Shown piece by piece: positions 1 to 64,000 of a DNA stretch of 64,000 nt. Position numbers and translations under genes: made by a program. Position 1 is the stretch's first letter. Each line of letters starts with the position of its first letter. This stretch comes from Kocuria sp. TGY1127_2 (GTDB lineage Bacteria; Actinomycetota; Actinomycetes; Actinomycetales; Micrococcaceae). A model generated the notes under the pieces. The model worked only from the letters and a program-made list of their open reading frames with translations. It ran no database searches and was not told the DNA's origin. The DNA is taken from NCBI RefSeq assembly GCF_013394385.1, contig NZ_AP022834.1:2666001-2730000 (forward strand). The letters run 5' to 3'.

Positions 1-2
1 GG

Positions 3-35
3 CTCGACCCCGAGGAGAGGGTGAGGATCTGGTGA
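3..35 (+). CDS. C-terminal end of an unidentified upstream gene (partial)
   Basis: A reading frame open from the window edge encodes LDPEERVRIW and stops with TGA at 33-35. The GTG start of the following kinase gene sits at 32-34, giving a GTGA stop/start overlap typical of translational coupling. Ten residues are too few to identify the protein. Because pxpA lies two genes on, a 5-oxoprolinase PxpC subunit, whose members often end in a similar RVRF-like tail, is one guess, but this is only inference. Confidence 0.4.
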   Translation, partial: LDPEERVRIW

Positions 36-973
36 AGCCGGAGGTGTTCGTCGTCGGGTCGGTGAGCCGCGACGTCACCGTGACCGTTGAGAAGTTTCCG
101 GCCCCCGGGGAAACGGTCGTGGGCCATTCCGTAACGTACGGTCTGGGCGGTAAAGGAGCTAATCAAGCGGTTGCCTCCGCGCTAACCGGAGTCCCGACCT
201 CCTTCCTCGGGTGCGTTGGAACTGACGAGGTCGGAAAACAGCTCGTCTCGGTCCTCCGCGACCGAGGGGTCCGGACCGAATGGGTCGTCGAGGTGCCCGG
301 GGACTCGGGCTCGGCGCACATCACCGTGGACGCGCTCGGGGAGAACATGATCTCGATCGTCCCAGCGGCGAACCGGTCGGTCTCCCCCGAGCTGATTCGG
401 CGGGGGCGCGATTGCAGTTTCGACGATGCCGCGGTCGTCATGGCGCAGGGCGAAATTCCGGCCGAAGCCCTCGAGGAGTTGGCGCGAGCGGTCGCGCCCC
501 TCGAAGCGCGTCTGGTCCTGAACCTCGCTCCGGCCGTGAAAGTCTCGACCGAGTGCCTCGCCGCGACCGACGTGTTGATGGTCAATGAGTCCGAAGCCGC
601 CGCAGTGTTGAGCGAATTGGGCTCGGCGACTGTCGAGTCGGTCGCCCAACGGTTGACCGAACTCGCGCCGAATGTGGTCGTGACATTGGGCGAGCAGGGC
701 TCTGTCGTTGCCACCCGCGAGGATCCTCGGCCCACACGTATCCAGGCTTTCCCCACAGAAGATGTGGTGGATACGACCGGTGCGGGAGACGCTTATGCGG
801 GGGTCTTCGCAGCTGCCTTGGCACATCGGGTGTGTTCCGACGACGGCGCAGGAACCCTGCCGCTGGAAACTCTGGCGGCGTGCGCGACCATCGCCTCCCG
901 CGAGGCCGCCAAGGTCGTCGAGAAGGCAGGGGCGTCGTCATCCTACTCAGAATTCTCTTTGGAGGAACAATGA
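32..973 (+). CDS. rbsK: PfkB-family carbohydrate kinase, ribokinase-like
   Basis: Predicted cytoplasmic sugar kinase that phosphorylates a pentose such as ribose with ATP. The 313-residue protein has the ribokinase N-terminal signature GGKGANQA (39-46), NESE (185-188), TLGEQG (218-223) and the PfkB C-terminal signature with TGAGDA (249-254), whose Asp253 is the expected catalytic base. Length is typical. The GTG start overlaps the stop of the upstream gene and has an AGGAGAGG-like ribosome site about 10 bases before it. The stop overlaps pxpA by ATGA at 970-973, so the genes are probably one operon. The true substrate is not provable from sequence, and the pairing with 5-oxoproline metabolism is unexplained. 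Confidence 0.85.
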   Translation: MKPEVFVVGSVSRDVTVTVEKFPAPGETVVGHSVTYGLGGKGANQAVASALTGVPTSFLGCVGTDEVGKQLVSVLRDRGVRTEWVVEVPGDSGSAHITVDALGENMISIVPAANRSVSPELIRRGRDCSFDDAAVVMAQGEIPAEALEELARAVAPLEARLVLNLAPAVKVSTECLAATDVLMVNESEAAAVLSELGSATVESVAQRLTELAPNVVVTLGEQGSVVATREDPRPTRIQAFPTEDVVDTTGAGDAYAGVFAAALAHRVCSDDGAGTLPLETLAACATIASREAAKVVEKAGASSSYSEFSLEEQ

Positions 974-1731
974 AGGTTGATCTCAATTCGGACTCGGGCG
1001 AGTCCTTCGGCTCCTGGACCATGGGCGACGACGCCACGATGGCGCGGATCGTCTCCTCGCTCAACGTCGCATGCGGATTCCACGCCGGAGACCCCGTCGT
1101 CGCACGGACGACGTGCCGTGCGGCGGCGGAAGCCGGTGCCGCTGTGGGGGCTCACGTTTCTTACCCCGATCTGCAAGGATTCGGCCGGAGAGTCATGGAC
1201 ATGGGCCACAATGAGCTGGTGAACTCGGTGATCTACCAGATCGGCGCGCTCCAGGCCATCGCGGTGGCCTCGGGTACGCAGGTTGCTTACGTCAAACCCC
1301 ACGGGGCGCTCTACAATCACATTGCCCGCGATGAAGCCCAAGCCCGCGCTGTGGCGGAAGGTATCGCATCGGTCAGCACCGATCTGCCGATCTTGGTTCT
1401 GCCGAATTCCAAGATCGCAATGGCCGCGGAGGCAGCCGGGTTGCGCGCGGTTCCAGAGGTCTTCGCAGACCGCGGCTACAACTCGGACGGTTCCCTCGTG
1501 TCTCGCAGGGAACAAGGCGCGGTCCTCCACGATGCCGACGAGATCGCTTCCCGCGTCGTGCGCATGGTCAAGGACGGACTGGTCACTGCGGTCGACGGTT
1601 CAGAGATCGAGGTCAATGCCCAGAGCGTGTGCGTGCACGGGGATACACCGGGAGCTGTGGAGATCGCGAGAACCATCCGCCAAAGTCTCGACGACGCCGG
1701 AATCGCGGTAGAAAGTTTCGCCGCAGCATAA
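970..1731 (+). CDS. pxpA: 5-oxoprolinase subunit A (LamB/YcsF family)
   Basis: Subunit of the ATP-dependent 5-oxoprolinase (PxpABC) that opens pyroglutamate to glutamate. The 253-residue protein shows the LamB/YcsF hallmarks: DLNSDSGE near the N-terminus, CGFHAGDP (35-42), VKPHGALYNH in the middle and a late VCVHGDTPGAV. The ATG at 970 has GGAGG 5-9 bases before it and overlaps the kinase stop. Longer versions starting near 832 would overlap the kinase gene extensively and are rejected. PxpB and PxpC are not in the window but may lie just upstream, outside it. An inverted repeat at 1761-1795 probably ends the transcript. Confidence 0.93.
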   Translation: MKVDLNSDSGESFGSWTMGDDATMARIVSSLNVACGFHAGDPVVARTTCRAAAEAGAAVGAHVSYPDLQGFGRRVMDMGHNELVNSVIYQIGALQAIAVASGTQVAYVKPHGALYNHIARDEAQARAVAEGIASVSTDLPILVLPNSKIAMAAEAAGLRAVPEVFADRGYNSDGSLVSRREQGAVLHDADEIASRVVRMVKDGLVTAVDGSEIEVNAQSVCVHGDTPGAVEIARTIRQSLDDAGIAVESFAAA

Positions 1732-1760
1732 CTCGGTGGAAGCACTCACTCGAACGAGAA

Positions 1761-1795
1761 AAGCGCACCGGAGTAGTTCGACAACCGGTGCGCTT
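1761..1795. terminator. Bidirectional hairpin terminator between convergent genes
   Basis: A perfect 11-bp inverted repeat, AAGCGCACCGG (1761-1771) and CCGGTGCGCTT (1785-1795), lies between the pxpA stop and the stop of the oppositely oriented GT87 gene. The minus-strand exit is T-rich (TTTTCTCGTT), so it best fits the GT87 gene, but it can serve both. Confidence 0.7.
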
Positions 1796-1838
1796 GTGGC
1801 ATTCGTGGCGAAGAGTCATCGCCCCCAGCACAAGATAC

Positions 1839-3128
1839 TCAGGAGAGCTCGGGCCTGACCCTGGAATCGTCAACATCTCGGTGGCGCCAAGCCTCGACAA
1901 TCCACATCGCAAAGAACACGAAGAGGCACATGATGGGTATCGCGGAGATGACCAACGGGATCGTGGTGATGTCGTCCAAATACTGCGAGGACCCGTACAA
2001 CGCGATTCCGATCCACATCGGCGAGATGTACAGGCCGATTCCGGCGACCCAGGCGAGAACCAAGGCAACGGTGCGCTCCGGTCCACGACGCGAGAAGAGC
2101 CACGGGAGAGCGTCCACACAAATTGCGGCGATGATCAGCGGGAACCACGTGTTGTGATGTGACCAGGAAATGGGGGAGATCGAGAGCATCACGAAGGCAT
2201 TGAGCGAGACGATCGACAGTTTCATCCCCCGTTTGTCCAACGAGGGAATCACGGCCGCTACGCCCACAATGAGCGCAACGATCAGCACGTACATCACGAT
2301 TTTCAGCAATGAACCCGTCAGGCCAATGTGCATCAGCCATCCCTGGATCGAGATGTTGTCCAGGTAGTTGATGTTCCCGACCCTGGACGGATCGGAAATG
2401 GCATGGAACCAGAATTCCGCTGCCTGGTGGGGCAGAAAGATCACGCCGACCAGGATGGTGCCCGCAAACGACGCGGCCAGGGTTACCAGGCCCTTGATAT
2501 CCTTGCGCATCAGGAGGACCAGCCCGAAGGCCAGTGGGGTCAGCTTGATGCCCGCGGCGATACCGATCAGCAGACCTCGCGGAACCTTGGTGGCCGGGCG
2601 CAGCAGATCCGCGAGAATCAAAAGCATGATCAGCGGGTTGATCTGCACGAGTCCGAGCCCACGTCGCCACGGCCCGGAAAGGCAGATGAGCGCGGCCAGA
2701 AGCGCGATCGTCGTCGTGCGCCCCAGCTTGTCCTGCAGCGGAATCTTGTACCCGCGGTGGTTGACGTAATCGTAAATGATCGCGGCGAACCACCATGCGA
2801 CGGCGATCGAGAACAGGACCATAATCGCCGTTCCGACTTTGACCGGCAGGAACGCAAATGGCAGAAACAACAAGGCCGCGAACGGAGGATACGTGAACGG
2901 CAGGAACGAGGTTTCCGTGAGCGGCACGAGGTGAAGCTCGTAGAGGTCCTTGTTGATTCCGTCGTTACCGAAGATCGTCGCGGCACCCGCACGGTAGACC
3001 GTAAAGTCCAAGCCGCCTTGTGTCAGTGCGTAGAGAATCTGTCCGCCGAGAACGACGACAACGACGATCCAGGCGGCCGCCTGCCAGGGTTTGGAGGGCG
3101 CGCTGCGCTCAACGGAAGAGGAAGTCAT
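1839..3128 (-). CDS. GT87-family (DUF2029) polyprenol-phosphate mannosyltransferase-like membrane protein
   Basis: Predicted integral membrane glycosyltransferase of the GT87/DUF2029 group, which in actinobacteria uses polyprenyl-phosphate sugars to build envelope glycans. The 429-residue protein has about ten hydrophobic segments, an early extracytoplasmic loop with DFTVYRAG near residue 42 and an FTYPPFAALLF segment near 77-87, the usual family features. No soluble domain is seen. The ATG at 3128 has no Shine-Dalgarno site, but a TAAACT hexamer lies 6 bases before it (3135-3140), suggesting a leaderless transcript. The acceptor is unknown. Confidence 0.8.
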   Translation of the reverse strand: MTSSSVERSAPSKPWQAAAWIVVVVVLGGQILYALTQGGLDFTVYRAGAATIFGNDGINKDLYELHLVPLTETSFLPFTYPPFAALLFLPFAFLPVKVGTAIMVLFSIAVAWWFAAIIYDYVNHRGYKIPLQDKLGRTTTIALLAALICLSGPWRRGLGLVQINPLIMLLILADLLRPATKVPRGLLIGIAAGIKLTPLAFGLVLLMRKDIKGLVTLAASFAGTILVGVIFLPHQAAEFWFHAISDPSRVGNINYLDNISIQGWLMHIGLTGSLLKIVMYVLIVALIVGVAAVIPSLDKRGMKLSIVSLNAFVMLSISPISWSHHNTWFPLIIAAICVDALPWLFSRRGPERTVALVLAWVAGIGLYISPMWIGIALYGSSQYLDDITTIPLVISAIPIMCLFVFFAMWIVEAWRHRDVDDSRVRPELS

Positions 3129-3134
3129 TGGTTC

Positions 3135-3140
3135 AGTTTA
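3135..3140 (-). promoter_or_regulatory. -10 hexamer for a leaderless transcript (GT87 gene)
   Basis: TAAACT on the minus strand, 6 bases before the ATG at 3128. With transcription starting about 6 bases downstream, the mRNA would begin at the start codon. Confidence 0.5.
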
Positions 3141-3257
3141 CCTAGCGATCAGCCCTGAAGCTGCGGTTGTGGACGGAGAACAGAATCGGCCTGCCCGCCG
3201 TGGGGCCAGCGCAAGCCACATCGTGCATCTGCCCTCGCACCGCGCTGGGCCCCGATA

Positions 3258-3746
3258 CTAGCCCTGCGGTTTTTCCGAGTCCTCCGGCGAGGACTGGTTC
3301 TTGGGCTTGGCCACCAAATTGGTCGGACCGGCGCCCGCGACCTTGCGGCGACGTTTGGGCTTGCGCACCTCGCCGTTCTCGCTGTCCGGCTCGGCCTTCT
3401 TCTTTTTCGGCATCGCCGCGATCCGCAATGCCGTTTCGATCACGATCACCAGTAGGCACACGTAATACACGATGTACGAGGGGTACAGCGCGAACACGGT
3501 TCCCACAACACCGATGAGTGTGGCCACGAGGGCCAGAATGCCCAGAACCATGACGATCGTGTGCGCCAGGAAGAAACGCTCCGAGCCCTTGTTGCGCCAC
3601 GCCAGGTAGACGGACATGAGACCGAAGAGAACAGGGAAGAAAACCTGTCCGGCCACCGCCATGGAATCCGGATGCCACTTGTAGAGACCCATCGCTTGAA
3701 TGATCGCGGCGGCGGCCAGAGCCAGGGAAGCAGGCAGAGATTTCAT
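3258..3746 (-). CDS. Uncharacterised four-helix membrane protein with a basic tail
   Basis: Function not recognised. The 162-residue protein has about four hydrophobic segments in the first 110 residues, followed by a highly charged, Lys/Arg-rich tail with KKKK and KRRRK clusters, likely cytoplasmic. No catalytic motif is visible. TAGACT lies 7 bases before the ATG (3754-3759) with no Shine-Dalgarno site, so the gene is probably leaderless and separately transcribed. It lies between the GT87 gene and a DUF456 gene in the same direction. That spacing does not suggest an operon. Confidence 0.75.
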   Translation of the reverse strand: MKSLPASLALAAAAIIQAMGLYKWHPDSMAVAGQVFFPVLFGLMSVYLAWRNKGSERFFLAHTIVMVLGILALVATLIGVVGTVFALYPSYIVYYVCLLVIVIETALRIAAMPKKKKAEPDSENGEVRKPKRRRKVAGAGPTNLVAKPKNQSSPEDSEKPQG

Positions 3747-3753
3747 GGCCGCC

Positions 3754-3759
3754 AGTCTA
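3754..3759 (-). promoter_or_regulatory. -10 hexamer for a leaderless transcript (membrane protein)
   Basis: TAGACT on the minus strand, separated by 7 bases from the ATG at 3746. No ribosome-binding site is present in between. Confidence 0.5.
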
Positions 3760-3765
3760 CCGGCC

Positions 3766-4266
3766 TCACGCCGTGATGAAGTATGTGAGTCCCGCGATCA
3801 CGAACACAGTGCCAGCAATCAAGGCACAGACGAGCTCGATCAGCATGCCGATTCCGGCGGCTTTCAGCGCCGCAACGGATGAGGAGAAGGCCGCGCCGAG
3901 GTCCTTCTGGCGGTATACCTCGGAAGCGAAAAGGCCCACCGCAAAACCGATGACCAGCCCCAAAACCGGCAATACGAACATTCCGACGACCGCGCCTATG
4001 ACTCCGTAAAGCAGTGAGCGGTTCGGGATGCTTCTGCGTTTCATGGTCCGGCCCGTGAGCACAAGGCTCGCGCAGAGCCCGACGAGAGCCAACCCTCCCC
4101 CAAGGCCCAGAACCCACCAGCCTTCGGGCGCACGGACCGTCAGGGACCAGACCAAAGTCGCCGCCAGGACGAGAACCGAACCGGGCAGTACCGGAAAGAT
4201 AATTCCCAGGATCCCGACGACGATCAGCAGGGCGGCGACAACGGTCGCGACGATTACGGCTGTCAT
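3766..4266 (-). CDS. DUF456-family membrane protein
   Basis: Small integral membrane protein of 166 residues, almost entirely hydrophobic and glycine-rich, with a GIIFPVLPGS motif near residues 19-28 and paired GxxxG-rich helices, as in DUF456 proteins (function unknown). Frame-open starts run upstream to 4491, but the ATG at 4266 is preferred. TAGGAT lies 7 bases upstream (4274-4279) as a leaderless -10, and AGGA could alternatively act as a ribosome site. The longer N-terminus looks non-membrane and Arg-rich and overlaps the neighbouring oxidase gene. Confidence 0.8.
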   Translation of the reverse strand: MTAVIVATVVAALLIVVGILGIIFPVLPGSVLVLAATLVWSLTVRAPEGWWVLGLGGGLALVGLCASLVLTGRTMKRRSIPNRSLLYGVIGAVVGMFVLPVLGLVIGFAVGLFASEVYRQKDLGAAFSSSVAALKAAGIGMLIELVCALIAGTVFVIAGLTYFITA

Positions 4267-4273
4267 ACCTTCA

Positions 4274-4279
4274 ATCCTA
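4274..4279 (-). promoter_or_regulatory. -10 hexamer before the DUF456 gene
   Basis: TAGGAT on the minus strand, 7 bases before the chosen ATG at 4266. It helps choose this start over upstream in-frame alternatives. Confidence 0.4.
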
Positions 4280-4367
4280 CGTCTCACCAGCCATGACATG
4301 GCTCGGCAGAGAACCCGGACGAGTTTTTGCCAACGCCGAAAGGCGCTTCGCGCCAGCGTGTGTGTTT

Positions 4368-5696
4368 CTACCTGGTCACTCCGAAGAGTTTGTCGGTGTG
4401 CGCATTTCCGAAAACGGCATCCGGGTCCAACCGTTCGCGCAGCCGCCGGAAGTCCTCGAAGCGCGGATACAACCGCGAAAGCTCCTCGCAACCCAGCGAG
4501 TGCCTCTTTCCCCAGTGGGGCCGGCCGCCATGGGCGCGCATGATCTTTTCGACCCCGCCCAAATACCTCGTCGGGTCCTCTTTAAAGTACTGGTGCACGG
4601 CGATGTACATCGTTTCACGGCCGAATGCAGTCGAGAGAGGCACGTCGTCGGCCGCAGCCACACGGCCTTCGACGGGAAACGAGACCTTCAGATCGTTGCG
4701 CTCGATGAATCGCTTGACTTCCCTGATGGCCTCGGGACCTTCTTCCAACGGAACCGCGTATTCCGCCTCGTTGAACCGAACCCTCCGCGGCGAGACGAAG
4801 ACTTCGTGGGCCGGGGCACGGTAGGAGCGGTTCGACGTCGCCCACGCTGCCGCATGGGCCATAGCCGGAACAGCCCGGGGGAAAGCGGTACCGACCTCGC
4901 ACATCAGGCTGAGCGCGCCATTGTCCACGATTTCTTCGCTGAGCATCTGCAGCCAACGGGTTCGCGGCCCGATGTGTGCGAGGTCCGGTGGTGATGCAGC
5001 GTCTCGGGGAACACGGGTGTTTGTTTTGGCGACCGCCTTGTCGGTATGAGGGAACCAAAAGAATTCGAGGTGATCATGAGACCGCGCACGATCCTCCAAG
5101 CTGGCCAACAAGTCCTCGAGATGTTCCCCGGTTTCCTGCGCAACGAGGTCGAAGGCCTCCACGCATTCCAGCTCGACTTCCAGGATCATGCCCAGCACCC
5201 CAACCGATATCCGCGCCAGATCGAAAATTTCGGGATTCTCCGATGCGGACAGGCTCATAACCGAGCCGTCCGGCGTCACGAGGCTCAGCCCGGTCACGGT
5301 CCCGCCGAAACCGGTGAAGCCCAGGCCAGTACCGTGAGTTCCCGTCGAGATCGCTCCCGCAATCGACTGGGGGTTGACGTCTCCCTGATTGGTCAGGGCC
5401 AAGCCGTATGGTTCAAGAAGCCGAGGAATGTCTCGCAGGCGTGTTCCGGCAAGGAATCGTGCGCGACGCCGGGGCAGATCGACCCGGACGAGCCCGGTCA
5501 TCTCGTCCAGATTCACGAGGTGTTCGTCGCCGAGGGCGATTGGTGTGAAGGAGTGGGCGGCTCCGACCACTCGGATCCTTTCCCCGTTGTCTGCGGCTTG
5601 GCGTACGACACCGACTGCTTGCCCCTGCGTCCGAGGCTTCCACAAGTGCTGCGGTTGCGCGGATTCGATGCCCGACCAATTGCTCACCGTGTGCAT
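4368..5696 (-). CDS. FAD-linked D-arabinono-1,4-lactone / L-gulono-lactone oxidase family protein
   Basis: Predicted sugar-lactone (or alditol) oxidase of the vanillyl-alcohol-oxidase fold. The N-terminal FAD-binding PCMH domain includes GAAHSFTP (with a possible flavin-linking His) and TNQGDVNPQSIAGAISTGTHGTG. The C-terminal half is the D-arabinono-lactone oxidase domain, ending with RPHWGKRHSLG, matching the family's HWxK-type motif. Length of 442 residues is normal. The start is taken at 5696 because its ATG overlaps the stop of the upstream gene as ATGA (5694-5698 region). A start 12 codons earlier is possible. Pairing with an amino acid deaminase/aldolase gene suggests a shared pathway. 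Substrate unknown. Confidence 0.88.
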   Translation of the reverse strand: MHTVSNWSGIESAQPQHLWKPRTQGQAVGVVRQAADNGERIRVVGAAHSFTPIALGDEHLVNLDEMTGLVRVDLPRRRARFLAGTRLRDIPRLLEPYGLALTNQGDVNPQSIAGAISTGTHGTGLGFTGFGGTVTGLSLVTPDGSVMSLSASENPEIFDLARISVGVLGMILEVELECVEAFDLVAQETGEHLEDLLASLEDRARSHDHLEFFWFPHTDKAVAKTNTRVPRDAASPPDLAHIGPRTRWLQMLSEEIVDNGALSLMCEVGTAFPRAVPAMAHAAAWATSNRSYRAPAHEVFVSPRRVRFNEAEYAVPLEEGPEAIREVKRFIERNDLKVSFPVEGRVAAADDVPLSTAFGRETMYIAVHQYFKEDPTRYLGGVEKIMRAHGGRPHWGKRHSLGCEELSRLYPRFEDFRRLRERLDPDAVFGNAHTDKLFGVTR

Positions 5697-6907
5697 CAGA
5701 AATTCCACCCCTTTCCTCGATAAGTGGCCCAAGTGTCGACAACCCGACCGTCCGCGACGACCACATACTCGGCCAGGTGCTCGGCAAGTTCACCGGCTTT
5801 GGCATGCCGGAAATACACCAGGTCGCCCAGCGCCAGAGTCTCGGCGCCCGGTCCGCGAAGCGGCGTCTGGACTTCTCCTGGTCCTTCGGCCAGCGAATAC
5901 TTCAGTTCTGCAGGCCAATCGATCGTGGGAAGACGGTCGGTTCCGCTCGGGCCCGAGGCAATCCATCCGCCTTCGAAGACCGTGACCCAGCCCGGCGCCG
6001 GACGCCGCACGACCGGCGTTGCGATGAAGGCCGCGGGGCGATGATGAAATTGTTGGTAACCGTCGAACAAGCCGGGCGAGAGCAGCCCCGAACCCGCGGC
6101 GACCTCCGTCAGAGTTCCCTCGCTCGAGCTGCTCTCGAGCGATCCTGTGCCGCCTCCGTTGACGAATTCCAGGTCCCGTTCTTCTCTGATCGCGGCGAGG
6201 ACCTGAGCCCTGCGTTCCTTGAGTTCGGCCGCCGAGGTTCCCTGCATGCGCCGCGTCAGAATGGCACCAAGGCCCTTCCCCGCATTCCCCCGTCCAGCGA
6301 TTTGGCCCTCATATGACAGGACACCCACCAAGGCGAATCGAGGCCGACGGGCAATCTGCCGGACGACGTCGATCGCCTGTTCCGGCGTGCGGACCGGTGA
6401 TCTGCGGGCCCCCAGATGCAAACGGTCGGCCAAAACTTTCTCCCAAATCCGCAACGACGCGTCGACATCGAGACAGACCCGAACTGGCAGGAGGGGCGAT
6501 GCGGAGGCCTCCGTCTCACCTTGGCGGAGTTGGTACTCGATGTAATCGAGGTGTTCCGCAGAGTCGACCGTGAGCGTGATGTTTTCCCTCCCGGTTCGGC
6601 TCTCACCCAGCTGCCGCAGAGCAGATCGGTTGGTCGTGGGATAAGCCACGAGTATGTCGCCGAATCCCTCCTCGACCAGCGACAGGGCCTCATCCAGGGA
6701 GAAAGCCATGATGCCGTGAAATCCCGGCTGGGCCAGAACGTAGGACATTGCCCCAGGGACACGCAGAGATTTGGAGGCGACACGGATGGGAAGTCCCGCA
6801 GCCCTCTTGCGCAAGGCCGCAATGTTGGTGTCCAGAGCATCTCGATCGATCGCTCCCACCGGTCCGTCCATGCCGTGGAGGGCCTGCCGGATGGAGAGGG
6901 AAACCAT
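5696..6907 (-). CDS. Amino acid deaminase/aldolase (alanine racemase N-domain, D-threonine aldolase-like)
   Basis: PLP enzyme of fold type III with an alanine-racemase-type barrel. RVASKSLRVP near residue 40 carries the expected PLP lysine, and the C-terminal DVYFRHAKAGELAEH-like segment is typical of actinobacterial proteins called amino acid deaminase/aldolase, related to D-threonine aldolase and D-serine dehydratase. It probably acts on a D- or beta-hydroxy amino acid. The ATG at 6907 (403 residues) has AAGGA at good spacing; longer in-frame extensions overlap the divergent dehydrogenase gene. It is translationally coupled to the lactone oxidase downstream and shares its upstream region with gabD2. 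Confidence 0.85.
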   Translation of the reverse strand: MVSLSIRQALHGMDGPVGAIDRDALDTNIAALRKRAAGLPIRVASKSLRVPGAMSYVLAQPGFHGIMAFSLDEALSLVEEGFGDILVAYPTTNRSALRQLGESRTGRENITLTVDSAEHLDYIEYQLRQGETEASASPLLPVRVCLDVDASLRIWEKVLADRLHLGARRSPVRTPEQAIDVVRQIARRPRFALVGVLSYEGQIAGRGNAGKGLGAILTRRMQGTSAAELKERRAQVLAAIREERDLEFVNGGGTGSLESSSSEGTLTEVAAGSGLLSPGLFDGYQQFHHRPAAFIATPVVRRPAPGWVTVFEGGWIASGPSGTDRLPTIDWPAELKYSLAEGPGEVQTPLRGPGAETLALGDLVYFRHAKAGELAEHLAEYVVVADGRVVDTWATYRGKGWNF

Positions 6908-6973
6908 AGAAAATCCTTGCTTGACGAGGTGCTTTGCCTCACACCATACGTCAAAATCTGCCAAACTGGACTC

Positions 6974-8569
6974 ATGAGTACAGTCAGTGCCGATCTCTCC
7001 TCCACCCGGCCCAATACCGTGGGCCTGCCCCCGCGACTCGCCGAGTTCCTCACGGAGAACCTGAGCGATGATGTCGCAGGAACCGGACCCCGCCTCCAGG
7101 CCACGGCCCCTGCGCTCGGAGAGAGGCTGTTCTCTTTTCACGGCGCGAGCGCTGAGGATGTGTTCCGTGCCGTCGATAGGGCTCGGGCCGCGCAACCGGG
7201 GTGGGCCGAACGGCCCGCGTCCGAACGCGCTGCCGTCCTGCTCCGCTTGCACGGTGAAATCCGGCGCCACGAAGAACTCATTCTGGACACGATCCAGGCC
7301 GAAACCGGAAAATCCCGGATCCATGCGTTCGACGAGGTCATGGACGCATACAACGTGTGTCGTTTCGTGGGACGCACGGCCCCGAAAGTCCTTCGTCACG
7401 AACACCGCCGTGGCGCCCTTCCCGGGCTGACGAACACCACCGTCCAGCGCCTCCCTCTGGGAGCGGTCGGGTTCATCACCCCGTGGAATTACCCGGTCTC
7501 CTTGGGAGGAACGGATCTGCTCTCGGCATTGGCCGCGGGCAATGTGGTGATCCACAAACCCGATTCCAAGACCGCGCTCTCGGCCATCCTGATGCGCCGG
7601 CTCGCGATCTCGGCCGGTCTCCCGGCCGAGGCGTGGCAGCTTGTCCCGGGTCCCGTGGATGAGATCGGTGACGCCCTCCTGGACATGGTGGATGCGGTGT
7701 CTTTCACCGGATCCACCGCCGCCGGTCGCGGTATCGCCCAGAAAACGGGCGCAATGCTCAAACCGACCGCGCTCGAGCTCGGCGGCAAGAACCCCATGAT
7801 CATCTGTTCGGACGCTTTCCTCGATGCAGCGGTGGACGGGGCCGTGCGAGGGTGCTTCTCCTCGACGGGCCAGTTGTGCCTGTCGATCGAGCGCATTTAT
7901 GTCGCGGACGAGCTCTACAACGAATTCTGCACACGTTTCCGGAACGCCACTGGGGCGCTGCGACTGGGTTTCTCATTCGACCACCACCACGACGTCGGCA
8001 GCCTGATCTCCGAGGAGCACCTCGCCAGGGTGCAACGCTCCGTGAAACAGGCCACACAGGTCGGCGCGAAGATTCTTGCAGGAGGCTCGGCACGGCCGGA
8101 CCTCGGTCGTTGTTTCTTCGAACCGACGATTCTCACCGATGTACCACCCTCGGCCCGACTCACGCATGAAGAGACCTTTGGTCCGGTCGTCGCGGTCTAC
8201 CGAGTCGACTCCGAGGACGAAGCGATTGCCCGTGCCAACGAGACTCCCTACGGCCTCAATGCGAGCGTGTACTCGGGCGACAAATCCCATGGACTGGCGG
8301 TCGCCTCCGACGTCGAAGCCGGAATGGTCAACGTCAACGAAGCCTTCGCCGCCGCGTGGGGATCGATTGCGGCGCCGTCCGGCGGTCTGAAGGCATCCGG
8401 TCTGGGGCATCGGCACGGGCCGGAAGGAATTGTCGAATTCACCCGAACTCGAACCGTTGCCCACCAGGCACTCATGCCCATTGCTCCCTTCGGTCCATTG
8501 GACGGCGAGAGGTTCCAAAAGGTCATGAGCCAGGCCCTCGGGGCGATGAAGGCACTGCGGCTGAAGTAG
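6974..8569 (+). CDS. gabD2: Succinate-semialdehyde dehydrogenase, GabD2-type aldehyde dehydrogenase
   Basis: NAD(P)+-dependent oxidation of succinate semialdehyde (or a similar omega-aldehyde) to the acid. The 531-residue protein has aldehyde dehydrogenase landmarks: FITPWNYP with Asn172, Lys195 in IHKPDSKT, FTGSTAAGRG, Glu268 in LELGGKNP, and Cys302 in the STGQLCLSIER segment that is characteristic of the GabD2 group. It has a roughly 40-residue N-terminal extension before the core. The start is the ATG at 6974. It is divergent from the deaminase/aldolase gene, 66 bases away. With the aminotransferase and ureohydrolase nearby it could finish degradation of GABA made from 4-guanidinobutyrate (inference). 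Confidence 0.88.
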   Translation: MSTVSADLSSTRPNTVGLPPRLAEFLTENLSDDVAGTGPRLQATAPALGERLFSFHGASAEDVFRAVDRARAAQPGWAERPASERAAVLLRLHGEIRRHEELILDTIQAETGKSRIHAFDEVMDAYNVCRFVGRTAPKVLRHEHRRGALPGLTNTTVQRLPLGAVGFITPWNYPVSLGGTDLLSALAAGNVVIHKPDSKTALSAILMRRLAISAGLPAEAWQLVPGPVDEIGDALLDMVDAVSFTGSTAAGRGIAQKTGAMLKPTALELGGKNPMIICSDAFLDAAVDGAVRGCFSSTGQLCLSIERIYVADELYNEFCTRFRNATGALRLGFSFDHHHDVGSLISEEHLARVQRSVKQATQVGAKILAGGSARPDLGRCFFEPTILTDVPPSARLTHEETFGPVVAVYRVDSEDEAIARANETPYGLNASVYSGDKSHGLAVASDVEAGMVNVNEAFAAAWGSIAAPSGGLKASGLGHRHGPEGIVEFTRTRTVAHQALMPIAPFGPLDGERFQKVMSQALGAMKALRLK

Positions 8570-8642
8570 CTGCCGAAAGCAGCACCAACGCGTTCCTTCG
8601 TGATCTCTGACATCCCGGAGCGACCAGGCCAAACGCACTCTG

Positions 8643-8648
8643 TAAGCT
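8643..8648 (+). promoter_or_regulatory. -10 hexamer for a leaderless transcript (lytic transglycosylase)
   Basis: TAAGCT, 7 bases before the ATG at 8656, with no ribosome-binding site between. Confidence 0.5.
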
Positions 8649-8655
8649 TGGCCCG

Positions 8656-9264
8656 ATGGCTAATTCGAAAAAGCGCTCTCCCGCCGGAAAACCCCACGAC
8701 GGTCAGGCCAATAAGATCTCACGGACGCTCGTGCGCCACTGGCAGGTCCTGACCGCCCTGCTACTGCTCGTGGTGGGTTCGGTCGGTCTGATCCTGAGTG
8801 ACTACGGAAAGTCGGAGTGCACGATTCTGAATTCATCGGCCATACCGGATCATCTGTCAGAAGACATGCAGAAGGCCTCGGAGGAATCGGGATTTCCCGT
8901 CAAGATTCTCGCGGCTCAGATCGAGGCCGAATCGGGGTGGAACCCTGACGCTCATTCGAAAGCCGGTGCCATGGGAATCGCGCAATTCACCCAGGACACC
9001 TGGGACGTCTGGGGGGACGGGGACCCCATGAATGAAAAGGATGCGATCGCGGCCCAGGGCCGGTACATGAAGTACCTCCACAAGCAGGCCGACGAATACG
9101 CCAATTCCGAAGAAGACGTCGCACGGTACGCTTTGGCCGGCTACAACGCCGGCCCCAACGCCATGAAGAAGGCGCACGGTGTCCCCGACATCTCCGAAAC
9201 CAAGAATTACGTCCACAAGATCATGAAGCTTTCCGAAGGCAAGTACTCGAAGACTTGCAATTAG
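8656..9264 (+). CDS. Membrane-anchored lytic transglycosylase (SLT domain)
   Basis: Predicted peptidoglycan-cleaving enzyme. A short basic cytoplasmic segment (1-28) precedes one hydrophobic helix (about 29-48) that acts as anchor or uncleaved signal. The rest is a Slt/lysozyme-like domain. QIEAESGWNPDAHS carries the catalytic Glu (about 92), followed by AGAMGIAQFTQDTW and ALAGYNAGPNAM, the standard SLT motifs. Two cysteines, near the helix and at the C-terminus, might form a disulfide. Length 202 residues. It appears leaderless and monocistronic. Its peptidoglycan target is inferred from the family. Confidence 0.88.
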   Translation: MANSKKRSPAGKPHDGQANKISRTLVRHWQVLTALLLLVVGSVGLILSDYGKSECTILNSSAIPDHLSEDMQKASEESGFPVKILAAQIEAESGWNPDAHSKAGAMGIAQFTQDTWDVWGDGDPMNEKDAIAAQGRYMKYLHKQADEYANSEEDVARYALAGYNAGPNAMKKAHGVPDISETKNYVHKIMKLSEGKYSKTCN

Positions 9265-9328
9265 TCCACGGGGTTCAGAATTCGAGCCGCGGTCCGGAGC
9301 ATTCTCCCCGAGGCTGGCTTCCTTGGAC

Positions 9329-9334
9329 TAGATT
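9329..9334 (+). promoter_or_regulatory. -10 hexamer for a leaderless transcript (sulfurtransferase)
   Basis: TAGATT, 6 bases before the ATG at 9341. No Shine-Dalgarno sequence is visible. Confidence 0.5.
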
Positions 9335-9340
9335 GGCACT

Positions 9341-10213
9341 ATGCCTACGTCTTCACATATTCCTTGGGTCACATCGGTCGAGGACGCCGACCAGCTGCTC
9401 CTCGGCTCCGATCTGGAGGTCCGCGTGGCCGATGTGCGTTGGTACTTGGATGGGCGCTCAGGTTCTGCCGCCTTTGCCTCGGGCCATCTGCCCGAGGCGA
9501 CTTTCGTCGATCTTGACACGGTCCTTGCTGCGCCGGCAACGGCCGAATCCGGCCGACATCCGCTCCCGGATCCCGAGACTTTCGCGGCCGGCATGGAAGC
9601 CGCGGGCATAGCCGAGAATACCGTCGTCATCGCCTACGACGATGCCTCGGGAGGCTCTGCTTCCCGACTCGTGTGGTTATTGCGCGCCACGGGGCACACC
9701 GCGACCCTTCTCGACGGCGGGATCCAGGCCTGGGCCCGTCAGCATGGCGCGGACGCCCTCGAAACCGGGGCAGGCGACGAAATTCCGGCACCCGCGGGAA
9801 GCTTCCGACGCACGCCGGTGAACCCGGAATGGCTCGCGACGATGCACGACGCCGAAACTGCCGCTTCTGACGGACTCCCGCTTCTGGACTCGCGTGCCCC
9901 AGAACGGTACCGGGGCGAGGTCGAGCCGATGGATCCATGGGCAGGCCACATTCCCGGCGCACTCAATGTTTTCCACGCGGAGAACATCGGAACGGACGGA
10001 CACTTTTTGGCGGCCGTCGATCTGCGGAAACGCTTCGGAGAGGCAGGCGTGGACGGCGATACCGAACCCATCGTGTACTGCGGGTCCGGCGTGACGGCAT
10101 GTCATAACCTCGTGGCTCTGGAAGCCGCAGGCCTCCACGGGCGCCTCTACCCGGGATCCTGGTCCCAGTATTCGGCCCTCCATCCCGAGCCGGGCGATGT
10201 TTCCGGCTCATAG
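9341..10213 (+). CDS. Two-domain rhodanese sulfurtransferase
   Basis: Thiosulfate or 3-mercaptopyruvate sulfurtransferase that moves sulfane sulfur to cyanide or thiol acceptors in the cytoplasm. The first rhodanese repeat (about 10-135) is inactive, with Asp (YDDASGGSASR) where the catalytic Cys would be. The second (about 160-285) carries Cys247 in the active loop CGSGVT, closer to the mercaptopyruvate sulfurtransferase type loop (CGxGVTA). DVRWYL and HLPEATFVDLD are normal family elements. It is 290 residues. A strong hairpin follows at 10215-10252. Confidence 0.9.
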   Translation: MPTSSHIPWVTSVEDADQLLLGSDLEVRVADVRWYLDGRSGSAAFASGHLPEATFVDLDTVLAAPATAESGRHPLPDPETFAAGMEAAGIAENTVVIAYDDASGGSASRLVWLLRATGHTATLLDGGIQAWARQHGADALETGAGDEIPAPAGSFRRTPVNPEWLATMHDAETAASDGLPLLDSRAPERYRGEVEPMDPWAGHIPGALNVFHAENIGTDGHFLAAVDLRKRFGEAGVDGDTEPIVYCGSGVTACHNLVALEAAGLHGRLYPGSWSQYSALHPEPGDVSGS

Positions 10214-10214
10214 A

Positions 10215-10252
10215 AGAACTCCCCACTTCCGTGCCAGGAGTGGGGAGTTCTT
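10215..10252. terminator. Intrinsic terminator after the sulfurtransferase gene
   Basis: AGAACTCCCCACT pairs with AGTGGGGAGTTCT across an 11-base loop, followed by TTG on the plus strand. It lies between convergent genes and may serve both. Confidence 0.8.
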
Positions 10253-10275
10253 TGTGCCACCGGAGCGCTGGGCCC

Positions 10276-11547
10276 CTAGAGGACGCCCGCCAGGCGCTGG
10301 ACCCCCTCCGCGAGACGTTCCGGGGCCACCGATGAGAACGCGAGGCGCACATTGCGTGCCCCGGAGGGCTCGGCAGGCGGATTGCCTGCGCGGTGCGCGG
10401 CGGCGTCGTCGTAGAACGCGGTGCCCGGCACGAACACCACGCCCGCATCGATGGCCCGGGGAAGTGCTAGCTCAGCATTTCCGGCCCCGCCCTCGGGCAG
10501 GGTCAGCCAGGTGAAGAACCCACCCTCCGGAGTCGTCCACTGCGTGCCCTCGGGCATGAACTTCTCGCACGCCTCCAGAACGGATTCGCACCGCTCCTTG
10601 TACAGCTTGGAGGTCCTGCGGGTGTGAGGCTCCCACATCCCTTCGCTCATGAACCCGAGAACCAGCCGTTGGGAGAGGACCGACGGACAAATGGTTACGG
10701 CCTCACCCGCGATCTGCAGGAACTTGCGGACCCGCGGCGGCGCAACCATCCAGCCGACGCGCACCCCCGGTGAGAAAACCTTCGAGAAACTACCGAGGTA
10801 GATGACGGCTTCGGGATCGTACGAATGCAGGGACCGATGACGCTCCCCGTCGAATCCGAGCTGACCATAGGGGTTGTCCTCAACCACCAGGACGTCGTTC
10901 TCACGGCACACACGGACGAGTTCTGCACGGCGCTCGTCAGCGAGCGTCACACCGGTGGGGTTCTGGTAATTGGGGATCGTGTAGAGGAATTTGACCTTTT
11001 TTCCCTCGGACTTGAGGCGTGTGATCTTCTCCTCGACCTCTGCCGGGTCCAGACCCTGATCGTCCATCTCTACCTGCTGGACCTCGACCTCGTAGCCTTC
11101 GAATACCCCGAGGGCGCCAGTATAGGTGGGCCCTTCCGCCAGAATGACGTCGCCCGGGTCCGTGAACAGCTTGGTCACGAGGTCGAGCCCCATCTGTGAG
11201 CCCGCGGTCATCTGGATCTCGTCCAGCTTGGGGTGGGAGCCTTCCGACTCCATGAACTCACACACGAGCTCTGCCAGTTCTTCCAAACCGGCGCCCGAGC
11301 CGTACTGCAGGACCTCGAGGCCCTCCTCGGAGATGATCTTGGAAGCCATCTCACCCAAACGGTCCAATGGAAGGAGTTCGAGGTCCGGGTTGCCACCGGC
11401 CAAAGAGATGATGCCCGGACGCATCGAGACCTCGAAGACGTCACGCACGGGCGAGGGACGGAAGCCCGCAGCCCTCGAGGCAAAACCTTGCATGAGACGC
11501 GCGTCCGCGCCGGTTGCTCCGGACATGAGTTCCTGAATGCTGACCAC
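10276..11547 (-). CDS. PLP-dependent class I/II aminotransferase (LysN/MocR-core type)
   Basis: Fold-type I aminotransferase of 423 residues without the GntR domain of MocR regulators. Visible PLP-site residues are Asn196 in NYQNPTG, Asp224 in VEDNPYG, and the Schiff-base Lys256 in GSFSKVFSPGVRVGW. GGNPDLELLP near 51-60 is typical of 2-aminoadipate/aromatic-type transaminases. The gene lies downstream of the agmatinase gene in the same direction, about 135 bases away. This suggests a role in arginine or guanidino compound transamination, but that is inference, and a general aromatic or branched-chain role fits equally well. Confidence 0.85.
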   Translation of the reverse strand: MVSIQELMSGATGADARLMQGFASRAAGFRPSPVRDVFEVSMRPGIISLAGGNPDLELLPLDRLGEMASKIISEEGLEVLQYGSGAGLEELAELVCEFMESEGSHPKLDEIQMTAGSQMGLDLVTKLFTDPGDVILAEGPTYTGALGVFEGYEVEVQQVEMDDQGLDPAEVEEKITRLKSEGKKVKFLYTIPNYQNPTGVTLADERRAELVRVCRENDVLVVEDNPYGQLGFDGERHRSLHSYDPEAVIYLGSFSKVFSPGVRVGWMVAPPRVRKFLQIAGEAVTICPSVLSQRLVLGFMSEGMWEPHTRRTSKLYKERCESVLEACEKFMPEGTQWTTPEGGFFTWLTLPEGGAGNAELALPRAIDAGVVFVPGTAFYDDAAAHRAGNPPAEPSGARNVRLAFSSVAPERLAEGVQRLAGVL

Positions 11548-11683
11548 TTAAGTCTCCTTTGATTCGAGTGGAGGTCGAGGACCTGGTCTGGTGGGGTCGT
11601 CGCGTGCGGACACCACGGCTGAGGGGCACGCCCGGGACCCGTGTGGGGCCGCACCCGGCGTCCGTGCCGGGTACGGCTCCTGC

Positions 11684-12757
11684 CTATGCCCCGTACGTGT
11701 TCTTGGCCTCGCCGTATGCGGGGCCATCTGCCGACGCGTTCTTGCCCAGGGCCATCAGGCTGATGAATTCGTACACAATATGTGCCGCGGCTATACCGGT
11801 CAGTTCCGCGTGATCGTAAGCAGGGGCCACTTCCACGACCTCGGCGCCGACCACGTCCAGTCCGCGCAGGCCACGGACGATCTCGAGGATCTCGCGGCTC
11901 GTCGCGCCACCGGCTTCCGGGGTCCCGGTCCCCGGAGCATGAGCCGGGTCCAGCACGTCGATGTCCAGGGAAATATACAACGGACGGTCACCCACGCGCT
12001 TTCGGAGCAACTCGACGACCCTGTCGACGCCGAGGCGGTAGATATCGGCGGATGAGACAATGCCGAAACCGAAGCGGGCGTCGTCGTCGAGATCCTCCGT
12101 TCCGTACAGCGGACCCCGGGTGCCTACGTGGCAGAGCGCATCCGTATCGATGAGATTTTCCTCGAAAGCACGGCGGAATGGGGTTCCGTGGGTGTATTCG
12201 GCACCGAAGTAGGTATCCCACGTATCCAAATGCGCGTCAAAGTGCAGCAGAGCTACCGGCCCATGCTGTCGGTGCATGTTCCGCAGGTTGGGCAGCGCAA
12301 TGGTGTGGTCACCGCCGATCGTAACGAGCTTGGTACCGTCCTTGGTCAGCTCGTGAGCGCCCGCGTCCATCGCCTCAAGGGCTTCCTCGATGTTGAAGGG
12401 ATTGCCGATGATGTCACCCGCGTCAGCGACCTGGGTGTTCTTGAACGGGGAAACGTTCTGCGCAGGGTTGAAGGGACGCAAGAGACGGGAGGACTCGCGA
12501 ACGTGATTCGAACCGAAACGCGCACCCGGGCGGTACGAGACCCCGGTGTCCCACGGCATGCCGGCGACGACGACGTCCGCCTTGTTCACCTCGTCCAATC
12601 GGGGCAACCGAGCGAAGGTTCCGTTACCGGCCCAGCGCGGGACCTGGGCGGCGTTGACGGGACCCACGTACTCGCGACCGTTCGCATCGGTTTCGATAAT
12701 GCGCTCGGGGTCCGCCGAGAAACTCGGCTGAATCTTGGGATCGTTTTTGCTGCTCAC
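11684..12757 (-). CDS. Agmatinase-family ureohydrolase (agmatinase or guanidinobutyrase)
   Basis: Binuclear-manganese hydrolase that releases urea from a guanidino compound. All six metal ligands are visible: His151 (GGDH), Asp174, His176 and Asp178 (FDAHLDTWD), Asp265 and Asp267 ([14 protein letters not shown]). The GTG at 12757 gives 357 residues and is chosen because GGGAGGA lies 6-8 bases upstream; the longer open frame to 12976 has a low-complexity N-terminus and overlaps the fructosamine kinase gene. Near genes for an aminotransferase, a ThDP decarboxylase and semialdehyde dehydrogenases, 4-guanidinobutyrate is as likely a substrate as agmatine. A palindrome lies 42 bases upstream. Confidence 0.9.
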
Positions 12758-12798
12758 GTGTGTCCTCCCGGGAAGTCGTACTGGGCTTGTTTCCCATT

Positions 12799-12824
12799 GT
12801 GCAACAAAAGTTGCTTTTGTGCAC
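12799..12824 (-). promoter_or_regulatory. Palindromic operator candidate upstream of the agmatinase gene
   Basis: On the minus strand, GTGCA-CAAAAG, a CAA centre, then CTTTTG-T-TGCAC form nested inverted repeats, broken only by a single extra base on one side. It lies about 40 bases before the GTG start, where a repressor or activator would act. The cognate regulator is not known. Confidence 0.45.
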
Positions 12825-12864
12825 TGGGGCATACTCGTCACGCCCCGCCCGCAAAACGATCCGC

Positions 12865-13620
12865 CTAGACGTAGCGACGAGCCGCCTGAATCGCTTGCTT
12901 GACGTACCCACCGCCGAACAATGCCGCATGGAGCAGGATCAAATGAAGCTGATGCAAGTCCACGCGTTCCTGCCACCCCGCCTCCAGCGGATGGACCTCT
13001 TCATAGCCTTCGAGAATGTCGCGCAGATGCGGGGCTCCGAACATCGCCAATGCGGCCAGGTCGTCCTCGCGGTGCCCGCCATATGTCGTCGGATCGATCA
13101 GCACGGCTTCGTCACTGGTCCAGAGCACATTGCCCGCCCACAGATCGCCGTGCAGACGGGACGGCGCATCACCGTCGTCGAAAACTCCGTCACGCAACCG
13201 CTCACACAGCTGACCGAACAGTCGTCGCTCGTCGCTGGAGAAGCCTTTGACCTCCCGAACCAGCGGCGCAATCCTCAACTGGGCGAACATCGCTCCCCAT
13301 GATTCGAATTCACCGAGGGGCAAGGCCAGTTGCTGGCTCGCAGGACCTTGGTATCCGTCGCCCTCCCACCCTGGAGGACCCGCTCCCCATGCCGGGGCAC
13401 CGGCGTCGTGCATCGTGGCAAGACCCTGGCCGAATGCCCGCGCGGCCGCCTTGGACGGAGAGGATTCCCGTATCAGTTCGAGCCGGAGGCCATCCTCGGC
13501 CACACCGACGACGCGACAAATGCGCGCACCCCCATCGCCTTCCGCATCGGTTAGCCATTCCAAGCCGGATTTTTCCCAGTCAGCAGGTCTGCCGGTCGTG
13601 TGCTTGGTGAAAAACTCCAT
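12865..13620 (-). CDS. Fructosamine kinase family protein
   Basis: Predicted kinase of the fructosamine-3-kinase family, which phosphorylates sugar adducts on amines so that the adducts fall apart (protein or metabolite repair). [13 protein letters not shown] (about 153-165) is the kinase catalytic loop with Asp, and [22 protein letters not shown] is the metal-binding segment with the family's DPxxxxGHxExDL pattern. Length 251 residues is slightly short of the usual 270-290, with the N-terminal nucleotide-binding lobe reduced. It is divergent from the glycerophosphodiesterase gene and looks monocistronic. Confidence 0.9.
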
Positions 13621-13704
13621 ACCTCATGATCCACCAACGCACCGCCAGCCCAAAAGGGGGTCGGCGTTAACCGGCACGCCACTTTTCTCTGCCACTATGG
13701 ATTC

Positions 13705-14535
13705 GTGAGTTTCTTGATCGCCCATCGCGGGCACTCCGAGAAGGCCCCCGAAAACACTATGGCCGCGTTCCGGGCGGCCGCGGACGCCGGTTTCCAGTGG
13801 GTTGAGACGGATGCCGACATGCTGGTTGACGGGACCATTGTGCTCATCCACGATTCGTCCTTCAAACGCACTGGTAAAGTCGCGACCCGTGTGAGCGAAT
13901 CGCAGATTGAAGATCTGGCAGAGATCGACGTAGGTCGCTGGTTCTCCCCGAACTTCGCGGACACTCGCGTTCCCACCCTCAGAGACCTGGTGGATCTCAT
14001 GAACAACACCGGCCTGAACATGAATCTGGAGCTCAAGCTCACCGACCCCAGCCCTGAACGGGTCGACACCTACATTCATGCGATCGCCCGGGAGCTTGAG
14101 CGCGTCAAACCTCGTGACGAGGAACCGCGCGTCATCGTTTCCTCCTTCAATCACCCCCTCCTCACGGCACTCCACCTCGTGGCGCCCCGCCTTCGTTTGG
14201 CCTGCCTCTTCGAGCGGAACCGTTTCACCCTGACGAACCGGCATTCGGGGTGGCGAGAGATCGCCCATTCCATCGGCGCGACGTACGTTCATCCGCACCA
14301 TCGCGAACTCAACGAACATATCGTCGGATTGATACATGCCGAAGGGCTCGAAATCAACACGTGGACCGTCAACAACCCTGGCCGTGCAGCCGAACTCGCC
14401 GGCTGGGGCGTCGACGGAATCTGCACGGATGGCCCCAAAGGGCTCACTCCAATCGAGGCGCCCGCAGCATTGCGGCACGCACCTGCGGCACGCCCCGAGC
14501 CGCATCAGTCCGGAAGCGCAAAAGCCCATCCGTGA
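13705..14535 (+). CDS. Glycerophosphodiester phosphodiesterase
   Basis: Hydrolyses glycerophosphodiesters from phospholipid turnover to glycerol-3-phosphate and an alcohol. The 276-residue protein carries the GDPD core: His7-Arg8 in AHRGHSEKAPENT, Glu34 and Asp36 in ETDADML, His49-Asp50 in IHDSSFKRT, and a C-terminal NTWTVNNPGRAAEL segment. No signal peptide, so it is cytoplasmic. The GTG start has no ribosome-binding site. It overlaps the stop of a three-codon ATG-GAT-TCG-TGA frame (13697-13708), so coupling or a leaderless start (CACTAT six bases upstream) are both possible. Confidence 0.9.
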   Translation: MSFLIAHRGHSEKAPENTMAAFRAAADAGFQWVETDADMLVDGTIVLIHDSSFKRTGKVATRVSESQIEDLAEIDVGRWFSPNFADTRVPTLRDLVDLMNNTGLNMNLELKLTDPSPERVDTYIHAIARELERVKPRDEEPRVIVSSFNHPLLTALHLVAPRLRLACLFERNRFTLTNRHSGWREIAHSIGATYVHPHHRELNEHIVGLIHAEGLEINTWTVNNPGRAAELAGWGVDGICTDGPKGLTPIEAPAALRHAPAARPEPHQSGSAKAHP

Positions 14536-14613
14536 TTATTAAATAAAATTTACATAAATTCACATTTATAGCTTTCGTTGTAAACATATGACGAATTCAT
14601 TTTCCAGTCTTTG

Positions 14614-14643
14614 TTGACCACATACTGAGACGTGCATTACATT
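14614..14643 (+). promoter_or_regulatory. Promoter for the secreted protease
   Basis: TTGACC (14614-14619) and TACATT (14638-14643) separated by 18 bases form a sigma-70-like promoter within an AT-rich stretch, about 50 bases before the ATG at 14696. Confidence 0.5.
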
Positions 14644-14695
14644 AGGCTCACCAGGGCCAAAAATAGTTTGGTCCGTAGCTCTATGGAGTTAGTCA

Positions 14696-15442
14696 ATGAA
14701 AAAGCCTCAGCACCTTAAGAGAGCAGCTTCAGCACTTGGAATCCTCGGCGCTTCAATCGCTCTGGGCGTTTCCGGCACCCCCGCGTTGGCGGCAACGCAG
14801 GCGGATTCGACCAATTACATCGTCGGCGGTCAGGCGACCAATAGCCCTAATATCGTCCAGCTCTCCTTCAACACCGCAGGAGAGTCGGGAACCTTCGGCT
14901 GCACCGGCGAAGCCATCAACAGCGAATGGATTCTGACCGCGCGCCACTGCACCGAGGATTCGCAGAACATGAAGGCCTACTACTCGAACGACACGGCCAA
15001 TCCCGGCAAGGCCTATGGTTCCGATCGAGTGGTCAATTCGCCTTACGGTGACGTCGGCTTGATTCACCTCCAGAGCCCGCACGAGGTCAGCTCGTACGCC
15101 CAGCTGGGAAGCGGCTACAGCCCCAAGTCGGGCGACCAAGGCAATATCTTCGGGTACGGTCTCCGTGCCAACCAGGGACGAGCTGACTGGCTGTACACCG
15201 CGAGCGTGAACGTCTTGGGCTCGTCGACCGATGCCTTCGGCGGCAAGGCAGTACACGTCCGCGGTTCGAGCGGAGCCTCCAATCACGGCGACTCGGGTGG
15301 TCCGCTGGTCATCAACGGCCAGATCGTCGCCGTGTGCTCGACCGGCGACTCCGCAGATCCCGGCGCAGACACCCAGGCCGGCAGCAATTACGCCAACCTG
15401 ACCGATCACCGCAACTGGATCAGCCAGCAGACCGGGGTCTAA
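14696..15442 (+). CDS. Secreted trypsin-like serine protease
   Basis: Chymotrypsin-fold (S1) protease of 248 residues. A lysine-containing N-terminus and a hydrophobic helix end in ALA near residue 32, a likely signal peptidase site. A short propeptide then precedes IVGG (42-45), the classic mature trypsin N-terminus, implying a zymogen. The triad is visible: His84 in TARHC, Asp119 in YGDVGLIHL, Ser200 in GDSGGPL. Cys69 and Cys85 should form the His-loop disulfide. The ribosome site is TGGAG. The upstream region is AT-rich, unlike its surroundings, which may signal acquisition by transfer. Target proteins are unknown. Confidence 0.93.
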   Translation: MKKPQHLKRAASALGILGASIALGVSGTPALAATQADSTNYIVGGQATNSPNIVQLSFNTAGESGTFGCTGEAINSEWILTARHCTEDSQNMKAYYSNDTANPGKAYGSDRVVNSPYGDVGLIHLQSPHEVSSYAQLGSGYSPKSGDQGNIFGYGLRANQGRADWLYTASVNVLGSSTDAFGGKAVHVRGSSGASNHGDSGGPLVINGQIVAVCSTGDSADPGADTQAGSNYANLTDHRNWISQQTGV

Positions 15443-15465
15443 TCCAGCATTTCGACGGACACCAC

Positions 15466-15513
15466 TTCGCGCGGCGACAACCCCTTCACATCCGGGCGTT
15501 GTCGTCGCGCGAA
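15466..15513 (+). terminator. Long inverted repeat after the protease gene
   Basis: TTCGCGCGGCGACAAC (15466-15481) pairs with GTTGTCGTCGCGCGAA (15498-15513) with one mismatch and a 16-base loop. It lies about 25 bases after the stop codon and is a likely rho-independent terminator, although the T-run is weak. Confidence 0.65.
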
Positions 15514-15641
15514 TACTTTCGGCCCATCGAGAATTCTCAGGGCACAGAAGAATTTCGATATCTTGAGGAAATCTCGGCACTTCTTTTCAAATCGGAAGGA
15601 TTGATCGGCGCCCGTCGAAATATGAAATACCCCGAGAATCT

Positions 15642-16208
15642 CTACTTATTCACCAAAACCCAGAGGACCTCCGCCGGCCCGCCACCGGTATTGCGCCATG
15701 AATGAGGCTCCCGACCGCTCAGGGTCACGGAATCTCCGGGGCCCAGCTCAAGCTCCCCGGCGCTGGTCCTCAGCACGAATTCACCCGAGATGACGTGCAG
15801 AACCTCGGTCTCGCATTCCACGGTGTACAGGGCGTCTTCGCCGGTTCCCCCGGGTTCGATACTCGCCCGGATGACTTGGACCTTCTCGAGGTTCGGACCG
15901 GACACGAGTCGCTCGTGGATTCCCGCCCCGCCGAGGTCCACCTCGGGTGCCTCCTCCAGACGAATGACCTGGGTATCGGGCTCCTCGAAGAGATCACCGA
16001 CGTTCACACGGAGGGCTCTGCACAACTTGACGAGCGACGCGACGGAGGGCGAGGTCTGGTCTCGCTCGACACGACTGATGAACCCCTTGGTCAGGTCCGT
16101 CGCTGTTGCCAGCTGCTCAATCGTCATGTGCTGTCGCAACCGGTGATTGCGAAGCCGTGACCCCAGTTCAGGCGATCTCTCCAGTTGCTGAACGGGCAAC
16201 GCCTTCAT
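15642..16208 (-). CDS. XRE-family regulator with C-terminal cupin domain
   Basis: Transcription factor of 188 residues. An N-terminal HTH_3 domain (about 15-72) includes MTIEQLATATDLTKGFISRVERDQTSPS, with the recognition helix, followed by a cupin domain (about 110-185) with EVLHVISGEF and GDSVTLSGREPHSWRN that could bind a small ligand. This architecture usually controls amino acid, polyamine or sugar catabolism. AAAGGA at 8 bases supports the ATG at 16208. It is divergent from a sodium:solute symporter. An inverted repeat in the shared region (16231-16250) is a natural binding site. Autoregulation and symporter control are inferred. Confidence 0.88.
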   Translation of the reverse strand: MKALPVQQLERSPELGSRLRNHRLRQHMTIEQLATATDLTKGFISRVERDQTSPSVASLVKLCRALRVNVGDLFEEPDTQVIRLEEAPEVDLGGAGIHERLVSGPNLEKVQVIRASIEPGGTGEDALYTVECETEVLHVISGEFVLRTSAGELELGPGDSVTLSGREPHSWRNTGGGPAEVLWVLVNK

Positions 16209-16230
16209 CGCTCGATCCTTTCATTGGCCT

Positions 16231-16250
16231 CTATGCATGGTATCGATAGA
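16231..16250. promoter_or_regulatory. Operator candidate between the XRE-cupin gene and the symporter
   Basis: CTCTAT at 16230-16235 and ATAGAG-like ATAGA at 16246-16250 flank GCATGGTATCG, and the perfect TATCGATA palindrome sits at 16241-16248. It lies 20-40 bases before both starts and overlaps the likely promoter of the leader ORF. Confidence 0.35.
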
Positions 16251-16254
16251 GACC

Positions 16255-16293
16255 ATGAATTGCGCATCACATCAGGATTGGAACCGTTCTTGA
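16255..16293 (+). CDS. 12-codon upstream leader ORF overlapping the symporter start
   Basis: ATG at 16255 opens MNCASHQDWNRS and stops with TGA at 16291-16293. The TTG start of the symporter is at 16290-16292, so stop and start share TTGA. The symporter start has only a distant AGGA, so translation may depend on ribosomes finishing this peptide. The ATG lies 5-8 bases after TATCGATAGA, a possible -10, so it could be leaderless. No homology can be judged in 12 residues. Confidence 0.4.
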   Translation: MNCASHQDWNRS

Positions 16294-17759
16294 ACCTCCT
16301 CATCATTCTTCTGTACCTGGCCGCGATGGTTCTTATCGGCTGGTACGGCAAACGCCGCGCCAAGAGCACAGAAGACTATCGCGTGGCCGGACGTCGGCTG
16401 GGATATCTCTTCTTCACCGGGACGATGTCCGCCGTCGTCCTGGGCGGAGCCGCAACGATCGGCGGCGTCGGACTCGGATACACTTACGGCATTTCCGGGA
16501 TGTGGATGGTTGCCGCCATCGCGGTCGGCGTCATGGTGCTCTCCCTGGCTTTTGCCGGACGCCTTCAGAAGCTGGGCGTGTACACGGTGTCCCAAATGCT
16601 CGGCCTTCGTTACGGCGGCCGGGCCGTCAAAGCATCGTCGGTGGTCATGCTCGGGTACACCGTGATGCTCGCCGTAACCTCAACCTCCGCCTACGCGTCG
16701 ATCTTCAAGGTCCTGTTCAATATGGACCGGCCCTGGGGCATCGTGATCGGGTCCGTGGTTGTCATCGGGTATTCGATTCTGGGCGGAATGTGGTCCATCA
16801 CCCTGACCGACCTGATGCAGTTCCTGATCATGACGGTCGGCATGTTCTTTCTACTCCTCCCGTTCTCTCTTCACTCGGCCGGCGGCTGGTCCGGTCTGCA
16901 CGCACGCCTCGACTCGGAGTTCTTCGACCCCGGAGCCATGGGTGCACAATCCATCATCACGATGTTCGTCGTCTACACCTTGGGCCTGCTGGTCGGGCAG
17001 GATATTTGGCAGCGCGTCTTCACGTCCCGCACCCCTCACGTCGCGCGGTGGGGCGGATTCGCTGCGGGCCTCTACACACTTTTGTACGGCATCGCAGGTG
17101 CGATCATCGGCATGGCCGCCGCCGTGGTTCTTCCGGATCTCGAGGTATCCGATGACGCCTTCGCGGCCCTCGCACAGGATTATCTCCCCGCCGGCCTGGG
17201 TGGCGTGGTACTTGCTGCCGGCGTCGCCGCAATGATGTCCACGGCCTCGGGAGCGCTGATCGCTTCGGCCACGGTTGCGAGGGTCGACGTCGTACCGTTG
17301 CTTTCCCGCGCATTCACGCGGCCCATGCCTCAGGTGCACGAGGGATCGAGTGCTTCCGGAACCGAGAATCCCGACGAATCGGGCGCAAGCATGAAACTCG
17401 ACAGGCTGTACGTGCTGATCATCGGAGTGTTCGTCACTGTCATCGCGATGATCGTCCCCAGTGTGGTCACAGCGTTGACGATCGCATACGACATCCTCGT
17501 CGGCGGACTCTTGGTTGCGATCCTCGGCGGGCTCTTCTGGAAACGCGGGACAGGACCCGGAGCCGCCAGTTCGATGCTGGTGGGCGCGATCAGTGTCCTG
17601 GTATCCATGGCATTCTTCGGTGTCGCCGCAAACGAGCCCATCTACGTCGGCCTGGTCCTGTCCCTGATCGTCTACGTCGCGGTTTCGCTCTCGACGCCGC
17701 GCACCGATTCGACGACACTGGGTGAATGGCAGGCTCGGCTCGAAGGATCCCGCAAGTAG
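16290..17759 (+). CDS. Sodium:solute symporter (SSS family)
   Basis: Predicted Na+-coupled importer of an organic solute. Starting at the TTG, the 489-residue protein begins directly with the first membrane helix, followed by the family's GKRRAKSTEDYRVAGRRLG segment, GGAATIGGVGLGYTYGISGMW near the Na+ site, and thirteen or so hydrophobic helices. An acidic loop separates later helices. The substrate is unknown. Its place beside a ThDP decarboxylase and an XRE-cupin regulator suggests arginine, a polyamine or a guanidino compound. An in-frame ATG at 16233 would add 19 polar residues but lacks any ribosome site. Confidence 0.85.
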   Translation: MNLLIILLYLAAMVLIGWYGKRRAKSTEDYRVAGRRLGYLFFTGTMSAVVLGGAATIGGVGLGYTYGISGMWMVAAIAVGVMVLSLAFAGRLQKLGVYTVSQMLGLRYGGRAVKASSVVMLGYTVMLAVTSTSAYASIFKVLFNMDRPWGIVIGSVVVIGYSILGGMWSITLTDLMQFLIMTVGMFFLLLPFSLHSAGGWSGLHARLDSEFFDPGAMGAQSIITMFVVYTLGLLVGQDIWQRVFTSRTPHVARWGGFAAGLYTLLYGIAGAIIGMAAAVVLPDLEVSDDAFAALAQDYLPAGLGGVVLAAGVAAMMSTASGALIASATVARVDVVPLLSRAFTRPMPQVHEGSSASGTENPDESGASMKLDRLYVLIIGVFVTVIAMIVPSVVTALTIAYDILVGGLLVAILGGLFWKRGTGPGAASSMLVGAISVLVSMAFFGVAANEPIYVGLVLSLIVYVAVSLSTPRTDSTTLGEWQARLEGSRK

Positions 17760-17916
17760 CAGGCCCGAATTCCGAAAGGGCCCGGTTTTCCGACGAGCGA
17801 GTTGCCGGGTCCCCAAAAAGTTTCATATATGTATATTCTGGTTGCGCGTCAGGATACTTTTGTAGTGAACCCACAACCCCATCCGCTGCAGCGCCGCGGC
17901 GAAGAGGAGGAGCATC

Positions 17917-19560
17917 ATGAGCGAGCAGGCCGCACGGGAAGCCCCCGTTCAGACCGAACAGCGTCACAACGCGGGTTATGCCATTCTGGCTACTTTGCGG
18001 AATTACGGTATCGACACGGTTTTCGGCATCCCTGGCACCCACAACCTTGAGTTCTATCGACACCTCGACGAACTCGACATCAAGCCCGTGACCACCCGTC
18101 ACGAGCAAGGCGCCTCGTACGGCGCCGACGGATGGTCGCTGACCAAGGGGCTTCCCGGCGTTGTCATCACGACGTCGGGTCCGGGCCTGCTCAATTCGCT
18201 CTCGGGTGCGGCCACGGCATATGCCGAATCCCGCCCGATGATCATCCTGTCCCCCGGTCGGCCTCGCGGAACCGAATTCCGCGACATCGGATCCCTGCAC
18301 GAGACCAAGAACCCCACCGGAGCCGTGGACTCGATCATCGGACTGTCCCGCCGCGTCAGCTCGGCCTCCGAGGCGGTAGAGATGATCCACAACGCGTTCG
18401 TCTCCTTCAAACACTCCCGCCCGCGGCCGATCCACATCGAGGTTCCCCTGGACGTTCTCGAGGAGACCGGAGGTTTCACCGAGGAAGAGCTCCAGGCCCG
18501 CCCCCTCGGCTCCTTCCAGCCGGCTCAGCCGCACGACATCGCCCGCGCCGCGAACATGCTGGCCGCAGCAGAGAAACCGATCATCGTTGCCGGTGGTGGT
18601 TCGGTCGCAGCGCACGAAGCAGTTCTGGAGCTGGCCGAGCTGCTCGAGGCGCCGGTGATCACCTCGACCAACGGCAAGGGCGCGATCCCTGAGCGGCACC
18701 GACTGTCCCTCGGCGCGGACCTGCGCCTGAGCACCGCCCACGAGTTCTGCCGCAAGGCCGATGCGATGCTGATCATCGGTTCGAAAATCGGCGAGGCCGA
18801 GCTCTGGGGTGGCGACATCCGTCCGAAAGGCCCGATCATCCGCGTGGACATCGAGCGCCAGCAGATGCTGACCAACATCACCCCGGACCTCGAACTCCCG
18901 GGCAACTCGGTCGCCGTGGTCCCTCAGCTGGTCTCCGCGCTCAAGGCCGAAGGCGTGGACCCTGGCTCGCGCCCGGCGCCGGATTTGACCAAGGTCTTCG
19001 AAAAGCTCGACGAGGAAGGCCGCTCGATTGCCCCGGAGCTCGCCAAGATCAACGAAATCATCATGAGCGTGCTGCCGGACAACGCCATCGTTGGTGGCGA
19101 TTCCTCTCAGGTCACCTACATGGGCACGACGACGTTCTACCGTGCCCCCAAACCCAACTCGCTGTTGTACATGGGCACCTACGCGACACTCGGCTACGGG
19201 CTCCCCGCGTCCATCGGCGCTAAGGTAGCCGCCCCGGACCGTCCGGTGATCTGCCTCCTCGGCGACGGCGCACTCATGTTTGCCATCCAGGAAGTCATGA
19301 CCGCGGTCGAGCAAGAACTGGATTTGCCGATTATCTGCGTGGACAACGGGGGTTACGGAGAAATCCGCGCCAACGAAGAGGACCGGAACATTGCACCCAT
19401 CGCGGTGGACCTCAAGCAGCCCGACTGGGTCAAGCTCGCGGAAGGTTTTGGCGCCACGGGATTCTCGGCCACCATGGACACGTTGGCCCAGAAGGTCCAG
19501 GAAGCGATGAAAACCAAGGGTCCGTCCCTGATCCATCTCACCATCGGCCGGGGTCTGTAA
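17917..19560 (+). CDS. ThDP-dependent 2-oxo acid decarboxylase, possible 5-guanidino-2-oxopentanoate decarboxylase
   Basis: Thiamine-diphosphate enzyme of the acetolactate synthase/benzoylformate decarboxylase superfamily, 547 residues. Domains run in the order PYR (Glu63 in TTRHEQGASYGADG), central domain, and PP domain with the ThDP motif GDGALMF (about 449-455) to CVDNGGYGEIR. The DN replaces the usual NN. A strong GAGGAGGAG ribosome site precedes the ATG. The AruI-like function, decarboxylating the 2-oxo acid of arginine, is suggested by the neighbouring symporter and the agmatinase and aminotransferase genes 5-6 kb upstream. Acetolactate or other 2-oxo acids remain possible. Confidence 0.85.
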   Translation: MSEQAAREAPVQTEQRHNAGYAILATLRNYGIDTVFGIPGTHNLEFYRHLDELDIKPVTTRHEQGASYGADGWSLTKGLPGVVITTSGPGLLNSLSGAATAYAESRPMIILSPGRPRGTEFRDIGSLHETKNPTGAVDSIIGLSRRVSSASEAVEMIHNAFVSFKHSRPRPIHIEVPLDVLEETGGFTEEELQARPLGSFQPAQPHDIARAANMLAAAEKPIIVAGGGSVAAHEAVLELAELLEAPVITSTNGKGAIPERHRLSLGADLRLSTAHEFCRKADAMLIIGSKIGEAELWGGDIRPKGPIIRVDIERQQMLTNITPDLELPGNSVAVVPQLVSALKAEGVDPGSRPAPDLTKVFEKLDEEGRSIAPELAKINEIIMSVLPDNAIVGGDSSQVTYMGTTTFYRAPKPNSLLYMGTYATLGYGLPASIGAKVAAPDRPVICLLGDGALMFAIQEVMTAVEQELDLPIICVDNGGYGEIRANEEDRNIAPIAVDLKQPDWVKLAEGFGATGFSATMDTLAQKVQEAMKTKGPSLIHLTIGRGL

Positions 19561-19688
19561 TACCGAATCGAGGTTCGGCCGGCCGGGCTTCGGACGGCGC
19601 CGTGTGTCGCAGACATGGATTGGTACCGTCTGTTCACGCAGCGCCGTGCCCGGCGGCCGTATCTCCCAGGAGACCACCTGTTTCTGCA

Positions 19689-19694
19689 TAAAGT
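19689..19694 (+). promoter_or_regulatory. -10 hexamer for a leaderless GTG gene
   Basis: TAAAGT, 6 bases before the GTG at 19701. It supports that GTG as the start of the PAP2-like gene. Confidence 0.45.
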
Positions 19695-19700
19695 GGATCC

Positions 19701-20288
19701 GTGCATAGTCTTCAACGAGCCGCCGCATTCGCCGGCACGGAAATCTTCTCCCCGTTCATCCTCGCCGCCGCGTTGCTCATTGCTGTTCCCGCGAGCGCAG
19801 GCCCGGGATGGGCATGGCAGGCGGCCGTGGGCGTCGTTGCCGTCGTCGTGATCCCGTGGGGGCTTTCCCTGTATATGGCGCACACGGGCCAGGTCAGCGA
19901 TCGGTTCATTTACCACCGGAAACAGCGATACGTGTTCTACGGCCTGTCCCTGATCTCGATCGCCGCGGGCACCACGATTCTTCTGGTTGCCCCTGCTGCG
20001 GCTGCCACCAAGAGCATCATCGTGGTGATGCTGCTGGCCGTCCTGGTCATCGCGCTCGTGAATTTTCGGCTCAAAGCCAGCGCGCATGCTGGCATGAGCG
20101 CCGTCTTCGGTATGGTTCTCCCCGGCCTGCTGGGGCCGTGGTGGATCATCCTGTCTCTGATCGTTCATGCCACGGTCTGCTGGTCCCGGTGGCACCTCAG
20201 AAAACACACCGTTCCGGAGATTCTCGTGGGCTCCGTCATCGGCGTAATTCTCGGAGCGTGCCATCTCTGGTTTGTTTCTTCCCACTGA
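19701..20288 (+). CDS. PAP2-like integral membrane protein
   Basis: 195-residue protein with about six hydrophobic helices. KASAHAGM resembles the PAP2 phosphatase motif with the middle His, and SRWHLRKHTVPEILVGSVIG resembles the last motif (SR...H...G), though the expected Asp after the final His is not obvious. It is therefore either a divergent phosphatidate/prenyl-phosphate phosphatase or an inactive relative. The GTG start is supported by a -10 hexamer 6 bases upstream, indicating a leaderless mRNA. No operon partner is evident. Confidence 0.7.
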   Translation: MHSLQRAAAFAGTEIFSPFILAAALLIAVPASAGPGWAWQAAVGVVAVVVIPWGLSLYMAHTGQVSDRFIYHRKQRYVFYGLSLISIAAGTTILLVAPAAAATKSIIVVMLLAVLVIALVNFRLKASAHAGMSAVFGMVLPGLLGPWWIILSLIVHATVCWSRWHLRKHTVPEILVGSVIGVILGACHLWFVSSH

Positions 20289-20380
20289 TTCTCCGTTTCT
20301 CATGATGGTCACCATTTGCGCGGGTGGCTGACCTGCGGGGAAGCTGAAACCGCTAGAACGGAAGTGCAAGAAAGGGCCAC

Positions 20381-21301
20381 ATGTTCGGAGTGCTCGAAGG
20401 CTTCGCCATCATTGGGGTCGTTGTCGGCATTGGGTACCTCGTTGAACGGATGGGCATCCTGGGCAAGAACGCCGGGTGGACCCTCAACCGGTTCGCGTTC
20501 TTCGTGGCCCTCCCCGCCCTCATGTTCACGACCCTGGCGACCGCTGACCTGCACGTCATCTTCTCTGCCCGGCTTCCGGTGGCCGCCCTGAGCTTCGCTG
20601 CAATGGCCGCGGTCTACACATTGATCGCGGGAGTATTCCTCAAACGCGGAGTCGGTCGAGTCACGGTCGGGGCAGTGGGTTCGGCCCTTCTGAATTCCAA
20701 CAACATGGGCCTTCCCGTGGCGACGTACATTTTCGGTGACCCCACGCAGGTGGCTCCCATCCTGCTCTTTCAGCTCGTTCTCGCGACACCGGTTTGTCTG
20801 GCAATTTTCGACGTCGTCGCGAAAGGCAGGGTTTCCGCCCGGGACATTCTGAGCCAGCCGTTTCGCAATCCCATCATTATCGGATCGGTCCTTGGGGTCC
20901 TCGTGAATGCGCTGGGGGTCCCCGTGCCCAATGTGATCAACGAGCCCTTGGGACTCGTCGGCGGCGCGGGAATCCCGCTGATTCTGGTGGCCTTCGGAAT
21001 GTCCTTGCGTGGAAATCGCCCGCTCGCGGTCGAGGGTCAGAAGACTGAAACTCTGCTTGCGGTCGGCCTCAAAGTCGTGGCCATGCCCATCGCGGCTTTC
21101 CTTCTGGGACAGTACGTTTTCCATTTGGCCCCTCACGACCTGTTCGCGGCCACGGCCCTCGCCGGGTTGCCGACGGCTCAGAACCTCTTCAGCTTCTCGT
21201 CCCGATACAACCAGAGCATCTCTCTGGCGAGGGACATCGTGTTGCTTTCAACAATCGCAGCTGTACCGGCACTGTTCGTGATTGCCGCGATCATGGCCTA
21301 G
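20381..21301 (+). CDS. AEC-family transporter (auxin efflux carrier fold)
   Basis: Ten-helix membrane carrier of 306 residues, probably exporting or exchanging organic anions such as malate. The two five-helix repeats each have a helix broken by a Pro/Asn motif: ALLNSNNMGLPVATYIFG in the first half and ATALAGLPTAQNLFSFSSRYN in the second. AAAGGG precedes the ATG at 20381. The stop codon overlaps the stop of the convergent crcB gene by four bases (21298-21301), so no terminator space exists between them. The substrate cannot be deduced. Confidence 0.87.
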   Translation: MFGVLEGFAIIGVVVGIGYLVERMGILGKNAGWTLNRFAFFVALPALMFTTLATADLHVIFSARLPVAALSFAAMAAVYTLIAGVFLKRGVGRVTVGAVGSALLNSNNMGLPVATYIFGDPTQVAPILLFQLVLATPVCLAIFDVVAKGRVSARDILSQPFRNPIIIGSVLGVLVNALGVPVPNVINEPLGLVGGAGIPLILVAFGMSLRGNRPLAVEGQKTETLLAVGLKVVAMPIAAFLLGQYVFHLAPHDLFAATALAGLPTAQNLFSFSSRYNQSISLARDIVLLSTIAAVPALFVIAAIMA

Positions 21302-21678
21302 CCCCAGAGGGTTCCGAACATCAGACCCGCGGCCGCCGCGCCGGTCGCCAGGAACACCATTCCAAATGCGTTGATCAGTGCCGCGCCCCAGCGACGTTCC
21401 TGGACGAGCCGAAAGGTCTCGACGCTCGCGGTGGAGAACGTCGTATAACCGCCCATGAAGCCGGCGCCGACCGTGATCTGGACTTCCGACGAGATCGTTT
21501 GGGCCATGAGCAATCCCGCGAGGAATCCGAGCAGAAGCGAGCCCGAAAGGTTGATGAGGTTCGTCGCCCACGGCATGGTACTGCCGAGCACTGATCTGAG
21601 CACTCCGTCGAGAAACATCCGGACTGCGGCGCCCGCTCCGCCCGCGAGCGCCACGCCCAGGAACAACCAGTCGATCAT
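21298..21678 (-). CDS. crcB: Fluoride channel CrcB (second copy of a pair)
   Basis: Small four-helix membrane protein of 126 residues that forms a dual-topology or paired Fluc channel exporting fluoride. Motifs include GGAGAAVRMFLDG in helix 1, NLINLSGSLLLGFLAG with the pore Asn, and GFMGGYTTFSTASVETFRL, the conserved central-break and Phe/Thr-rich region. The ATG at 21678 overlaps the stop of the upstream crcB (TCA 21675-21677) as ATGA, making the pair a two-gene operon, as is usual where each copy has fixed opposite topology. Longer starts run into the first gene. Confidence 0.9.
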   Translation of the reverse strand: MIDWLFLGVALAGGAGAAVRMFLDGVLRSVLGSTMPWATNLINLSGSLLLGFLAGLLMAQTISSEVQITVGAGFMGGYTTFSTASVETFRLVQERRWGAALINAFGMVFLATGAAAAGLMFGTLWG

Positions 21679-22169
21679 GCCGGGGTCTCCTCGTCGTCGA
21701 GATCCGCTGCCACGACCGCTGGTCCGACGGTCCGGGCCGCCAGGAGAATCCCGGCTCCGGACGCGACGACGCCGGCGACCACGCTGAGCACTGCGTAGCC
21801 GGTTCCGGCCCAAATGTGGCCGGAACCGAGGAGCCCGGTTACGTTCGTGGCCAACGTGCTGTACGTCGTGAAGCCCCCGAGGATTCCGGTTCCTATAAGG
21901 ACGCGCGCGGTGCGCCGTCCCCCGACGTCCGCTCCCCGACGAGCAAGGGCCTCCAACACATATCCGAGGAACAACGCTCCGACGACGTTGATCGCGAGAA
22001 TGGCCCCGAGGGCGCTTCCCGAGCCCGGAAAGAACAGTGTCAGCGCGTACCGAAGGCTCGTCCCAACGGCACCGCCGAGGAACGCGAGGCCCAGGAAGGC
22101 CGGCCGGAGGTGCACCGGCCGAGCTTTTTTCGTGGGCCCGCCGGCAATGCCATGGTTACTCTGTGACAC
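21675..22169 (-). CDS. crcB: Fluoride channel CrcB (first copy of a pair)
   Basis: Fluc/CrcB family channel of 164 residues, longer than its partner because of a charged N-terminal extension (TKKARPVHLRP) and a 15-residue acidic tail. Family motifs are GGAVGTSLRYALTL, INVVGALFLGYVLEAL and GILGGFTTYSTLATNVTGLL. The GTG at 22169 with GAGG about 9 bases upstream is chosen. I looked for a fluoride riboswitch in the upstream region and saw none. It likely assembles with, or opposite to, the second CrcB in the membrane. Confidence 0.88.
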   Translation of the reverse strand: MSQSNHGIAGGPTKKARPVHLRPAFLGLAFLGGAVGTSLRYALTLFFPGSGSALGAILAINVVGALFLGYVLEALARRGADVGGRRTARVLIGTGILGGFTTYSTLATNVTGLLGSGHIWAGTGYAVLSVVAGVVASGAGILLAARTVGPAVVAADLDDEETPA

Positions 22170-22674
22170 GTTGATGTACCTCGACGTTGTTCGTGATGGA
22201 CCATGCTTTCTCTCGGCACGGTCGAAGAATCCCGTGCTCTATCCACGATCAGATCGAGCTGTCTCGGATCGATGCCGACGACGATCGCGGAGCTGCGCAG
22301 ACTCATCTCATCTCACCACCGGCAGTATTGGCATCGGCCCGTTTGTCGGTGGGGGTCTTTCGAGGATTCATGGGGCACCTACCTTTCAGCTGCGGCACGT
22401 CATCGGAAGACATACCGAATCGACTCAGGTAGGGACTGTTGTCGCGCCTTCGAATCCGAGTGCATCCGATTCGAAGAACCGCAAAGTTGGGCAACGGCGA
22501 GCCCCACCGCCGTGACGGAACCTGTCCGTCCAGTGGTTTTCAAAATATGTCGGTCCCCATGACATGTCAATGCAGAAACATTCCCCTTGCGCGATCGGCC
22601 CGACACGCCTACCGTACAACTTGTATCTATGTTGCGCTTATGTTGATCCGGAACGGTAACCGAAGGAACCGAAT
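22170..22674. other. 505-bp intergenic region with two palindromes
   Basis: Between divergent crcB and GntR genes, with no convincing gene. It holds a perfect 9-bp inverted repeat, CTTCGAATC (22448-22456) and GATTCGAAG (22468-22476), and the small palindrome TACAACTTGTA (22615-22625). Both are plausible protein-binding sites. The first has no T-run and is not a terminator. Confidence 0.5.
22615..22625 (+). promoter_or_regulatory. GntR-type operator candidate
   Basis: TACAACTTGTA is palindromic around a central C and lies 50 bases before the TTG start of a FadR-subfamily regulator, whose family often binds short palindromes of the form TNGTNNNACNA. Autoregulation is inferred. Confidence 0.35.
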
Positions 22675-23355
22675 TTGGCACAGAATGCCTCACAACGCCG
22701 CCCCGAACAGGCAAGTCCGGCCTCGGCCACACCCGCCAGCGATCTCGTGTATCGAGAGGTCAAGGCCCGCATTCTCGACCATCGCCTGGAGGGCGGGTCC
22801 CTCATCAGCGAAGGGGAGATCGCAACAGATCTGAAGGTCAGCCGCACACCGGTCCGGGAAGGCTTTATACGCCTCCAAGCCGAGGGATGGATGACGCTGT
22901 ACCCCAAACGTGGTGCGCTCATCCGTCAGGCAGGGCCAAACGAAGTACGGGACGTAATCGAGGCAAGGATCGTCGTCGAGTCCCATGCGGTCGAGTCCAT
23001 AGCGGCTTCGGACCGTGGTGGGGAAGTTGCTGCCGAATTGAGCGAACTCATCGGCCACCAGAGCGAGGCGCTGGCAGCCCACAACGACGAGGACTTCGCA
23101 AAAATCGATGCGGACTTCCATCAGTGCATCGTGGCTCGGGCAGGCAACAGCCTTTTCATCGACTTCTTCGAGAACCTCAAGGACCGCCAGCGCCGCATGT
23201 CCACGCGGGCGATTTGGAAGTCGAACGAGCAAGCCGAAGCCGTCCTGGCTCACCATCGCGAGCTCGCCGAACTCATTGCCCGGGATGACTCCGCCCTATT
23301 CCGGGAGCGCCTCGGAGCCCATCTCCACGAGATCCACGAGCGCTTCTTGTCCTGA
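22675..23355 (+). CDS. GntR-family regulator, FadR subfamily (FCD domain)
   Basis: 226-residue repressor. An N-terminal winged helix (about 22-90) has the GntR pattern ILDHRLEGGSLISEGEIATDLKVSRTPVREG, and an all-helical FCD ligand domain (about 95-220) contains the metal-site residues in DADFHQCIV and LAHHRELAELI, likely binding an organic acid. The TTG start is supported by GAAGGA 8-10 bases upstream. The gene is followed 62 bases later by an MFS transporter in the same direction, its probable target. The effector is unknown. Confidence 0.87.
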   Translation: MAQNASQRRPEQASPASATPASDLVYREVKARILDHRLEGGSLISEGEIATDLKVSRTPVREGFIRLQAEGWMTLYPKRGALIRQAGPNEVRDVIEARIVVESHAVESIAASDRGGEVAAELSELIGHQSEALAAHNDEDFAKIDADFHQCIVARAGNSLFIDFFENLKDRQRRMSTRAIWKSNEQAEAVLAHHRELAELIARDDSALFRERLGAHLHEIHERFLS

Positions 23356-23417
23356 ATTCCACCACCATCACCAACCGCACGCCATCCGACGTTCGGATTC
23401 ATCCCGAAAGGAACCTC

Positions 23418-24629
23418 TTGCTTCCTCAGAAGCGCCTTGTCCCACCGTGGTTACTCGCCGCAGTATCTCTCTTCGCCGTCGCGTGGGGAGGCAATCAGTT
23501 CACCCCTCTGCTCGTGATGTACAAGGACCTCGACGGCCTGACCACGGGGGCAGTGGATGTCCTTCTCGGGGCGTATGTTCTCGGCATCATCCCTGCCCTT
23601 CTCATCGGTGGGCCGCTTTCTGACCGGTTTGGGCGACGCCCGCTCATGATCCCGGCTCCCGCATTTGCCCTGATCGCCTCGATCCTGTTGGCGGTTGGTT
23701 CTGCATCCCCGACGGTTCTTTTCATCGGACGGATCTTCTCCGGCCTCGGGCTGGGCTTGGGCATGGTGGTCGGCGGGTCGTGGATCAAGGAGCTGTCGGT
23801 TGCACCTTATGATTCCGCAGCGGACCACGCGGCCGGCGCACGCCGAGCCTCAATGTCCCTGACGGCAGGATTCGGTTTGGGCGCCGCCGTGGCTGCGGCC
23901 CTCGCGCAGTTCGGCCCTATGCCGGCCGAACTGCCGTACATCGTGCACATGGCAGTGGCCGTGGCCGGCCTCGTTGCCGTGATGCGCGCCCCTGAAACCC
24001 ACAGTCGGCAACTCGAACCAGCCCGGCTCATCGATGACCTGCGCATACCCACCGCGAAGCACCGTCGGTTCCTGTGGGTTGTGGTTCCCATGGCGCCTTG
24101 GGTCTTCGGATGTGCGGGCAGCGCGTACGCGGTCTTGCCCAGCGTGTTGGGAACACGGACCCAGGGGTTCGACATCGGCTTCTCGGGCCTTCTGTGCATG
24201 GTCGGTTTGGGGTGCGGCCTCGCATTGCAGCAGCTCGGCAAGCGATTCGACGACGTCGGGTCGGCTCGGGCCATCGTCATAGCCCTCGGGGTCACGGTTC
24301 CGGCGATGGTTTGCGCGGCCTGGGCCTCGCACACCGTCAGCCCTTGGCTCGCGACGTTGGCGGCCGCCCTGCTCGGCAGCTCATACGGACTGCTACTGGT
24401 CTCTGGTCTTCAAGAGGTCCAGCGCATTGCGGGCCCCAAGGATCTCGCCGGACTCACCGCAGTCTATTACTCGCTGACTTACCTCGGATTCTTCGTCCCG
24501 GCCGCATTGGCAATTCTCAATTCCTGGATCACCTACCAGGTCATGTTCGTCGGAGGTGGCGCAATCGCGCTGCTGTGTCTGGCCCTGGTGGCGACGTTCT
24601 ATCGCAAGCATCTTCCCCAGACTGCTTGA
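23418..24629 (+). CDS. MFS transporter
   Basis: Twelve-helix major facilitator of 403 residues. The loop-2 signature GGPLSDRFGRRPLM (about 64-77) and the helix-5 region with GLGLGLGMVVGGSW identify the family. Members resembling this one are drug or small-molecule exporters, but the substrate is unknown. The TTG at 23418 is preferred because AAAGGA is 7-8 bases upstream. Together with the upstream FCD-type GntR gene, it probably forms a regulator/transporter pair responding to an organic acid or aromatic compound (inference). Confidence 0.85.
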   Translation: MLPQKRLVPPWLLAAVSLFAVAWGGNQFTPLLVMYKDLDGLTTGAVDVLLGAYVLGIIPALLIGGPLSDRFGRRPLMIPAPAFALIASILLAVGSASPTVLFIGRIFSGLGLGLGMVVGGSWIKELSVAPYDSAADHAAGARRASMSLTAGFGLGAAVAAALAQFGPMPAELPYIVHMAVAVAGLVAVMRAPETHSRQLEPARLIDDLRIPTAKHRRFLWVVVPMAPWVFGCAGSAYAVLPSVLGTRTQGFDIGFSGLLCMVGLGCGLALQQLGKRFDDVGSARAIVIALGVTVPAMVCAAWASHTVSPWLATLAAALLGSSYGLLLVSGLQEVQRIAGPKDLAGLTAVYYSLTYLGFFVPAALAILNSWITYQVMFVGGGAIALLCLALVATFYRKHLPQTA

Positions 24630-24733
24630 TATAGCTCCGGCGACGGTCCCACGGCCCGGAATGCACATCGCCACCTGCACTCGAGCACTCACGAGTCGTT
24701 CGGGTGCATGCGGCGAAGTGCGTACGAGACGAA

Positions 24734-25687
24734 CTAGGCGTTCATCGCATTGCGATACTCCCCGGCACCACGCAAGGCCTCGAGGTTATGACCGATGAGG
24801 TCCTCCGGATCGACCGGGCGGCCGCCCGCCGAGTGAGGAGTGATAATGAGGTTCGGGGCATCCCACAGCGGACTGTCCGAGCCGAGGGGCTCTTGTGAGG
24901 CCACGTCAATGGCCGCTCCGGCAATCTGTCCGTCATATAGAGCGCCGATGAGCCCGTCTTCGTCGACCGTTGAGCCACGGCCGACGTTAATCACGAATGC
25001 GCTGTCCGGTAGCGTTCGCAGAACCTCGGCGTCGAGAGCGTGATTGGTTGCTTCCGCATTCGGGAGGATCATCACGAGCACGTCCGTCCGGGCCAGGAGT
25101 TCGTCCTTCTCCTCCGTCGCGACGACGTTGTAGCCGTCGCGCTGACCGGTCGAACGCGCAATACCCGAGACTTTGGCGCCAAGGGCCGAGTACAAAGGCG
25201 CCAGCGTCGAACCGATCGAGCCGAAACCCCAGATCGTGACCTGAGCGCCGAGGAGGGTCGTAATGGGACCTTCGGCGGGGTGAAGCGGCTGCGGGCCGCC
25301 CAGCTCCGAGGCCCAGTGATGATCCCGGTGATGCTCGCCGAGCGTGGGCAAGGACCTCACCAGCGCGAGGGTCAAAGCCAATGCGTGCTCGGATACCGTC
25401 TTGTCATGCAACCCGATGCCGGAGCAGATCACCGCGTCCTCCGGGAAGCCTGCTTTCTGGACCTTCTCCGGACCGGCCAGGAGCGCCTGGATCAAACGGA
25501 GATTGGTCATGCGTCGCGCGGAATCGGCGAGTTGGTCGTCGGTATTGGACCAGACCACCATGACCTCGGCGTCGACGTGTTCTTCCGGAATGGGCGATGT
25601 GGGATCGTAGACGGCGACGTCGTCGTCCTCCCCCAAAGGCAATTTGCCCTGGTCGATCTCGACCGAGGTGGGCAGCAGAATCTTCAC
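24734..25687 (-). CDS. D-isomer-specific 2-hydroxyacid dehydrogenase
   Basis: NAD(P)H-dependent reductase of 2-oxo acids, 317 residues. The Rossmann motif GFGSIGSTLAPLYSALG (dinucleotide binding) lies in the middle. Catalytic residues follow: Arg in INVGRGSTVDEDGLI, Glu in SQEPLGSDSPLW, and His in IITPHSAGG. The GTG at 25687 is chosen because AAGGAG sits 6 bases before it; an ATG 15 codons upstream (25732) has no ribosome site. Substrates such as glyoxylate, hydroxypyruvate or phenylpyruvate are all possible. No operon partner. Confidence 0.87.
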   Translation of the reverse strand: MKILLPTSVEIDQGKLPLGEDDDVAVYDPTSPIPEEHVDAEVMVVWSNTDDQLADSARRMTNLRLIQALLAGPEKVQKAGFPEDAVICSGIGLHDKTVSEHALALTLALVRSLPTLGEHHRDHHWASELGGPQPLHPAEGPITTLLGAQVTIWGFGSIGSTLAPLYSALGAKVSGIARSTGQRDGYNVVATEEKDELLARTDVLVMILPNAEATNHALDAEVLRTLPDSAFVINVGRGSTVDEDGLIGALYDGQIAGAAIDVASQEPLGSDSPLWDAPNLIITPHSAGGRPVDPEDLIGHNLEALRGAGEYRNAMNA

Positions 25688-25753
25688 GGTTTCTCCTTCG
25701 GCGGTACGGTCCTCCCAGCTTACGAGACGCATGCCACGGTTCTCACATGGACC

Positions 25754-26233
25754 TTAACCCAACGTCCGATGAAGGCGGGCGAGCGAGGTCGCGATGCCTC
25801 GTCGATTGCGCGCGAAGGAGCCGTTCAGCCTGAATATCCCCGCCAAAGGTAGACCCAGGAACCTCGCGGGACTTGCATCGAAGGTTTCCCGAACCAGTGT
25901 GCCCTCGTCGATGGACTCCATTTCCCAAGTCCAGGTGTGGCCGGTCGGCATCCGCCAGGCGAAGGCGCGGTTGGGCTCGGCACGGGTCACCGTCAGGCTA
26001 ATGCGATACGGAATCCCGTACAGGCGCATGAACTGGGTGACGCGGTCCCCCACGCTGGGACGCTCCGGCCCCGAAATCTGCCGCTGAACCGTTCCTGATC
26101 CGTCGAGCTCACAGTGACGGAATGGATCCGAAACGAGCGCATAGACGGATTCGGGAGATGTCTCGGACAGAATGGTCTCTGCCGCGATGACTTCTGCAGG
26201 GCTGTCCAGGAAACGCACGAGGGAATTGCTCAT
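25754..26233 (-). CDS. SRPBCC-family (START/polyketide cyclase-like) protein
   Basis: 159-residue protein with the helix-grip fold expected of the SRPBCC superfamily. It starts with a strand, TILSETSPESVYALVSDPF, typical of these lipid- or ligand-binding proteins, and has RRAFAW-like and WTWEMESIDEGTLVRETFD segments. Ligand unknown. The ATG at 26233 is chosen because GAGAAT, a possible leaderless -10, lies 7 bases upstream (26241-26246); an ATG three codons earlier is also possible. It is divergent from a monooxygenase-like gene 73 bases away. Confidence 0.75.
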   Translation of the reverse strand: MSNSLVRFLDSPAEVIAAETILSETSPESVYALVSDPFRHCELDGSGTVQRQISGPERPSVGDRVTQFMRLYGIPYRISLTVTRAEPNRAFAWRMPTGHTWTWEMESIDEGTLVRETFDASPARFLGLPLAGIFRLNGSFARNRRGIATSLARLHRTLG

Positions 26234-26306
26234 GCAGCCCATTCTCGCATCACCGGGGTGTGTCACCATGGGTAGTGCAAGCAACACTTACCGTGGAGGT
26301 GCCCCG

Positions 26307-26630
26307 TTGATTTCCATCATCGTCAAATTCCAGGTCAAGCCGGAATCCGCAGACTCATTCACTGACATCACGCGCGAATTCACCGAGGCGACTCGGGCCG
26401 AGCCCGGCAACAAGTGGTTCGAGTGGTCCCGAAGCATCGAGAATCCGAACGAGTACGTGCTGCTCGAAGCATTCGACGACGATGCCGCTTCGGATCACGT
26501 CAACAGCGACCACTTCAAGAAAGGTTTGGAGTCCATGCGTCCGCACCTCGTGGAGACGCCGAAGATTCTTTCCCGCCAGGTCGAAGGAGATGGGTGGGAC
26601 CGCATGGGCGAATTGCAGATCGAGCAGTGA
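26307..26630 (+). CDS. Antibiotic biosynthesis monooxygenase (ABM) domain protein, putative quinol monooxygenase
   Basis: Small ferredoxin-like alpha/beta protein of 107 residues. The ABM pattern is visible as ISIIVKFQVKPESADSF at the N-terminus, TRAEPGNKWFEWSRS, and YVLLEAFDDDAASDHVNSDHFKK, similar to YgiN-type quinol monooxygenases, which form dimers and act without cofactor. The TTG at 26307 has GGAGG 7-11 bases upstream. An in-frame ATG at 26268 without a ribosome site would add 13 residues. The stop overlaps the next gene as GTGA (26627-26630), so the two are co-translated. Confidence 0.8.
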   Translation: MISIIVKFQVKPESADSFTDITREFTEATRAEPGNKWFEWSRSIENPNEYVLLEAFDDDAASDHVNSDHFKKGLESMRPHLVETPKILSRQVEGDGWDRMGELQIEQ

Positions 26631-27439
26631 ACGACGTCCCTTCGCAGACGGAAGACCTTCCCCAGGACGCCGGATATGCGCACGGCTCGGTCCAGCTCGC
26701 CGTCTCGACCGTGATTCTCGCGATGCGACGCGAGGCGAAAGACGAGCCCCACTCGTTGTGGTTACCGCTGGTCCGGCGTCTGCGGGAACCTTTCAAAGGC
26801 AGGTTCGCTCTTCCCGGTGGGCCGCTGTCCCCGGACCTCTCATTGGAGATGTCGGCGGCGTCGACCCTCAAGAGAGCGACCGGTTTGGTGCCCGGCTACC
26901 TCGAGCAGCTGTACGCTTTCGGACGCGTCCATCGACTACCCGGCCCGGAGGACGACTACGACGACGTCGAGCCGCCTAGCGAGCGCGTGGTTTCGGTCGT
27001 GTACTGGGCGTCGATCCCCGCCAATGAGGTTGCCCACTCCCGAGTCCACGAGAATATTCAGTGGATGCGAGCCGACGACCTGCCCCGTTTGGCTTTCGAT
27101 CACAACGAGATCGTTGATTATGCCCTGTACCGGCTGAAGAATAAGGTCGAGTACTCACGGATCGCTCACTCGTTCCTCGGCGAGGAATTCACCTTGGCCG
27201 AGTTGCGCGAGGTATACGAAGCCATCCTGCGGCGCCCTCTGGATCCCGCGAATTTCAGACGCCAGATTGCGGCCTCGAAATCCATCATCGACACGGGCAA
27301 ACGGGTCGAAGGGACCAGGCACCGACCACCGCGCCTGTTCCGCTACGACCACACTCAGGCTTTTGCGGATCAGGGGCCCCTCGGTATGTACCGCGCGGCC
27401 GCGCACGACGCCGCGATGCGTCAGGATGAGAATCCGTAA
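26627..27439 (+). CDS. NrtR-like Nudix-fold protein with winged-helix C-terminus
   Basis: 270-residue protein. The N-terminal half resembles a Nudix domain (VQLAVSTVILAMRR... ALPGGPLSPDLSLEMSAASTLKRATGL), but the catalytic Nudix box is broken. The expected REUXEEXGU glutamates are replaced (LKRATG), so hydrolysis is unlikely. The C-terminal half (about 155-235; FTLAELREVYEAILRRPLDPANFRR) looks like the winged helix of NrtR, an NAD-metabolism repressor that senses ADP-ribose. The GTG start is coupled to the ABM gene stop. A DNA-binding role is inferred; its target operon is not in the window. Confidence 0.8.
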   Translation: MNDVPSQTEDLPQDAGYAHGSVQLAVSTVILAMRREAKDEPHSLWLPLVRRLREPFKGRFALPGGPLSPDLSLEMSAASTLKRATGLVPGYLEQLYAFGRVHRLPGPEDDYDDVEPPSERVVSVVYWASIPANEVAHSRVHENIQWMRADDLPRLAFDHNEIVDYALYRLKNKVEYSRIAHSFLGEEFTLAELREVYEAILRRPLDPANFRRQIAASKSIIDTGKRVEGTRHRPPRLFRYDHTQAFADQGPLGMYRAAAHDAAMRQDENP

Positions 27440-27584
27440 GGGTACCCTCCGATTTTCACGCTGTGTCCCGCAACCCGCGGACTCGCGGCGCACGGATGGT
27501 TGACTCTTCAGCTTTCCCGACCGAACCCGGAAACCAATTCCCACTCCCCGATAACGCGTATTCCGCGTCCAATACTCTTCCTGA

Positions 27585-27613
27585 TTGACTTCGGATGTGA
27601 CCCACACCATAGG
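27585..27613 (+). promoter_or_regulatory. Promoter for the SDR gene
   Basis: TTGACT (27585-27590) and CATAGG (27608-27613) are 17 bases apart. A TATCGATA palindrome lies just downstream (27619-27626) in the leader. Confidence 0.4.
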
Positions 27614-27644
27614 TCTCATTATCGATACTCAATGAGGAGAAGTC

Positions 27645-28490
27645 ATGAGCACACAGGACACCGCGTCAGGGGATCTCTCAACAGTCGAAGCGGCTCGCCG
27701 GCATGCACCCGTTGGACAGCGCGTCGCTATCGTTACGGGATCTGCGCGAGGAATCGGGGAGAGCATCGCCCAAAGATTGGGGCGGGACGGACTGCACGTC
27801 GTCGTGGCAGATCTACCTTCCATGCAGGAGGGCATCGACTCGACGGTCGAGTCGATCAACTCGGCCGGCGGCACCGCGACGGGCACGACCGTCGATGTTT
27901 CCGACGAAGACTCGGTCGCGGATCTCATTTCCACCGCAGTCAAGGCGGGAGGACATGTGGATGTCTTCGTCGCGAACGCCGGGATCGCCCAGGTGCAGGA
28001 ATTGCTGGAATACGACGCCGCGGACTTCCAAAAAATCCTGGACGTCAACATCAAAGGGGTTTTCAACTCCTACCGCCAGGCCGCGCGCCAGATGGTGCAC
28101 CAGGGACACGGAGGCAAGATCATCGGCGCAGCCTCGATCGTGGCTTTCCGACCATTTGCATATTTGGGGCCGTATTCGCTGACCAAATGGGCGGTCCGCG
28201 GACTCACTCAGGCCGCTGCGATGGAGTGGGCCGAACATGGAATCACGGTCAATGCGTATGGTCCGGGCATCGTCGGCACGGCCATGTGGGACTTGATCGA
28301 TGAGAAACTCGCGGCCAAACACGGTCAGCAGCGAGGTGAAGCCCTGGCCGAAAACGCCGAATCGATCCAGTTGGGCCGCGTTTCCGTTCCCGACGACATC
28401 GCCCGCCTGGTCTCATACCTCGCTGGAGAGGACTCTGACTACATAACCGGGCAAACGATGCTGGTGGATGGCGGTATCCAATTCAGCTAA
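27645..28490 (+). CDS. Short-chain dehydrogenase, acetoin/2,3-butanediol dehydrogenase-like
   Basis: NAD(P)-dependent SDR of 281 residues. The cofactor motif TGSARGIGESIA follows an unusual 25-residue leader. VANAG, the catalytic Ser in GAASIVAF, and Tyr-Lys in YSLTKWAVRG are present, and the closing VDGGIQFS is typical. It most resembles meso-2,3-butanediol dehydrogenase/acetoin reductases, with MVDGG-like end and GPGIVGTAMWDLID segment. GAGGAG lies 6-8 bases before the ATG. A strong bidirectional terminator follows, so it is monocistronic. Substrate assignment is from resemblance only. Confidence 0.85.
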   Translation: MSTQDTASGDLSTVEAARRHAPVGQRVAIVTGSARGIGESIAQRLGRDGLHVVVADLPSMQEGIDSTVESINSAGGTATGTTVDVSDEDSVADLISTAVKAGGHVDVFVANAGIAQVQELLEYDAADFQKILDVNIKGVFNSYRQAARQMVHQGHGGKIIGAASIVAFRPFAYLGPYSLTKWAVRGLTQAAAMEWAEHGITVNAYGPGIVGTAMWDLIDEKLAAKHGQQRGEALAENAESIQLGRVSVPDDIARLVSYLAGEDSDYITGQTMLVDGGIQFS

Positions 28491-28529
28491 GGGATGACAA
28501 CGCCGGCCTCCGGCCTGCGGGTCGTCAAA

Positions 28530-28565
28530 AACGGCCCCGATTGACCAGTATCAATCGGGGCCGTT
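28530..28565. terminator. Strong bidirectional terminator
   Basis: AACGGCCCCGATTGA (28530-28544) and TCAATCGGGGCCGTT (28551-28565) form a perfect 15-bp stem with a 6-base loop. A-run before and T-rich exit on the minus strand (TTTTTGA) fit termination of both the SDR and the convergent stress-protein gene. Confidence 0.9.
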
Positions 28566-28606
28566 GTGGCGATTCGAGGGATGGGTCATACGACCCCAGC
28601 GCGCCC

Positions 28607-29089
28607 TTAGAGCTCGACGGTCTCGCTTCCGCCTGCGGGACGATCACCGGTGAACTTCGACTTCACGATCTGAGCCAGAGAAGCGACCTTGCCGCCGGGC
28701 TGTCCCCAGAACTGAGCGGATTCGCCCACGAAGCGCATCAGACCCAAGTTCGGGTCTTCCTTGCCGCCCTCGAACCAAGCAGCGGCACCGTCGTTCCAAA
28801 GCTGGTCGATCTTTTCCTTGTTGGTGTTCTCGAACTCGACGTGTCCGGAAACCGAAAGCCAAGATCCGACCTCGGCGAAGGCGAGGTTGACCTCGGAGGT
28901 TTTCATGAGGTCATCGGCCAATTCACCGTGGAGCCCGATGAAGAACCAGGCCTCGGCGTCGTCAGTGACTTCCTGCGGAGTCATCGGGTGGGAGTGGAGC
29001 TTGCCATCATCCTTGGAGACGGAGGTCAGCATGACGAAGCGCTCGCTGCGCATGATCTCGACGATCTTTTCCTGAGTTAGGTCAGACAT
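28607..29089 (-). CDS. Pyridoxamine 5'-phosphate oxidase-like general stress protein
   Basis: 160-residue split-barrel flavin-binding fold of the general stress protein 26 type. IVEIMRSERFVMLTSVSKDDGKLHSHPMTP is the typical beginning, and AWFFIGLHGELADDL and the Trp-rich LWNDGAAAWFEGGKEDPNLGL stretch the typical middle of this family. Such proteins bind FMN/F420 or similar cofactors; the role in stress is known only by association. AAAGGA at 7 bases supports the ATG at 29089. An earlier in-frame ATG (29140) lacks a ribosome site. Convergent with the SDR gene. Confidence 0.85.
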   Translation of the reverse strand: MSDLTQEKIVEIMRSERFVMLTSVSKDDGKLHSHPMTPQEVTDDAEAWFFIGLHGELADDLMKTSEVNLAFAEVGSWLSVSGHVEFENTNKEKIDQLWNDGAAAWFEGGKEDPNLGLMRFVGESAQFWGQPGGKVASLAQIVKSKFTGDRPAGGSETVEL

Positions 29090-29239
29090 TGCGGTTCCTT
29101 TCAATCGTGAAATGCGGCGCGTTGGCTCTACCCCTATCATCGTCCGTCCCGACCGCCTCTGGCCAGAGCCGTCCCATCCTTTTGCTCACGGTGGAACGGT
29201 GCCCGGCCCCCTTGTCTCGAGTTCGGGCTCGCGCCGGGT

Positions 29240-30601
29240 TTACCGCCGGAACAGCCGCTGATTCGCGAATTCCACGACCCCCAGGCGACCGAGCTCCCGT
29301 CCGTTGCCCGATCGCTTGACCCCGCCGAAGGGAAGTTCCGCCGCGCTACCGCCAGGCATGTTCACGGATACCATCCCGACCTCAAGGCCTTCTCCCACGG
29401 CTTCGGCGCGCTCGGGGTCGCCTCCGAAGACGGCGCCTCCGAGACCGAACGGAGAATCATTGGCCATTTCGATAGCGTCTTCGTCGCTGTTGACCGAGTA
29501 CACGACGACGACCGGGCCGAACAGCTCTTCGTAGTAGGCGTCCATGTCCGGGGTGATACCGGTCAGCAGAGTCGGTGCGTAGTAGAAACCGGCGCGATCC
29601 AGGCGCTTACCGCCGGTGACCAGGGTCGCCCCCTGAGATACGGCCCGATCGACCTGCTGAGCAATAGCGTCAACCGCGCTTTCCGAAGAAAGGGGCCCGA
29701 GCGTCGTCGAAGGCTTGTGCGGGTCGCCCGGGCCGTACCCCTTGTCGAGAATCCTTTTGACGGCTGCAACGAAGGGGGCATACGCCTCTTCCATCACGAT
29801 GAAACGCTTGGGGGAATTGCAGGCCTGCCCCATATTTTCGAGTCGAGTTTCCACGGCGAGCGCCGCGATGTCCTCGATATTTTCTTCGTCGAGGACGATC
29901 AACGGATCCGAACCGCCAAGTTCGAGCACGACCTTTTTCAATTCTTCGCCGGCGATCGAAGCTACCGAGGCACCTGCGGCTTCGCTGCCCGTCAAGGAAA
30001 CTCCGACGATCCGACGATCGCGGATGACAGCCTCGATATCCTTTGAGGCAATCAACAGCGACTGGTAGACGTCCGGTCCGAGGCCGGCCTCGGCCAGAAC
30101 ATCCGCAAAGGCCAGTGCTGACCCTGGAGTCGAGGAAGCCGGCTTGATGAGAACAGTATTGCCCAGGACCAAATTCGGCGCAGCCAATCGAGCGAGCTGG
30201 TACATCGGGTAATTCCAGGGCATCACACCGAGTACGATGCCGGTCGGGCGGTACTGCACGTAGTCATCCTGCGTGGAGTCCTCGATACGGCGTTCTTCGA
30301 GCATCTCCGGGCCTTTGGAACCGTAGAACTCGAAAATCTGGGCAACTATTTCGATCTCGTCGCGGGCGTCTTGGTGCCGTTTCCCCATCTCGCGGGTGAT
30401 GACGCCCGCAAGCTCGTCTGACTGGTCCCGGAAAAGCTCGGCCGCTTTGAGCAGAGCGCTTGATCTCTCCGAGGGGGTAGCTTGCCGATTGGCTCGGTAC
30501 CCGTTGTGGAGGGTCTCCAGTGCGAATTCGATGTCATCGCTTGTGGCGTTCTCGAATTCGTGGACGGTTTCGCCAGTGGTGGGGTTGATGATGGCGTACA
30601 T
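29240..30601 (-). CDS. Aldehyde dehydrogenase, NADP+-dependent succinate-semialdehyde dehydrogenase-like
   Basis: 453-residue aldehyde dehydrogenase of the shorter type related to GabD/Sad. It starts with YAIINPTTGETVHEF, and has VMPWNYPMYQLAR with the catalytic Asn, LIKPASSTPGSA with Lys, GSEAAGASV, Glu in LELGGSDPLIV, and Cys in NMGQACNSPKRF. GAGGAG is 5-7 bases before the ATG at 30601; an extension to 30715 has no ribosome site. It could oxidise 4-guanidinobutyraldehyde or succinate semialdehyde if the arginine route suggested for the window exists. It stands alone, convergent with no obvious partner. Confidence 0.88.
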   Translation of the reverse strand: MYAIINPTTGETVHEFENATSDDIEFALETLHNGYRANRQATPSERSSALLKAAELFRDQSDELAGVITREMGKRHQDARDEIEIVAQIFEFYGSKGPEMLEERRIEDSTQDDYVQYRPTGIVLGVMPWNYPMYQLARLAAPNLVLGNTVLIKPASSTPGSALAFADVLAEAGLGPDVYQSLLIASKDIEAVIRDRRIVGVSLTGSEAAGASVASIAGEELKKVVLELGGSDPLIVLDEENIEDIAALAVETRLENMGQACNSPKRFIVMEEAYAPFVAAVKRILDKGYGPGDPHKPSTTLGPLSSESAVDAIAQQVDRAVSQGATLVTGGKRLDRAGFYYAPTLLTGITPDMDAYYEELFGPVVVVYSVNSDEDAIEMANDSPFGLGGAVFGGDPERAEAVGEGLEVGMVSVNMPGGSAAELPFGGVKRSGNGRELGRLGVVEFANQRLFRR

Positions 30602-30717
30602 ACAGCTCCTCGACGTTGCGACGGTTGTGCCCATGACTCTTCCCGGTTTGTAGAAGACTTTCCAGGCACGACCATCATGAGAGATGAGGCCAAGCCTGCG
30701 CCGTCTCGCATGCAAAA

Positions 30718-30747
30718 AAGCCCCGCACCCTAGTGGGTGCGGGGCTT
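30718..30747 (-). terminator. Strong rho-independent terminator of sodA
   Basis: On the minus strand, AAGCCCCGCACCC and its 13-base complement enclose a 4-base loop and are followed by TTTTTT. It lies about 20 bases after the sodA stop. Confidence 0.93.
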
Positions 30748-30768
30748 CGAACCAGGGTCATAAATTCC

Positions 30769-31401
30769 TTACTGGGGAATGATGAGGCCCTTGGTCTGCG
30801 AACGCGCGCGATCGAAACGCTCCTGGGCGTCGGCCCAGTTGGCGATGTTCCAGAAAGCCTTGACGTAGTCCGGCTTGACGTTCTGGTAATCGAGATAGAA
30901 GGCGTGCTCCCACATATCCAGCTGCAGAATCGGAGTCTGAGCCAACGGAATGTTGCCAGCCTGCTGATCATAGAGCTGGAACAGGTTCAGACGCTCGCCA
31001 ATGGCGTCCCATGCAAGAACGGCCCAACCGGAGCCCTGGATGCCGGTCGCGGTTGCGGTGAACTGCGCCTTGAACGCATCGAAGGATCCGAAGAAGTCGT
31101 CGATTGCTGCGGCGAGTTCACCGGTGGGCTTGTCGCCTCCGTCCGGAGACAGGTTGTTCCAGAAGATCGAGTGGTTGGTGTGCCCGCCCAAGTTGAAGGC
31201 GAGATCCTTCTCGAGCTGGTTCACGTAGGTGAGGTCGTTGCTCGAACGGGCCTCTTCCAGCTTTTCCAGAGCAGTATTCGCGCCCTTGACGTAGGTCGCG
31301 TGGTGCTTGTCGTGGTGCAGCTCCATGATGCGAGCCGAAATATTGGGCTCGAGAGCCGCGTAGTCGTACGGAAGATCCGGAAGTACGTACTGGTCAGCCA
31401 T
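30769..31401 (-). CDS. sodA: Superoxide dismutase, Mn/Fe type
   Basis: Cytoplasmic enzyme that dismutates superoxide to oxygen and peroxide. 210 residues, normal length. The four metal ligands are readable: His in MELHHDKHH, His in [15 protein letters not shown], and Asp and His in [27 protein letters not shown] and Gln in GGHTNH context fit the Mn form but Fe cannot be excluded. AAGGA is 7 bases before the ATG at 31401. A textbook terminator follows. The 305-bp divergent region upstream is shared with the alcohol dehydrogenase operon. Confidence 0.95.
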
Positions 31402-31707
31402 AACCAATCCTTTCAGTGATCCAGCTAATAGATCCACTGTCGACTTTAACACCCGCCATGGTCGGCCTCTAGGGCTGCGTCACAACTTCCGCCGCCAGCG
31501 AAGACCGGCGTAGCACGGGGCCATACGTGTGACGGCGGCGCAGATTCCCTGGGCCGCCGGCTCGCGCCGCAGAACCGTTCGGTGGTGCGACCCGGAAGTT
31601 CAGGGCTGCGGATTCTCACTCTGCGAGAGCCGAACTTCTCAGTACGTGCGTGACCTGGTGAAACTGTGTTCCAGACCACATATAGTTACACTCAACGAGG
31701 AGTCATC
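31402..31707. other. Divergent promoter region between sodA and the alcohol dehydrogenase operon
   Basis: 306 bases without a supported gene. The right end contains TATAGT at 31681-31686, a likely -10 for the alcohol dehydrogenase operon about 20 bases before its GTG. The left end has TATTAG on the minus strand near 31424-31429, a possible sodA -10. Nothing else is recognised in it. Confidence 0.4.
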
Positions 31708-32736
31708 GTGAAGGCTATCCGTCTCCATCAATACGGGAAGGACCCTGTGCTCGAAGAGGTCGACGAACCGACCATCACCGACCCGTGGGGCGTCATCGTC
31801 GACGTCGGGGCTGCGGGCCTCTGCAGGACCGATCTGCACATTGTCGAAGGCCAATGGGAGCCGATCCAGCACCCTCAGCTTCCCTACATTCTCGGCCACG
31901 AGAACGCGGGGCGAGTCCGTGAGGTAGGCAGCGCGGTGAACAACGTCAGCCCGGGTGACACCGTGATCATGCACCCCCTGACCAGTTGCGGGCTGTGCCC
32001 GGCCTGCCGACTCGGCCAGGACTCACATTGCGAGAATTCGACTTTTCCAGGCGTCAACGCCGACGGAGGGATGGCCGAGCAGCTGCTCACCAACGCCAGG
32101 GCAGTCGTCAAGCTCGATAACGGGTTGGATCCCAAGGACGTGGCCGCCCTGGCCGATGCCGGTCTGACTGCCTACCACGCGGTCCGGAAGGCCGCGGACG
32201 TGCTGTTCCCGGGAACCCACGCCGTCGTCATCGGCGCGGGCGGGCTGGGCCACATCGGTATCCAGACCCTTGCAGCCATCACGAGCGCCGAGATCACCGT
32301 GGTGGACCGGAGCGAAGAAGCTCTTCAACTCGCGAAGCAGCTCGGAGCGCATCACACGGTGCGCGCCGGCGACGACGAAGCCGTCGCATCGGAAGTCCTC
32401 GACATCACCGACGGTGGCGCTCACGTCGTCTTCGATTTCGTCGGCGAGCAGGGAGTCGAGCTATTGGCGCCCAAGCTCATGCGCAATCGCGGTTCGCACT
32501 ACGTCATCGGGTACGGCGGTCACGTGAAGCTGCCGACGATCGAGATCATCAGCCGGGAAATCAACGTGATCGGCAACCTGGTCGGCACGTATAACGACCT
32601 GGTCGAACTGATGACGCTCACAGCTCAAGGGAGGGTCAAACTGCACACCTCCGTCTACCCCCTCAATGCCGCCCTGGATGCCTTTCATGACCTCGAGGCC
32701 GGCCGGCTGGTCGGACGCGGAATCCTCGTGCCTTGA
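31708..32736 (+). CDS. Zinc-dependent NAD(P)-linked alcohol dehydrogenase
   Basis: Medium-chain dehydrogenase of 342 residues. Catalytic-zinc residues Cys (AGLCRTDLH), His and Glu (LGHENAGRV) are present, and the structural zinc site is SCGLCPACRLGQDSHCE with four cysteines. The Rossmann motif is GAGGLGHIGIQ. The GTG at 31708 has CGAGGAG 6-9 bases upstream, and an extension to 31666 has none. Thirty bases separate it from the next gene, so it likely opens an operon with the GMC oxidoreductase. The substrate is unknown; a medium-chain or aromatic alcohol is plausible. Confidence 0.88.
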   Translation: MKAIRLHQYGKDPVLEEVDEPTITDPWGVIVDVGAAGLCRTDLHIVEGQWEPIQHPQLPYILGHENAGRVREVGSAVNNVSPGDTVIMHPLTSCGLCPACRLGQDSHCENSTFPGVNADGGMAEQLLTNARAVVKLDNGLDPKDVAALADAGLTAYHAVRKAADVLFPGTHAVVIGAGGLGHIGIQTLAAITSAEITVVDRSEEALQLAKQLGAHHTVRAGDDEAVASEVLDITDGGAHVVFDFVGEQGVELLAPKLMRNRGSHYVIGYGGHVKLPTIEIISREINVIGNLVGTYNDLVELMTLTAQGRVKLHTSVYPLNAALDAFHDLEAGRLVGRGILVP

Positions 32737-32766
32737 ATTGAAGAGACGACCGATAGGAGCTGAACG

Positions 32767-33354
32767 ATGACGTTCCCAGCAAAATACCCACAACTCAATG
32801 AGATGGAACTGACGGATGACGCTCACGACGTGCTCATCCGAGTGCTCCGTGTGGCTTTTCCCCATCCGGCCTTTCCGGATGGGCCGTATGAGCGGACGGC
32901 CGCCAAGATCCTCGTCGAGGCCAAGGAATCGACCTGGTTCCGTGTCGCCCTGACCCAAGGCCTTCTCACGCTGAGCCAATTGGCGGGCGGAGATTTCAGG
33001 AATCTCGACGACGACGCCGCGACAAGCGTACTGCGCCGCATTGAAGCCACGGCGTTCTTCGGGTTCATCCGCCGCACGACCGTGCTCAACCTCTACGACG
33101 ACCCCGAGGTCTGGGAGGTTCTCGGTTATGAGGGACCGAGCTTCGACAAGGGCGGTTACATCAATCGCGGTTTCAATGATCTCGACTGGCTGCCCGAGCC
33201 CCGGATCGAAATCTACGACGGAGAGCCCTTGCCGGACATCGCGCCGAATGCGGTGCTCGCGGCCACCGGCAAATCGCCGACTGGCGGTCAGCAAACCGAT
33301 ACCAGCAACCAGCCCGGATCCCAGGAAACCGTGATGAGAAAGGTTTCGAAGTGA
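32767..33354 (+). CDS. Gluconate 2-dehydrogenase subunit 3-like small subunit
   Basis: 195-residue protein with no signal peptide or membrane helix, predicted soluble. Its position immediately before a GMC-type FAD oxidoreductase, with a GTGA overlap, and its helical N-terminal half (LTDDAHDVLIRVLRVAFPHPAF) fit the small subunit (gluconate 2-dehydrogenase subunit 3 family) that partners GMC proteins. The subunits exported in other bacteria carry a Tat signal, which this one lacks. The C-terminal 40 residues are Gly/Ser/Gln-rich and probably disordered. The family match is by context and general similarity, not by a decisive motif. Confidence 0.65.
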   Translation: MTFPAKYPQLNEMELTDDAHDVLIRVLRVAFPHPAFPDGPYERTAAKILVEAKESTWFRVALTQGLLTLSQLAGGDFRNLDDDAATSVLRRIEATAFFGFIRRTTVLNLYDDPEVWEVLGYEGPSFDKGGYINRGFNDLDWLPEPRIEIYDGEPLPDIAPNAVLAATGKSPTGGQQTDTSNQPGSQETVMRKVSK

Positions 33355-34913
33355 ACATCGACCAGAATGAAGAAGCCGTCGTCATCGTGGGTTCAGGTGC
33401 GGGTGGGGGAACTCTCGCCTACGAGCTGACCAAACAAGGCATACCTGTTGTCGTGCTCGAGGCCGGGCCGTATTTGCGCAATGAAGACTATGTGAACAAC
33501 GAGTGGGAAGCCTTCAACCAGATGGCGTGGCTCGATCCACGGACAACAAGCGGTTCATGGCGCATCACCACCGATTTCCCGAACCTCCCCACGTGGATCG
33601 TGAAAGCGGTGGGCGGTACCACCACGCACTGGTCGGGTGCGACTCCGCGCTTCAAAGAGCATGAGTTCAAGGCCCGGAGCACTTACGGCCGCGTGGAAGG
33701 GGCGAACCTTCTCGATTGGCCGATCGCCAAGGAGGATCTGGACCCGTATTACGACCGTGCCGAGATCGCGATGGGGTCAACCCACACCCACGGGCGCAAG
33801 CCATTGCCGGCAAACAACAACTACAAGGTCTTCGCGAACGGCGCGGAACGTATCGGTTACAAGCATTACGCGACTGGCCCCTACGCAACCAACGCCGAGG
33901 AGTACGACGGTCGTCCCGCATCCATCCAGGATGGCTTCAATTTCCAAGGCGACAAGAACAAGTCGAAGTGGTCGACTCTGGTTCGCGAAATCCCGCGGGC
34001 CGAGGACTCGGGTCTGTTGGACCTGCGCTCCGACTGCCAGGTCGTCCAGATCACCCACGACGCCTCCGGCAGAGCCGATTCCGTGCTCTACCTCGACGAG
34101 GAAGGCAACCTGCACCGGCAGGCCGCGAAGCTCGTGGCAGTCGCGGGCAATTCCATCGAGACCCCGCGATTGCTTCTGATGTCGGCGACGCCCATGTTCC
34201 CTGATGGGCTCGCGAATTCGTCGGGCCAGGTCGGGCGCAACTACATGCGGCACACGACCGGTTCCGTGTACTCACGGTTCGACAAGCCGGTGCGCATGTA
34301 CAGGGGCGAGACAATGGCCGGTGTCATCGCCGATGAATCCATTCATAACCCTGACCGTGGGTTCGTTGGAGGCTATTACCTCGAGACGATCTCGCTCGGC
34401 CCCGCGTTCTTGGCCAGTTTCGCCGATCCGGGTGCCTGGGGCGCGGAATTCGCCGAAATCATGGATTCTTATCTCAATACGGCTGGTCTGTGGGTGATCG
34501 GCGAGGATATGCCGCAGGAATCGAATCGGATCACGTTGAATTCGGCGGTCACCGACAAAAACGGCCTTCCGGTCCCGAACGTTCATTTCGATGATCATGC
34601 GAACGACGTCGCGATGCGAGACCACGGGTATCAACAAGCTGAAAAGCTCTACGACTCCGTCGGTGCCATCGGCTCCCACCGCACCCCGCCTTACCCGTCA
34701 ACGCACAACCTCGGGACCTCACGGATGAGCGCTCGCCCTGAAGACGGCGTGGTCGACCAGTGGGGGCGCACCCACGACATCCCCAATCTGTTCATCAGCG
34801 ACGGTTCGGTCTTCACCACCGGAGCCGCAGCAAATCCGACGCTGACCATCGTCGCGCTGGCTATCCGACAGGCCGAGTACATCGTCGACCAGCTGAAAAC
34901 CGACGGCATCTAA
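33351..34913 (+). CDS. GMC-family FAD oxidoreductase
   Basis: Flavin-dependent alcohol or sugar oxidoreductase of 520 residues. The FAD motif VVIVGSGAGGGTLAYEL (about 9-25) leads, followed by a VGGTTTHWSGATPRF segment, and the C-terminal catalytic region with His in YPSTHNLGTSRMS and Asn in AAANPTLTIVALAIRQAEYI, the GMC His/Asn pair. No signal peptide, so it is cytoplasmic, unlike membrane-attached three-subunit relatives. The GTG start overlaps the small-subunit stop. No cytochrome c subunit gene is present. The substrate is unknown. Confidence 0.88.
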   Translation: MNIDQNEEAVVIVGSGAGGGTLAYELTKQGIPVVVLEAGPYLRNEDYVNNEWEAFNQMAWLDPRTTSGSWRITTDFPNLPTWIVKAVGGTTTHWSGATPRFKEHEFKARSTYGRVEGANLLDWPIAKEDLDPYYDRAEIAMGSTHTHGRKPLPANNNYKVFANGAERIGYKHYATGPYATNAEEYDGRPASIQDGFNFQGDKNKSKWSTLVREIPRAEDSGLLDLRSDCQVVQITHDASGRADSVLYLDEEGNLHRQAAKLVAVAGNSIETPRLLLMSATPMFPDGLANSSGQVGRNYMRHTTGSVYSRFDKPVRMYRGETMAGVIADESIHNPDRGFVGGYYLETISLGPAFLASFADPGAWGAEFAEIMDSYLNTAGLWVIGEDMPQESNRITLNSAVTDKNGLPVPNVHFDDHANDVAMRDHGYQQAEKLYDSVGAIGSHRTPPYPSTHNLGTSRMSARPEDGVVDQWGRTHDIPNLFISDGSVFTTGAAANPTLTIVALAIRQAEYIVDQLKTDGI

Positions 34914-34948
34914 GGCACCAAAACTTCACCAATATATGAGGAGAGACC

Positions 34949-35482
34949 ATGGCCAATACATCCCCGTACGATCAGATCGCAGAAGTTCCCTCGTTCGAGG
35001 TAACGAGCACCGACTTCTCCGATGGCGGAACCCTGCCCGCCGCCCAAGTCAGCGGAATTTTCGGCGCTGGCGGAGAAGACATCAGCCCACAGCTGTCCTG
35101 GAGCGGTTTCCCCTCCGAGACGAAGAGCTTCGCCATCACCGTGTACGATCCCACGGCACCAACCGGTAGCGGTTTCTGGCACTGGGCCGTCACTGATGTG
35201 CCTGCCTCGACGACGTCGGTACCGAGTGGTGCCGGCGGAGACGAGGGTCAGGGCCTGCCCAACGGAGCTATCCAGTTGCGCAATGACGCGAGCCTCTCCC
35301 GCTACCTCGGTGCGGCGCCGCCAGCAGGCCATGGTTCCCATACGTATTACATCGCGGTTCACGCGCTCGACGTCGAGACCCTCGACATCGGATCCGACGC
35401 GACACCGGCGTTCCTCGGGTTCAACATGTCCGGGCACACCATTGCCCGGGCCGTGCTGACCGGAACGTTCGAGGCCAAATAG
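34949..35482 (+). CDS. YbhB/YbcL-family (PEBP/Raf kinase inhibitor-like) protein
   Basis: 177-residue phosphatidylethanolamine-binding-protein fold. Family motifs are [29 protein letters not shown] with the ligand-site [13 protein letters not shown] with His, and [17 protein letters not shown]. These soluble proteins bind anionic ligands in a small pocket; their role in bacteria is undefined. It sits 35 bases after the GMC oxidoreductase gene with AGGAGAG before its ATG, so it is probably the last operon member. A hairpin at 35499-35528 follows. Its repeated association with oxidoreductase genes is the only clue to function. Confidence 0.85.
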
Positions 35483-35498
35483 GGCCGTCGACCCAAGC

Positions 35499-35528
35499 CG
35501 CCCGTCCCGCTGAGAAGAGGGGCGGGCG
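35499..35528 (+). terminator. Hairpin ending the alcohol dehydrogenase/GMC operon
   Basis: CGCCCGTCCC (35499-35508) pairs with GGGGCGGGCG (35519-35528), with one G-T pair and a 10-base loop. It lies 17 bases after the YbhB stop. Confidence 0.6.
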
Positions 35529-35584
35529 AGCGTCGGGCTCCTAACCCATGGCTTATTCACACTGACTGAAATGTACGGAGACGA

Positions 35585-36406
35585 GTGAACGTGACTGTCG
35601 AGAAAAGGACCTCCGCAAAGCCGTCATCGCCTCGTGATTCGAGCGTCCAGACCATTGAGCGAACGCTCGCTATCCTCGAACTCATCTCCGAGCGCGGTGG
35701 CGCGACGGCGCGAGAAATTTCGAACGCGCTCAAATATCCCCTCCCGACCGTTTATCGGCTGATGCAAGCGCTCGTGCAGGCCGACTATCTCACTCATCTG
35801 CGCTCAGAGCATCGGTTCGAATTAGGATTCAAGCTCGATCGGCTCGGAGCCTCCTTGCACCGCCAGGTCGGGGTCCCGGCTATGGTCCGCTCGGAAATCC
35901 AGATCCTGCACGACTACGCCAAAGCTGCGGCGTATTTCGCCATATACCGAGGCTCGGGCGTGGTGCTCGCTTACGTCGTGGACAGCCCCCGGTACCCACG
36001 ACTTCGACCGCTTCGATTCGGATTCCACGAGGCGGCCCATGCAACGGCCTTCGGCAAGATCATGCTGTCCGGAATGTCGAAAGCCCAGCTCGATCAGTAT
36101 CTCGAGGCGCACGGAACTTCGGATCTGACTCCAACAACCATCACGGATCGCGGCACGCTGGAGGAGCATCTTGCCGAAGTCGCGAATCGGGGCATCGCCT
36201 GGGAGAAGGAGGAATTCATCCCCGGCATGACCTGTGCGGCGATCGGTGTTCGCAATGGTGCGGGCATGGTCGTGGGCTCTGTAGCCATCAGTACCCCATC
36301 CCAGGACACGGATCCTGTCCGAGAAAGGGAACTTGAACGACGTCTTCGGGACACCGCAAACCGCATCAGTCGTTACTACCGCACGACGCAAGCACCCATC
36401 GCGTAG
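35585..36406 (+). CDS. IclR-family transcriptional regulator
   Basis: 273-residue regulator. A winged-helix N-terminal domain (about 20-85; QTIERTLAILELISERGGATAREISNAL, with the recognition helix after it) is followed by an IclR ligand domain (about 95-265) with AYVVDSPRYPRLRPLRFGFHEAAHATAFGKIML, a typical effector-site helix. Its position after the alcohol dehydrogenase/GMC operon suggests it controls that operon. The GTG has GGAG about 5 bases upstream and overlaps the stop of a five-codon frame (ATG 35571 to TGA 35588). No further partner gene follows. Confidence 0.88.
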   Translation: MNVTVEKRTSAKPSSPRDSSVQTIERTLAILELISERGGATAREISNALKYPLPTVYRLMQALVQADYLTHLRSEHRFELGFKLDRLGASLHRQVGVPAMVRSEIQILHDYAKAAAYFAIYRGSGVVLAYVVDSPRYPRLRPLRFGFHEAAHATAFGKIMLSGMSKAQLDQYLEAHGTSDLTPTTITDRGTLEEHLAEVANRGIAWEKEEFIPGMTCAAIGVRNGAGMVVGSVAISTPSQDTDPVRERELERRLRDTANRISRYYRTTQAPIA

Positions 36407-36430
36407 GCCGGGTGCCGGTACCCTTCCGAG

Positions 36431-36664
36431 GTGAGTCTAAAGTGGTTTCTGCTTCCTTCGCGCCCCGCAGAAGAAGCCAACGCGGATTGGCTCGAAAATT
36501 CGGCCGGGTTCAAAGTCGAGATCGTGGCCACCGAGCGATAGTTGAAAGTCAATGAGTCCCAGCAATTGCGCTTCGGTGTTTTTGAACTCTTCAGTACCCG
36601 TTCCCCGAAGAACCACGAGGCGCGCTTGTTGTTGCGGCTCGACAACGCCTACAGAGCCAGTTTG
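36431..36664 (+). pseudogene. Possible decayed small protein gene
   Basis: A plus-strand frame from the GTG at 36431 encodes a protein-like 36 residues, then meets TAG at 36539-36541, then stays open and protein-like (LRFGVFELFSTRSP and LRLDNAYRASLN). The pattern FGVFELF loosely recalls ABM-type quinol monooxygenases (FGIFDaF). It may be a remnant split by a stop. The convergent acetyltransferase overlaps its end. The match is weak and could be chance. Confidence 0.25.
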
Positions 36665-37143
36665 AATCCTTCGTGGGATGGGGAAAAACCGAGGCTGCCA
36701 TAGAAACGGTGAGCGTCCGCGCGGGTTTTGTCCGTGGTCAGTTGGACGAGTGAGCACCCGCGCGATCTGGCCAGTCCAATAGCCCACTCGAATATCGCGC
36801 GGCCCAGTCCGCGACTGCGGAAATCGTCGCGAATTCGAACCCCTTCGATCTGAGCCCGCAGTGCTCCGCGTCGAGACAGCCCGGGAATGAATGAAATCTG
36901 CAAGGTCCCGATCACCTCGGACCTTAAGCAGGCCACAACGAGGAGCTCCCGGTCATTACCGTCTATCAAGGAAAATGCCTGCCGGTATGGGGTCAAATCG
37001 TCTTCCGTAGACCTTGACTCCCTGCTTCGGCCCAATGGATCGTCCGCCAACAATTGCACAATCTCGGGTACATCGCCCAAGACCGCGCGACGGATCTCAA
37101 CCTGCATACCTGCCACAGAAAGATTTGCCACGGGTCGAGCCAT
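36649..37143 (-). CDS. GNAT-family N-acetyltransferase
   Basis: Acyltransferase of 164 residues using acetyl-CoA. The core runs from IRRAVLGDVPEIVQLLADDPLGRSRE to the acetyl-CoA loop RDDFRSRGLGRAIFEWAI and the Tyr-containing AHRFYGSLGFSPSHEGFKL end. The substrate is unknown; sequence fits small-amine or amino acid acetylation. The ATG at 37143 is supported by TATGCT 6 bases upstream (37150-37155), a likely leaderless -10. An alternative ATG 12 codons later starts nearer the domain. It stands alone. Confidence 0.87.
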   Translation of the reverse strand: MARPVANLSVAGMQVEIRRAVLGDVPEIVQLLADDPLGRSRESRSTEDDLTPYRQAFSLIDGNDRELLVVACLRSEVIGTLQISFIPGLSRRGALRAQIEGVRIRDDFRSRGLGRAIFEWAIGLARSRGCSLVQLTTDKTRADAHRFYGSLGFSPSHEGFKLAL

Positions 37144-37149
37144 GGAACG

Positions 37150-37155
37150 AGCATA
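37150..37155 (-). promoter_or_regulatory. -10 hexamer for a leaderless transcript (GNAT gene)
   Basis: TATGCT on the minus strand, 6 bases before the ATG at 37143. Confidence 0.45.
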
Positions 37156-37295
37156 CCGCCCGTCGAAGTAGCAAGAAATGGTTCACACATCGCGGCACCA
37201 TGGAAAGGAAAAACCGGTCCGGGAGCCTTCCCGTTCATTCAGGTTGCGGGCTTTTCGGCCGTCTCGGTCATGAGCGGTCCCTCCCCGGCGGGCCG

Positions 37296-37952
37296 CTATC
37301 GTTCCGGGCCGTACAGGTGCTCGGGACGGCCGGTCGAGCCGTAGTGGAGGGTCACTGTCACGGATCGGGATTCGGCGAGTTTGACCAGGTGACGCTGCGC
37401 GGTGGCGCGGGAAATTCCCACGGCTTCAGCAACCTCGGATGCAGACATGAGCCCGCGGGCAGCCCGCAAAACCTCCAAGACCCTTCCCGACGTCGAGGAC
37501 CCCGGCACGGGTGCATTGGCGCTCGATCCTCCGGTCTCGGTCAACGAGCGAAGGGCACGGTCCAAACTCGACTGGTCCAAACGGTCCCGATCCAGCAGTC
37601 GACGATACCGGGAATACCGGCGGAGGAAACCCTGGAGATGCGCAGCGTCGAACGGCTTGAAGATGTACGTCAAGGCGCCGGCACGCAAGGCCGAACGGAC
37701 CACCGAGGCGTCCGAAACTGCCGAGAGAATCGCGGCATCGACATCGAATCCCCGCAAGAGGTCCACTCCGTTCCCGTCCGGAAGCACGTAATCGGCCAAG
37801 AGAAGGTCGACCTCGCCACTTCCCAGAACCTCCCGCGCCGCCCGCACATCGCGGACGGGGTCAAGAGCCTCGAATCCGGCCGTCTGGTTGACGTATTCAC
37901 AGTGCAATTGGCCGACGTACAGATCGTCGTCGACCACCAAAACATTCGTCAT
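37296..37952 (-). CDS. CitB/DcuR-type response regulator
   Basis: 218-residue response regulator. The receiver has the acidic pair in VDDD (8-10), the phosphorylation Asp54 in LLLADYVLPDGNG, and Lys99 in YIFKPFD. The C-terminal region (about 165-215) has a helix-turn-helix with EVAEAVGISRATAQRHLVKLAESRS, as in CitB/DpiA regulators. The ATG at 37952 overlaps the kinase stop as ATGA, so kinase and regulator are one operon; open frames extending upstream overlap the kinase. Family members induce uptake and fermentation of C4-dicarboxylates or citrate. Its target transporter may be the citrate carrier at 49.6 kb (inference). Confidence 0.9.
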   Translation of the reverse strand: MTNVLVVDDDLYVGQLHCEYVNQTAGFEALDPVRDVRAAREVLGSGEVDLLLADYVLPDGNGVDLLRGFDVDAAILSAVSDASVVRSALRAGALTYIFKPFDAAHLQGFLRRYSRYRRLLDRDRLDQSSLDRALRSLTETGGSSANAPVPGSSTSGRVLEVLRAARGLMSASEVAEAVGISRATAQRHLVKLAESRSVTVTLHYGSTGRPEHLYGPER

Positions 37953-39619
37953 GACTCCATCTTCTCCTCCAAGACATGGGGCAGTTCCACGCCGAAACTC
38001 GCACCGCCCATTCGCGGGTCCTTTCCCTCGACCAACCACACGCGCCCGCCTTGTCGCCTTGCCACCCGTCGGCACAAAGCCAGACCGATACCCAGGCCGT
38101 GGGCGTCGTCGTCCAGGGCCCCGCTGCCGCTGACACCTTCCTGGAATGCGCGCTCACCGTCTTCCGGCGAATCGATCCCGGCGCCCGTGTCCGTCACGAC
38201 AGCGTGCAGCGCCTCGCCGTCGCTCAGCAGCTGAACCTCAACCGCCTTGGAGGGCGTTTCCCCTTGGACCGCCGCACGAACCGCGTTGTCGATGAGGTTG
38301 CCCAGTATCAACGTGACGTCCTCCGGTTCCCGAACGCGGCCGAAGACCAGGGAGTCCTCCGAGATGCGCAGCTCCACGCCGACTTCGGAACTCGTGGTGC
38401 TCTTGGCCTCCGCGAGAGCTCGAAGATACGGGTCGTCGACATGTTCGATCCCCTTCACGGGTGCACCGATCGGGCCGGTCCGCAGAATCTCGGCCAGATA
38501 GCTCTCCGCCTCATGGTGCGCGCCCGTGGTCACGAGTCCCATGACCGTGTGAAGCCGGTTCGCGAACTCGTGTCTTTGCGCCCGCAAAGCATCGGCCATG
38601 GTGATGACGGATTCGAGTTGGCGAGACATCGTCAGGATTTGGGTCTCGTCACGCAGGGTCACGACGCCGCCGACTGAGATGTCCCCGCGTCGCACCTGAA
38701 CCGCCGTCGCGAGGAGGATCCGGTCTCCGACCGAGATACGCCGTCGCAACTCGGAGCTCCCGGAGTCGCGTTCACCCAAGACTTCACCGACCATCACCTG
38801 AATCTCATGCGGTATGCGCACTTCCTCGGTCGGGTATTCCGAGTATCCCAGCAGGCTCCGGGCGGTTTCATTGCTCAAGGTCAGCCGCCCGTCCGGGGAG
38901 AATCCCAGGACCCCGTCGTCGAGCCCGCGCAGGACCGCTTCCTGGTGACGCGCCATTTCGGCCAGTTCTTCGGGCCCGATCCCCAAGGTCTGGCGTTTGA
39001 GACGCCGCCCGAGCGCCAGCGAAGCCACGATGCCGACGGCCAGCGCCACCGCTGCGAGCGCCCCGATGACCCACAGTTTTCGACGGACCTCCGCCCCGAC
39101 GGCAGAGGTACGTACACCTACGGAGACCTCTCCGACCACGGTGCCGTCATCGGTCGCCGAATAGATCGGAACTTTCGCCCGGACGGTCTCTCCCAAGGTG
39201 CCTTCATCGTGGGTGATTTCTTCCTTGCCGGAGAGCGCGACGTCGGGCGATGTGGAGACTTTCTTGCCCAGCAGCGACGGGTCCGGGTGCGCGAGTCGCA
39301 GTCCCCGGTTGTCGGTCACCACCACGAAATCAACGTGGTTGCGGGACCGAATATCCATTGCGAGTGCCTGCAGGTTGCTTGATCGAATGACGTCCGGACC
39401 GACCTGCTTCTCGGCGGTCACACGGGTAGCCCCGCTCCTGACTTGTGGTTCCGCGGCCAAAGTCCGCGCTATGGAAAGGGCCTGCGTCTCCGTGGTGTCG
39501 GTGACCGTGCGGGCACCCAGCCACGCGAATGTTGCGGCCGCGAGCGACAGCACCACGATGATGACGGCCAGTTGGCTCATCAGCACGCGGCGCGAGAAGG
39601 AATCGGAAGGTCGCGGCAT
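37949..39619 (-). CDS. CitA/DcuS-type sensor histidine kinase
   Basis: 556-residue membrane sensor. Two helices (about 15-35 and 183-204) flank an extracytoplasmic PAS-like sensor (about 40-180; NHVDFVVVTDNRGLRLAHPDPSLLGKK). A cytoplasmic PAS follows (225-325; AVLRGLDDGVLGFSPDGRL). The phosphoacceptor is His350 in RAQRHEFANRLHTVMG, and the ATPase has NLIDNAVRAA, DTGAGI and GLGIGLALCRR. Such kinases detect citrate, malate or fumarate outside the cell. TAAGCT lies 6 bases before the ATG (39626-39631) with no ribosome site, a leaderless start. Stop overlaps the regulator gene. Confidence 0.9.
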   Translation of the reverse strand: MPRPSDSFSRRVLMSQLAVIIVVLSLAAATFAWLGARTVTDTTETQALSIARTLAAEPQVRSGATRVTAEKQVGPDVIRSSNLQALAMDIRSRNHVDFVVVTDNRGLRLAHPDPSLLGKKVSTSPDVALSGKEEITHDEGTLGETVRAKVPIYSATDDGTVVGEVSVGVRTSAVGAEVRRKLWVIGALAAVALAVGIVASLALGRRLKRQTLGIGPEELAEMARHQEAVLRGLDDGVLGFSPDGRLTLSNETARSLLGYSEYPTEEVRIPHEIQVMVGEVLGERDSGSSELRRRISVGDRILLATAVQVRRGDISVGGVVTLRDETQILTMSRQLESVITMADALRAQRHEFANRLHTVMGLVTTGAHHEAESYLAEILRTGPIGAPVKGIEHVDDPYLRALAEAKSTTSSEVGVELRISEDSLVFGRVREPEDVTLILGNLIDNAVRAAVQGETPSKAVEVQLLSDGEALHAVVTDTGAGIDSPEDGERAFQEGVSGSGALDDDAHGLGIGLALCRRVARRQGGRVWLVEGKDPRMGGASFGVELPHVLEEKMES

Positions 39620-39899
39620 GCGCCCAGCTTAGATGATTGGTCCCCGGGGGTGCTGGGGCGGGAACCAGCGAGAGAAAGGGATCATGCCCAGAATCGACTC
39701 CTCCGTAGGGCTGGATCGGGCGACGACCCGTGTTGGCTCCACTTCGTCGATGTGTCACCGGCCCAGGAGCCAACTTCCAGCCAAACGCTCGGGGCTTTGA
39801 GGCCCGGCTGTCTCCACTGCCCGAAAACCGCAAGCCCGACCGATATCAGCTCAAACTCTCACCCCACCCCCATCTATGGATTGAGGCTAAGCTGGCCCC
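39620..39899. other. Divergent region between the two-component system and the hydrolase operon
   Basis: No gene supported. It contains the kinase -10 TAAGCT (minus strand, 39626-39631), a 9-bp inverted repeat GTTGGCTCC (39732-39740) and GGAGCCAAC (39766-39774), and the plus-strand -10 TAAGCT at 39888-39893 serving the leader ORF. The hairpin could regulate transcription, but no T-run follows. Confidence 0.45.
39888..39893 (+). promoter_or_regulatory. -10 hexamer for the leaderless leader ORF and hydrolase operon
   Basis: TAAGCT, followed by 6 bases and the ATG of a 12-codon ORF at 39900. No clear -35, as is common in leaderless actinobacterial promoters. Confidence 0.5.
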
Positions 39900-39938
39900 A
39901 TGGAACCATCCTCTCCCGGAACCGTTGTCCACTCGTGA
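39900..39938 (+). CDS. 12-codon leader ORF overlapping the hydrolase start
   Basis: ATG at 39900, directly 6 bases after a TAAGCT hexamer, opens MEPSSPGTVVHS and stops at TGA 39936-39938. The hydrolase GTG is at 39935-39937, so stop and start share GTGA. The GTG has no Shine-Dalgarno site, so the hydrolase is probably translated only after this leader peptide, a reinitiation arrangement. Peptide function unknown. Confidence 0.55.
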   Translation: MEPSSPGTVVHS

Positions 39939-40900
39939 ACCGACTGTCTCGGGCTGTACTGCGCTTATTCGCCGCACCCCGGCTCAACATTCGTGAGGAC
40001 TATGAGAAGGTCCGGCGACTGCAACGTCGATTGGCCGCGGTGTTGATGCCACCGTCTCGAACCCCGCGCTGGCAGCCCATGCCCGACGACAAGAGACTCC
40101 ATGCTCAAGTCCGGATTTTCCGGCCGAAAGAACGACGGCGCGACGATGTCCTCGTCTTCTTCCACGGAGGCGGCTGGGTCACCGGGGACAGTGAGACGTA
40201 CACCCCGACGTGCACCAGAATGGCGGACCTCACCTGCTGTACCGTGGCCTCCGTCGACTACAGGCTCGCGCCCGAGTACCCCTTCCCGGCGGGACTGGAG
40301 GATTGCTACGACGTCGCCCGGTTGTTGCTGGAGGAACCGCAACGTGTGGGCGCCGCGGACGCCAGTCAGATCGTCTTGGCCGGTGACTCCGCCGGGGGAA
40401 ACTTTGCGGCCGTCATCTCATCGCTGCTGCGAGAACGCGGTCATCGCGGCCCGAGTCGACAGATCCTGATCTACCCGGTGACCCACTGGGCCCACGATCC
40501 GGAGACCTCCCCGTTCGCCTCGGTGCGCTATCACGGCGGGGACTACCGGCTCACCAATACCGAGGTCGAGGACTACTTCGACCTCTACGTTCCTGACCGG
40601 GACCAGCGTCACGACGCGTTTGTCGCTCCGCTGATGGCGACGGACCTCTCCAAGCAACCGACGACCCTGGTGATCACGGCGGAGCTGGATTTGTTGCGCG
40701 ATGAGGGTGAGGCTTACGGCCGTGCCCTCGCCGACGCCGGGAACGCAGTGCGGATACACCGGGTGGTCGGGGCGTTGCACGGTTTCATCTCTCTGCCCCG
40801 CTTCTCCCGGTCGGTCCAAGAAGCCTACGAGGTGATCAACGAATTCCTCAGCAATGCTCCCGTCGCCGAGGAACAGACCGACCCTCAGGAGCCCACATGA
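39935..40900 (+). CDS. Alpha/beta hydrolase of the hormone-sensitive-lipase (GDXG) family
   Basis: 321-residue esterase-like protein. HGGGW (77-81) forms the oxyanion hole, and Ser152 in GDSAGG is the nucleophile. Asp in ITAELDLLRDEGEAY and His in VVGALHGFISLPRF complete the triad. A short amphipathic N-terminal region precedes the domain. The GTG start overlaps the stop of a 12-codon leader ORF. The stop overlaps the next gene as ATGA, and this hydrolase is the first of three coupled genes with an acyltransferase-like and a DUF6320 protein. Lipid or acylated natural-product esters are plausible substrates (inference). Confidence 0.87.
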   Translation: MNRLSRAVLRLFAAPRLNIREDYEKVRRLQRRLAAVLMPPSRTPRWQPMPDDKRLHAQVRIFRPKERRRDDVLVFFHGGGWVTGDSETYTPTCTRMADLTCCTVASVDYRLAPEYPFPAGLEDCYDVARLLLEEPQRVGAADASQIVLAGDSAGGNFAAVISSLLRERGHRGPSRQILIYPVTHWAHDPETSPFASVRYHGGDYRLTNTEVEDYFDLYVPDRDQRHDAFVAPLMATDLSKQPTTLVITAELDLLRDEGEAYGRALADAGNAVRIHRVVGALHGFISLPRFSRSVQEAYEVINEFLSNAPVAEEQTDPQEPT

Positions 40901-42351
40901 CCCACCGGGACTGGGTACGGCTCGACAACGCCTCCAATATTTTCCTCGCCGCCCGAAGCGCTTCCGATCCCAAAGTGTTCCGCTCGAGCGCCGAGGTGGA
41001 CCACGCCGTGGACCCGCAACTGTTGCAGGAGGCCCTGGATGAGACGTACGACCGGTACCGGCTCTACCATGCGGTGCTGCAGAGCGGTTTGTTCTGGTAC
41101 TACCTGCAGGACAGCGACCTGCGCCCGCTCGTCACCGAGGACAAGCAACACATTTGCGCCCCCATCTACCAGGCGGGCCGGCGCACTCTGCTGTTCCGCG
41201 TGGTCTATCATCGCCGACGGATCGTCCTCGAAGTATTCCACGCCCTGTCCGACGGCACCGGTGCCTCTTGGTTCCTCTCCGACCTGGTGAACGCATACAT
41301 CCGGCGGCGGTACCCCGACCAGAGTCCGCCACTCGCGGAGGCCACCGGAGCCAACGCCTTACGGGCCGAGCCCGGTCGGAGCGATGCCGGTTCCCAGGCC
41401 GACGACGGCGCGTCTGACGATACGGCTGAGCCGGAACATGGCCTGCCCACCGATAGTTTCGAGCACTACTTCCACCACCGGCGCACGTCACCCGCTTCCG
41501 GGTCTACTTTCAGTCGTGCTGCCGTGCCGGCTGCGCTCACCATCGATGACAGCGCCCAGCCATCGAGTGCTCATCGGGCGACCCGCCGACTACACCGCCC
41601 CTTGAAGAAAGTGCACCAGGTCGGGGGAACCCGTACCCCTGACAACCGCACGCGCGCCGTCGAGCTCACCATGTCCGCAGCGGCGGTGCTTGACCTTGCG
41701 CGCGCCGAGGGGGTCTCCATCACGATGTACCTGACTGCGCTGTTTTTCGAATCCATCCGCCTGTCCTCGGGCGGTCTGGGCAAGAACCGAACCCTAGCGG
41801 CGTCAGTTCCGGTGAATTTGCGCCAGTTCTTCCCCTCGACGTCAGCACGAAATTTCTTTGCGACCGTCCGAGTGGAACATACCTACGGTGAAGGTGACGA
41901 CGGTCTTGGCTCAATCTGCAAACACCTTGAGGGCCAATTCCTCCCCCAAGCCACCAAGGAAGCGCTGGAGAAGAAACTGAGATGGTTCATCCGGGCCGAG
42001 CGGATGCCCGGATTGAGGATCATACCGCGCCCGCTCAAAGACGTGTTCCTGGGGCTAATCAACAGGGGCAGCAACCGCAGTTTGAGCGTGGCAGTCTCGA
42101 ATTTGGGGCGGATGAGCCTGCCCGAGCCAGCCGAATCGCATGTGGGGCGGATGCTGTTCCAGGTCTCCGCCGTCCGCCCTCAGTTCTGCGCGACCTCCCA
42201 CGCCGGATTGCTCACCATCAGCTTCACCTCACCGTTCACCGAGACCGGCCACGTCAAGGAATTCGCCCGGATGCTCACCGCCAACGAGATCGATGTGACG
42301 GTCGCCGCGGAACGCGTGACCGAGGCGGAACTCGCCGAAGGAGAATCATGA
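40897..42351 (+). CDS. Condensation-fold / alcohol acetyltransferase-like protein
   Basis: 484-residue protein of the CoA-dependent acyltransferase superfamily. HALSDG (115-120) is the HxxxDG catalytic motif, preceded by IVLEVF. A Ser/Asp-rich, low-complexity linker (about 145-195) divides the two lobes, and the second lobe contains AASVPVNLRQFFPSTSARNFF, as in alcohol acetyltransferases and condensation enzymes. No carrier domain is attached. ATGA overlaps link it to the hydrolase before (40897-40900) and DUF6320 gene after (42348-42351). An acyl or acetyl transfer to a lipid or peptide is inferred. The linker length and codon usage do not look foreign. Confidence 0.8.
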   Translation: MTHRDWVRLDNASNIFLAARSASDPKVFRSSAEVDHAVDPQLLQEALDETYDRYRLYHAVLQSGLFWYYLQDSDLRPLVTEDKQHICAPIYQAGRRTLLFRVVYHRRRIVLEVFHALSDGTGASWFLSDLVNAYIRRRYPDQSPPLAEATGANALRAEPGRSDAGSQADDGASDDTAEPEHGLPTDSFEHYFHHRRTSPASGSTFSRAAVPAALTIDDSAQPSSAHRATRRLHRPLKKVHQVGGTRTPDNRTRAVELTMSAAAVLDLARAEGVSITMYLTALFFESIRLSSGGLGKNRTLAASVPVNLRQFFPSTSARNFFATVRVEHTYGEGDDGLGSICKHLEGQFLPQATKEALEKKLRWFIRAERMPGLRIIPRPLKDVFLGLINRGSNRSLSVAVSNLGRMSLPEPAESHVGRMLFQVSAVRPQFCATSHAGLLTISFTSPFTETGHVKEFARMLTANEIDVTVAAERVTEAELAEGES

Positions 42352-43013
42352 GGCGCTGCACCGAGTGTGCCGTCGATATCGAGGGCACATGGACTCTGTG
42401 CCCGTTGTGCGGGGCCCCTGTCGCGGGCGAGACCGTTCCGAGTCCGATGCCGACAGTGCCACTCACCTTCTCACGACGACGGGTGCTGAAAGTATTGTTC
42501 CTGACCTCAATCGCGGTCATCGCGGCGTCCTTGGCTGGCCAGCTGCTGTTGGGCCGGGGGCCCGAGGGTTTCGGAGTTCTTCGCTCCTCCTGGCTGGGGG
42601 TGACGGCTATGTGGCTTGTGGTGCTCATGGCAATACGCAAACGACGCAATGTCGCCAAGGGCACCGTCTACCTCGTCGTCCTGATTGGCCTGGTCTGCGT
42701 GTACTGGGACTATCTCACCGGCTGGCGTGCGTGGTCGCTGACGTACGCGGTGCCGATCGTCTGTGCATCATCCATTGTTGCTTTGCTCATCACGCTCTGG
42801 GCAATGCACCTCGAGGTGGCGGAGCACATCCTCTACAGCGGTTTGACGGTGCTGCTGGGCCTGGCCCCCATCGGGTTCCTCGCATTCGGTTGGGTGACGA
42901 ACCCACTCGCACCAGCCATTTGCGGTGCTCTCAGCGTTATCGCCCTGGTGGTGTTGCAGCTTGCCAGGGGCGCGGAAGTGCGCCGCGAACTCGTCAGACG
43001 CCTGCACCTTTAG
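42348..43013 (+). CDS. DUF6320-like zinc-ribbon membrane protein
   Basis: 221-residue protein. It begins with a compact zinc ribbon, CTECAVDIEGTWTLCPLCG (Cys4, Cys7, Cys18, Cys21), followed by about six hydrophobic helices (residues 45-215) and a short basic end. The layout matches DUF6320 proteins that occur beside alpha/beta hydrolases and alcohol acetyltransferase-like proteins in other Gram-positive bacteria (recalled association). GAAGGAG 4-9 bases before the ATG and an ATGA overlap make it operon-bound. Function unknown; a membrane anchor or lipid-handling partner of the acyltransferase is a guess. Confidence 0.8.
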   Translation: MRRCTECAVDIEGTWTLCPLCGAPVAGETVPSPMPTVPLTFSRRRVLKVLFLTSIAVIAASLAGQLLLGRGPEGFGVLRSSWLGVTAMWLVVLMAIRKRRNVAKGTVYLVVLIGLVCVYWDYLTGWRAWSLTYAVPIVCASSIVALLITLWAMHLEVAEHILYSGLTVLLGLAPIGFLAFGWVTNPLAPAICGALSVIALVVLQLARGAEVRRELVRRLHL

Positions 43014-43401
43014 GCATCGACCCACCGATGAGTGAGCCTGGCCGAATCAATATGACGTGAAAGTCCAGGAAGGCATCGCCGCTGCGTGCCGCTGACGCCG
43101 GCCAAGACATGAGGGTCTGGGACGCTGCGCAGTCTCCGTTCCCGCGGCACTCCGCGTTAGGCGGTGGTTACCCGAGTCGGTGCCGTTTCCCTGCGTTAGG
43201 AGGGGCACGACGTCCACGGATAGGAACCGGCAGAAACCGGAAAACATCCGGGGAAACTCGCCGTGACGGCCTGACGAAAACCATAGAGACACCCCCGCCA
43301 ATGCCCCCCCAGCGCGGAGCACGGAACGCCGGGTGGCTCCCCGGGCCCGTCACGTGATCTTTCATGTCATGACAGCCCGGAATTGAGCTGTTGAGCGCAG
43401 G
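43014..43401. other. 388-bp convergent intergenic region
   Basis: No supported gene. It holds the short direct repeats GCGTTAGG (43156-43163 and 43193-43200) and two small palindromes, TCACGTGA (43347-43354) and TCATGTCATGA (43363-43373). These may belong to transcript ends of the DUF6320 operon and nanT. I see no other feature in it. Confidence 0.35.
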
Positions 43402-44901
43402 TCAGGCTTGTGCGACGACTTCGTCATCGCCGTCCTCAGGGCGGACGGCATCGGCATTCACGAGTTGTTGGAGCTTGCGCGGAAGGTTCAGAGCAATCGA
43501 GAGGATGACGATGAGCGCGAAGCCGACCGAGAGCACGGCAAGCGCCGAGCCCAATCCGAAGCGGCTGGCAAGGCTGGCACCGACCAATGGTCCGACCGCA
43601 CCTCCGAGCGCTCCGACGTTGTACGCGAACCCGAGACCAGCCGCTCGCTGCTCAACCGGGAAATAGCTGGTGACCCACTTGGGCAAGAGGCCGGAGATGC
43701 CTTGGCCGAACATCTGATTGAAGAAAAGAAGTGTACCCACGAGGAAAACGAATTCGCCGCCTTGCATGAAGAGCGGGAAGACGATCACTTGGGAAATAAT
43801 GAGGCTTATCGCATACCAGCGACGCATGCCGAAACGATCGCCCGCGAATCCAGCAACGATATAGCCGATCGCATTGCCGAGACCGGCGATGGCCACCACG
43901 TTGGCCACGACATTCTCGTCCATCCCGACGCCGTCCAGGTATGTGGGCAACAGACCTTGAATCGGCCACGTGTACATGAATGAGGCAAAGATCGTCACCA
44001 TGATCGCGACGCCAGTTACCCAACGCCGGGGATCGAACTGGACGATGAATGCGATGAATATGACACCACAAACTATCGCAAACGTTGTGATCAGCCAGGT
44101 GGGGACCCCGGACACCGCAAAAATCACCAGTAACGCCACGGAGGCGAGGACAGCACCCAGGATATTCAACACACGTCGACGACCTCCGAACAGGACACTG
44201 AACGCATCGGGTTCCCTCGCAGACTTTGACCGAGCGGCCTTGGCTGCCTTCCAATCGTCCGCCTCGGGCAACCTGCGCCGCATGTAGAGCGCCAGGAAGA
44301 TCGGGACGATTCCGGTCAGGAACAGTGCCCGCCATCCCCATCCGGGATGCCAGGATTCGACCCAGGGCATCAGGAACTTGTCCACTTGGGCCGCGAGGAT
44401 GACGCCAAAGGCATAGCCCGAGAGCAGGAACCCCGAGGCCTTGTTCCGCATGTGCCGCGGCCACGACTCGATAACGTAGGTCGCAGAGGAAGAATACTCA
44501 CCTGCCATGGCGAAGCCGACCGCAAGGCGAGCAGCGAAGAGGAATGCAAAGTTGGGGGCGAAAGCCATTCCTATCGAGGCGATGGCGAACAACATCATCG
44601 ACGCGACCATCGCCGGTTTTCGGCCGAATCTGTCCCCGACTGCGCCGAGAATCAAACCTCCGATCCACCGGGAGATGAAGGCCGCAGAGATCAGGGAGGC
44701 GCCTTGGACGAGGCTCAGGTCGAACGCCGCGATGATCATGGGGAGGGCAAACGAGATCAGAACGAAGTCGTAACCATCCAGGAGCACACCCAGCCAGGCG
44801 GCGAAGAAGGCCTTCCATTTCTCTTTGCTGAGGTACTGCCACCAGTGCCGTCCGGTGTCATCGGTATTTCTGTCGCGCGTTTCGAGGCGTCCCTCTGTCA
44901 T
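43402..44901 (-). CDS. nanT: Sialic acid transporter, NanT-like MFS symporter
   Basis: Twelve-helix MFS protein of 499 residues. FAAWLGVLLDGYDFVLISFALPMI resembles NanT and other sialate:H+ symporters, with the family loop GAVGDRFGRKPAM and the additional RHMRNKASGFLLSGYAFG segment. Its role, uptake of N-acetylneuraminate, is supported by the adjacent divergent sialidase gene, the DUF4862 gene and a FadR-type regulator. GGAG lies about 7 bases before the ATG at 44901; a start 18 codons earlier (44955) has none and would overlap the operator. The divergent region (44902-45128) contains two operator-like sites. Confidence 0.87.
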   Translation of the reverse strand: MTEGRLETRDRNTDDTGRHWWQYLSKEKWKAFFAAWLGVLLDGYDFVLISFALPMIIAAFDLSLVQGASLISAAFISRWIGGLILGAVGDRFGRKPAMVASMMLFAIASIGMAFAPNFAFLFAARLAVGFAMAGEYSSSATYVIESWPRHMRNKASGFLLSGYAFGVILAAQVDKFLMPWVESWHPGWGWRALFLTGIVPIFLALYMRRRLPEADDWKAAKAARSKSAREPDAFSVLFGGRRRVLNILGAVLASVALLVIFAVSGVPTWLITTFAIVCGVIFIAFIVQFDPRRWVTGVAIMVTIFASFMYTWPIQGLLPTYLDGVGMDENVVANVVAIAGLGNAIGYIVAGFAGDRFGMRRWYAISLIISQVIVFPLFMQGGEFVFLVGTLLFFNQMFGQGISGLLPKWVTSYFPVEQRAAGLGFAYNVGALGGAVGPLVGASLASRFGLGSALAVLSVGFALIVILSIALNLPRKLQQLVNADAVRPEDGDDEVVAQA

Positions 44902-44944
44902 ACGAATCTCCGTTGATTTCACCGTCCTGCCTTCGAGACAGCCG

Positions 44945-44962
44945 ACGTCCGACATCAGATGT
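44945..44962. promoter_or_regulatory. Operator site 1 of the sialic acid regulon
   Basis: ACGTCCGACATCAGATGT consists of two overlapping 11-bp pseudo-palindromes of the form ACRTC-N-GAYRT, 7 bases apart. Two similar sites exist at 45020-45037 and 49345-49365. It sits 44-61 bases before the nanT start, suiting a repressor. Confidence 0.6.
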
Positions 44963-45019
44963 TATGAAGCTAACATAAACTTCACTCGTGTGACACAGCC
45001 CATCTCGGCGGCGTTGACG

Positions 45020-45037
45020 ACATCAGACGTCCGATGT
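45020..45037. promoter_or_regulatory. Operator site 2 of the sialic acid regulon
   Basis: ACATCAGACGTCCGATGT has the same two-unit ACRTC-N-GAYRT organisation as site 1. It lies about 90 bases before the sialidase start at 45129. Confidence 0.6.
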
Positions 45038-45128
45038 ACGGTCAGCGCAAGCGAACTGCCACGGTTCGCGGTACTCATCGACCGCAGACCGGGTACCCGA
45101 GACCGGCGCAGCCGGACGAGAGGACAAG

Positions 45129-47465
45129 ATGCACACTGACGATGTCGCACCCCAAACCCGATTCGATTCCCGTGACAGTTCCAGCGGCCCGGAGATCGAT
45201 GCACAGTCTCTGACCCTGGCGGCACAGGACTCAGCAGGGACTCTGCTCGTGGACATTGCTACGACCGTCGACGGCCCTGTACTTGCAGTCAACGGCGAGC
45301 ACGGGTCCATAACCCTTGAGGTCACGGGAGGGCGACTCAATGGGTGGATCACGCACAAGGATCAGACACGTCAGCTGGACGCCGAGGACACGGTCGGTAT
45401 CGACGACGGACGCACACACAGCATCGCGCTGACGGTGGATGCGACCGGAACCCATGTGTTCGCAGACGGTTACGAGGCCTTCTCCTCGACAACAAAGGTT
45501 TGGTTCCAAGAGCTCGGCCTCAACGCCCTTGCGGTCGACCCGCAGGGCATGATGTCACCCTCACGTCTCGCGATCTGGGACGCGCCGCTGCCTGCGAATG
45601 CGCTGGTCGCCCAATCCGTCGCGCAGCGGCCATTGATCGAGTTCGCCGCCGCAGAGCTATCGTCACGCGATGCAGGACGCCTCAGTCTTCTGGCGGAAGG
45701 CGCGATTCGTGCCCGGTGCCGCACGCGAGGCGAAGGTCAAGGCGGCGTGATCCTCCAGGCCGGCGGAACCTCCGGAAAACTCACTCTCGCTGTCGAGAAC
45801 GGAGATATTACCTATTCTGTGATTGCCGGAGGCCAGCAGCTGGCCGGGATCCGGGCGCCAGGGCGATGGGATGATGGCAACTGGCATGACATCATCTTGG
45901 TCAGTGGTCGCGGCGCGCTAGACCTCTACGTCGACGGGTACCAGGTATTGCACGTCGCTGGCACCGCATTTTTCCAGGACATCGGGCAGATCGAACGGGT
46001 TGTGGCCGGCGCGGATCTCGACGGTACCCGACTTTTCGGGGAAGCCCAGACCGCAGCAATCTACGATGCCGTACTGTCGGATCACCAGGTCAAAAGACTT
46101 GCCTCCGCGGAACCTGTGGAGACGCGAGCCCTGTTCGACACCGGCTTGGCCGGATCACGCAGCTATCGCATCCCCGCTTTGCTGACACTGGAGTCCGGAG
46201 TGATCATCGCCGGGGCGGATCAACGCGTCAGCATCCCCAACGACAGTCCCAACGACATCAACTTCGTCATCCGACGCAGCCTCGACGGGGGCGAGTCCTG
46301 GGAGCCCGTGCGCACGATTCTCCACTACCCTGGCAGCGGCCGGTCGGGGGCATCGGTGATCGACTCGGTGATTGTCCAGGACAGGGACAGTGGCCGGGTC
46401 ATTGTTCTCATCGACCAGTTCCCAGGCGGCTACGGCCAGCCCAACGCCCAGGTGGGGACAGGATATGACGATCAAGGGCGAATGATCCTCACCGACCGAG
46501 ACGGTGCGATCTATCTGCGTGAGAAGGACGGCTCCGTGGTCACGGACGAGGGCAAGCAGAGCGCCTATCACGTGGCCGATGACGGTGCGGTGACCCGCAA
46601 CGGCAAACCCGCCGGCAATATACACCTCGCTGCCAGTGACGACGCGAACGAGTCGCTTCTCAGTGCCCGCACGGCTTATTTCCAGATGGTTTGGAGCGAC
46701 GACGACGGCGAGACATGGAGCGACCCCCGCGACATCACTCCCCAGGTGAAGGAGCCCTGGATGAGATTCTTCGGAACCTCACCGGGCAATGGCATCCAGC
46801 TGGCCCGCGGAGAACATCAGGGTCGCCTGCTGATGCCCGTCTATTACAACCATGAGGAGGGTCGTACGTTCTCCTGTGCCGCGGTCTACAGCGACGACGG
46901 CGGTACCACGTGGCGGCGCGGCGCCTCCCCCAACGACGGTCGTCTCCTGGACGGAGAGGACCTCTCCTCTCGCGATCTCGCCGACGACAGAGGCTCCTTG
47001 CACGAGTCCACGATCGTAGAGGGTACAGACGGTGCGGTGCATGCTTACATGCGCAATCAGCATCCTGCCGGTCTCGTTGCCCACTCGGTCAGCAAGGACG
47101 GTGGGGAAAGTTGGGGCGAGGTCAGCTTCGTCCCCCAAATTCCTGAGATCTTCTCACAACCGAACGCGATCCGAGTCAGCCTCGAGGACGGGCGCGAGGC
47201 GACAGTCTTCGCCAATGCTTCTCAAATGCTGCCGTTCCGTGGACGAGGGGTACTACGGATGTCCTTCGACGACGGTCGGACCTGGCCGCACAATCGCGTG
47301 CTCAACCCACGTCATCACGTCTACCAGTCAATGGCGCAGCTTCCCGACGGACGCCTCGCCGTGCTTTGGGAAAGGGAATGGCAAGGCTTGTTTCTTTCCA
47401 TCATTCCCCTCTCGTGGCTCCTCGAGTCACGGAGTACGGAAACGGCCGCGTCTGCCTCGGACTGA
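45129..47465 (+). CDS. nanH: Exo-alpha-sialidase without a signal peptide
   Basis: 778-residue neuraminidase. Two beta-sandwich, laminin-G/CBM40-like regions (about 20-160 and 175-325) precede the six-bladed catalytic propeller. It begins with SYRIPAL (about 343; the FRIP-type Arg) and carries Asp-boxes SLDGGESW, SDDDGETW, SDDGGTTW, SKDGGESW and SFDDGRTW, plus an extra insertion (about 440-510) rich in charged residues as in some NanB-like enzymes. It has no signal peptide or membrane segment, so it may act inside the cell or leave by a non-classical route. AGAGGA precedes the ATG. A hairpin follows at 47502-47526. Confidence 0.93.
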   Translation: MHTDDVAPQTRFDSRDSSSGPEIDAQSLTLAAQDSAGTLLVDIATTVDGPVLAVNGEHGSITLEVTGGRLNGWITHKDQTRQLDAEDTVGIDDGRTHSIALTVDATGTHVFADGYEAFSSTTKVWFQELGLNALAVDPQGMMSPSRLAIWDAPLPANALVAQSVAQRPLIEFAAAELSSRDAGRLSLLAEGAIRARCRTRGEGQGGVILQAGGTSGKLTLAVENGDITYSVIAGGQQLAGIRAPGRWDDGNWHDIILVSGRGALDLYVDGYQVLHVAGTAFFQDIGQIERVVAGADLDGTRLFGEAQTAAIYDAVLSDHQVKRLASAEPVETRALFDTGLAGSRSYRIPALLTLESGVIIAGADQRVSIPNDSPNDINFVIRRSLDGGESWEPVRTILHYPGSGRSGASVIDSVIVQDRDSGRVIVLIDQFPGGYGQPNAQVGTGYDDQGRMILTDRDGAIYLREKDGSVVTDEGKQSAYHVADDGAVTRNGKPAGNIHLAASDDANESLLSARTAYFQMVWSDDDGETWSDPRDITPQVKEPWMRFFGTSPGNGIQLARGEHQGRLLMPVYYNHEEGRTFSCAAVYSDDGGTTWRRGASPNDGRLLDGEDLSSRDLADDRGSLHESTIVEGTDGAVHAYMRNQHPAGLVAHSVSKDGGESWGEVSFVPQIPEIFSQPNAIRVSLEDGREATVFANASQMLPFRGRGVLRMSFDDGRTWPHNRVLNPRHHVYQSMAQLPDGRLAVLWEREWQGLFLSIIPLSWLLESRSTETAASASD

Positions 47466-47501
47466 GGCAGGCAAAATAAGCACTCGCCTCCCAACGGGCT
47501 C

Positions 47502-47526
47502 ACCCGGACCCATGGGGCATCCGGGT
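47502..47526. terminator. Hairpin between convergent sialidase and DUF4862 genes
   Basis: ACCCGG (47502-47507) and CCGGGT (47521-47526) with a 13-base loop, followed by TATT on the plus strand. A weak bidirectional terminator. Confidence 0.4.
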
Positions 47527-47533
47527 TATTGCC

Positions 47534-48556
47534 CTAGCGGCTTTTCTCCCCGCGCACGATCCGGGTAATGCGACCCACCATGTCGAGTCTTTCCTCGACG
47601 GTCGCATCACCGGGGGCCTGAATCTTGGCTCCTGCATAGCTGAGGTCACGTCCCGCCGCCAGGAGGCAGCGTCTTACTTCTCCGGAGTCCAGGAGGGAGG
47701 TGGGCTCGTCCTCGGCCAGCGGGAGATGCGCGTCAGCCCAGGCATCTCCGTACTGATTCGCGGACGGGCCGGCGCCCGAAAACATGATTCCCTCGAGCAA
47801 CCCGGCCTCGACGAGCGCGCGGATCTGGTTGAGCGCCCGGTCAGGGTCACGCGCCTCGATGACCGAACGCCCCCAATTGATCGTCATACCGACTCCCGCC
47901 TCCAGCGCGAGGGGCATTTCCTCTTCCAGAGACAAGAAACGTTTCTCCCCCGCGATCTCGGGGCTGTATGCGTCACAATGCTCCACAATGACTCGTGTAG
48001 ACCACGAGCCAGCGGCAGGCGGGCTCGAGAGGATCTCCTCGAGCGAACGAGCGAACATTTCCGGGGCGGCTAGTTTCGAGGGAGCCGTGTGGATATGGAG
48101 GGCACCAACGGATTGTTCACCCGTGAGTTGGTTCAGTTCTTCCGCGGCACAACGAGCACGTCGGAAATGCTCCAGTGCTGCCCGCCGGCCGTCCGGATCC
48201 GGCGAGGCGAGCCCAAACACGGCGCAGGTGCCCACGTTGATCATGGTGCCGGGAATCAAAGTCAGAACCGACCGAGTGAAGCGACCGTGCATTTGATCGG
48301 CGAGCCACTGTGGATCATCAACAAGCTTGTCGCGGAAAGGTATCTCCAGTCCATCGGCGAGTTTCCGACCAGCAAGGCCTGCGTAGAACGCCTCCTGCTC
48401 TCGCGGCGAAGCAGGAAGGCATGCGTAGGCACCGACAAGAACGGCAGGCCGAGACGTGCGCCCATTCGCCGGAGGCCCAGAAGAAGGCCGTGTGGCGTCT
48501 TGTCGCCGTCTCGGAGATGCATCTCGAGTGCGGTTGGCGGGTTGTTCGACCATCAT
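47534..48556 (-). CDS. DUF4862-family protein
   Basis: 340-residue soluble protein, function unknown. After a low-complexity 35-residue N-terminus it has an alternating strand/helix pattern suggestive of a TIM-barrel (xylose isomerase-like), with HIHTAPSKLA, IVEHCDAYSPEIAGEKRF and MFSGAGPSANQYGDAWADAHLP, potential metal-binding His/Asp/Glu positions. DUF4862 proteins recur in actinobacterial sialic acid clusters (recalled), so a role in sialate or aminosugar metabolism is plausible. The ATG overlaps the stop of the regulator gene as ATGATG, making the two translationally coupled. Confidence 0.82.
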   Translation of the reverse strand: MMVEQPANRTRDASPRRRQDATRPSSGPPANGRTSRPAVLVGAYACLPASPREQEAFYAGLAGRKLADGLEIPFRDKLVDDPQWLADQMHGRFTRSVLTLIPGTMINVGTCAVFGLASPDPDGRRAALEHFRRARCAAEELNQLTGEQSVGALHIHTAPSKLAAPEMFARSLEEILSSPPAAGSWSTRVIVEHCDAYSPEIAGEKRFLSLEEEMPLALEAGVGMTINWGRSVIEARDPDRALNQIRALVEAGLLEGIMFSGAGPSANQYGDAWADAHLPLAEDEPTSLLDSGEVRRCLLAAGRDLSYAGAKIQAPGDATVEERLDMVGRITRIVRGEKSR

Positions 48557-49302
48557 GCCGTCTTGGCATCGAGCGCACGCTCGATCGGATCATAATGGGA
48601 GACGATCGCGGCACGAAAAGCCTCGACGTCGCCGTCCTGGGCGGCTTCGAGCATCAATCCATGTGCCCGAGCCGTCTGCTCCAGATCCGCCGCCACAGAC
48701 AGACCCAGCTTGGGGACCACCGATGTGTGCACGTCCCAGAAGGCCGTCACCAGCTGTCCGACGAGTGGGTTTTCAAGCCGTTCCAGTAGGCCTGTATGGA
48801 ACGCTCGGTCATGTTGCGGAAAGGCTCGCCCTTTGGTCGCCAACGCCACCATCTCATCCACCAGGGAATGCAGTTCTGGATTGGACGTGCCGGCCAGGCT
48901 GGCCACAATCTGCTCGGCCAAGCCACGGTCAAGAGCTTGGCGAACCTCTACAACATCCCTCAGGGCACGCAGGTCGTCTCCCGGACTCAGTACACCGCGG
49001 AAAACGAGGGTTTCCACGAGAGCATCCAGAGACATCTCCCCGACATAGGTGCCATGGCCGCGTCTGATAACGACGATGTCCAGGGTCGACAGCGTGCGAA
49101 TGGCCTCCCGCACGCTGGATCGAGAGACACCAAGGTACTCGCACAACTCATTTTCCGTAGGCAGAAGGTCCCCTGGCTGAAGACCTTCGGCCAGGATGAA
49201 GTCCTTGATCCGGTCCGCTGCCGTTACCTTCCGTGCGCCGCTTGGAGCAAGCGACGCCTCGGAGGTGAGCGTCGTAAATCTCCGTGGTGGAGCCGTCGAC
49301 AT
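48553..49302 (-). CDS. GntR-family regulator, FadR subfamily, probable sialate regulator
   Basis: 249-residue regulator. The N-terminal winged helix (about 25-90) contains RIKDFILAEGLQPGDLLPTENELCEYLGVSRSSVREAIRTL, and the FCD domain (about 110-240) has the metal-site pattern QHDRAFHTGLL and ARAHGLMLEAAQDGD. The ATG at 49302 has GAGGAGG 6-12 bases upstream and is preferred over 49329. It is coupled to the DUF4862 gene. Three operator-like sites, one 43-63 bases upstream and two in the nanT-sialidase promoter region, match a local regulator. A NanR-type, sialate-responsive repressor is inferred. Confidence 0.88.
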   Translation of the reverse strand: MSTAPPRRFTTLTSEASLAPSGARKVTAADRIKDFILAEGLQPGDLLPTENELCEYLGVSRSSVREAIRTLSTLDIVVIRRGHGTYVGEMSLDALVETLVFRGVLSPGDDLRALRDVVEVRQALDRGLAEQIVASLAGTSNPELHSLVDEMVALATKGRAFPQHDRAFHTGLLERLENPLVGQLVTAFWDVHTSVVPKLGLSVAADLEQTARAHGLMLEAAQDGDVEAFRAAIVSHYDPIERALDAKTA

Positions 49303-49344
49303 CGTGGCCTCCTCGAGTTTCTGGTTCAACTTCCACTCTACTCA

Positions 49345-49365
49345 ACATCAGACATCAGACAATGT
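49345..49365. promoter_or_regulatory. Operator site 3 of the sialic acid regulon
   Basis: The 21 bases hold ACATCAGACAT, then the overlapping ACATCAGAC and an AATGT end. This is the same ACRTC-N-GAYRT unit with one extra spacer. It lies 43-63 bases before the regulator start, implying autoregulation. Confidence 0.55.
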
Positions 49366-49480
49366 GGCCTGACTTGTCCGACGGGCCGATGGTTTCAATG
49401 ATTTCGGGCCCGGCTCCGACCGGCGTCGGGCTTTCCGGCCAGGCACCGCATGGAAACAAACATCTCGCGCGGTGCGTATT

Positions 49481-49534
49481 TGAGCACAATGCGCACAAGG
49501 TGCTCAATGAGCAGAACGCGATCAGTGAGCACAA
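49481..49534 (+). promoter_or_regulatory. Direct-repeat operator candidate upstream of citrate transporter
   Basis: Two TGAGCACAA repeats 45 bases apart (49481, 49526), and an inverted GAGCAC/GTGCTC. They lie 70-125 bases before the GTG start. The binding protein is unknown; the CitB-type regulator at 37.3 kb is one candidate. Confidence 0.35.
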
Positions 49535-49603
49535 GCGCGCACCACCTTCCCAGGTTTCCCTAAGGTGTATTCCGCATCACAACATACTTCGAAGGAGAAG
49601 CCC

Positions 49604-51091
49604 GTGATCGTCCTTCTCGGATTCGTCATGATTCTGGTCTTCATGGCCCTCATCATGACCAAGAAACTTTCGCCGGTTCTGGCGCTCATTCTCATCCCGA
49701 CCATCTTCGGCCTCTTCGCCGGAGCTGGGCTGGGCATCGGCGACATGGTCATGGATGCCATTGAGTCCATGTCCTCGACGGCCGCGCTGCTGCTCTTCGC
49801 GATCATCTACTTCGGCATCATGATCGACGTCGGGCTATTCGACAAACTCGTCGAATTCATCTTGCGCTTCTGCGGCCACGATCCGGTCAAGGTGGTGCTA
49901 GGCACCGCGGTACTGACCGGCGCGGTGTCATTGGACGGTGACGGCTCGACGACGTTCATCGTGGTCACGGCCGCGATGCTGCCGATTTATCAGCGCCTGC
50001 AGATGTCCCCGGTGGTTCTGACTTGTACCGCGGGACTGATCAATGGAACGTTGAACATCGTTCCGTGGGGCGGCCCGACGGCTCGTGCCGCCTCGGCCCT
50101 GCACTTGGATGCGAACACGATCTTTGCGCCCATGGTGCCCTCCCTCCTCGTGGGCCTCATCGTTGCTTTCGCCTTCGCATACCTGCTGGGCCGCTCGGAA
50201 CGTCGTCGACTTCAGAAGAAGGGCGTGGCTTGGGTCGAAGGCGCAGCGAACGACGTCGAAACCCCACAATCCGGCTCTTCCTCACCCCGTCACGACTCCG
50301 GCCCGAGCGGCTCCCACTCGACGCCTCGAGACGGAGAGGGCTCGGCCGCACAGGCCACGTCGGGTGGGCCCGCTACCCAGGCCCTGGTGATCAACCAATT
50401 CGAAGGCGAAGGACAGGCCGCTTCCACGCTGACCGACACCGCGTTGGACCCGGACCGTTCGACTCTTCGCCCGCGTCTGTTCTGGTTCAACCTGGTTCTG
50501 ACGGTTGCGATCATGATCCTTCTCATCATGGACGTTCTCCCCCTGCCCTATCTGTTCATGATCGGTACCGTGGTGGCCCTGTTGGTCAACTTCCGTGGCG
50601 TCAAGGAACAACAGGAAGAACTCGCATCCCATGCGACCTCGATCATTTCCGTCGTAGCCATGGTCATGGCCGCCGGTGTCCTGACCGGCGTGATGAGCGG
50701 TACCGGGATGGTCGACGGTATGGCGGCATGGCTCGTAGACGTCATTCCCTCCTCGATGGGCCCGTACCTGGCCGTCATCACCGGCATCCTGTCGATTCCG
50801 ATGACGTTCTTCATGAGCAATGACGCTTTCTACTTCGGAATCCTTCCGGTTCTCGCCGAAACCGCGTCTCACTACGGAATCCCTGCCACCGATATGGCCC
50901 GTGCCTCGATCACCGGACAGCCGGTCCACCTCCAGTCACCCCTGGTTCCGGCCATCCTGCTGCTCGTTTCGCTCTCCGGCGTCGAACTCGGCGACCACCA
51001 CAAGAAAGTGCTGTGGCGAGCGCTGGTCGTCTCGCTGGTCATGCTGGCCGTGGGCGTGCTGGTCGGCGTCGTCGCCATCGGCAGCGCCTAG
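49604..51091 (+). CDS. CitMHS-family citrate:cation transporter
   Basis: 495-residue membrane protein of about 12 helices. VIVLLGFVMILVFMALIM and the FAIIYFGIMIDVGLFDKLVE and DGDGSTTFIVVTAAMLPIY segments match CitMHS, which imports citrate with Mg2+ or Ca2+. A hydrophilic Ser/Pro/Thr-rich loop (about 200-285) separates the halves. The GTG at 49604 has GAAGGAG 6-9 bases upstream; the open frame to 49565 adds only short polar residues. The ORF ends 33 bases before a universal stress protein, probably in one operon. A citrate-responsive two-component system lies 10 kb upstream but its link is only inferred. Confidence 0.87.
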   Translation: MIVLLGFVMILVFMALIMTKKLSPVLALILIPTIFGLFAGAGLGIGDMVMDAIESMSSTAALLLFAIIYFGIMIDVGLFDKLVEFILRFCGHDPVKVVLGTAVLTGAVSLDGDGSTTFIVVTAAMLPIYQRLQMSPVVLTCTAGLINGTLNIVPWGGPTARAASALHLDANTIFAPMVPSLLVGLIVAFAFAYLLGRSERRRLQKKGVAWVEGAANDVETPQSGSSSPRHDSGPSGSHSTPRDGEGSAAQATSGGPATQALVINQFEGEGQAASTLTDTALDPDRSTLRPRLFWFNLVLTVAIMILLIMDVLPLPYLFMIGTVVALLVNFRGVKEQQEELASHATSIISVVAMVMAAGVLTGVMSGTGMVDGMAAWLVDVIPSSMGPYLAVITGILSIPMTFFMSNDAFYFGILPVLAETASHYGIPATDMARASITGQPVHLQSPLVPAILLLVSLSGVELGDHHKKVLWRALVVSLVMLAVGVLVGVVAIGSA

Positions 51092-51124
51092 TCGATACCC
51101 GGCCCGTCCCAGAAGGAGCACATC

Positions 51125-51586
51125 ATGACGGATCTCTATTCGAAACCTTCCCACTCGATGCCGGAGCCCTCGCTGAGGGTATCGTCCTCGGATGGGATCG
51201 ACCGCGCACCACGCACCGTCGTCGTGGGGTACCGCACGGATGCGAGCCCGAAGGTCATGCGGGAAGCGATCGCCGCGGCCCACCGCGAAAAGGCGGCGCT
51301 TCGCGTGGTGGCGTATGCCACGGACAGCACTACCAGTCCCTCCGCGAGCCGCATCGAAGTCGTCAAGGAAGTTTCCCTGCAGATCATCGAAGCGGGGCTG
51401 GAGTTCGAAATTCAGCGCGCGGGGGACGACGTCGCGGATCAGCTCCTCGATCTGGCCGAAGAGCACCACGCCAAGCTGATAGTCCTGGCAACGCGACGCC
51501 GCTCCCCGGTCATGAAACTCTTCCTCGGCTCGAGCGCCCAAAGGGTGATCCTCGAGGCGGAGTGTCCGGTACTGACGGTCAAATAG
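51125..51586 (+). CDS. Universal stress protein (UspA family)
   Basis: 153-residue single-domain Usp. The core starts at about residue 30 with TVVVGYRTDASPKVMREAIAAAH, and the C-terminal nucleotide-binding motif appears as VLATRRRSPVMKLFLGSSAQRVILEAECPVLTVK, close to the ATP-binding pattern Gx2GxnGSxS but with LG-SSA. The N-terminal 25 residues are variable. It follows the citrate transporter gene by 33 bases with GAAGGAG before its ATG, so it is likely co-transcribed. Usp proteins next to transporters may gate or stabilise them, but no direct evidence exists here. Confidence 0.85.
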   Translation: MTDLYSKPSHSMPEPSLRVSSSDGIDRAPRTVVVGYRTDASPKVMREAIAAAHREKAALRVVAYATDSTTSPSASRIEVVKEVSLQIIEAGLEFEIQRAGDDVADQLLDLAEEHHAKLIVLATRRRSPVMKLFLGSSAQRVILEAECPVLTVK

Positions 51587-51644
51587 TGCGGCGCGGGACC
51601 TGGATCCGGGGCGAGCTGAACGAGCTCTGGGCTCGCGGTGAGCG

Positions 51645-52349
51645 TTACAGAGTCCACTTCTCCCCGCGATAGGCCGATTCCCAGAACATTTCTTCGAAGC
51701 GGGAAGCGTCCAGGAAGACCTCTCGCATGCGTTTCCGGACGACGTCGGTGACCGAGGCCGCTGCTTCCTCCACCAGGCCGATGGCCTTTTGGGTGGCCTC
51801 CGCGAAAGCAGGATCGCCGTATTCCTCAACCCATCGGCCATAGGGATGATCCTTCACCGCGGCCGAACGACTCGTCAGTACCCGCCCCACGTCCGCGTAG
51901 ATCCAGAAGCAGGGCAACACGGCGGCGGCCCCAACCTCGTAGGGCTCGTAAGCACAAGCCGCGAGCAACGTGTACATGTACCCGCGCGTGATCGGCGAGG
52001 GTGATTCCGCTCGGGGGCAATCCGCCAGGAGTGGATCGTTCATGAGCTGGGAGTGCAGCACTTTCTCCTCGGCGACCGCGGTGCTGGCGCTACCTGCCCA
52101 AAACTCGGCGGCTTCCGCGGTCGGTGCCCTCGAGGACAACACGGCCAGGGCCCGTGAATAGTTGCTCAGATAGAAAGCGTCCTGGCAGATGTATTCCACG
52201 AAGATCTCTGGAGCCAGAGTGCCTTCGCCCAGTTGGCGCAGGAACTCCAGACGATTCACTCGCCCCAGAATCCCGGAAGCGTCTTTCCACAGTTGCCTTG
52301 TAAATTCTCCGGTGGTCCACACGTCATGATTCTTCGCTGATTGATTCAT
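51645..52349 (-). CDS. tenA: Aminopyrimidine aminohydrolase/thiaminase II
   Basis: 234-residue helical TenA. It salvages the thiamine pyrimidine by hydrolysing aminomethyl-HMP (or thiamine) to HMP. The family core is visible: FVEYICQDAFYLSNYSRAL, AACAYEPYEVG with the catalytic Cys, and a late FEEMFWESAYRGEKW with the catalytic Glu. The ATG at 52349 has GAAGG 8 bases upstream. A start at 52367 would overlap the thiD stop (ATGA) but lacks a ribosome site. It is last in the thiM-thiE-thiD-tenA operon and under the TPP riboswitch. Confidence 0.9.
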   Translation of the reverse strand: MNQSAKNHDVWTTGEFTRQLWKDASGILGRVNRLEFLRQLGEGTLAPEIFVEYICQDAFYLSNYSRALAVLSSRAPTAEAAEFWAGSASTAVAEEKVLHSQLMNDPLLADCPRAESPSPITRGYMYTLLAACAYEPYEVGAAAVLPCFWIYADVGRVLTSRSAAVKDHPYGRWVEEYGDPAFAEATQKAIGLVEEAAASVTDVVRKRMREVFLDASRFEEMFWESAYRGEKWTL

Positions 52350-52363
52350 CGGGTCGCCTTCGC

Positions 52364-53281
52364 TCATCGGAGGATCTGGGCCAAGTGATTGACGGGGCCA
52401 TGACCTTGGTCCGGGAACCGCGAGAGTTCCCAACACGCGCCGTCCACAAGTGCCCGGGTCAAGAAGTTCTTGCCATCTCTGGTCGCTGCCATCAGAGCGG
52501 CATCGTCGATCCCTCGGTCCCCTGAATCGGCTTGGTGCACGGCCCACCGCGCGGAAAAAGCAGCGATCGCCGAGGAGAGGGTGCACCCGGTTCCGTGAGT
52601 GTTGCGCGTTTCCACGCGGGGCGCAGTCAGTTCAATAACAGTCGGTTCGGCTGCCGGAGTCCTCGCCGCACCCTCAACGGGAGACGGCCTCGGAGATATC
52701 GCAAGAACATCCACGGCTTCCCCATCTCGTAGGTGCCCTCCCTTGAGGAGGACTGCACGGGGCCCAAGCTCTAGAAGCTCTTCGGCCTGGGAGCGCATAT
52801 CCTCGAGCGAGTCGGCAACACGGTCGGGACGTCCCAACAACCGAGCACTTTCCGGGAGGTTCGGGGTGATGAGGTCCGCGAGAGGCAAAAGATCCGCGCG
52901 GATCGCTGCGTCGGCGTCCTGGCTCAGGAGGGTGTCTCCGCTCGTGGCCACCATGACCGGGTCGAGAATCACGGTCCCGAAGCTCTCGCGCCGCTCGTTC
53001 ATCAGGCGTGCGAGCAAACGAACCACTCCCCCGGTTCCAAGCATCCCGATCTTGGTGGAATCCACCGGCACATCATCGATGACCGCCTCGACCTGGGAGA
53101 CCACGAAGTCTTCCGGCACATTGTGCACCCCTCGGACTCCGACCGTGTTTTGGCTGGTCAACGACGTCATACAAGCACACCCATAAGCCCCGATGGCGCT
53201 GAAGGTCTTGAGGTCGGCCTGGATTCCGGCTCCACCCGAAGGGTCCGAACCGGCAATGGTCATGGCGACGGGTGGGCGCAT
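52364..53281 (-). CDS. thiD: Hydroxymethylpyrimidine (phosphate) kinase
   Basis: Ribokinase-fold kinase of 305 residues that phosphorylates HMP to HMP-P and then HMP-PP for thiamine synthesis. Motifs are [55 protein letters not shown] and the final [15 protein letters not shown] with the anion hole. ATG at 53281 directly follows the thiE stop in TGATG; a GTG at 53284 is possible. It is the third gene of the thiamine operon and needs products of ThiM and ThiE to complete TMP. Confidence 0.92.
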
Positions 53282-53967
53282 CACGAATCACGTCCTCTGT
53301 TGAGTGTCATGGTGGCGAGGCTCAGCAATTCGGCCGCCGCCTTTCTGGGGTCCTGGGCGGCAGCGATTGCGGAGACGACGCACAGACCGTCAACGGGCAC
53401 ACCCGCCAATTCAGTGGCTGTGGAGGGATTGATTCCTCCTATGGCTACACTCACGAGCCCTCCGGTTCGGGCTATCTCCGCACATTCGGATACCCCATCG
53501 GGCCCCAAGGCCGGGGCGGCGTCGGTTTTGGTAGGAGTGGCCCAGGCCGGGCCAATGCCCAGAACATCCGCTTGGCGTTCGGCCACCGCGGCCCGGACCT
53601 CGCCCGGTGTCGATACCGAGAGCCCAACCATGAGGTCGGGTCCGACCGCCGCACGCGCATCCGCCGCGGCGGCGTCGGATTGTCCGACGTGAACATTGAG
53701 CCCCAGATCTGCGGCGACGCTGAGTCGATCATTGACGAACAGCTGGGCGGACCTGCCCGAGTCCTGCTCGGCCCGACGCAACTGCTGCTCGCAAGCGCGC
53801 GCCAGATCAGCGAAGCGGCCATCCGATAGCTCTTTGTCGCGGACCTGAACTACACCGACGCCGCCCATCACGGCCTCGTACACCACATTCGGTACACGAT
53901 CGAGACCACCGCACAGCTTCGTATCCGTCACAAAATACAGTGAGAAATCAGTCGCGGGAGGTATCAC
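53281..53967 (-). CDS. thiE: Thiamine-phosphate synthase
   Basis: TIM-barrel enzyme of 228 residues joining HMP-PP and thiazole phosphate into thiamine phosphate. Family signatures are [11 protein letters not shown] at the start, [13 protein letters not shown] for diphosphate binding, [41 protein letters not shown] with the phosphate loop, and [10 protein letters not shown]. The GTG start at 53967 overlaps the thiM stop as GTGA and has GAGGAAG upstream; a longer frame into thiM is rejected. Its stop overlaps the thiD start. Confidence 0.93.
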
Positions 53968-54803
53968 TGGGCTTCCTCGTGAACCTCGACAAGGCGGCCG
54001 ATTCCAGCCGGGGAGAGCTCGTAGAGCGAATCGATCCACCGCACGTGGAAGGATCCGGGACCGTCGGCGGTTCGACCCGCCAAGGAGCCGGCGGCACCCA
54101 CATGGGCGTGGGCCGCCAAAACAGCGTCATGGTCGGCCAGGCCAGCCGCACGGGCGGCACCCAGATACGCCGCGACCGTGGCCCCGAGCGAGCACCCCGT
54201 CCCGATGACCAGCGGCATGAATTCGTGACCACTGGTCAGCCACGTGGTCCGGTTCGCAGAGACGACCACATCCCGCTCCCCGGAAATCGCGACGATGCCG
54301 CCGGTGCGTTCCGCAAGGAAGCGCGCGGCATCGAGAGCAGTTTCCACAGCATCGGTCGACTCGACCCCACGGCCGCCGCTTCCCTGTCCGGCCAGGGCGA
54401 CGATCTCGCTGGCGTTGCCACGAATCGCAGTCGGACGTTGAGTGACGAGGTCCCGGGCGAATTCGGTACGTAGGGGAAGGCCTCCGACCGCAACCGGATC
54501 TAGAACCCAGGGCACACCCGCAGATCCCGCGGTTTCCACTGCGGCCTGGATCGCCGCGATCTGATCCTCCGAGACCGTCCCGACGTTCACAAGCACCCCG
54601 TCGGCCATCCCAGCGAAGATGCGCGCTTCGTCGGGGTGTTCGACCATTGCGGGCGAAGCCCCGACGGCGAGCAGAACGTTGGCCGTGATTTCTTTGACGA
54701 CCGCGTTGGTCAAGCAATGGACCAGGGGTGACGACCCTCGAACGGCCTCGGCCGATCCGACGATGCCGTCGGGGGCGCGGTGATTTTCCGGTGAATCAGT
54801 CAT
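53964..54803 (-). CDS. thiM: Hydroxyethylthiazole kinase
   Basis: 279-residue kinase that salvages the thiazole moiety of thiamine by phosphorylating 4-methyl-5-hydroxyethylthiazole. Visible landmarks are SPLVHCLTNAVVKEITANVLLAVGASPAMVEHPDEA, where Met and Asp bind the substrate, LDPVAVGGLPLRT, GNASEIVALAG, and the late IGTGCSLGATVAAYLGA with the catalytic Cys-containing motif. The ATG at 54803 has AAGGGA within the riboswitch 3' strand. It begins the thiM-thiE-thiD-tenA operon and is therefore directly controlled by TPP. Confidence 0.93.
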   Translation of the reverse strand: MTDSPENHRAPDGIVGSAEAVRGSSPLVHCLTNAVVKEITANVLLAVGASPAMVEHPDEARIFAGMADGVLVNVGTVSEDQIAAIQAAVETAGSAGVPWVLDPVAVGGLPLRTEFARDLVTQRPTAIRGNASEIVALAGQGSGGRGVESTDAVETALDAARFLAERTGGIVAISGERDVVVSANRTTWLTSGHEFMPLVIGTGCSLGATVAAYLGAARAAGLADHDAVLAAHAHVGAAGSLAGRTADGPGSFHVRWIDSLYELSPAGIGRLVEVHEEAQ

Positions 54804-54810
54804 GGTGACG

Positions 54811-54884
54811 ATCCCTTCGCTAGTGCTGGCTAGATCAGGTTCAAAGGGTCTTATCTCAGCCGAACGGGGCACCCCTTGTCACTG
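54811..54884 (-). promoter_or_regulatory. TPP riboswitch (thi-box)
   Basis: On the minus strand the conserved thi-box core is complete: GGGGTGCC near the 5' side, then CTGAGAT, ACCCTTTGAACCTGATCT, AGCCAGCACTAGCGAAGGGA. The 3' strand contains the AAGGGA ribosome site of thiM, 9 bases before the ATG, so TPP binding likely hides the Shine-Dalgarno sequence and blocks initiation. No terminator hairpin is seen before the ATG. Confidence 0.95.
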
Positions 54885-54994
54885 TCGGCGCGCCATTGCG
54901 CCTCCCATCACTTTAGCTCGTGTCCCGCGAATGAAAACCGCCCCTGAAAGGTCATACAACGCCGCAAGCATGTTTTTCCGACAGTCCGGAGGGT

Positions 54995-55677
54995 TTATCC
55001 ACAAGATCTATCCACAGTGTGGAGAACTTACACGAATGTGACTCCACGAAACCCACATCGATTCCCAACAGGTGGGTCCGAGACCGCACCCCACTGCATA
55101 AACCTTGTCATTGCAGTGTGTACGTGCAGGTATTTTTCAGTGGTCGCTCCGCATTCCTGGCCCGTACCGTTGCCCACGGACGCCTCACGAACCCCAAACA
55201 CAGATTTTTATCCCCACCTGTGGATAACTTTTCACACAACACGTGGAGAAATCGCTCGCTGAGGTCACCTCCCTGTGGAAGGTTGTGGATAATTGTGGAC
55301 AACTTCCTCACGTCGTCCCCGACGCAAGCAGGGCCTGGGGCGACCTGGCATTCGGTCCCCAGAGAGAGCGCTGTGACCGGATTTTTCCCTGTATTCCGCG
55401 GCATCCTAGGTCCCCGGAGCGCCTGGCTGCTCGCCCTTCTCCCCTCGTCCGATCAGCATGAACATGCGGAGCCGACCGCGACCGGGCACCGACCGCCAAC
55501 GCTTTATCCACACAGATGTCCCCAGTCGTGGACAACTTACACTTCTGTAGTTCGAGCAGCTTTTTCACCGATATTCGATTCGAGATCCTGGGGAGAAGCG
55601 GCACGTTTCATTTTCCCCAACGCACTCTTAGGACAGATATTCGAGTTGTGCACATCGTTGTGCACACCTGTGGATAA
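54995..55677. other. Cluster of DnaA boxes (oriC-like or DnaA-titration element)
   Basis: Perfect TTATCCACA boxes lie at 54995-55003, 55504-55512 and, on the other strand, 55219-55227, 55284-55292 and 55669-55677. One-mismatch boxes lie at 55008-55016, 55018-55026, 55208-55216 and 55294-55302 (TTGTCCACA type on the minus strand, the preferred Streptomyces form). Weaker ones at 55242 and 55527. Some are paired: TTATCCCCACCTGTGGATAA (55208-55227) and TGTGGATAATTGTGGACAA (55284-55302). Such density is expected at a replication origin, yet dnaA and dnaN are absent nearby. Confidence 0.7.
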
Positions 55678-55824
55678 CTTTCTCCACCGCCTGTGTGGAA
55701 TCGCCTGCGCCGACGGCTTCATTGGCACCCCGGCCGCACCCCCGAAAGCAATTCTGTCCAGGCCCCTCGCGCATGGCCGCATTCCATCTGCACATGACCC
55801 TGTCCCGAGATCCGTCACAGCACT

Positions 55825-55830
55825 TACGAT
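55825..55830 (+). promoter_or_regulatory. -10 hexamer for a leaderless transcript (PNPOx-like gene)
   Basis: TACGAT, 6 bases before the ATG at 55837. Confidence 0.45.
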
Positions 55831-55836
55831 CGAGGC

Positions 55837-56397
55837 ATGAGCACATTGAGCGACCAGCTACGCAGCCTGCCTTCCTTCCCCCAGGGCCTCCCTGTCCTCG
55901 ACCCGGAACGGGTTCCCGAGGATCCAATAGACCTTTTCCTGGACTGGTTCAACGACGCGATCGGCGCGGGAAACCGTCAACCGCACGCGATGACGTTCAC
56001 GACCATTCAGAATGGAGACACCCCAGTCGGACGCACGCTCATCATCAAAGACATCGACGAGCGAGGGTTCCAGTTCTCAACGCATCAGACCTCGCGCAAG
56101 GGGCAACACATCGATCAGAACCCCCGCGCATCAATGATCTTCTTCTGGCGCGAATCAGGCCGGCAGGTCAGGGTCACGGGCAACGTCGTGGCCCTGAGCG
56201 ACGAGGAATCCCAACGCGATTGGGAGCAACGCCCCAGCTATACCGGTGAGCCCAACCCGGACTGGCGGCTCTATTCCCTCGCTCCCACGGAGTACGAATT
56301 CATGCAAGCTCGCGAAGACCGGAATCACTCCCGTGTGGAATACATACGAGACGGTTCCGGGTGGGTAAATCACCGGGTCACGACGCCGGCGGGCTAG
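55837..56397 (+). CDS. Pyridoxamine 5'-phosphate oxidase-family protein
   Basis: 186-residue split-barrel FMN enzyme of the PdxH/PhzG type. QPHAMTFTTIQNGDTPVGRTLIIKDIDERGFQFSTHQTSRKGQHIDQNPRAS is the expected substrate- and FMN-binding stretch, with IFFWRESGRQVRVTG following. The C-terminus WVNHRVTTPAG lacks the fully canonical RL.P end of PdxH, so it may instead be a PNPOx-like oxidase of a secondary pathway. Starts at ATG 55837, leaderless, immediately after the DnaA-box region. It lies 45 bases before a LysR gene and could share its promoter. Confidence 0.8.
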   Translation: MSTLSDQLRSLPSFPQGLPVLDPERVPEDPIDLFLDWFNDAIGAGNRQPHAMTFTTIQNGDTPVGRTLIIKDIDERGFQFSTHQTSRKGQHIDQNPRASMIFFWRESGRQVRVTGNVVALSDEESQRDWEQRPSYTGEPNPDWRLYSLAPTEYEFMQAREDRNHSRVEYIRDGSGWVNHRVTTPAG

Positions 56398-56428
56398 GCT
56401 CGAATCATCGGCCCGAGTACCTGCGATC

Positions 56429-56434
56429 TATCCT
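56429..56434 (+). promoter_or_regulatory. -10 hexamer before the LysR gene
   Basis: TATCCT, 8 bases before the ATG at 56443. It suggests a leaderless or very short leader. Confidence 0.35.
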
Positions 56435-56442
56435 GAGTAGTC

Positions 56443-57312
56443 ATGGACCTGGAATTGCGCCACCTCCGCGCGCTCGAGGCGGTCGGCCGGAAGAAGTCGT
56501 TCACGGCCGCCGCCCGCAGCCTGCACATCACTCAACCGGCCTTGAGCCGAACCATCCAACAGCTGGAGGCTCGCCTCGGCGGGGTTACTCTGCTGAACCG
56601 CTCTTCCCGCTCCGTAGACCTGACCCCTCAGGGGCAAAGGCTATTCGAACGGGCCAGGACCATCCTCCGCGAGATCGAGGACGCCATCGCTGAGACTCAT
56701 CAGGTGGAAGAGCTGCGCATCGGTTTCCCGTGGGCTCTTCCCGACCCGTGGATTTCCCGGACTTTGGCGACCTTCGAGCGTTCCAGCGGCATCCGAACGC
56801 ATCTGACCAGACATGATGACGTATGCTCCGCGTTGCTGAACCGAGCCGTGGATGTGGCTCTCACGCGGCAAACTCTCATGGGGACAGAGGTCGAAACGAT
56901 TGAGCTCTTCCGAGAACCGCGTGTCGCCGCGGTCAGCACCGGCAGTCGTTTGGCTCGGCGAACATCGATCCCCTGGAAGGAACTCGGCCAACATCCCGTG
57001 GTGATCAATACGCTGAGCGGCAATACGCGGCCGTCTCTCTGGGATCCCGGGCAGAGGCCCTCTTCAATCATCGAATGCGCCAATTACGACGAATGGATCA
57101 CCTTGGTCGCAGCAGGCAAGGGTGTCGGCGCAACGCCGGCCTCGGCTGCGGCGTCGTACGGGCACTCGAGAGTCGCATTCGTCCCGCTCGACGAAGCCCC
57201 GTCCGTACCCCTCTGCTTGGCGTGGCGTACGAGCTCGAACTCGCGCGCGATCCAGGAGTTCAGAAACGCAGCACTCTCGACTCTCCCCTGCCGCACAGAG
57301 GGTCGAAACTAG
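56443..57312 (+). CDS. LysR-family transcriptional regulator
   Basis: 289-residue regulator. The N-terminal winged HTH (1-63; LRHLRALEAVGRKKSFTAAARSLHITQPALSRTIQQLEARLG) is typical, followed by the LysR substrate-binding domain (about 90-285) with LRIGFPWALPD and VAAGKGVGATPASAAASYG in the second half. The effector and targets are unknown. Adjacent are a PNPOx-like protein and, convergent by 3 bases, a DoxX-family gene; neither is proven to be a target. Starts at the ATG with a plausible -10 8 bases before it. Confidence 0.88.
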   Translation: MDLELRHLRALEAVGRKKSFTAAARSLHITQPALSRTIQQLEARLGGVTLLNRSSRSVDLTPQGQRLFERARTILREIEDAIAETHQVEELRIGFPWALPDPWISRTLATFERSSGIRTHLTRHDDVCSALLNRAVDVALTRQTLMGTEVETIELFREPRVAAVSTGSRLARRTSIPWKELGQHPVVINTLSGNTRPSLWDPGQRPSSIIECANYDEWITLVAAGKGVGATPASAAASYGHSRVAFVPLDEAPSVPLCLAWRTSSNSRAIQEFRNAALSTLPCRTEGRN

Positions 57313-57315
57313 ACC

Positions 57316-57756
57316 CTAGGCGAAAGCTCCCCAACCACGCCGTCCCTCAAGTGCACCGGCGATCGCAAATCGGCCGGGACCGACGAGAAAAACAGCGAGC
57401 GAAGCGAGGGCCAGCACCAGAACGGATTCGTATCCGCCGTCCGAGGCGAAAAACCCCTGGGAACCGTGGACAAAATAGATTGCCCCGAACATATCGATCG
57501 CCAGAACCAGCCCAGCAAGCCGAGAAAGCACACCGACGATCAAGGCGATACCGCCGATCAACTCGGCATAGGCGGCCACCGCAGCGGAAAGCTCAGGGGA
57601 TGGAACGCCCATTTGCTGGAAGTTCGCTGCGGTTCCGTCGAGGGTCCACTCGTTGAACTTTTGCAGACCGTGCATCAAGAAGACAATGCCCAGGCCAACA
57701 CGCAGAAGCAGGAGGCCCAAAGGCGCGGACAAGGTTGAATTCTGTGGGTAACTCAT
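57316..57756 (-). CDS. DoxX-family membrane protein
   Basis: 146-residue, four-helix membrane protein of the DoxX family. LLLLRVGLGIVFLMHGLQKF and AAYAELIGGIALIVGVLSRLAG are the standard helices, with the FGAIYFVHGSQGFF segment. DoxX proteins are linked to thiol and oxidative stress homeostasis through quinone chemistry in some bacteria. A perfect palindrome, ACTTTAC-AG-GTAAAGT (57766-57781), overlaps the likely -10 (TAAAGT) 9 bases before the start, so a repressor probably controls it, for example a MarR- or HxlR-type protein. Confidence 0.87.
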   Translation of the reverse strand: MSYPQNSTLSAPLGLLLLRVGLGIVFLMHGLQKFNEWTLDGTAANFQQMGVPSPELSAAVAAYAELIGGIALIVGVLSRLAGLVLAIDMFGAIYFVHGSQGFFASDGGYESVLVLALASLAVFLVGPGRFAIAGALEGRRGWGAFA

Positions 57757-57765
57757 AGTTTTTTC

Positions 57766-57781
57766 ACTTTACAGGTAAAGT
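57766..57781 (-). promoter_or_regulatory. Palindromic operator overlapping the doxX promoter
   Basis: ACTTTACAGGTAAAGT is a perfect 7-bp inverted repeat with a two-base spacer. The minus-strand half TAAAGT is the likely -10, so a bound repressor would block RNA polymerase. Motifs of this shape are typical for HxlR or MarR regulators of doxX in other bacteria (recalled). Confidence 0.6.
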
Positions 57782-57818
57782 ACTTTGGTGGGGGTCTTCC
57801 GTGACGATGGGCACTCCG

Positions 57819-58748
57819 TCAGAGGCCCTTATCCGAAACCCAATCCTTGGCAGCCTGAACGGTTGAGGCCTTTTCGTCCCCACTGACCCGGTCGTTGAGG
57901 TGGATCAGGTCCTCAGTGGTCAATGTCTTGGAGACCTTGTTGAGCACTGCCTGGGCCGCTTCCGGAACCTGATCTTTTCGGATCAGCGGGATGGCCTGCT
58001 GCGCCAGAAAATTGTTCTTGGGATCCTGAAGCACCACGAAGTTGTTCTTCTCAATCGCGGGCGTCGTCGTGAAGATGTCCGCAACCTGCACCTGGTCATC
58101 GGTCAGGGCTTTGACCGTCAAGGGACCGCCGGAGTCGTTGATAGGAGAGAACTTGGCCGGCACGCACCCGTATTTGGCCTTGAGCCCCGGCAGCCCGTAC
58201 GCCCGCTCTTGAAACTCGGGCGGCCCCGCCAACTTGAGGCTTGAACAAACTCTGCCCAAGTCTTCCAGGGATTTCAGGTTGTACTTCTGCGCAACTTCTT
58301 GGGTCACCACGAGGGCGTCCTTGTCTTCTGCCGGAGACGGGTCCAAAACCTGCAGGCCTTCCGGAACCGCGGCCCGTAGGGCCTGCATGATGTCCTCGGC
58401 CGTACTCGCGGTCGCCTTTTCGTCGAAATACTGCAAAAGGTTTCCCGAGTAATCAGGAACCACGCTCACGCTCCCTTGCTGCACGGCGCCGATATATGCT
58501 TCACGGGCCCCGATCGCAGGCTGACTTTCCGCTTTGTGCCCGGCGTTATTGAGCGCGGCAGTATAAATTTCCGCGATGATCTGAGATTCCACGAAATCCG
58601 CGGAACCGACGACCACGGTGCCTTTGCCCTTGGACGGGCCGAGCGCGTTCTTCCCTGACAGCCCGCACCCGGTCAGGCCCAGAACTGACGCGGCCGCGAC
58701 CAGGCCGAGCACCTGGCGCCGCGAGGTGTTCACCGATTCGCGATTCAC
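57819..58748 (-). CDS. Glycine betaine/choline-type ABC transporter substrate-binding lipoprotein
   Basis: 309-residue OpuCC/ProX-like protein. The N-terminus has twin-arginine-like SRRQ before a hydrophobic stretch ending in LTGC, a lipobox, so it is exported as a lipoprotein. The mature region starts with TVVVGSADFVESQIIAEIYTAALNNAG and contains VVPDYSGNLLQYFD and SINDSGGPLTV-like elements for the trimethylammonium cage. Its ATG (58748) overlaps the permease stop. Last of four genes that form a complete quaternary-amine importer. Confidence 0.9.
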   Translation of the reverse strand: MNRESVNTSRRQVLGLVAAASVLGLTGCGLSGKNALGPSKGKGTVVVGSADFVESQIIAEIYTAALNNAGHKAESQPAIGAREAYIGAVQQGSVSVVPDYSGNLLQYFDEKATASTAEDIMQALRAAVPEGLQVLDPSPAEDKDALVVTQEVAQKYNLKSLEDLGRVCSSLKLAGPPEFQERAYGLPGLKAKYGCVPAKFSPINDSGGPLTVKALTDDQVQVADIFTTTPAIEKNNFVVLQDPKNNFLAQQAIPLIRKDQVPEAAQAVLNKVSKTLTTEDLIHLNDRVSGDEKASTVQAAKDWVSDKGL

Positions 58749-59416
58749 GATTCCTCCTTGACCAGTCCGGGTGAAGTGAGCGCACGCTGCACCAGGGCCA
58801 AAATCCCGTCCAGCACGAGGGCCAGAACAGCGGCGAGCAGCATCGACGCAACCATGCGGGAATAATCTCGGACGGCCAGTCCGTCGATCAGAAAACGGCC
58901 CAAGCCACCCAAATCGATATAGGCCATGACAGTGACGGTGGCGACGATCTGAAGGGTCGCATTACGGATTCCGCCGAAGAGGATCGGCACGGCGTTGGGA
59001 ATCTCCACTTTGGTCAGAATCTGCCATTCCTTCATTCCTTGAGCCCGAGCGGCATCGACAACGGCCGGGTCAACCGCCGCGATCCCGGCGTATGCGTTGG
59101 CCAGCAACGGGGCAACGGCCAGAATCACCAGGGCGAGAACCGGCGCGGTCAGACCAATGCCAATCCACAGGGCAAACAAGGTCAGCAGGCCCAGCGTCGG
59201 CAGGGAGCGCAACGCACCGGTCAAACCGATCACCACGTTTCCACCCCGCCGCGTATGACCTAGCCAAAGCCCCACGGGGATCGCGACGATCACTGCTATT
59301 CCGAGCACGAGTCCCGTGTACTCGAGGTGCTCGCCGAGCCGCACCCAAATGCCACTGGAACCGCCCCATGACTGCGGATCCGTGAACCAATTCCACGTCT
59401 GTTGGACAACGTTCAT
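58745..59416 (-). CDS. ABC transporter permease (OpuCB/OpuCD type)
   Basis: 223-residue inner-membrane permease with six helices and the binding-protein-dependent transport motif around DAARAQGMKEWQILTKVEIPNAVPILFGG (EAA loop). VVIGLTGALRSLPTLGLLTLFALWIGIG marks the family. Starts at ATG 59416, which overlaps the other permease's stop as ATGA; a start at 59431 is also possible. It pairs with the other permease to form the transmembrane channel of the betaine/choline importer. Confidence 0.88.
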   Translation of the reverse strand: MNVVQQTWNWFTDPQSWGGSSGIWVRLGEHLEYTGLVLGIAVIVAIPVGLWLGHTRRGGNVVIGLTGALRSLPTLGLLTLFALWIGIGLTAPVLALVILAVAPLLANAYAGIAAVDPAVVDAARAQGMKEWQILTKVEIPNAVPILFGGIRNATLQIVATVTVMAYIDLGGLGRFLIDGLAVRDYSRMVASMLLAAVLALVLDGILALVQRALTSPGLVKEES

Positions 59417-60099
59417 GACCTCACCTGCCAACGAGTAGCGGCCGACGCGGCCAAGGCGACCAAACGGTCGAGCACGATGGCGATGATCGCGATCAACACA
59501 ATGCCCACCACGATTTCCGTGGTGAAGTCACGCCGGAGGCCATCCGTGAAGAGCGTACCGAGCGACTGGATCCCGATCACGGCGCCCACCGAAACCATCG
59601 AAATATTGGATACCAGGGCCACGCGGAGCCCTGCGGCCATCACCGGAATCGATAGCGGAAGCTCAACCGTCCAGAAGCGACGTGCGGATCGATAGCCCAC
59701 CGCCGTGGCCGCGTCGAGCACGGCGCCGTCAACGGACTCGAATGCGTCCACACATGAACGGACCATCATGGCGATGACGTACAGGCTCAGCGCGATGATC
59801 ACGTTGGTCAGGGAGGTGATCGCGGTGCCGAGGATCAGGGGCAACAGCACGAAGAGAGCCAACGAAGGAATCGTGTACAGCAATGCCGCCGCATTCACCA
59901 CGACGCCGCGTCGCGCTTTGCCCGCGCGGGCTCTGGCGGCCCGCCCGGAACCTTCCGCACCCCGAGCACGACGGACAGCGGCAAAACGTGCGATCGGGAT
60001 CGAGATGATGGTCCCGATGATGACCGGCAGAACCGACTGGAGCAGATGCAACCCGGTCAGCTCGCCCACGTAGGAGAGATTGTGGAAGAGCCAGCTCAT
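59413..60099 (-). CDS. ABC transporter permease (OpuCB/OpuCD type)
   Basis: 228-residue permease. An unusual Arg/Ala-rich cytoplasmic segment (about 45-65; RGAEGSGRAARARAGKARR) precedes helices and the EAA-like loop DAATAVGYRSARRFWTVELPLSIPVMAAGL. AALLYTIPSLALFVLLPLILG is characteristic of the second permease. It overlaps the ATP-binding gene (ATGA, 60096-60099) and the next permease. Together with the partner permease it makes the membrane channel; the role as an osmoprotectant importer is inferred from family membership. Confidence 0.88.
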   Translation of the reverse strand: MSWLFHNLSYVGELTGLHLLQSVLPVIIGTIISIPIARFAAVRRARGAEGSGRAARARAGKARRGVVVNAAALLYTIPSLALFVLLPLILGTAITSLTNVIIALSLYVIAMMVRSCVDAFESVDGAVLDAATAVGYRSARRFWTVELPLSIPVMAAGLRVALVSNISMVSVGAVIGIQSLGTLFTDGLRRDFTTEIVVGIVLIAIIAIVLDRLVALAASAATRWQVRS

Positions 60100-61166
60100 A
60101 GGCCTACCCCGTAACGACTGCGCCGCTCTCTCGCGGCCGCGTCCATGACGTCGTCGGAGGCCAGCAGGCCGAGGGCCTTTCCGTCTTCATCCACAGCGAC
60201 TCCCCACCCGGAGGGGGAAGACAGCACCGAGTCCAACGCATCGCGCAGATTTCCTCCCCGGGGGAAGAGGCTGCCACCGATGATATTGCGTCCGTCGATG
60301 AGCCAGCCCGCGGGACGGCCGGCGTCGTCGAGAGCAAGGTCCCAATCGCCCCAGGGCCGATTTTCTGTGTCCAACGGGTGGATGGGAACTTCCCCTCCGG
60401 AAGCGAATGTGAGCCGGCGCGTGCCACGGTCGTGCCCGACGAAAGAGGCTACGAAATCGTCCGCCGGTTCGCGGAGGATCTCTTCAGGGCTGCCGAACTG
60501 GGCGACTCGGCCGCCTTCTCCGAAGACGGCGACCCGCTGCCCCAGCGTCACGGCTTCGTCGATGTCGTGAGTTACGAAGACGATGGTTCGCTCGAGCGTC
60601 TCGTGGAGTCGGATGAGCTCACGCTGAAGGTCGGCGCGGACCACAGGATCCACGGCCGAAAACGGCTCATCCATCAGGAGGATTGGGGAGTCCGCAGCCA
60701 GTGCGCGGGCAACCCCGACTCGTTGAGCCTGGCCGCCGGACAGTTGTGCGGGGTATCGCTTGGCCAGCCCTCGATCCAGGCCTACGGTGTCCATCAGGTC
60801 GAGGGCCCGGGCGCGGCACTCGCTCTTCGAGGCGCCGTTCAACCGGGGAACGGTCGAGATATTGTCCGCCACGGTGCGGTGCGGCATCAGACCGGACTGC
60901 TGCATCACATACCCCATGGAACGGCGCAGCTCGTAGGCCGACTGTTCCCGGTTGTCTTTCCCCTGGATCAGTATTTGTCCGTGGGTCGGCTCGACCATTC
61001 GGTTGATCATGCGCAACGACGTCGTCTTTCCGCATCCGGAGGGACCGACGAAAACCGTGATGAGTCCGTCCGGAATCGCGAGGTTCAGTTCGTCCACAGC
61101 GGTGGTGGAGCCATACTCCTTGGAGACTCCGATGAACTCAATTGCGTCCGTTTTTCCTAGTGGCAT
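60096..61166 (-). CDS. ABC transporter ATP-binding protein, quaternary-amine family, with partial CBS region
   Basis: 356-residue ATPase of the OpuCA/ProV type. Walker A GPSGCGKTTS (41-50), the Q-loop QQSG, signature LSGGQAQRVGVARAL, Walker B LLMDEPFSAVD and switch His in FVTHDIDEAV are all present. After about residue 235 it continues through a roughly 110-residue region (SGWGVAVDEDGKALGLLASDDVMDA) that resembles one CBS motif of OpuCA, which senses ionic strength. It is first of four overlapping genes; the promoter region is shared with the HutC-type regulator. Confidence 0.92.
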   Translation of the reverse strand: MPLGKTDAIEFIGVSKEYGSTTAVDELNLAIPDGLITVFVGPSGCGKTTSLRMINRMVEPTHGQILIQGKDNREQSAYELRRSMGYVMQQSGLMPHRTVADNISTVPRLNGASKSECRARALDLMDTVGLDRGLAKRYPAQLSGGQAQRVGVARALAADSPILLMDEPFSAVDPVVRADLQRELIRLHETLERTIVFVTHDIDEAVTLGQRVAVFGEGGRVAQFGSPEEILREPADDFVASFVGHDRGTRRLTFASGGEVPIHPLDTENRPWGDWDLALDDAGRPAGWLIDGRNIIGGSLFPRGGNLRDALDSVLSSPSGWGVAVDEDGKALGLLASDDVMDAAARERRSRYGVGL

Positions 61167-61191
61167 GGAGGTTCCTTTGGGTAAGACTGCT

Positions 61192-61204
61192 GTACCGATG
61201 GTAC
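61192..61204. promoter_or_regulatory. Operator candidate between the betaine importer and the HutC-type regulator
   Basis: GTACCGATGGTAC is a palindrome of two GTACC/GGTAC half-sites with a three-base spacer. It lies 26 bases before the ATPase start and about 120 bases before the regulator. HutC-type GntR proteins commonly bind such short palindromes. Confidence 0.4.
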
Positions 61205-61326
61205 GTCAGACCCATCACGGATCGAGGTCCACCATGCGAAGAAGTTGCGTCATACTTTAGGTTCAGGACTCGAAAAAGATACTTTACGAGTCATCAGGAA
61301 CCACCCGGAGCTCTACAGGAGGTCGC

Positions 61327-62085
61327 GTGTCCACCGCTTCATTGCCGAAGTACCGCGCAGTAGAACGGCAATTGCGCGCCCGAATCGCCGGCCTCGACGA
61401 CGGCACTCTTCTGCCTACCGAGACCGAGATGTGCGAAGAGTACTGCGTCTCGCGAATTACGATGCGGCGAGCAATCGAGGAAATCGCTCGCGACGGCCTG
61501 GTGACCCGGCACCGCGGGCACGGCACCAAGGTCAACCGCCCTGAGCCGACGACCTCGGAAAACCATGTCGACCAAGGCGAACATTTCGACAGCCGCTTCA
61601 CCGGATTTTTCGGTCAACTGACCGGGTTCGGACATCGGGTTCATTCCGACGTCCTGGAATTCGGCCCGGTCCAAGCCAATATGGCGGTTTCGAAGGCCCT
61701 TCGGGTCGATCCGCATTCCGAGGTCTTCCACATGTCACGACGCCGCTACGTTGACGGGAATGTCCATCAGTTGTCACGCACGTGGTTCGTTCCGGGACAG
61801 TTCCCGGGGATCGAAGACGAAGATTTCCGGGAGCAGTCGCTCTACGGCTATCTGGAACGGGAACACGGGGTGAGCATCGCCCAGCAGGACTTGAGCGTTT
61901 CCCTTCTGGTTCCCTCGCGGGACGAAGCCCGCACATTGAGCATTTCGGATCGTCAACCGCGCCTGTCGTTGCAGATCACGGCGTATTCGGCGGACGGGCG
62001 CCCTTTTTTGTACGGAGAGTCGATCTTCGTTTCCTCCGATGCTCACATCTTCTTCACCACCACCGGAGCATCGCCGCAACGGTGA
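61327..62085 (+). CDS. GntR-family regulator, HutC subfamily
   Basis: 252-residue regulator. Winged helix (about 1-70; YRAVERQLRARIAGLDDGTLLPTETEMCEEYCVSRITMRRAIEEI, with recognition helix), then a UTRA ligand domain (about 90-245) containing FHMSRRRYVDGNVHQLSRTWF and YGESIFVSSDAHIFF. The GTG at 61327 is supported by AGGAGG 5-10 bases upstream. It is divergent from the quaternary-amine importer operon and probably represses or activates it in response to the transported solute or osmotic state. The effector is not known. Confidence 0.88.
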   Translation: MSTASLPKYRAVERQLRARIAGLDDGTLLPTETEMCEEYCVSRITMRRAIEEIARDGLVTRHRGHGTKVNRPEPTTSENHVDQGEHFDSRFTGFFGQLTGFGHRVHSDVLEFGPVQANMAVSKALRVDPHSEVFHMSRRRYVDGNVHQLSRTWFVPGQFPGIEDEDFREQSLYGYLEREHGVSIAQQDLSVSLLVPSRDEARTLSISDRQPRLSLQITAYSADGRPFLYGESIFVSSDAHIFFTTTGASPQR

Positions 62086-62091
62086 TCCGAG

Positions 62092-62131
62092 ACCGCGGAA
62101 GCGCGATCGGCTCGCCGACGGGATCCGCGGT
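62092..62131. terminator. Inverted repeat between convergent regulators
   Basis: ACCGCGG (62092-62098) and CCGCGGT (62125-62131) are perfect complements. The loop is long (26 bases) and there is no T-run, so termination is only possible. Confidence 0.3.
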
Positions 62132-62140
62132 TGCCGACGT

Positions 62141-62662
62141 TCACCCGCGGGGACGGGCTCCTTGCGCCAGCTGAGCCGCGACGATCGACGACGGTTTTCC
62201 GCCCAACAATGCCTCACCGATTCCGGCGAGCTGAGTGACCTGGCGTTTGGTCAGGCGGTTGAACACGGCGGCACGCACTTGCGCCACGTGACCCGGGGCC
62301 GCCTCGATGACGGCTTCGTGCCCGGCCGGGCGAAGATGGCAGATGCTGACGCGCCGGTCGACCTCCGAGGTTGTCCTCGCAACGTAAGCATCCTCCTCCA
62401 GCCGTTTCACAACCCGTGAAAGTCGGGCGAGGCGAGTATTTGTTTGGGAGGACAGCTCCGTCATCGTCAGATGCTGGTCAGGGGCCTCGGAGAGCATGGC
62501 CAAGACCATGTATTCGACGAATCCAAGGTTGGAATCTCGCTGCAGCTGGTTTTCCAGCTGTCCGGGCAGCTGAAACATGATCGCCGAGAGGCACAACCAG
62601 GCTTCACGCTCTTCTTGCGTCAGCCACTGCGGCTCGCGCTGGGCTTGGGGCGCGTGGGACAC
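62141..62662 (-). CDS. MarR-family transcriptional regulator
   Basis: 173-residue winged-helix regulator. The DNA-binding region is LTMTELSSQTNTRLARLSRVVKRLEEDAYVARTTSEVDRRVSICHLRPAGHEAV, with the wing DRR signature. An N-terminal helix (AWLCLSAIMFQLPGQLENQL) forms the dimer interface. The GTG at 62662 has GGAAGG 6-7 bases upstream and is preferred to the GTG at 62677. Targets unknown; MarR proteins often control multidrug or stress genes. It is divergent from nhaA, 290 bases away. Confidence 0.85.
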   Translation of the reverse strand: MSHAPQAQREPQWLTQEEREAWLCLSAIMFQLPGQLENQLQRDSNLGFVEYMVLAMLSEAPDQHLTMTELSSQTNTRLARLSRVVKRLEEDAYVARTTSEVDRRVSICHLRPAGHEAVIEAAPGHVAQVRAAVFNRLTKRQVTQLAGIGEALLGGKPSSIVAAQLAQGARPRG

Positions 62663-62949
62663 CGGACAACCTTCCACTTGACGTATCTCTGCTCCTGCAC
62701 CATCAGCAGGTCATGCCATTATGCCCCAATCGATCGCCGATTCTCGGTCTTCGAAATACACAGGATCACCTTCTGACATGGGCGGACTTGTGCACGCCCC
62801 GTGACGCGGAACGCAGAACCCGCCGGCGACCTCGCCTATACTGGGGATTTCAGGTGTGCCGGGAAGTCTGGTCGGCAAGTCAGCGTGGAACGCGGCTTCA
62901 AAATTCGAAACAAAGATTTTCCGATCCTTCCCATCGCAGGAGACCTCTC

Positions 62950-64000
62950 ATGTCACACCGTGCCCCTCAGCGCTTCGCCGCGACTCTGCGTCAGGAGTCC
63001 ACAGGCGGGGTGCTTCTCCTCGTGGCGACCCTCCTGGCCATAGTTCTGGCCAATAGCGGTGCCTCTTCTTGGTATTTTTCGGTTCGCGACGACCACCTCG
63101 GTTTCCGCATCGGTTCTCTCAATCTCGATATGTCGGTCGGCCACTGGGCCGCCGACGGATTGCTGGCCGTGTTCTTCTTCATCGTCGGTTTGGAACTCAA
63201 GAAGGAATTCGCGGTGGGTGAGCTGCGCGATCCCGGCAAATCCATTGTTCCCATGACCGCTGCGGTGGGCGGAGTCGCGCTTCCAGCCCTGATCTTTGCA
63301 GCCGTCGCCATCGGCTCCGGCGGCGAAGCGTTGAGCGGTTGGGCTGTCCCCACGGCTACGGACATCGCCTTCGCGGTCGCGGTGCTCGCCGTCGTGGGTC
63401 GGAACCTCCCAGGGGCTCTGCGAACTTTTCTCCTGACCTTGGCCGTGGTCGACGATCTCATCGCAATCACGATCATCGCGGTTTTTTACACCTCGGACCT
63501 CAACTTCCTGTACCTCGCACTTGCCCTGATTCCCCTGGCCGCATATGCATTCATCGCTTACCGGGGCGAGAGGCTGCTCCATCTCAAGCCAGGTTCCGCG
63601 TGGCTCCTGCTCTTGCCGTTGGGCGCTCTGACATGGGCGTTTTTCGTTGGTTCGGGTATCCACGCAACCATCGCGGGCGTTCTCCTGGGCTTCTGCGTCC
63701 CCGTCAAACGCAGTTCCAGAACTCCCGACTCCGCCCATGGGGGCCTCACGGAGGTCCTGGAGCACCGCGTCAGACCATTGTCTGCTGGCCTGTGCGTACC
63801 GGTATTCGCGTTCTTCTCGGCCGGCGTGGCCATCGGAGGTTTCCGCGGATTCGTCGAATCCATCAGCAGCCCGGCGGCCATAGGGATCGTCGTCGGTCTC
63901 CTGGCCGGCAAGTGCCTCGGAATCACGGGAGCGACGTGGCTGATCACCCGTTTTCGTGGAGTCAATGTGGACCCCAGCATCCGCTGGCCAGATGTATTCG
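62950..64000 (+). CDS. nhaA: Na+/H+ antiporter NhaA (partial, runs off the window)
   Basis: At least 350 residues of a membrane antiporter that expels Na+ in exchange for H+. RFAATLRQESTGGVLLLVATLLAIVLANS is the standard first helix, WAADGLLAVFFFIVGLELKKEFAVGELRDPGKS follows, then ALTWAF-type helices, and the pair Asp-Asp in LAVVDDLIAITIIAVFYTSD corresponds to the essential Asp163/164 of E. coli. The ATG at 62950 has AGGAG 7 bases upstream. The plus-strand frame continues to the last base, so the C-terminus is missing from the window. A TATACT hexamer near 62837-62842 is a possible -10. Confidence 0.93.
   Translation, partial: MSHRAPQRFAATLRQESTGGVLLLVATLLAIVLANSGASSWYFSVRDDHLGFRIGSLNLDMSVGHWAADGLLAVFFFIVGLELKKEFAVGELRDPGKSIVPMTAAVGGVALPALIFAAVAIGSGGEALSGWAVPTATDIAFAVAVLAVVGRNLPGALRTFLLTLAVVDDLIAITIIAVFYTSDLNFLYLALALIPLAAYAFIAYRGERLLHLKPGSAWLLLLPLGALTWAFFVGSGIHATIAGVLLGFCVPVKRSSRTPDSAHGGLTEVLEHRVRPLSAGLCVPVFAFFSAGVAIGGFRGFVESISSPAAIGIVVGLLAGKCLGITGATWLITRFRGVNVDPSIRWPDVF

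Follow-up and report, generated by a model that had tools for sequence, protein, structure and literature searches.

A dense cluster of DnaA boxes at positions 54995 to 55677 of the window, the whole 64,000-nt stretch of DNA that was analyzed (C1:2666001-2730000 of a 2,963,611-bp contig), is best read as a DnaA-binding locus that is non-coding, lies near the origin but outside oriC, and sequesters or controls DnaA, a reading to which we assign a probability of about two-thirds (0.68). The cluster probably holds DnaA back against too-early DNA copying. The boxes, their geometry, their conservation, and their position are established for the locus, and the features concerned are listed here in window coordinates.

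30778..31416, minus strand: sodA, 23.6 kb from the cluster here and its immediate neighbor in 10 other Rothia genomes
53964..54806, minus strand: thiM, flanking gene (PF02110)
54794..54886, minus strand: TPP riboswitch of the thiM operon, a neighbor outside the element
54995..55677, no strand: DnaA-box cluster found by pattern match, 12 boxes with ≤1 mismatch, 6 exact
54995..55026, plus strand: class A three-box module, offsets 13/10, made of an exact box, a one-mismatch box, and a facing one-mismatch box; CTTACACGAATGTGA comes next
55208..55227, no strand: facing box pair, offset 11
55284..55302, minus strand: exact boxes in tandem, offset 10; the box count of the close relative G022 does not include the first
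55504..55535, plus strand: three-box module arranged as in class B, offsets 12/11; the middle box, at 2 mismatches, does not count toward the 12
55646..55677, plus strand: class B three-box module, offsets 12/11, made of TTGTGCACA twice and then an exact facing box
55837..56397, plus strand: PNPOx-family gene, flanking (PF01243)

The original prediction was right in recognizing a dense group of DnaA boxes, and its count of nine was too low: 12 matches to TTRTCCACA with at most one mismatch are present, 6 of them exact. The window contains 31 such matches, where 14.4 were expected and none of 100 shuffled sequences got to 31, and 12 of the 31 fall in the cluster. In the stretch from 54900 to 55836, 1,000 dinucleotide shuffles gave a mean of 0.40 and a maximum of 3 boxes compared to the 12 observed, and a mean of 0.016 and a maximum of 1 exact box compared to the 6 observed. 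The genome of 2,997,021 bases holds 49 exact boxes in total, including the 6 in the cluster, which is the densest exact-box group in the genome; among the exact boxes listed, every other 750-bp stretch has three or fewer. At ≤1 mismatch, the richest 750-bp stretches in 20 samples of 20 kb each from this chromosome had at most two boxes. The cluster is therefore dense beyond chance at a place outside oriC.

We take the genome (G000) and its close relatives to be members of the genus Rothia, family Micrococcaceae (one label reads Kocuria). The intergenic DNA found matches in 22 of the 39 genomes searched, its own included, all in the same genus. The DNA-matched places were fetched and their boxes counted, and G001, which lacked a DNA match, was placed through its boxes and sodA; an orthologous cluster of 7 to 15 boxes was thereby identified in 21 of the 24 other Rothia genomes. 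The intergenic DNA was unmatched in G014 and G023 (72% complete), and G003 (87% complete) was matched only at a second, rhomboid-linked element. Between G000 and G022, the box bases are identical at 105/108 positions (97.2%) versus 685/829 (82.6%) elsewhere (Fisher p = 9e-6). Sequence and conservation thus lend good support to the earlier claim of a putative DnaA-binding element of some kind.

Three-box modules within and beyond the cluster

Boxes no more than 40 bp apart are arranged mainly in tandem at offsets of 12 to 13 or facing each other at offsets of 10 to 11 and 23 to 24, and outward-facing pairs are rare (7). Among the copies printed, the class A module (13/10) is followed by CTTACA-NNNN-TGT in 14 of 18, and the class B module (12/11) has TTCGA ahead of it in 11 of 13. 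Sixteen representative clusters contain 28 canonical modules, compared to a mean of 0.34 and a maximum of 4 when the boxes were jittered by up to 8 bp, a test that overstates independence because the clusters share ancestry. No canonical module was found in the flanks of the 16, and one of the clusters (L190) is without a canonical module by the same count.

Two short motifs accompany the boxes. Across 16 Rothia loci, TTCGA is approximately four times denser inside the clusters (7.66 versus 1.74 per kb in the flanks), and the short inverted repeat ACA[CG]-N3-4-TGT[AG] occurs at 1.75 per kb in the clusters and 0.03 per kb in the flanks; positions 55551 to 55644 of the window are an example of this enrichment. 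Either motif is possibly a candidate site for a partner protein.

A profile of the class A module was built from 18 sequences without structure, with E-values taken from a shortened calibration. The module at 54995 to 55026 scores 47.1 bits with profile R1 and is itself one of the profile's 18 source sequences. The class A profile matches 125 of 149 family genomes at E ≤ 0.01, covering 30 of 32 genera, although some matches may be oriC boxes. In an order-wide search, 43 of 198 genomes were matched at E ≤ 0.001 (30 outside the family), and some of these may be oriC itself. By position, matches in several Rothia genomes (L200, L201, L205, and L207) fall on the dnaA start or immediately ahead of it, so the module is present at oriC too.

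A second group of boxes lies elsewhere on the contig, as follows.

G000:C1:19647-19801 (L063:7648-7802): second element, 4 boxes, flanked by a rhomboid and an NlpC/P60 gene

Its boxes span a near-constant 154 bp in several Rothia genomes, and a counterpart exists in many genera of the family. Outside Rothia, dnaA was located in 44 genomes, which were hand-picked, mostly among genomes with matches listed; in 29 of these, the best match among those listed is 13 to 28 kb downstream of dnaA, so the second cluster seems to be widespread. By batch, the best listed match is at approximately 13 to 28 kb in 25 of the first 29 genomes (the exceptions being G083, G127, G138, and G177) and in 4 of the further 15 (G047, G052, G078, and G093). 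In the remainder of the latter, the best match among those listed is at 35 kb (G050), at 47 to 51 kb (G042, G096, and G137), or on a contig other than that of dnaA (G053, G139, and G147), and G072, G117, G153, and G167 have none among the matches listed. The three genomes at 47 to 51 kb all belong to genus g19 and carry an additional pattern match 14.5 to 16 kb downstream of dnaA; in one of them, G096 (L287), the cluster is 1.4 kb from sodA and 47 kb downstream of dnaA. A rhomboid homolog is present in 17 of the 20 loci fetched outside Rothia, the exceptions being L278, L287, and L288.

It is conceivable, if rather doubtful, that these sites form a DnaA-control system of the Micrococcaceae's own, in which the near-fixed geometry of the three-box module (two tandem boxes and one facing box, 23 to 24 bp from first to third) would build a defined oligomer able to turn DnaA off or on. 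Such a system would comprise oriC, the ppiA-rhomboid cluster, and the sodA-linked cluster (in Rothia plus one or more further genera), and it would be a separately arisen counterpart of datA and DARS rather than a passive sink.

Close parallels to a sequestering locus have been described in Streptomyces and Bacillus. In PMC4585315 and PMC5742627, DnaA-box clusters of Streptomyces coelicolor and Bacillus subtilis are said to repress untimely initiation. The S. coelicolor clusters (Smulczyk-Krawczyszyn et al. 2006, as cited in PMC4585315 and PMC5742627) are likewise actinobacterial and outside oriC yet near it, a likeness of described position and role. Those of B. subtilis (Okumura et al. 2012, as cited in PMC5295017, PMC13220808, and PMC5742627) are also outside oriC, but they belong to another phylum. 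Deletion of six B. subtilis clusters is reported to cause early initiation (PMC5295017, PMC13220808); one of the reviews cited doubts that the B. subtilis clusters play a significant role.

The box geometry itself can be compared to that of Escherichia coli loci acting on the nucleotide state of DnaA. datA is described as a non-coding box cluster that stays at the same relative distance from oriC in different strains (PMC4585315) and that needs IHF and acts via ATP hydrolysis (PMC5742627). The facing pair of datA in MG1655, at offset 12, resembles the Rothia facing pairs at offsets 10 to 11, but datA has five boxes, and those listed for it include no repeated module of three. DARS1 and DARS2 are described in PMC5742627 as having equal core spacing with box I opposed, and in MG1655 both cores consist of one box facing two, at offsets 14 and 12. 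The Rothia module could be the core of a locus for datA-like hydrolysis of ATP-DnaA or DARS-like release of ADP. It shares the orientation of the DARS core described there, one box facing two tandem boxes, and its near-fixed spacing suggests a defined oligomer over a plain sink. Its offsets of 10 to 11 and 12 to 13, however, differ from the 14 and 12 of DARS, so that by spacing it is not a DARS core, and we regard a nucleotide-state function as unlikely.

Genes around the cluster

The cluster had been described as lying in a gene-free stretch between a thiamine operon and a PNPOx-like gene, and both parts of that description hold: thiM lies behind its TPP riboswitch on one side and the PF01243 gene on the other, and the 950 bp from the riboswitch to the PNPOx gene contain no supported gene. 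Four of the program-made open reading frames crossing these 950 bp matched no Pfam family at E ≤ 1, and the longest (55019 to 55840) is interrupted by stops in the aligned pieces of all four relatives compared, the piece from L176 being weak; a hidden gene was therefore rejected. An RNA element was also rejected, since the TPP riboswitch alone reached the Rfam gathering score in positions 40000 to 64000.

The neighbors of the cluster vary within the genus. thiM is beside it in G000, G005, G007, G012, G018, G022, and G024. Among the 21 other Rothia clusters, the gap to sodA is 103 to 148 bp in 10, 369 bp in L188 (a partial match), and 2.6, 3.1, 4.4, 9.0, and 11.6 kb in L190, L179, L187, L171, and L185, respectively; the remaining 5 are linked by thiM rather than sodA. 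sodA was absent from the fetched stretch in G005, G007, G022, and G024; it lies approximately 17 to 19 kb from the cluster in G005 and G022, was not located in G007 and G024, and sits on a different contig in G018. In the window, approximately 24 kb (31417 to 54994), including the thi genes, separate sodA from the cluster. The range of gaps, from 0.1 to approximately 19 kb in the other Rothia genomes measured and approximately 24 kb here, indicates that genes were gained or lost between the two.

These neighborhoods bear on whether the cluster is a transcriptional control region through which DnaA regulates adjacent genes, thiM or the PNPOx gene here and sodA elsewhere. The class A module approximately 110 bp upstream of the thiM riboswitch and the short distance to sodA in 10 Rothia genomes would be consistent with such a role. 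The neighbors nevertheless change by clade while the boxes stay, with sodA as far as 2.6 to 24 kb away, which argues against control of any one neighbor, and an operator of a single adjacent gene was rejected on this ground; 12 boxes in 683 bp would, moreover, far exceed the need of one operator. Transcriptional control as the main function is thus quite improbable.

Position relative to the replication origin

In Actinobacteria, oriC usually adjoins dnaA and dnaN. The absence of these two genes from the surroundings, part of the original prediction, is true only locally. The genome has one match to the DnaA family (C1:664-1149), and the contig carries dnaA at C1:1-1692 and dnaN at C1:2129-3253, with 4 boxes in between, 3 of them exact; 5 further boxes at the far contig end would be upstream of dnaA if the contig closes. 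The cluster does not adjoin this region but is 242 kb from it, assuming that the contig closes.

Cumulative GC skew also points to an origin elsewhere. It was computed over a stretch that starts at 2.666 Mb, passes the contig end, and stops at 0.18 Mb. Near the cluster, the skew stands at about -1350 to -1490; it reaches -1492 at 2.736 Mb, approximately 15 kb past the cluster, after which it is flat to slightly rising for approximately 50 kb, forming a shallow plateau (-1297 at approximately 2.786 Mb). It then drops to -3753 at dnaA and to a minimum of about -3940 at 22 to 82 kb past dnaA before climbing, so the cluster is not at the skew minimum. Among 20-kb samples, all nine from 0.21 to 1.41 Mb have positive skew, and 10 of the other eleven (0.06 and 1.56 to 2.88 Mb) are negative, the exception being at 2.76 Mb. 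The lowest 50-bp GC content is 40% in the cluster (in a segment made of boxes), 30% in the dnaA-dnaN gap, and 42% upstream of dnaA; by this single crude measure, the cluster has no AT-rich unwinding stretch like that of the dnaA-dnaN gap.

Most likely, then, the cluster is not the origin. A second or relocated oriC, or what is left of the origin of an integrated replicon, would fit the larger number of boxes (12 versus the 4 between dnaA and dnaN and the 5 at the contig end) and the local skew low past the cluster, but it is scarcely credible given the normal dnaA-boxes-dnaN arrangement on the same chromosome, the overall skew minimum past dnaA, the base composition, and a conservation across the genus that does not suggest recent integration. 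The earlier suggestions of a relocated oriC and of the origin of a second replicon both find no support on these grounds, and a plasmid origin was rejected since the plasmid collection held no similar DNA. The remaining option of the original prediction, a DnaA-titration or regulatory cluster, is the one that fits.

The cluster keeps an origin-proximal position among relatives. Of 12 Rothia genomes in which dnaA was located, 8 have the cluster and dnaA on one contig, and in 6 of these 8 (G001, G006, G008, G009, G020, and G021) the distance is 54 to 84 kb on the upstream side of dnaA. In G012, the cluster is 152 kb from dnaA on the other side, and G000, at 242 kb, is farther from dnaA than most relatives; the distances in G000, G006, and G020 assume that the contig closes.

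For a locus that sequesters DnaA, we infer DnaA binding, a titration effect, and a dependence on gene dosage. DnaA would bind cooperatively to the repeated three-box modules and to the further single and paired boxes. The locus would be replicated soon after initiation, and because of this early copying its doubling would remove free (ATP-)DnaA; with less free DnaA, re-initiation would be restrained at oriC in its ordinary place between dnaA and dnaN. To our knowledge, little is known about DnaA limitation in bacteria beyond the E. coli and Bacillus models. In the literature searched, mostly outside subscription journals, the papers found for Rothia, Micrococcaceae, and Arthrobacter mention DnaA boxes only once or twice each. 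A cluster that persists as its neighbors change and consists of repeated modules with near-fixed spacing, together with a second one similarly placed in many genera of the family, offers a deletable target for studying initiation control in actinobacteria.

Other box-bearing places

In other Rothia genomes (L305 to L314), some exact TTATCCACA sequences are the stems of dispersed hairpins (TGTGGATAA...TTATCCACA), and all 10 places of this form that were sampled fold as hairpins; naive box counts are therefore inflated. On a 42.9-kb contig of G020, three of the exact boxes listed recur with the same spacing at C3:10528-10810 and C3:31979-32261 (L315 and L316), 21,451 bp apart, with an ungapped identity of merely 267/801 over 801-bp stretches. 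In G000, six DnaA-like boxes, two of them exact, lie immediately upstream of the gene for the replicative helicase, dnaB (C1:2942092-2942301; L066:7093-7302), through which DnaA may regulate dnaB.
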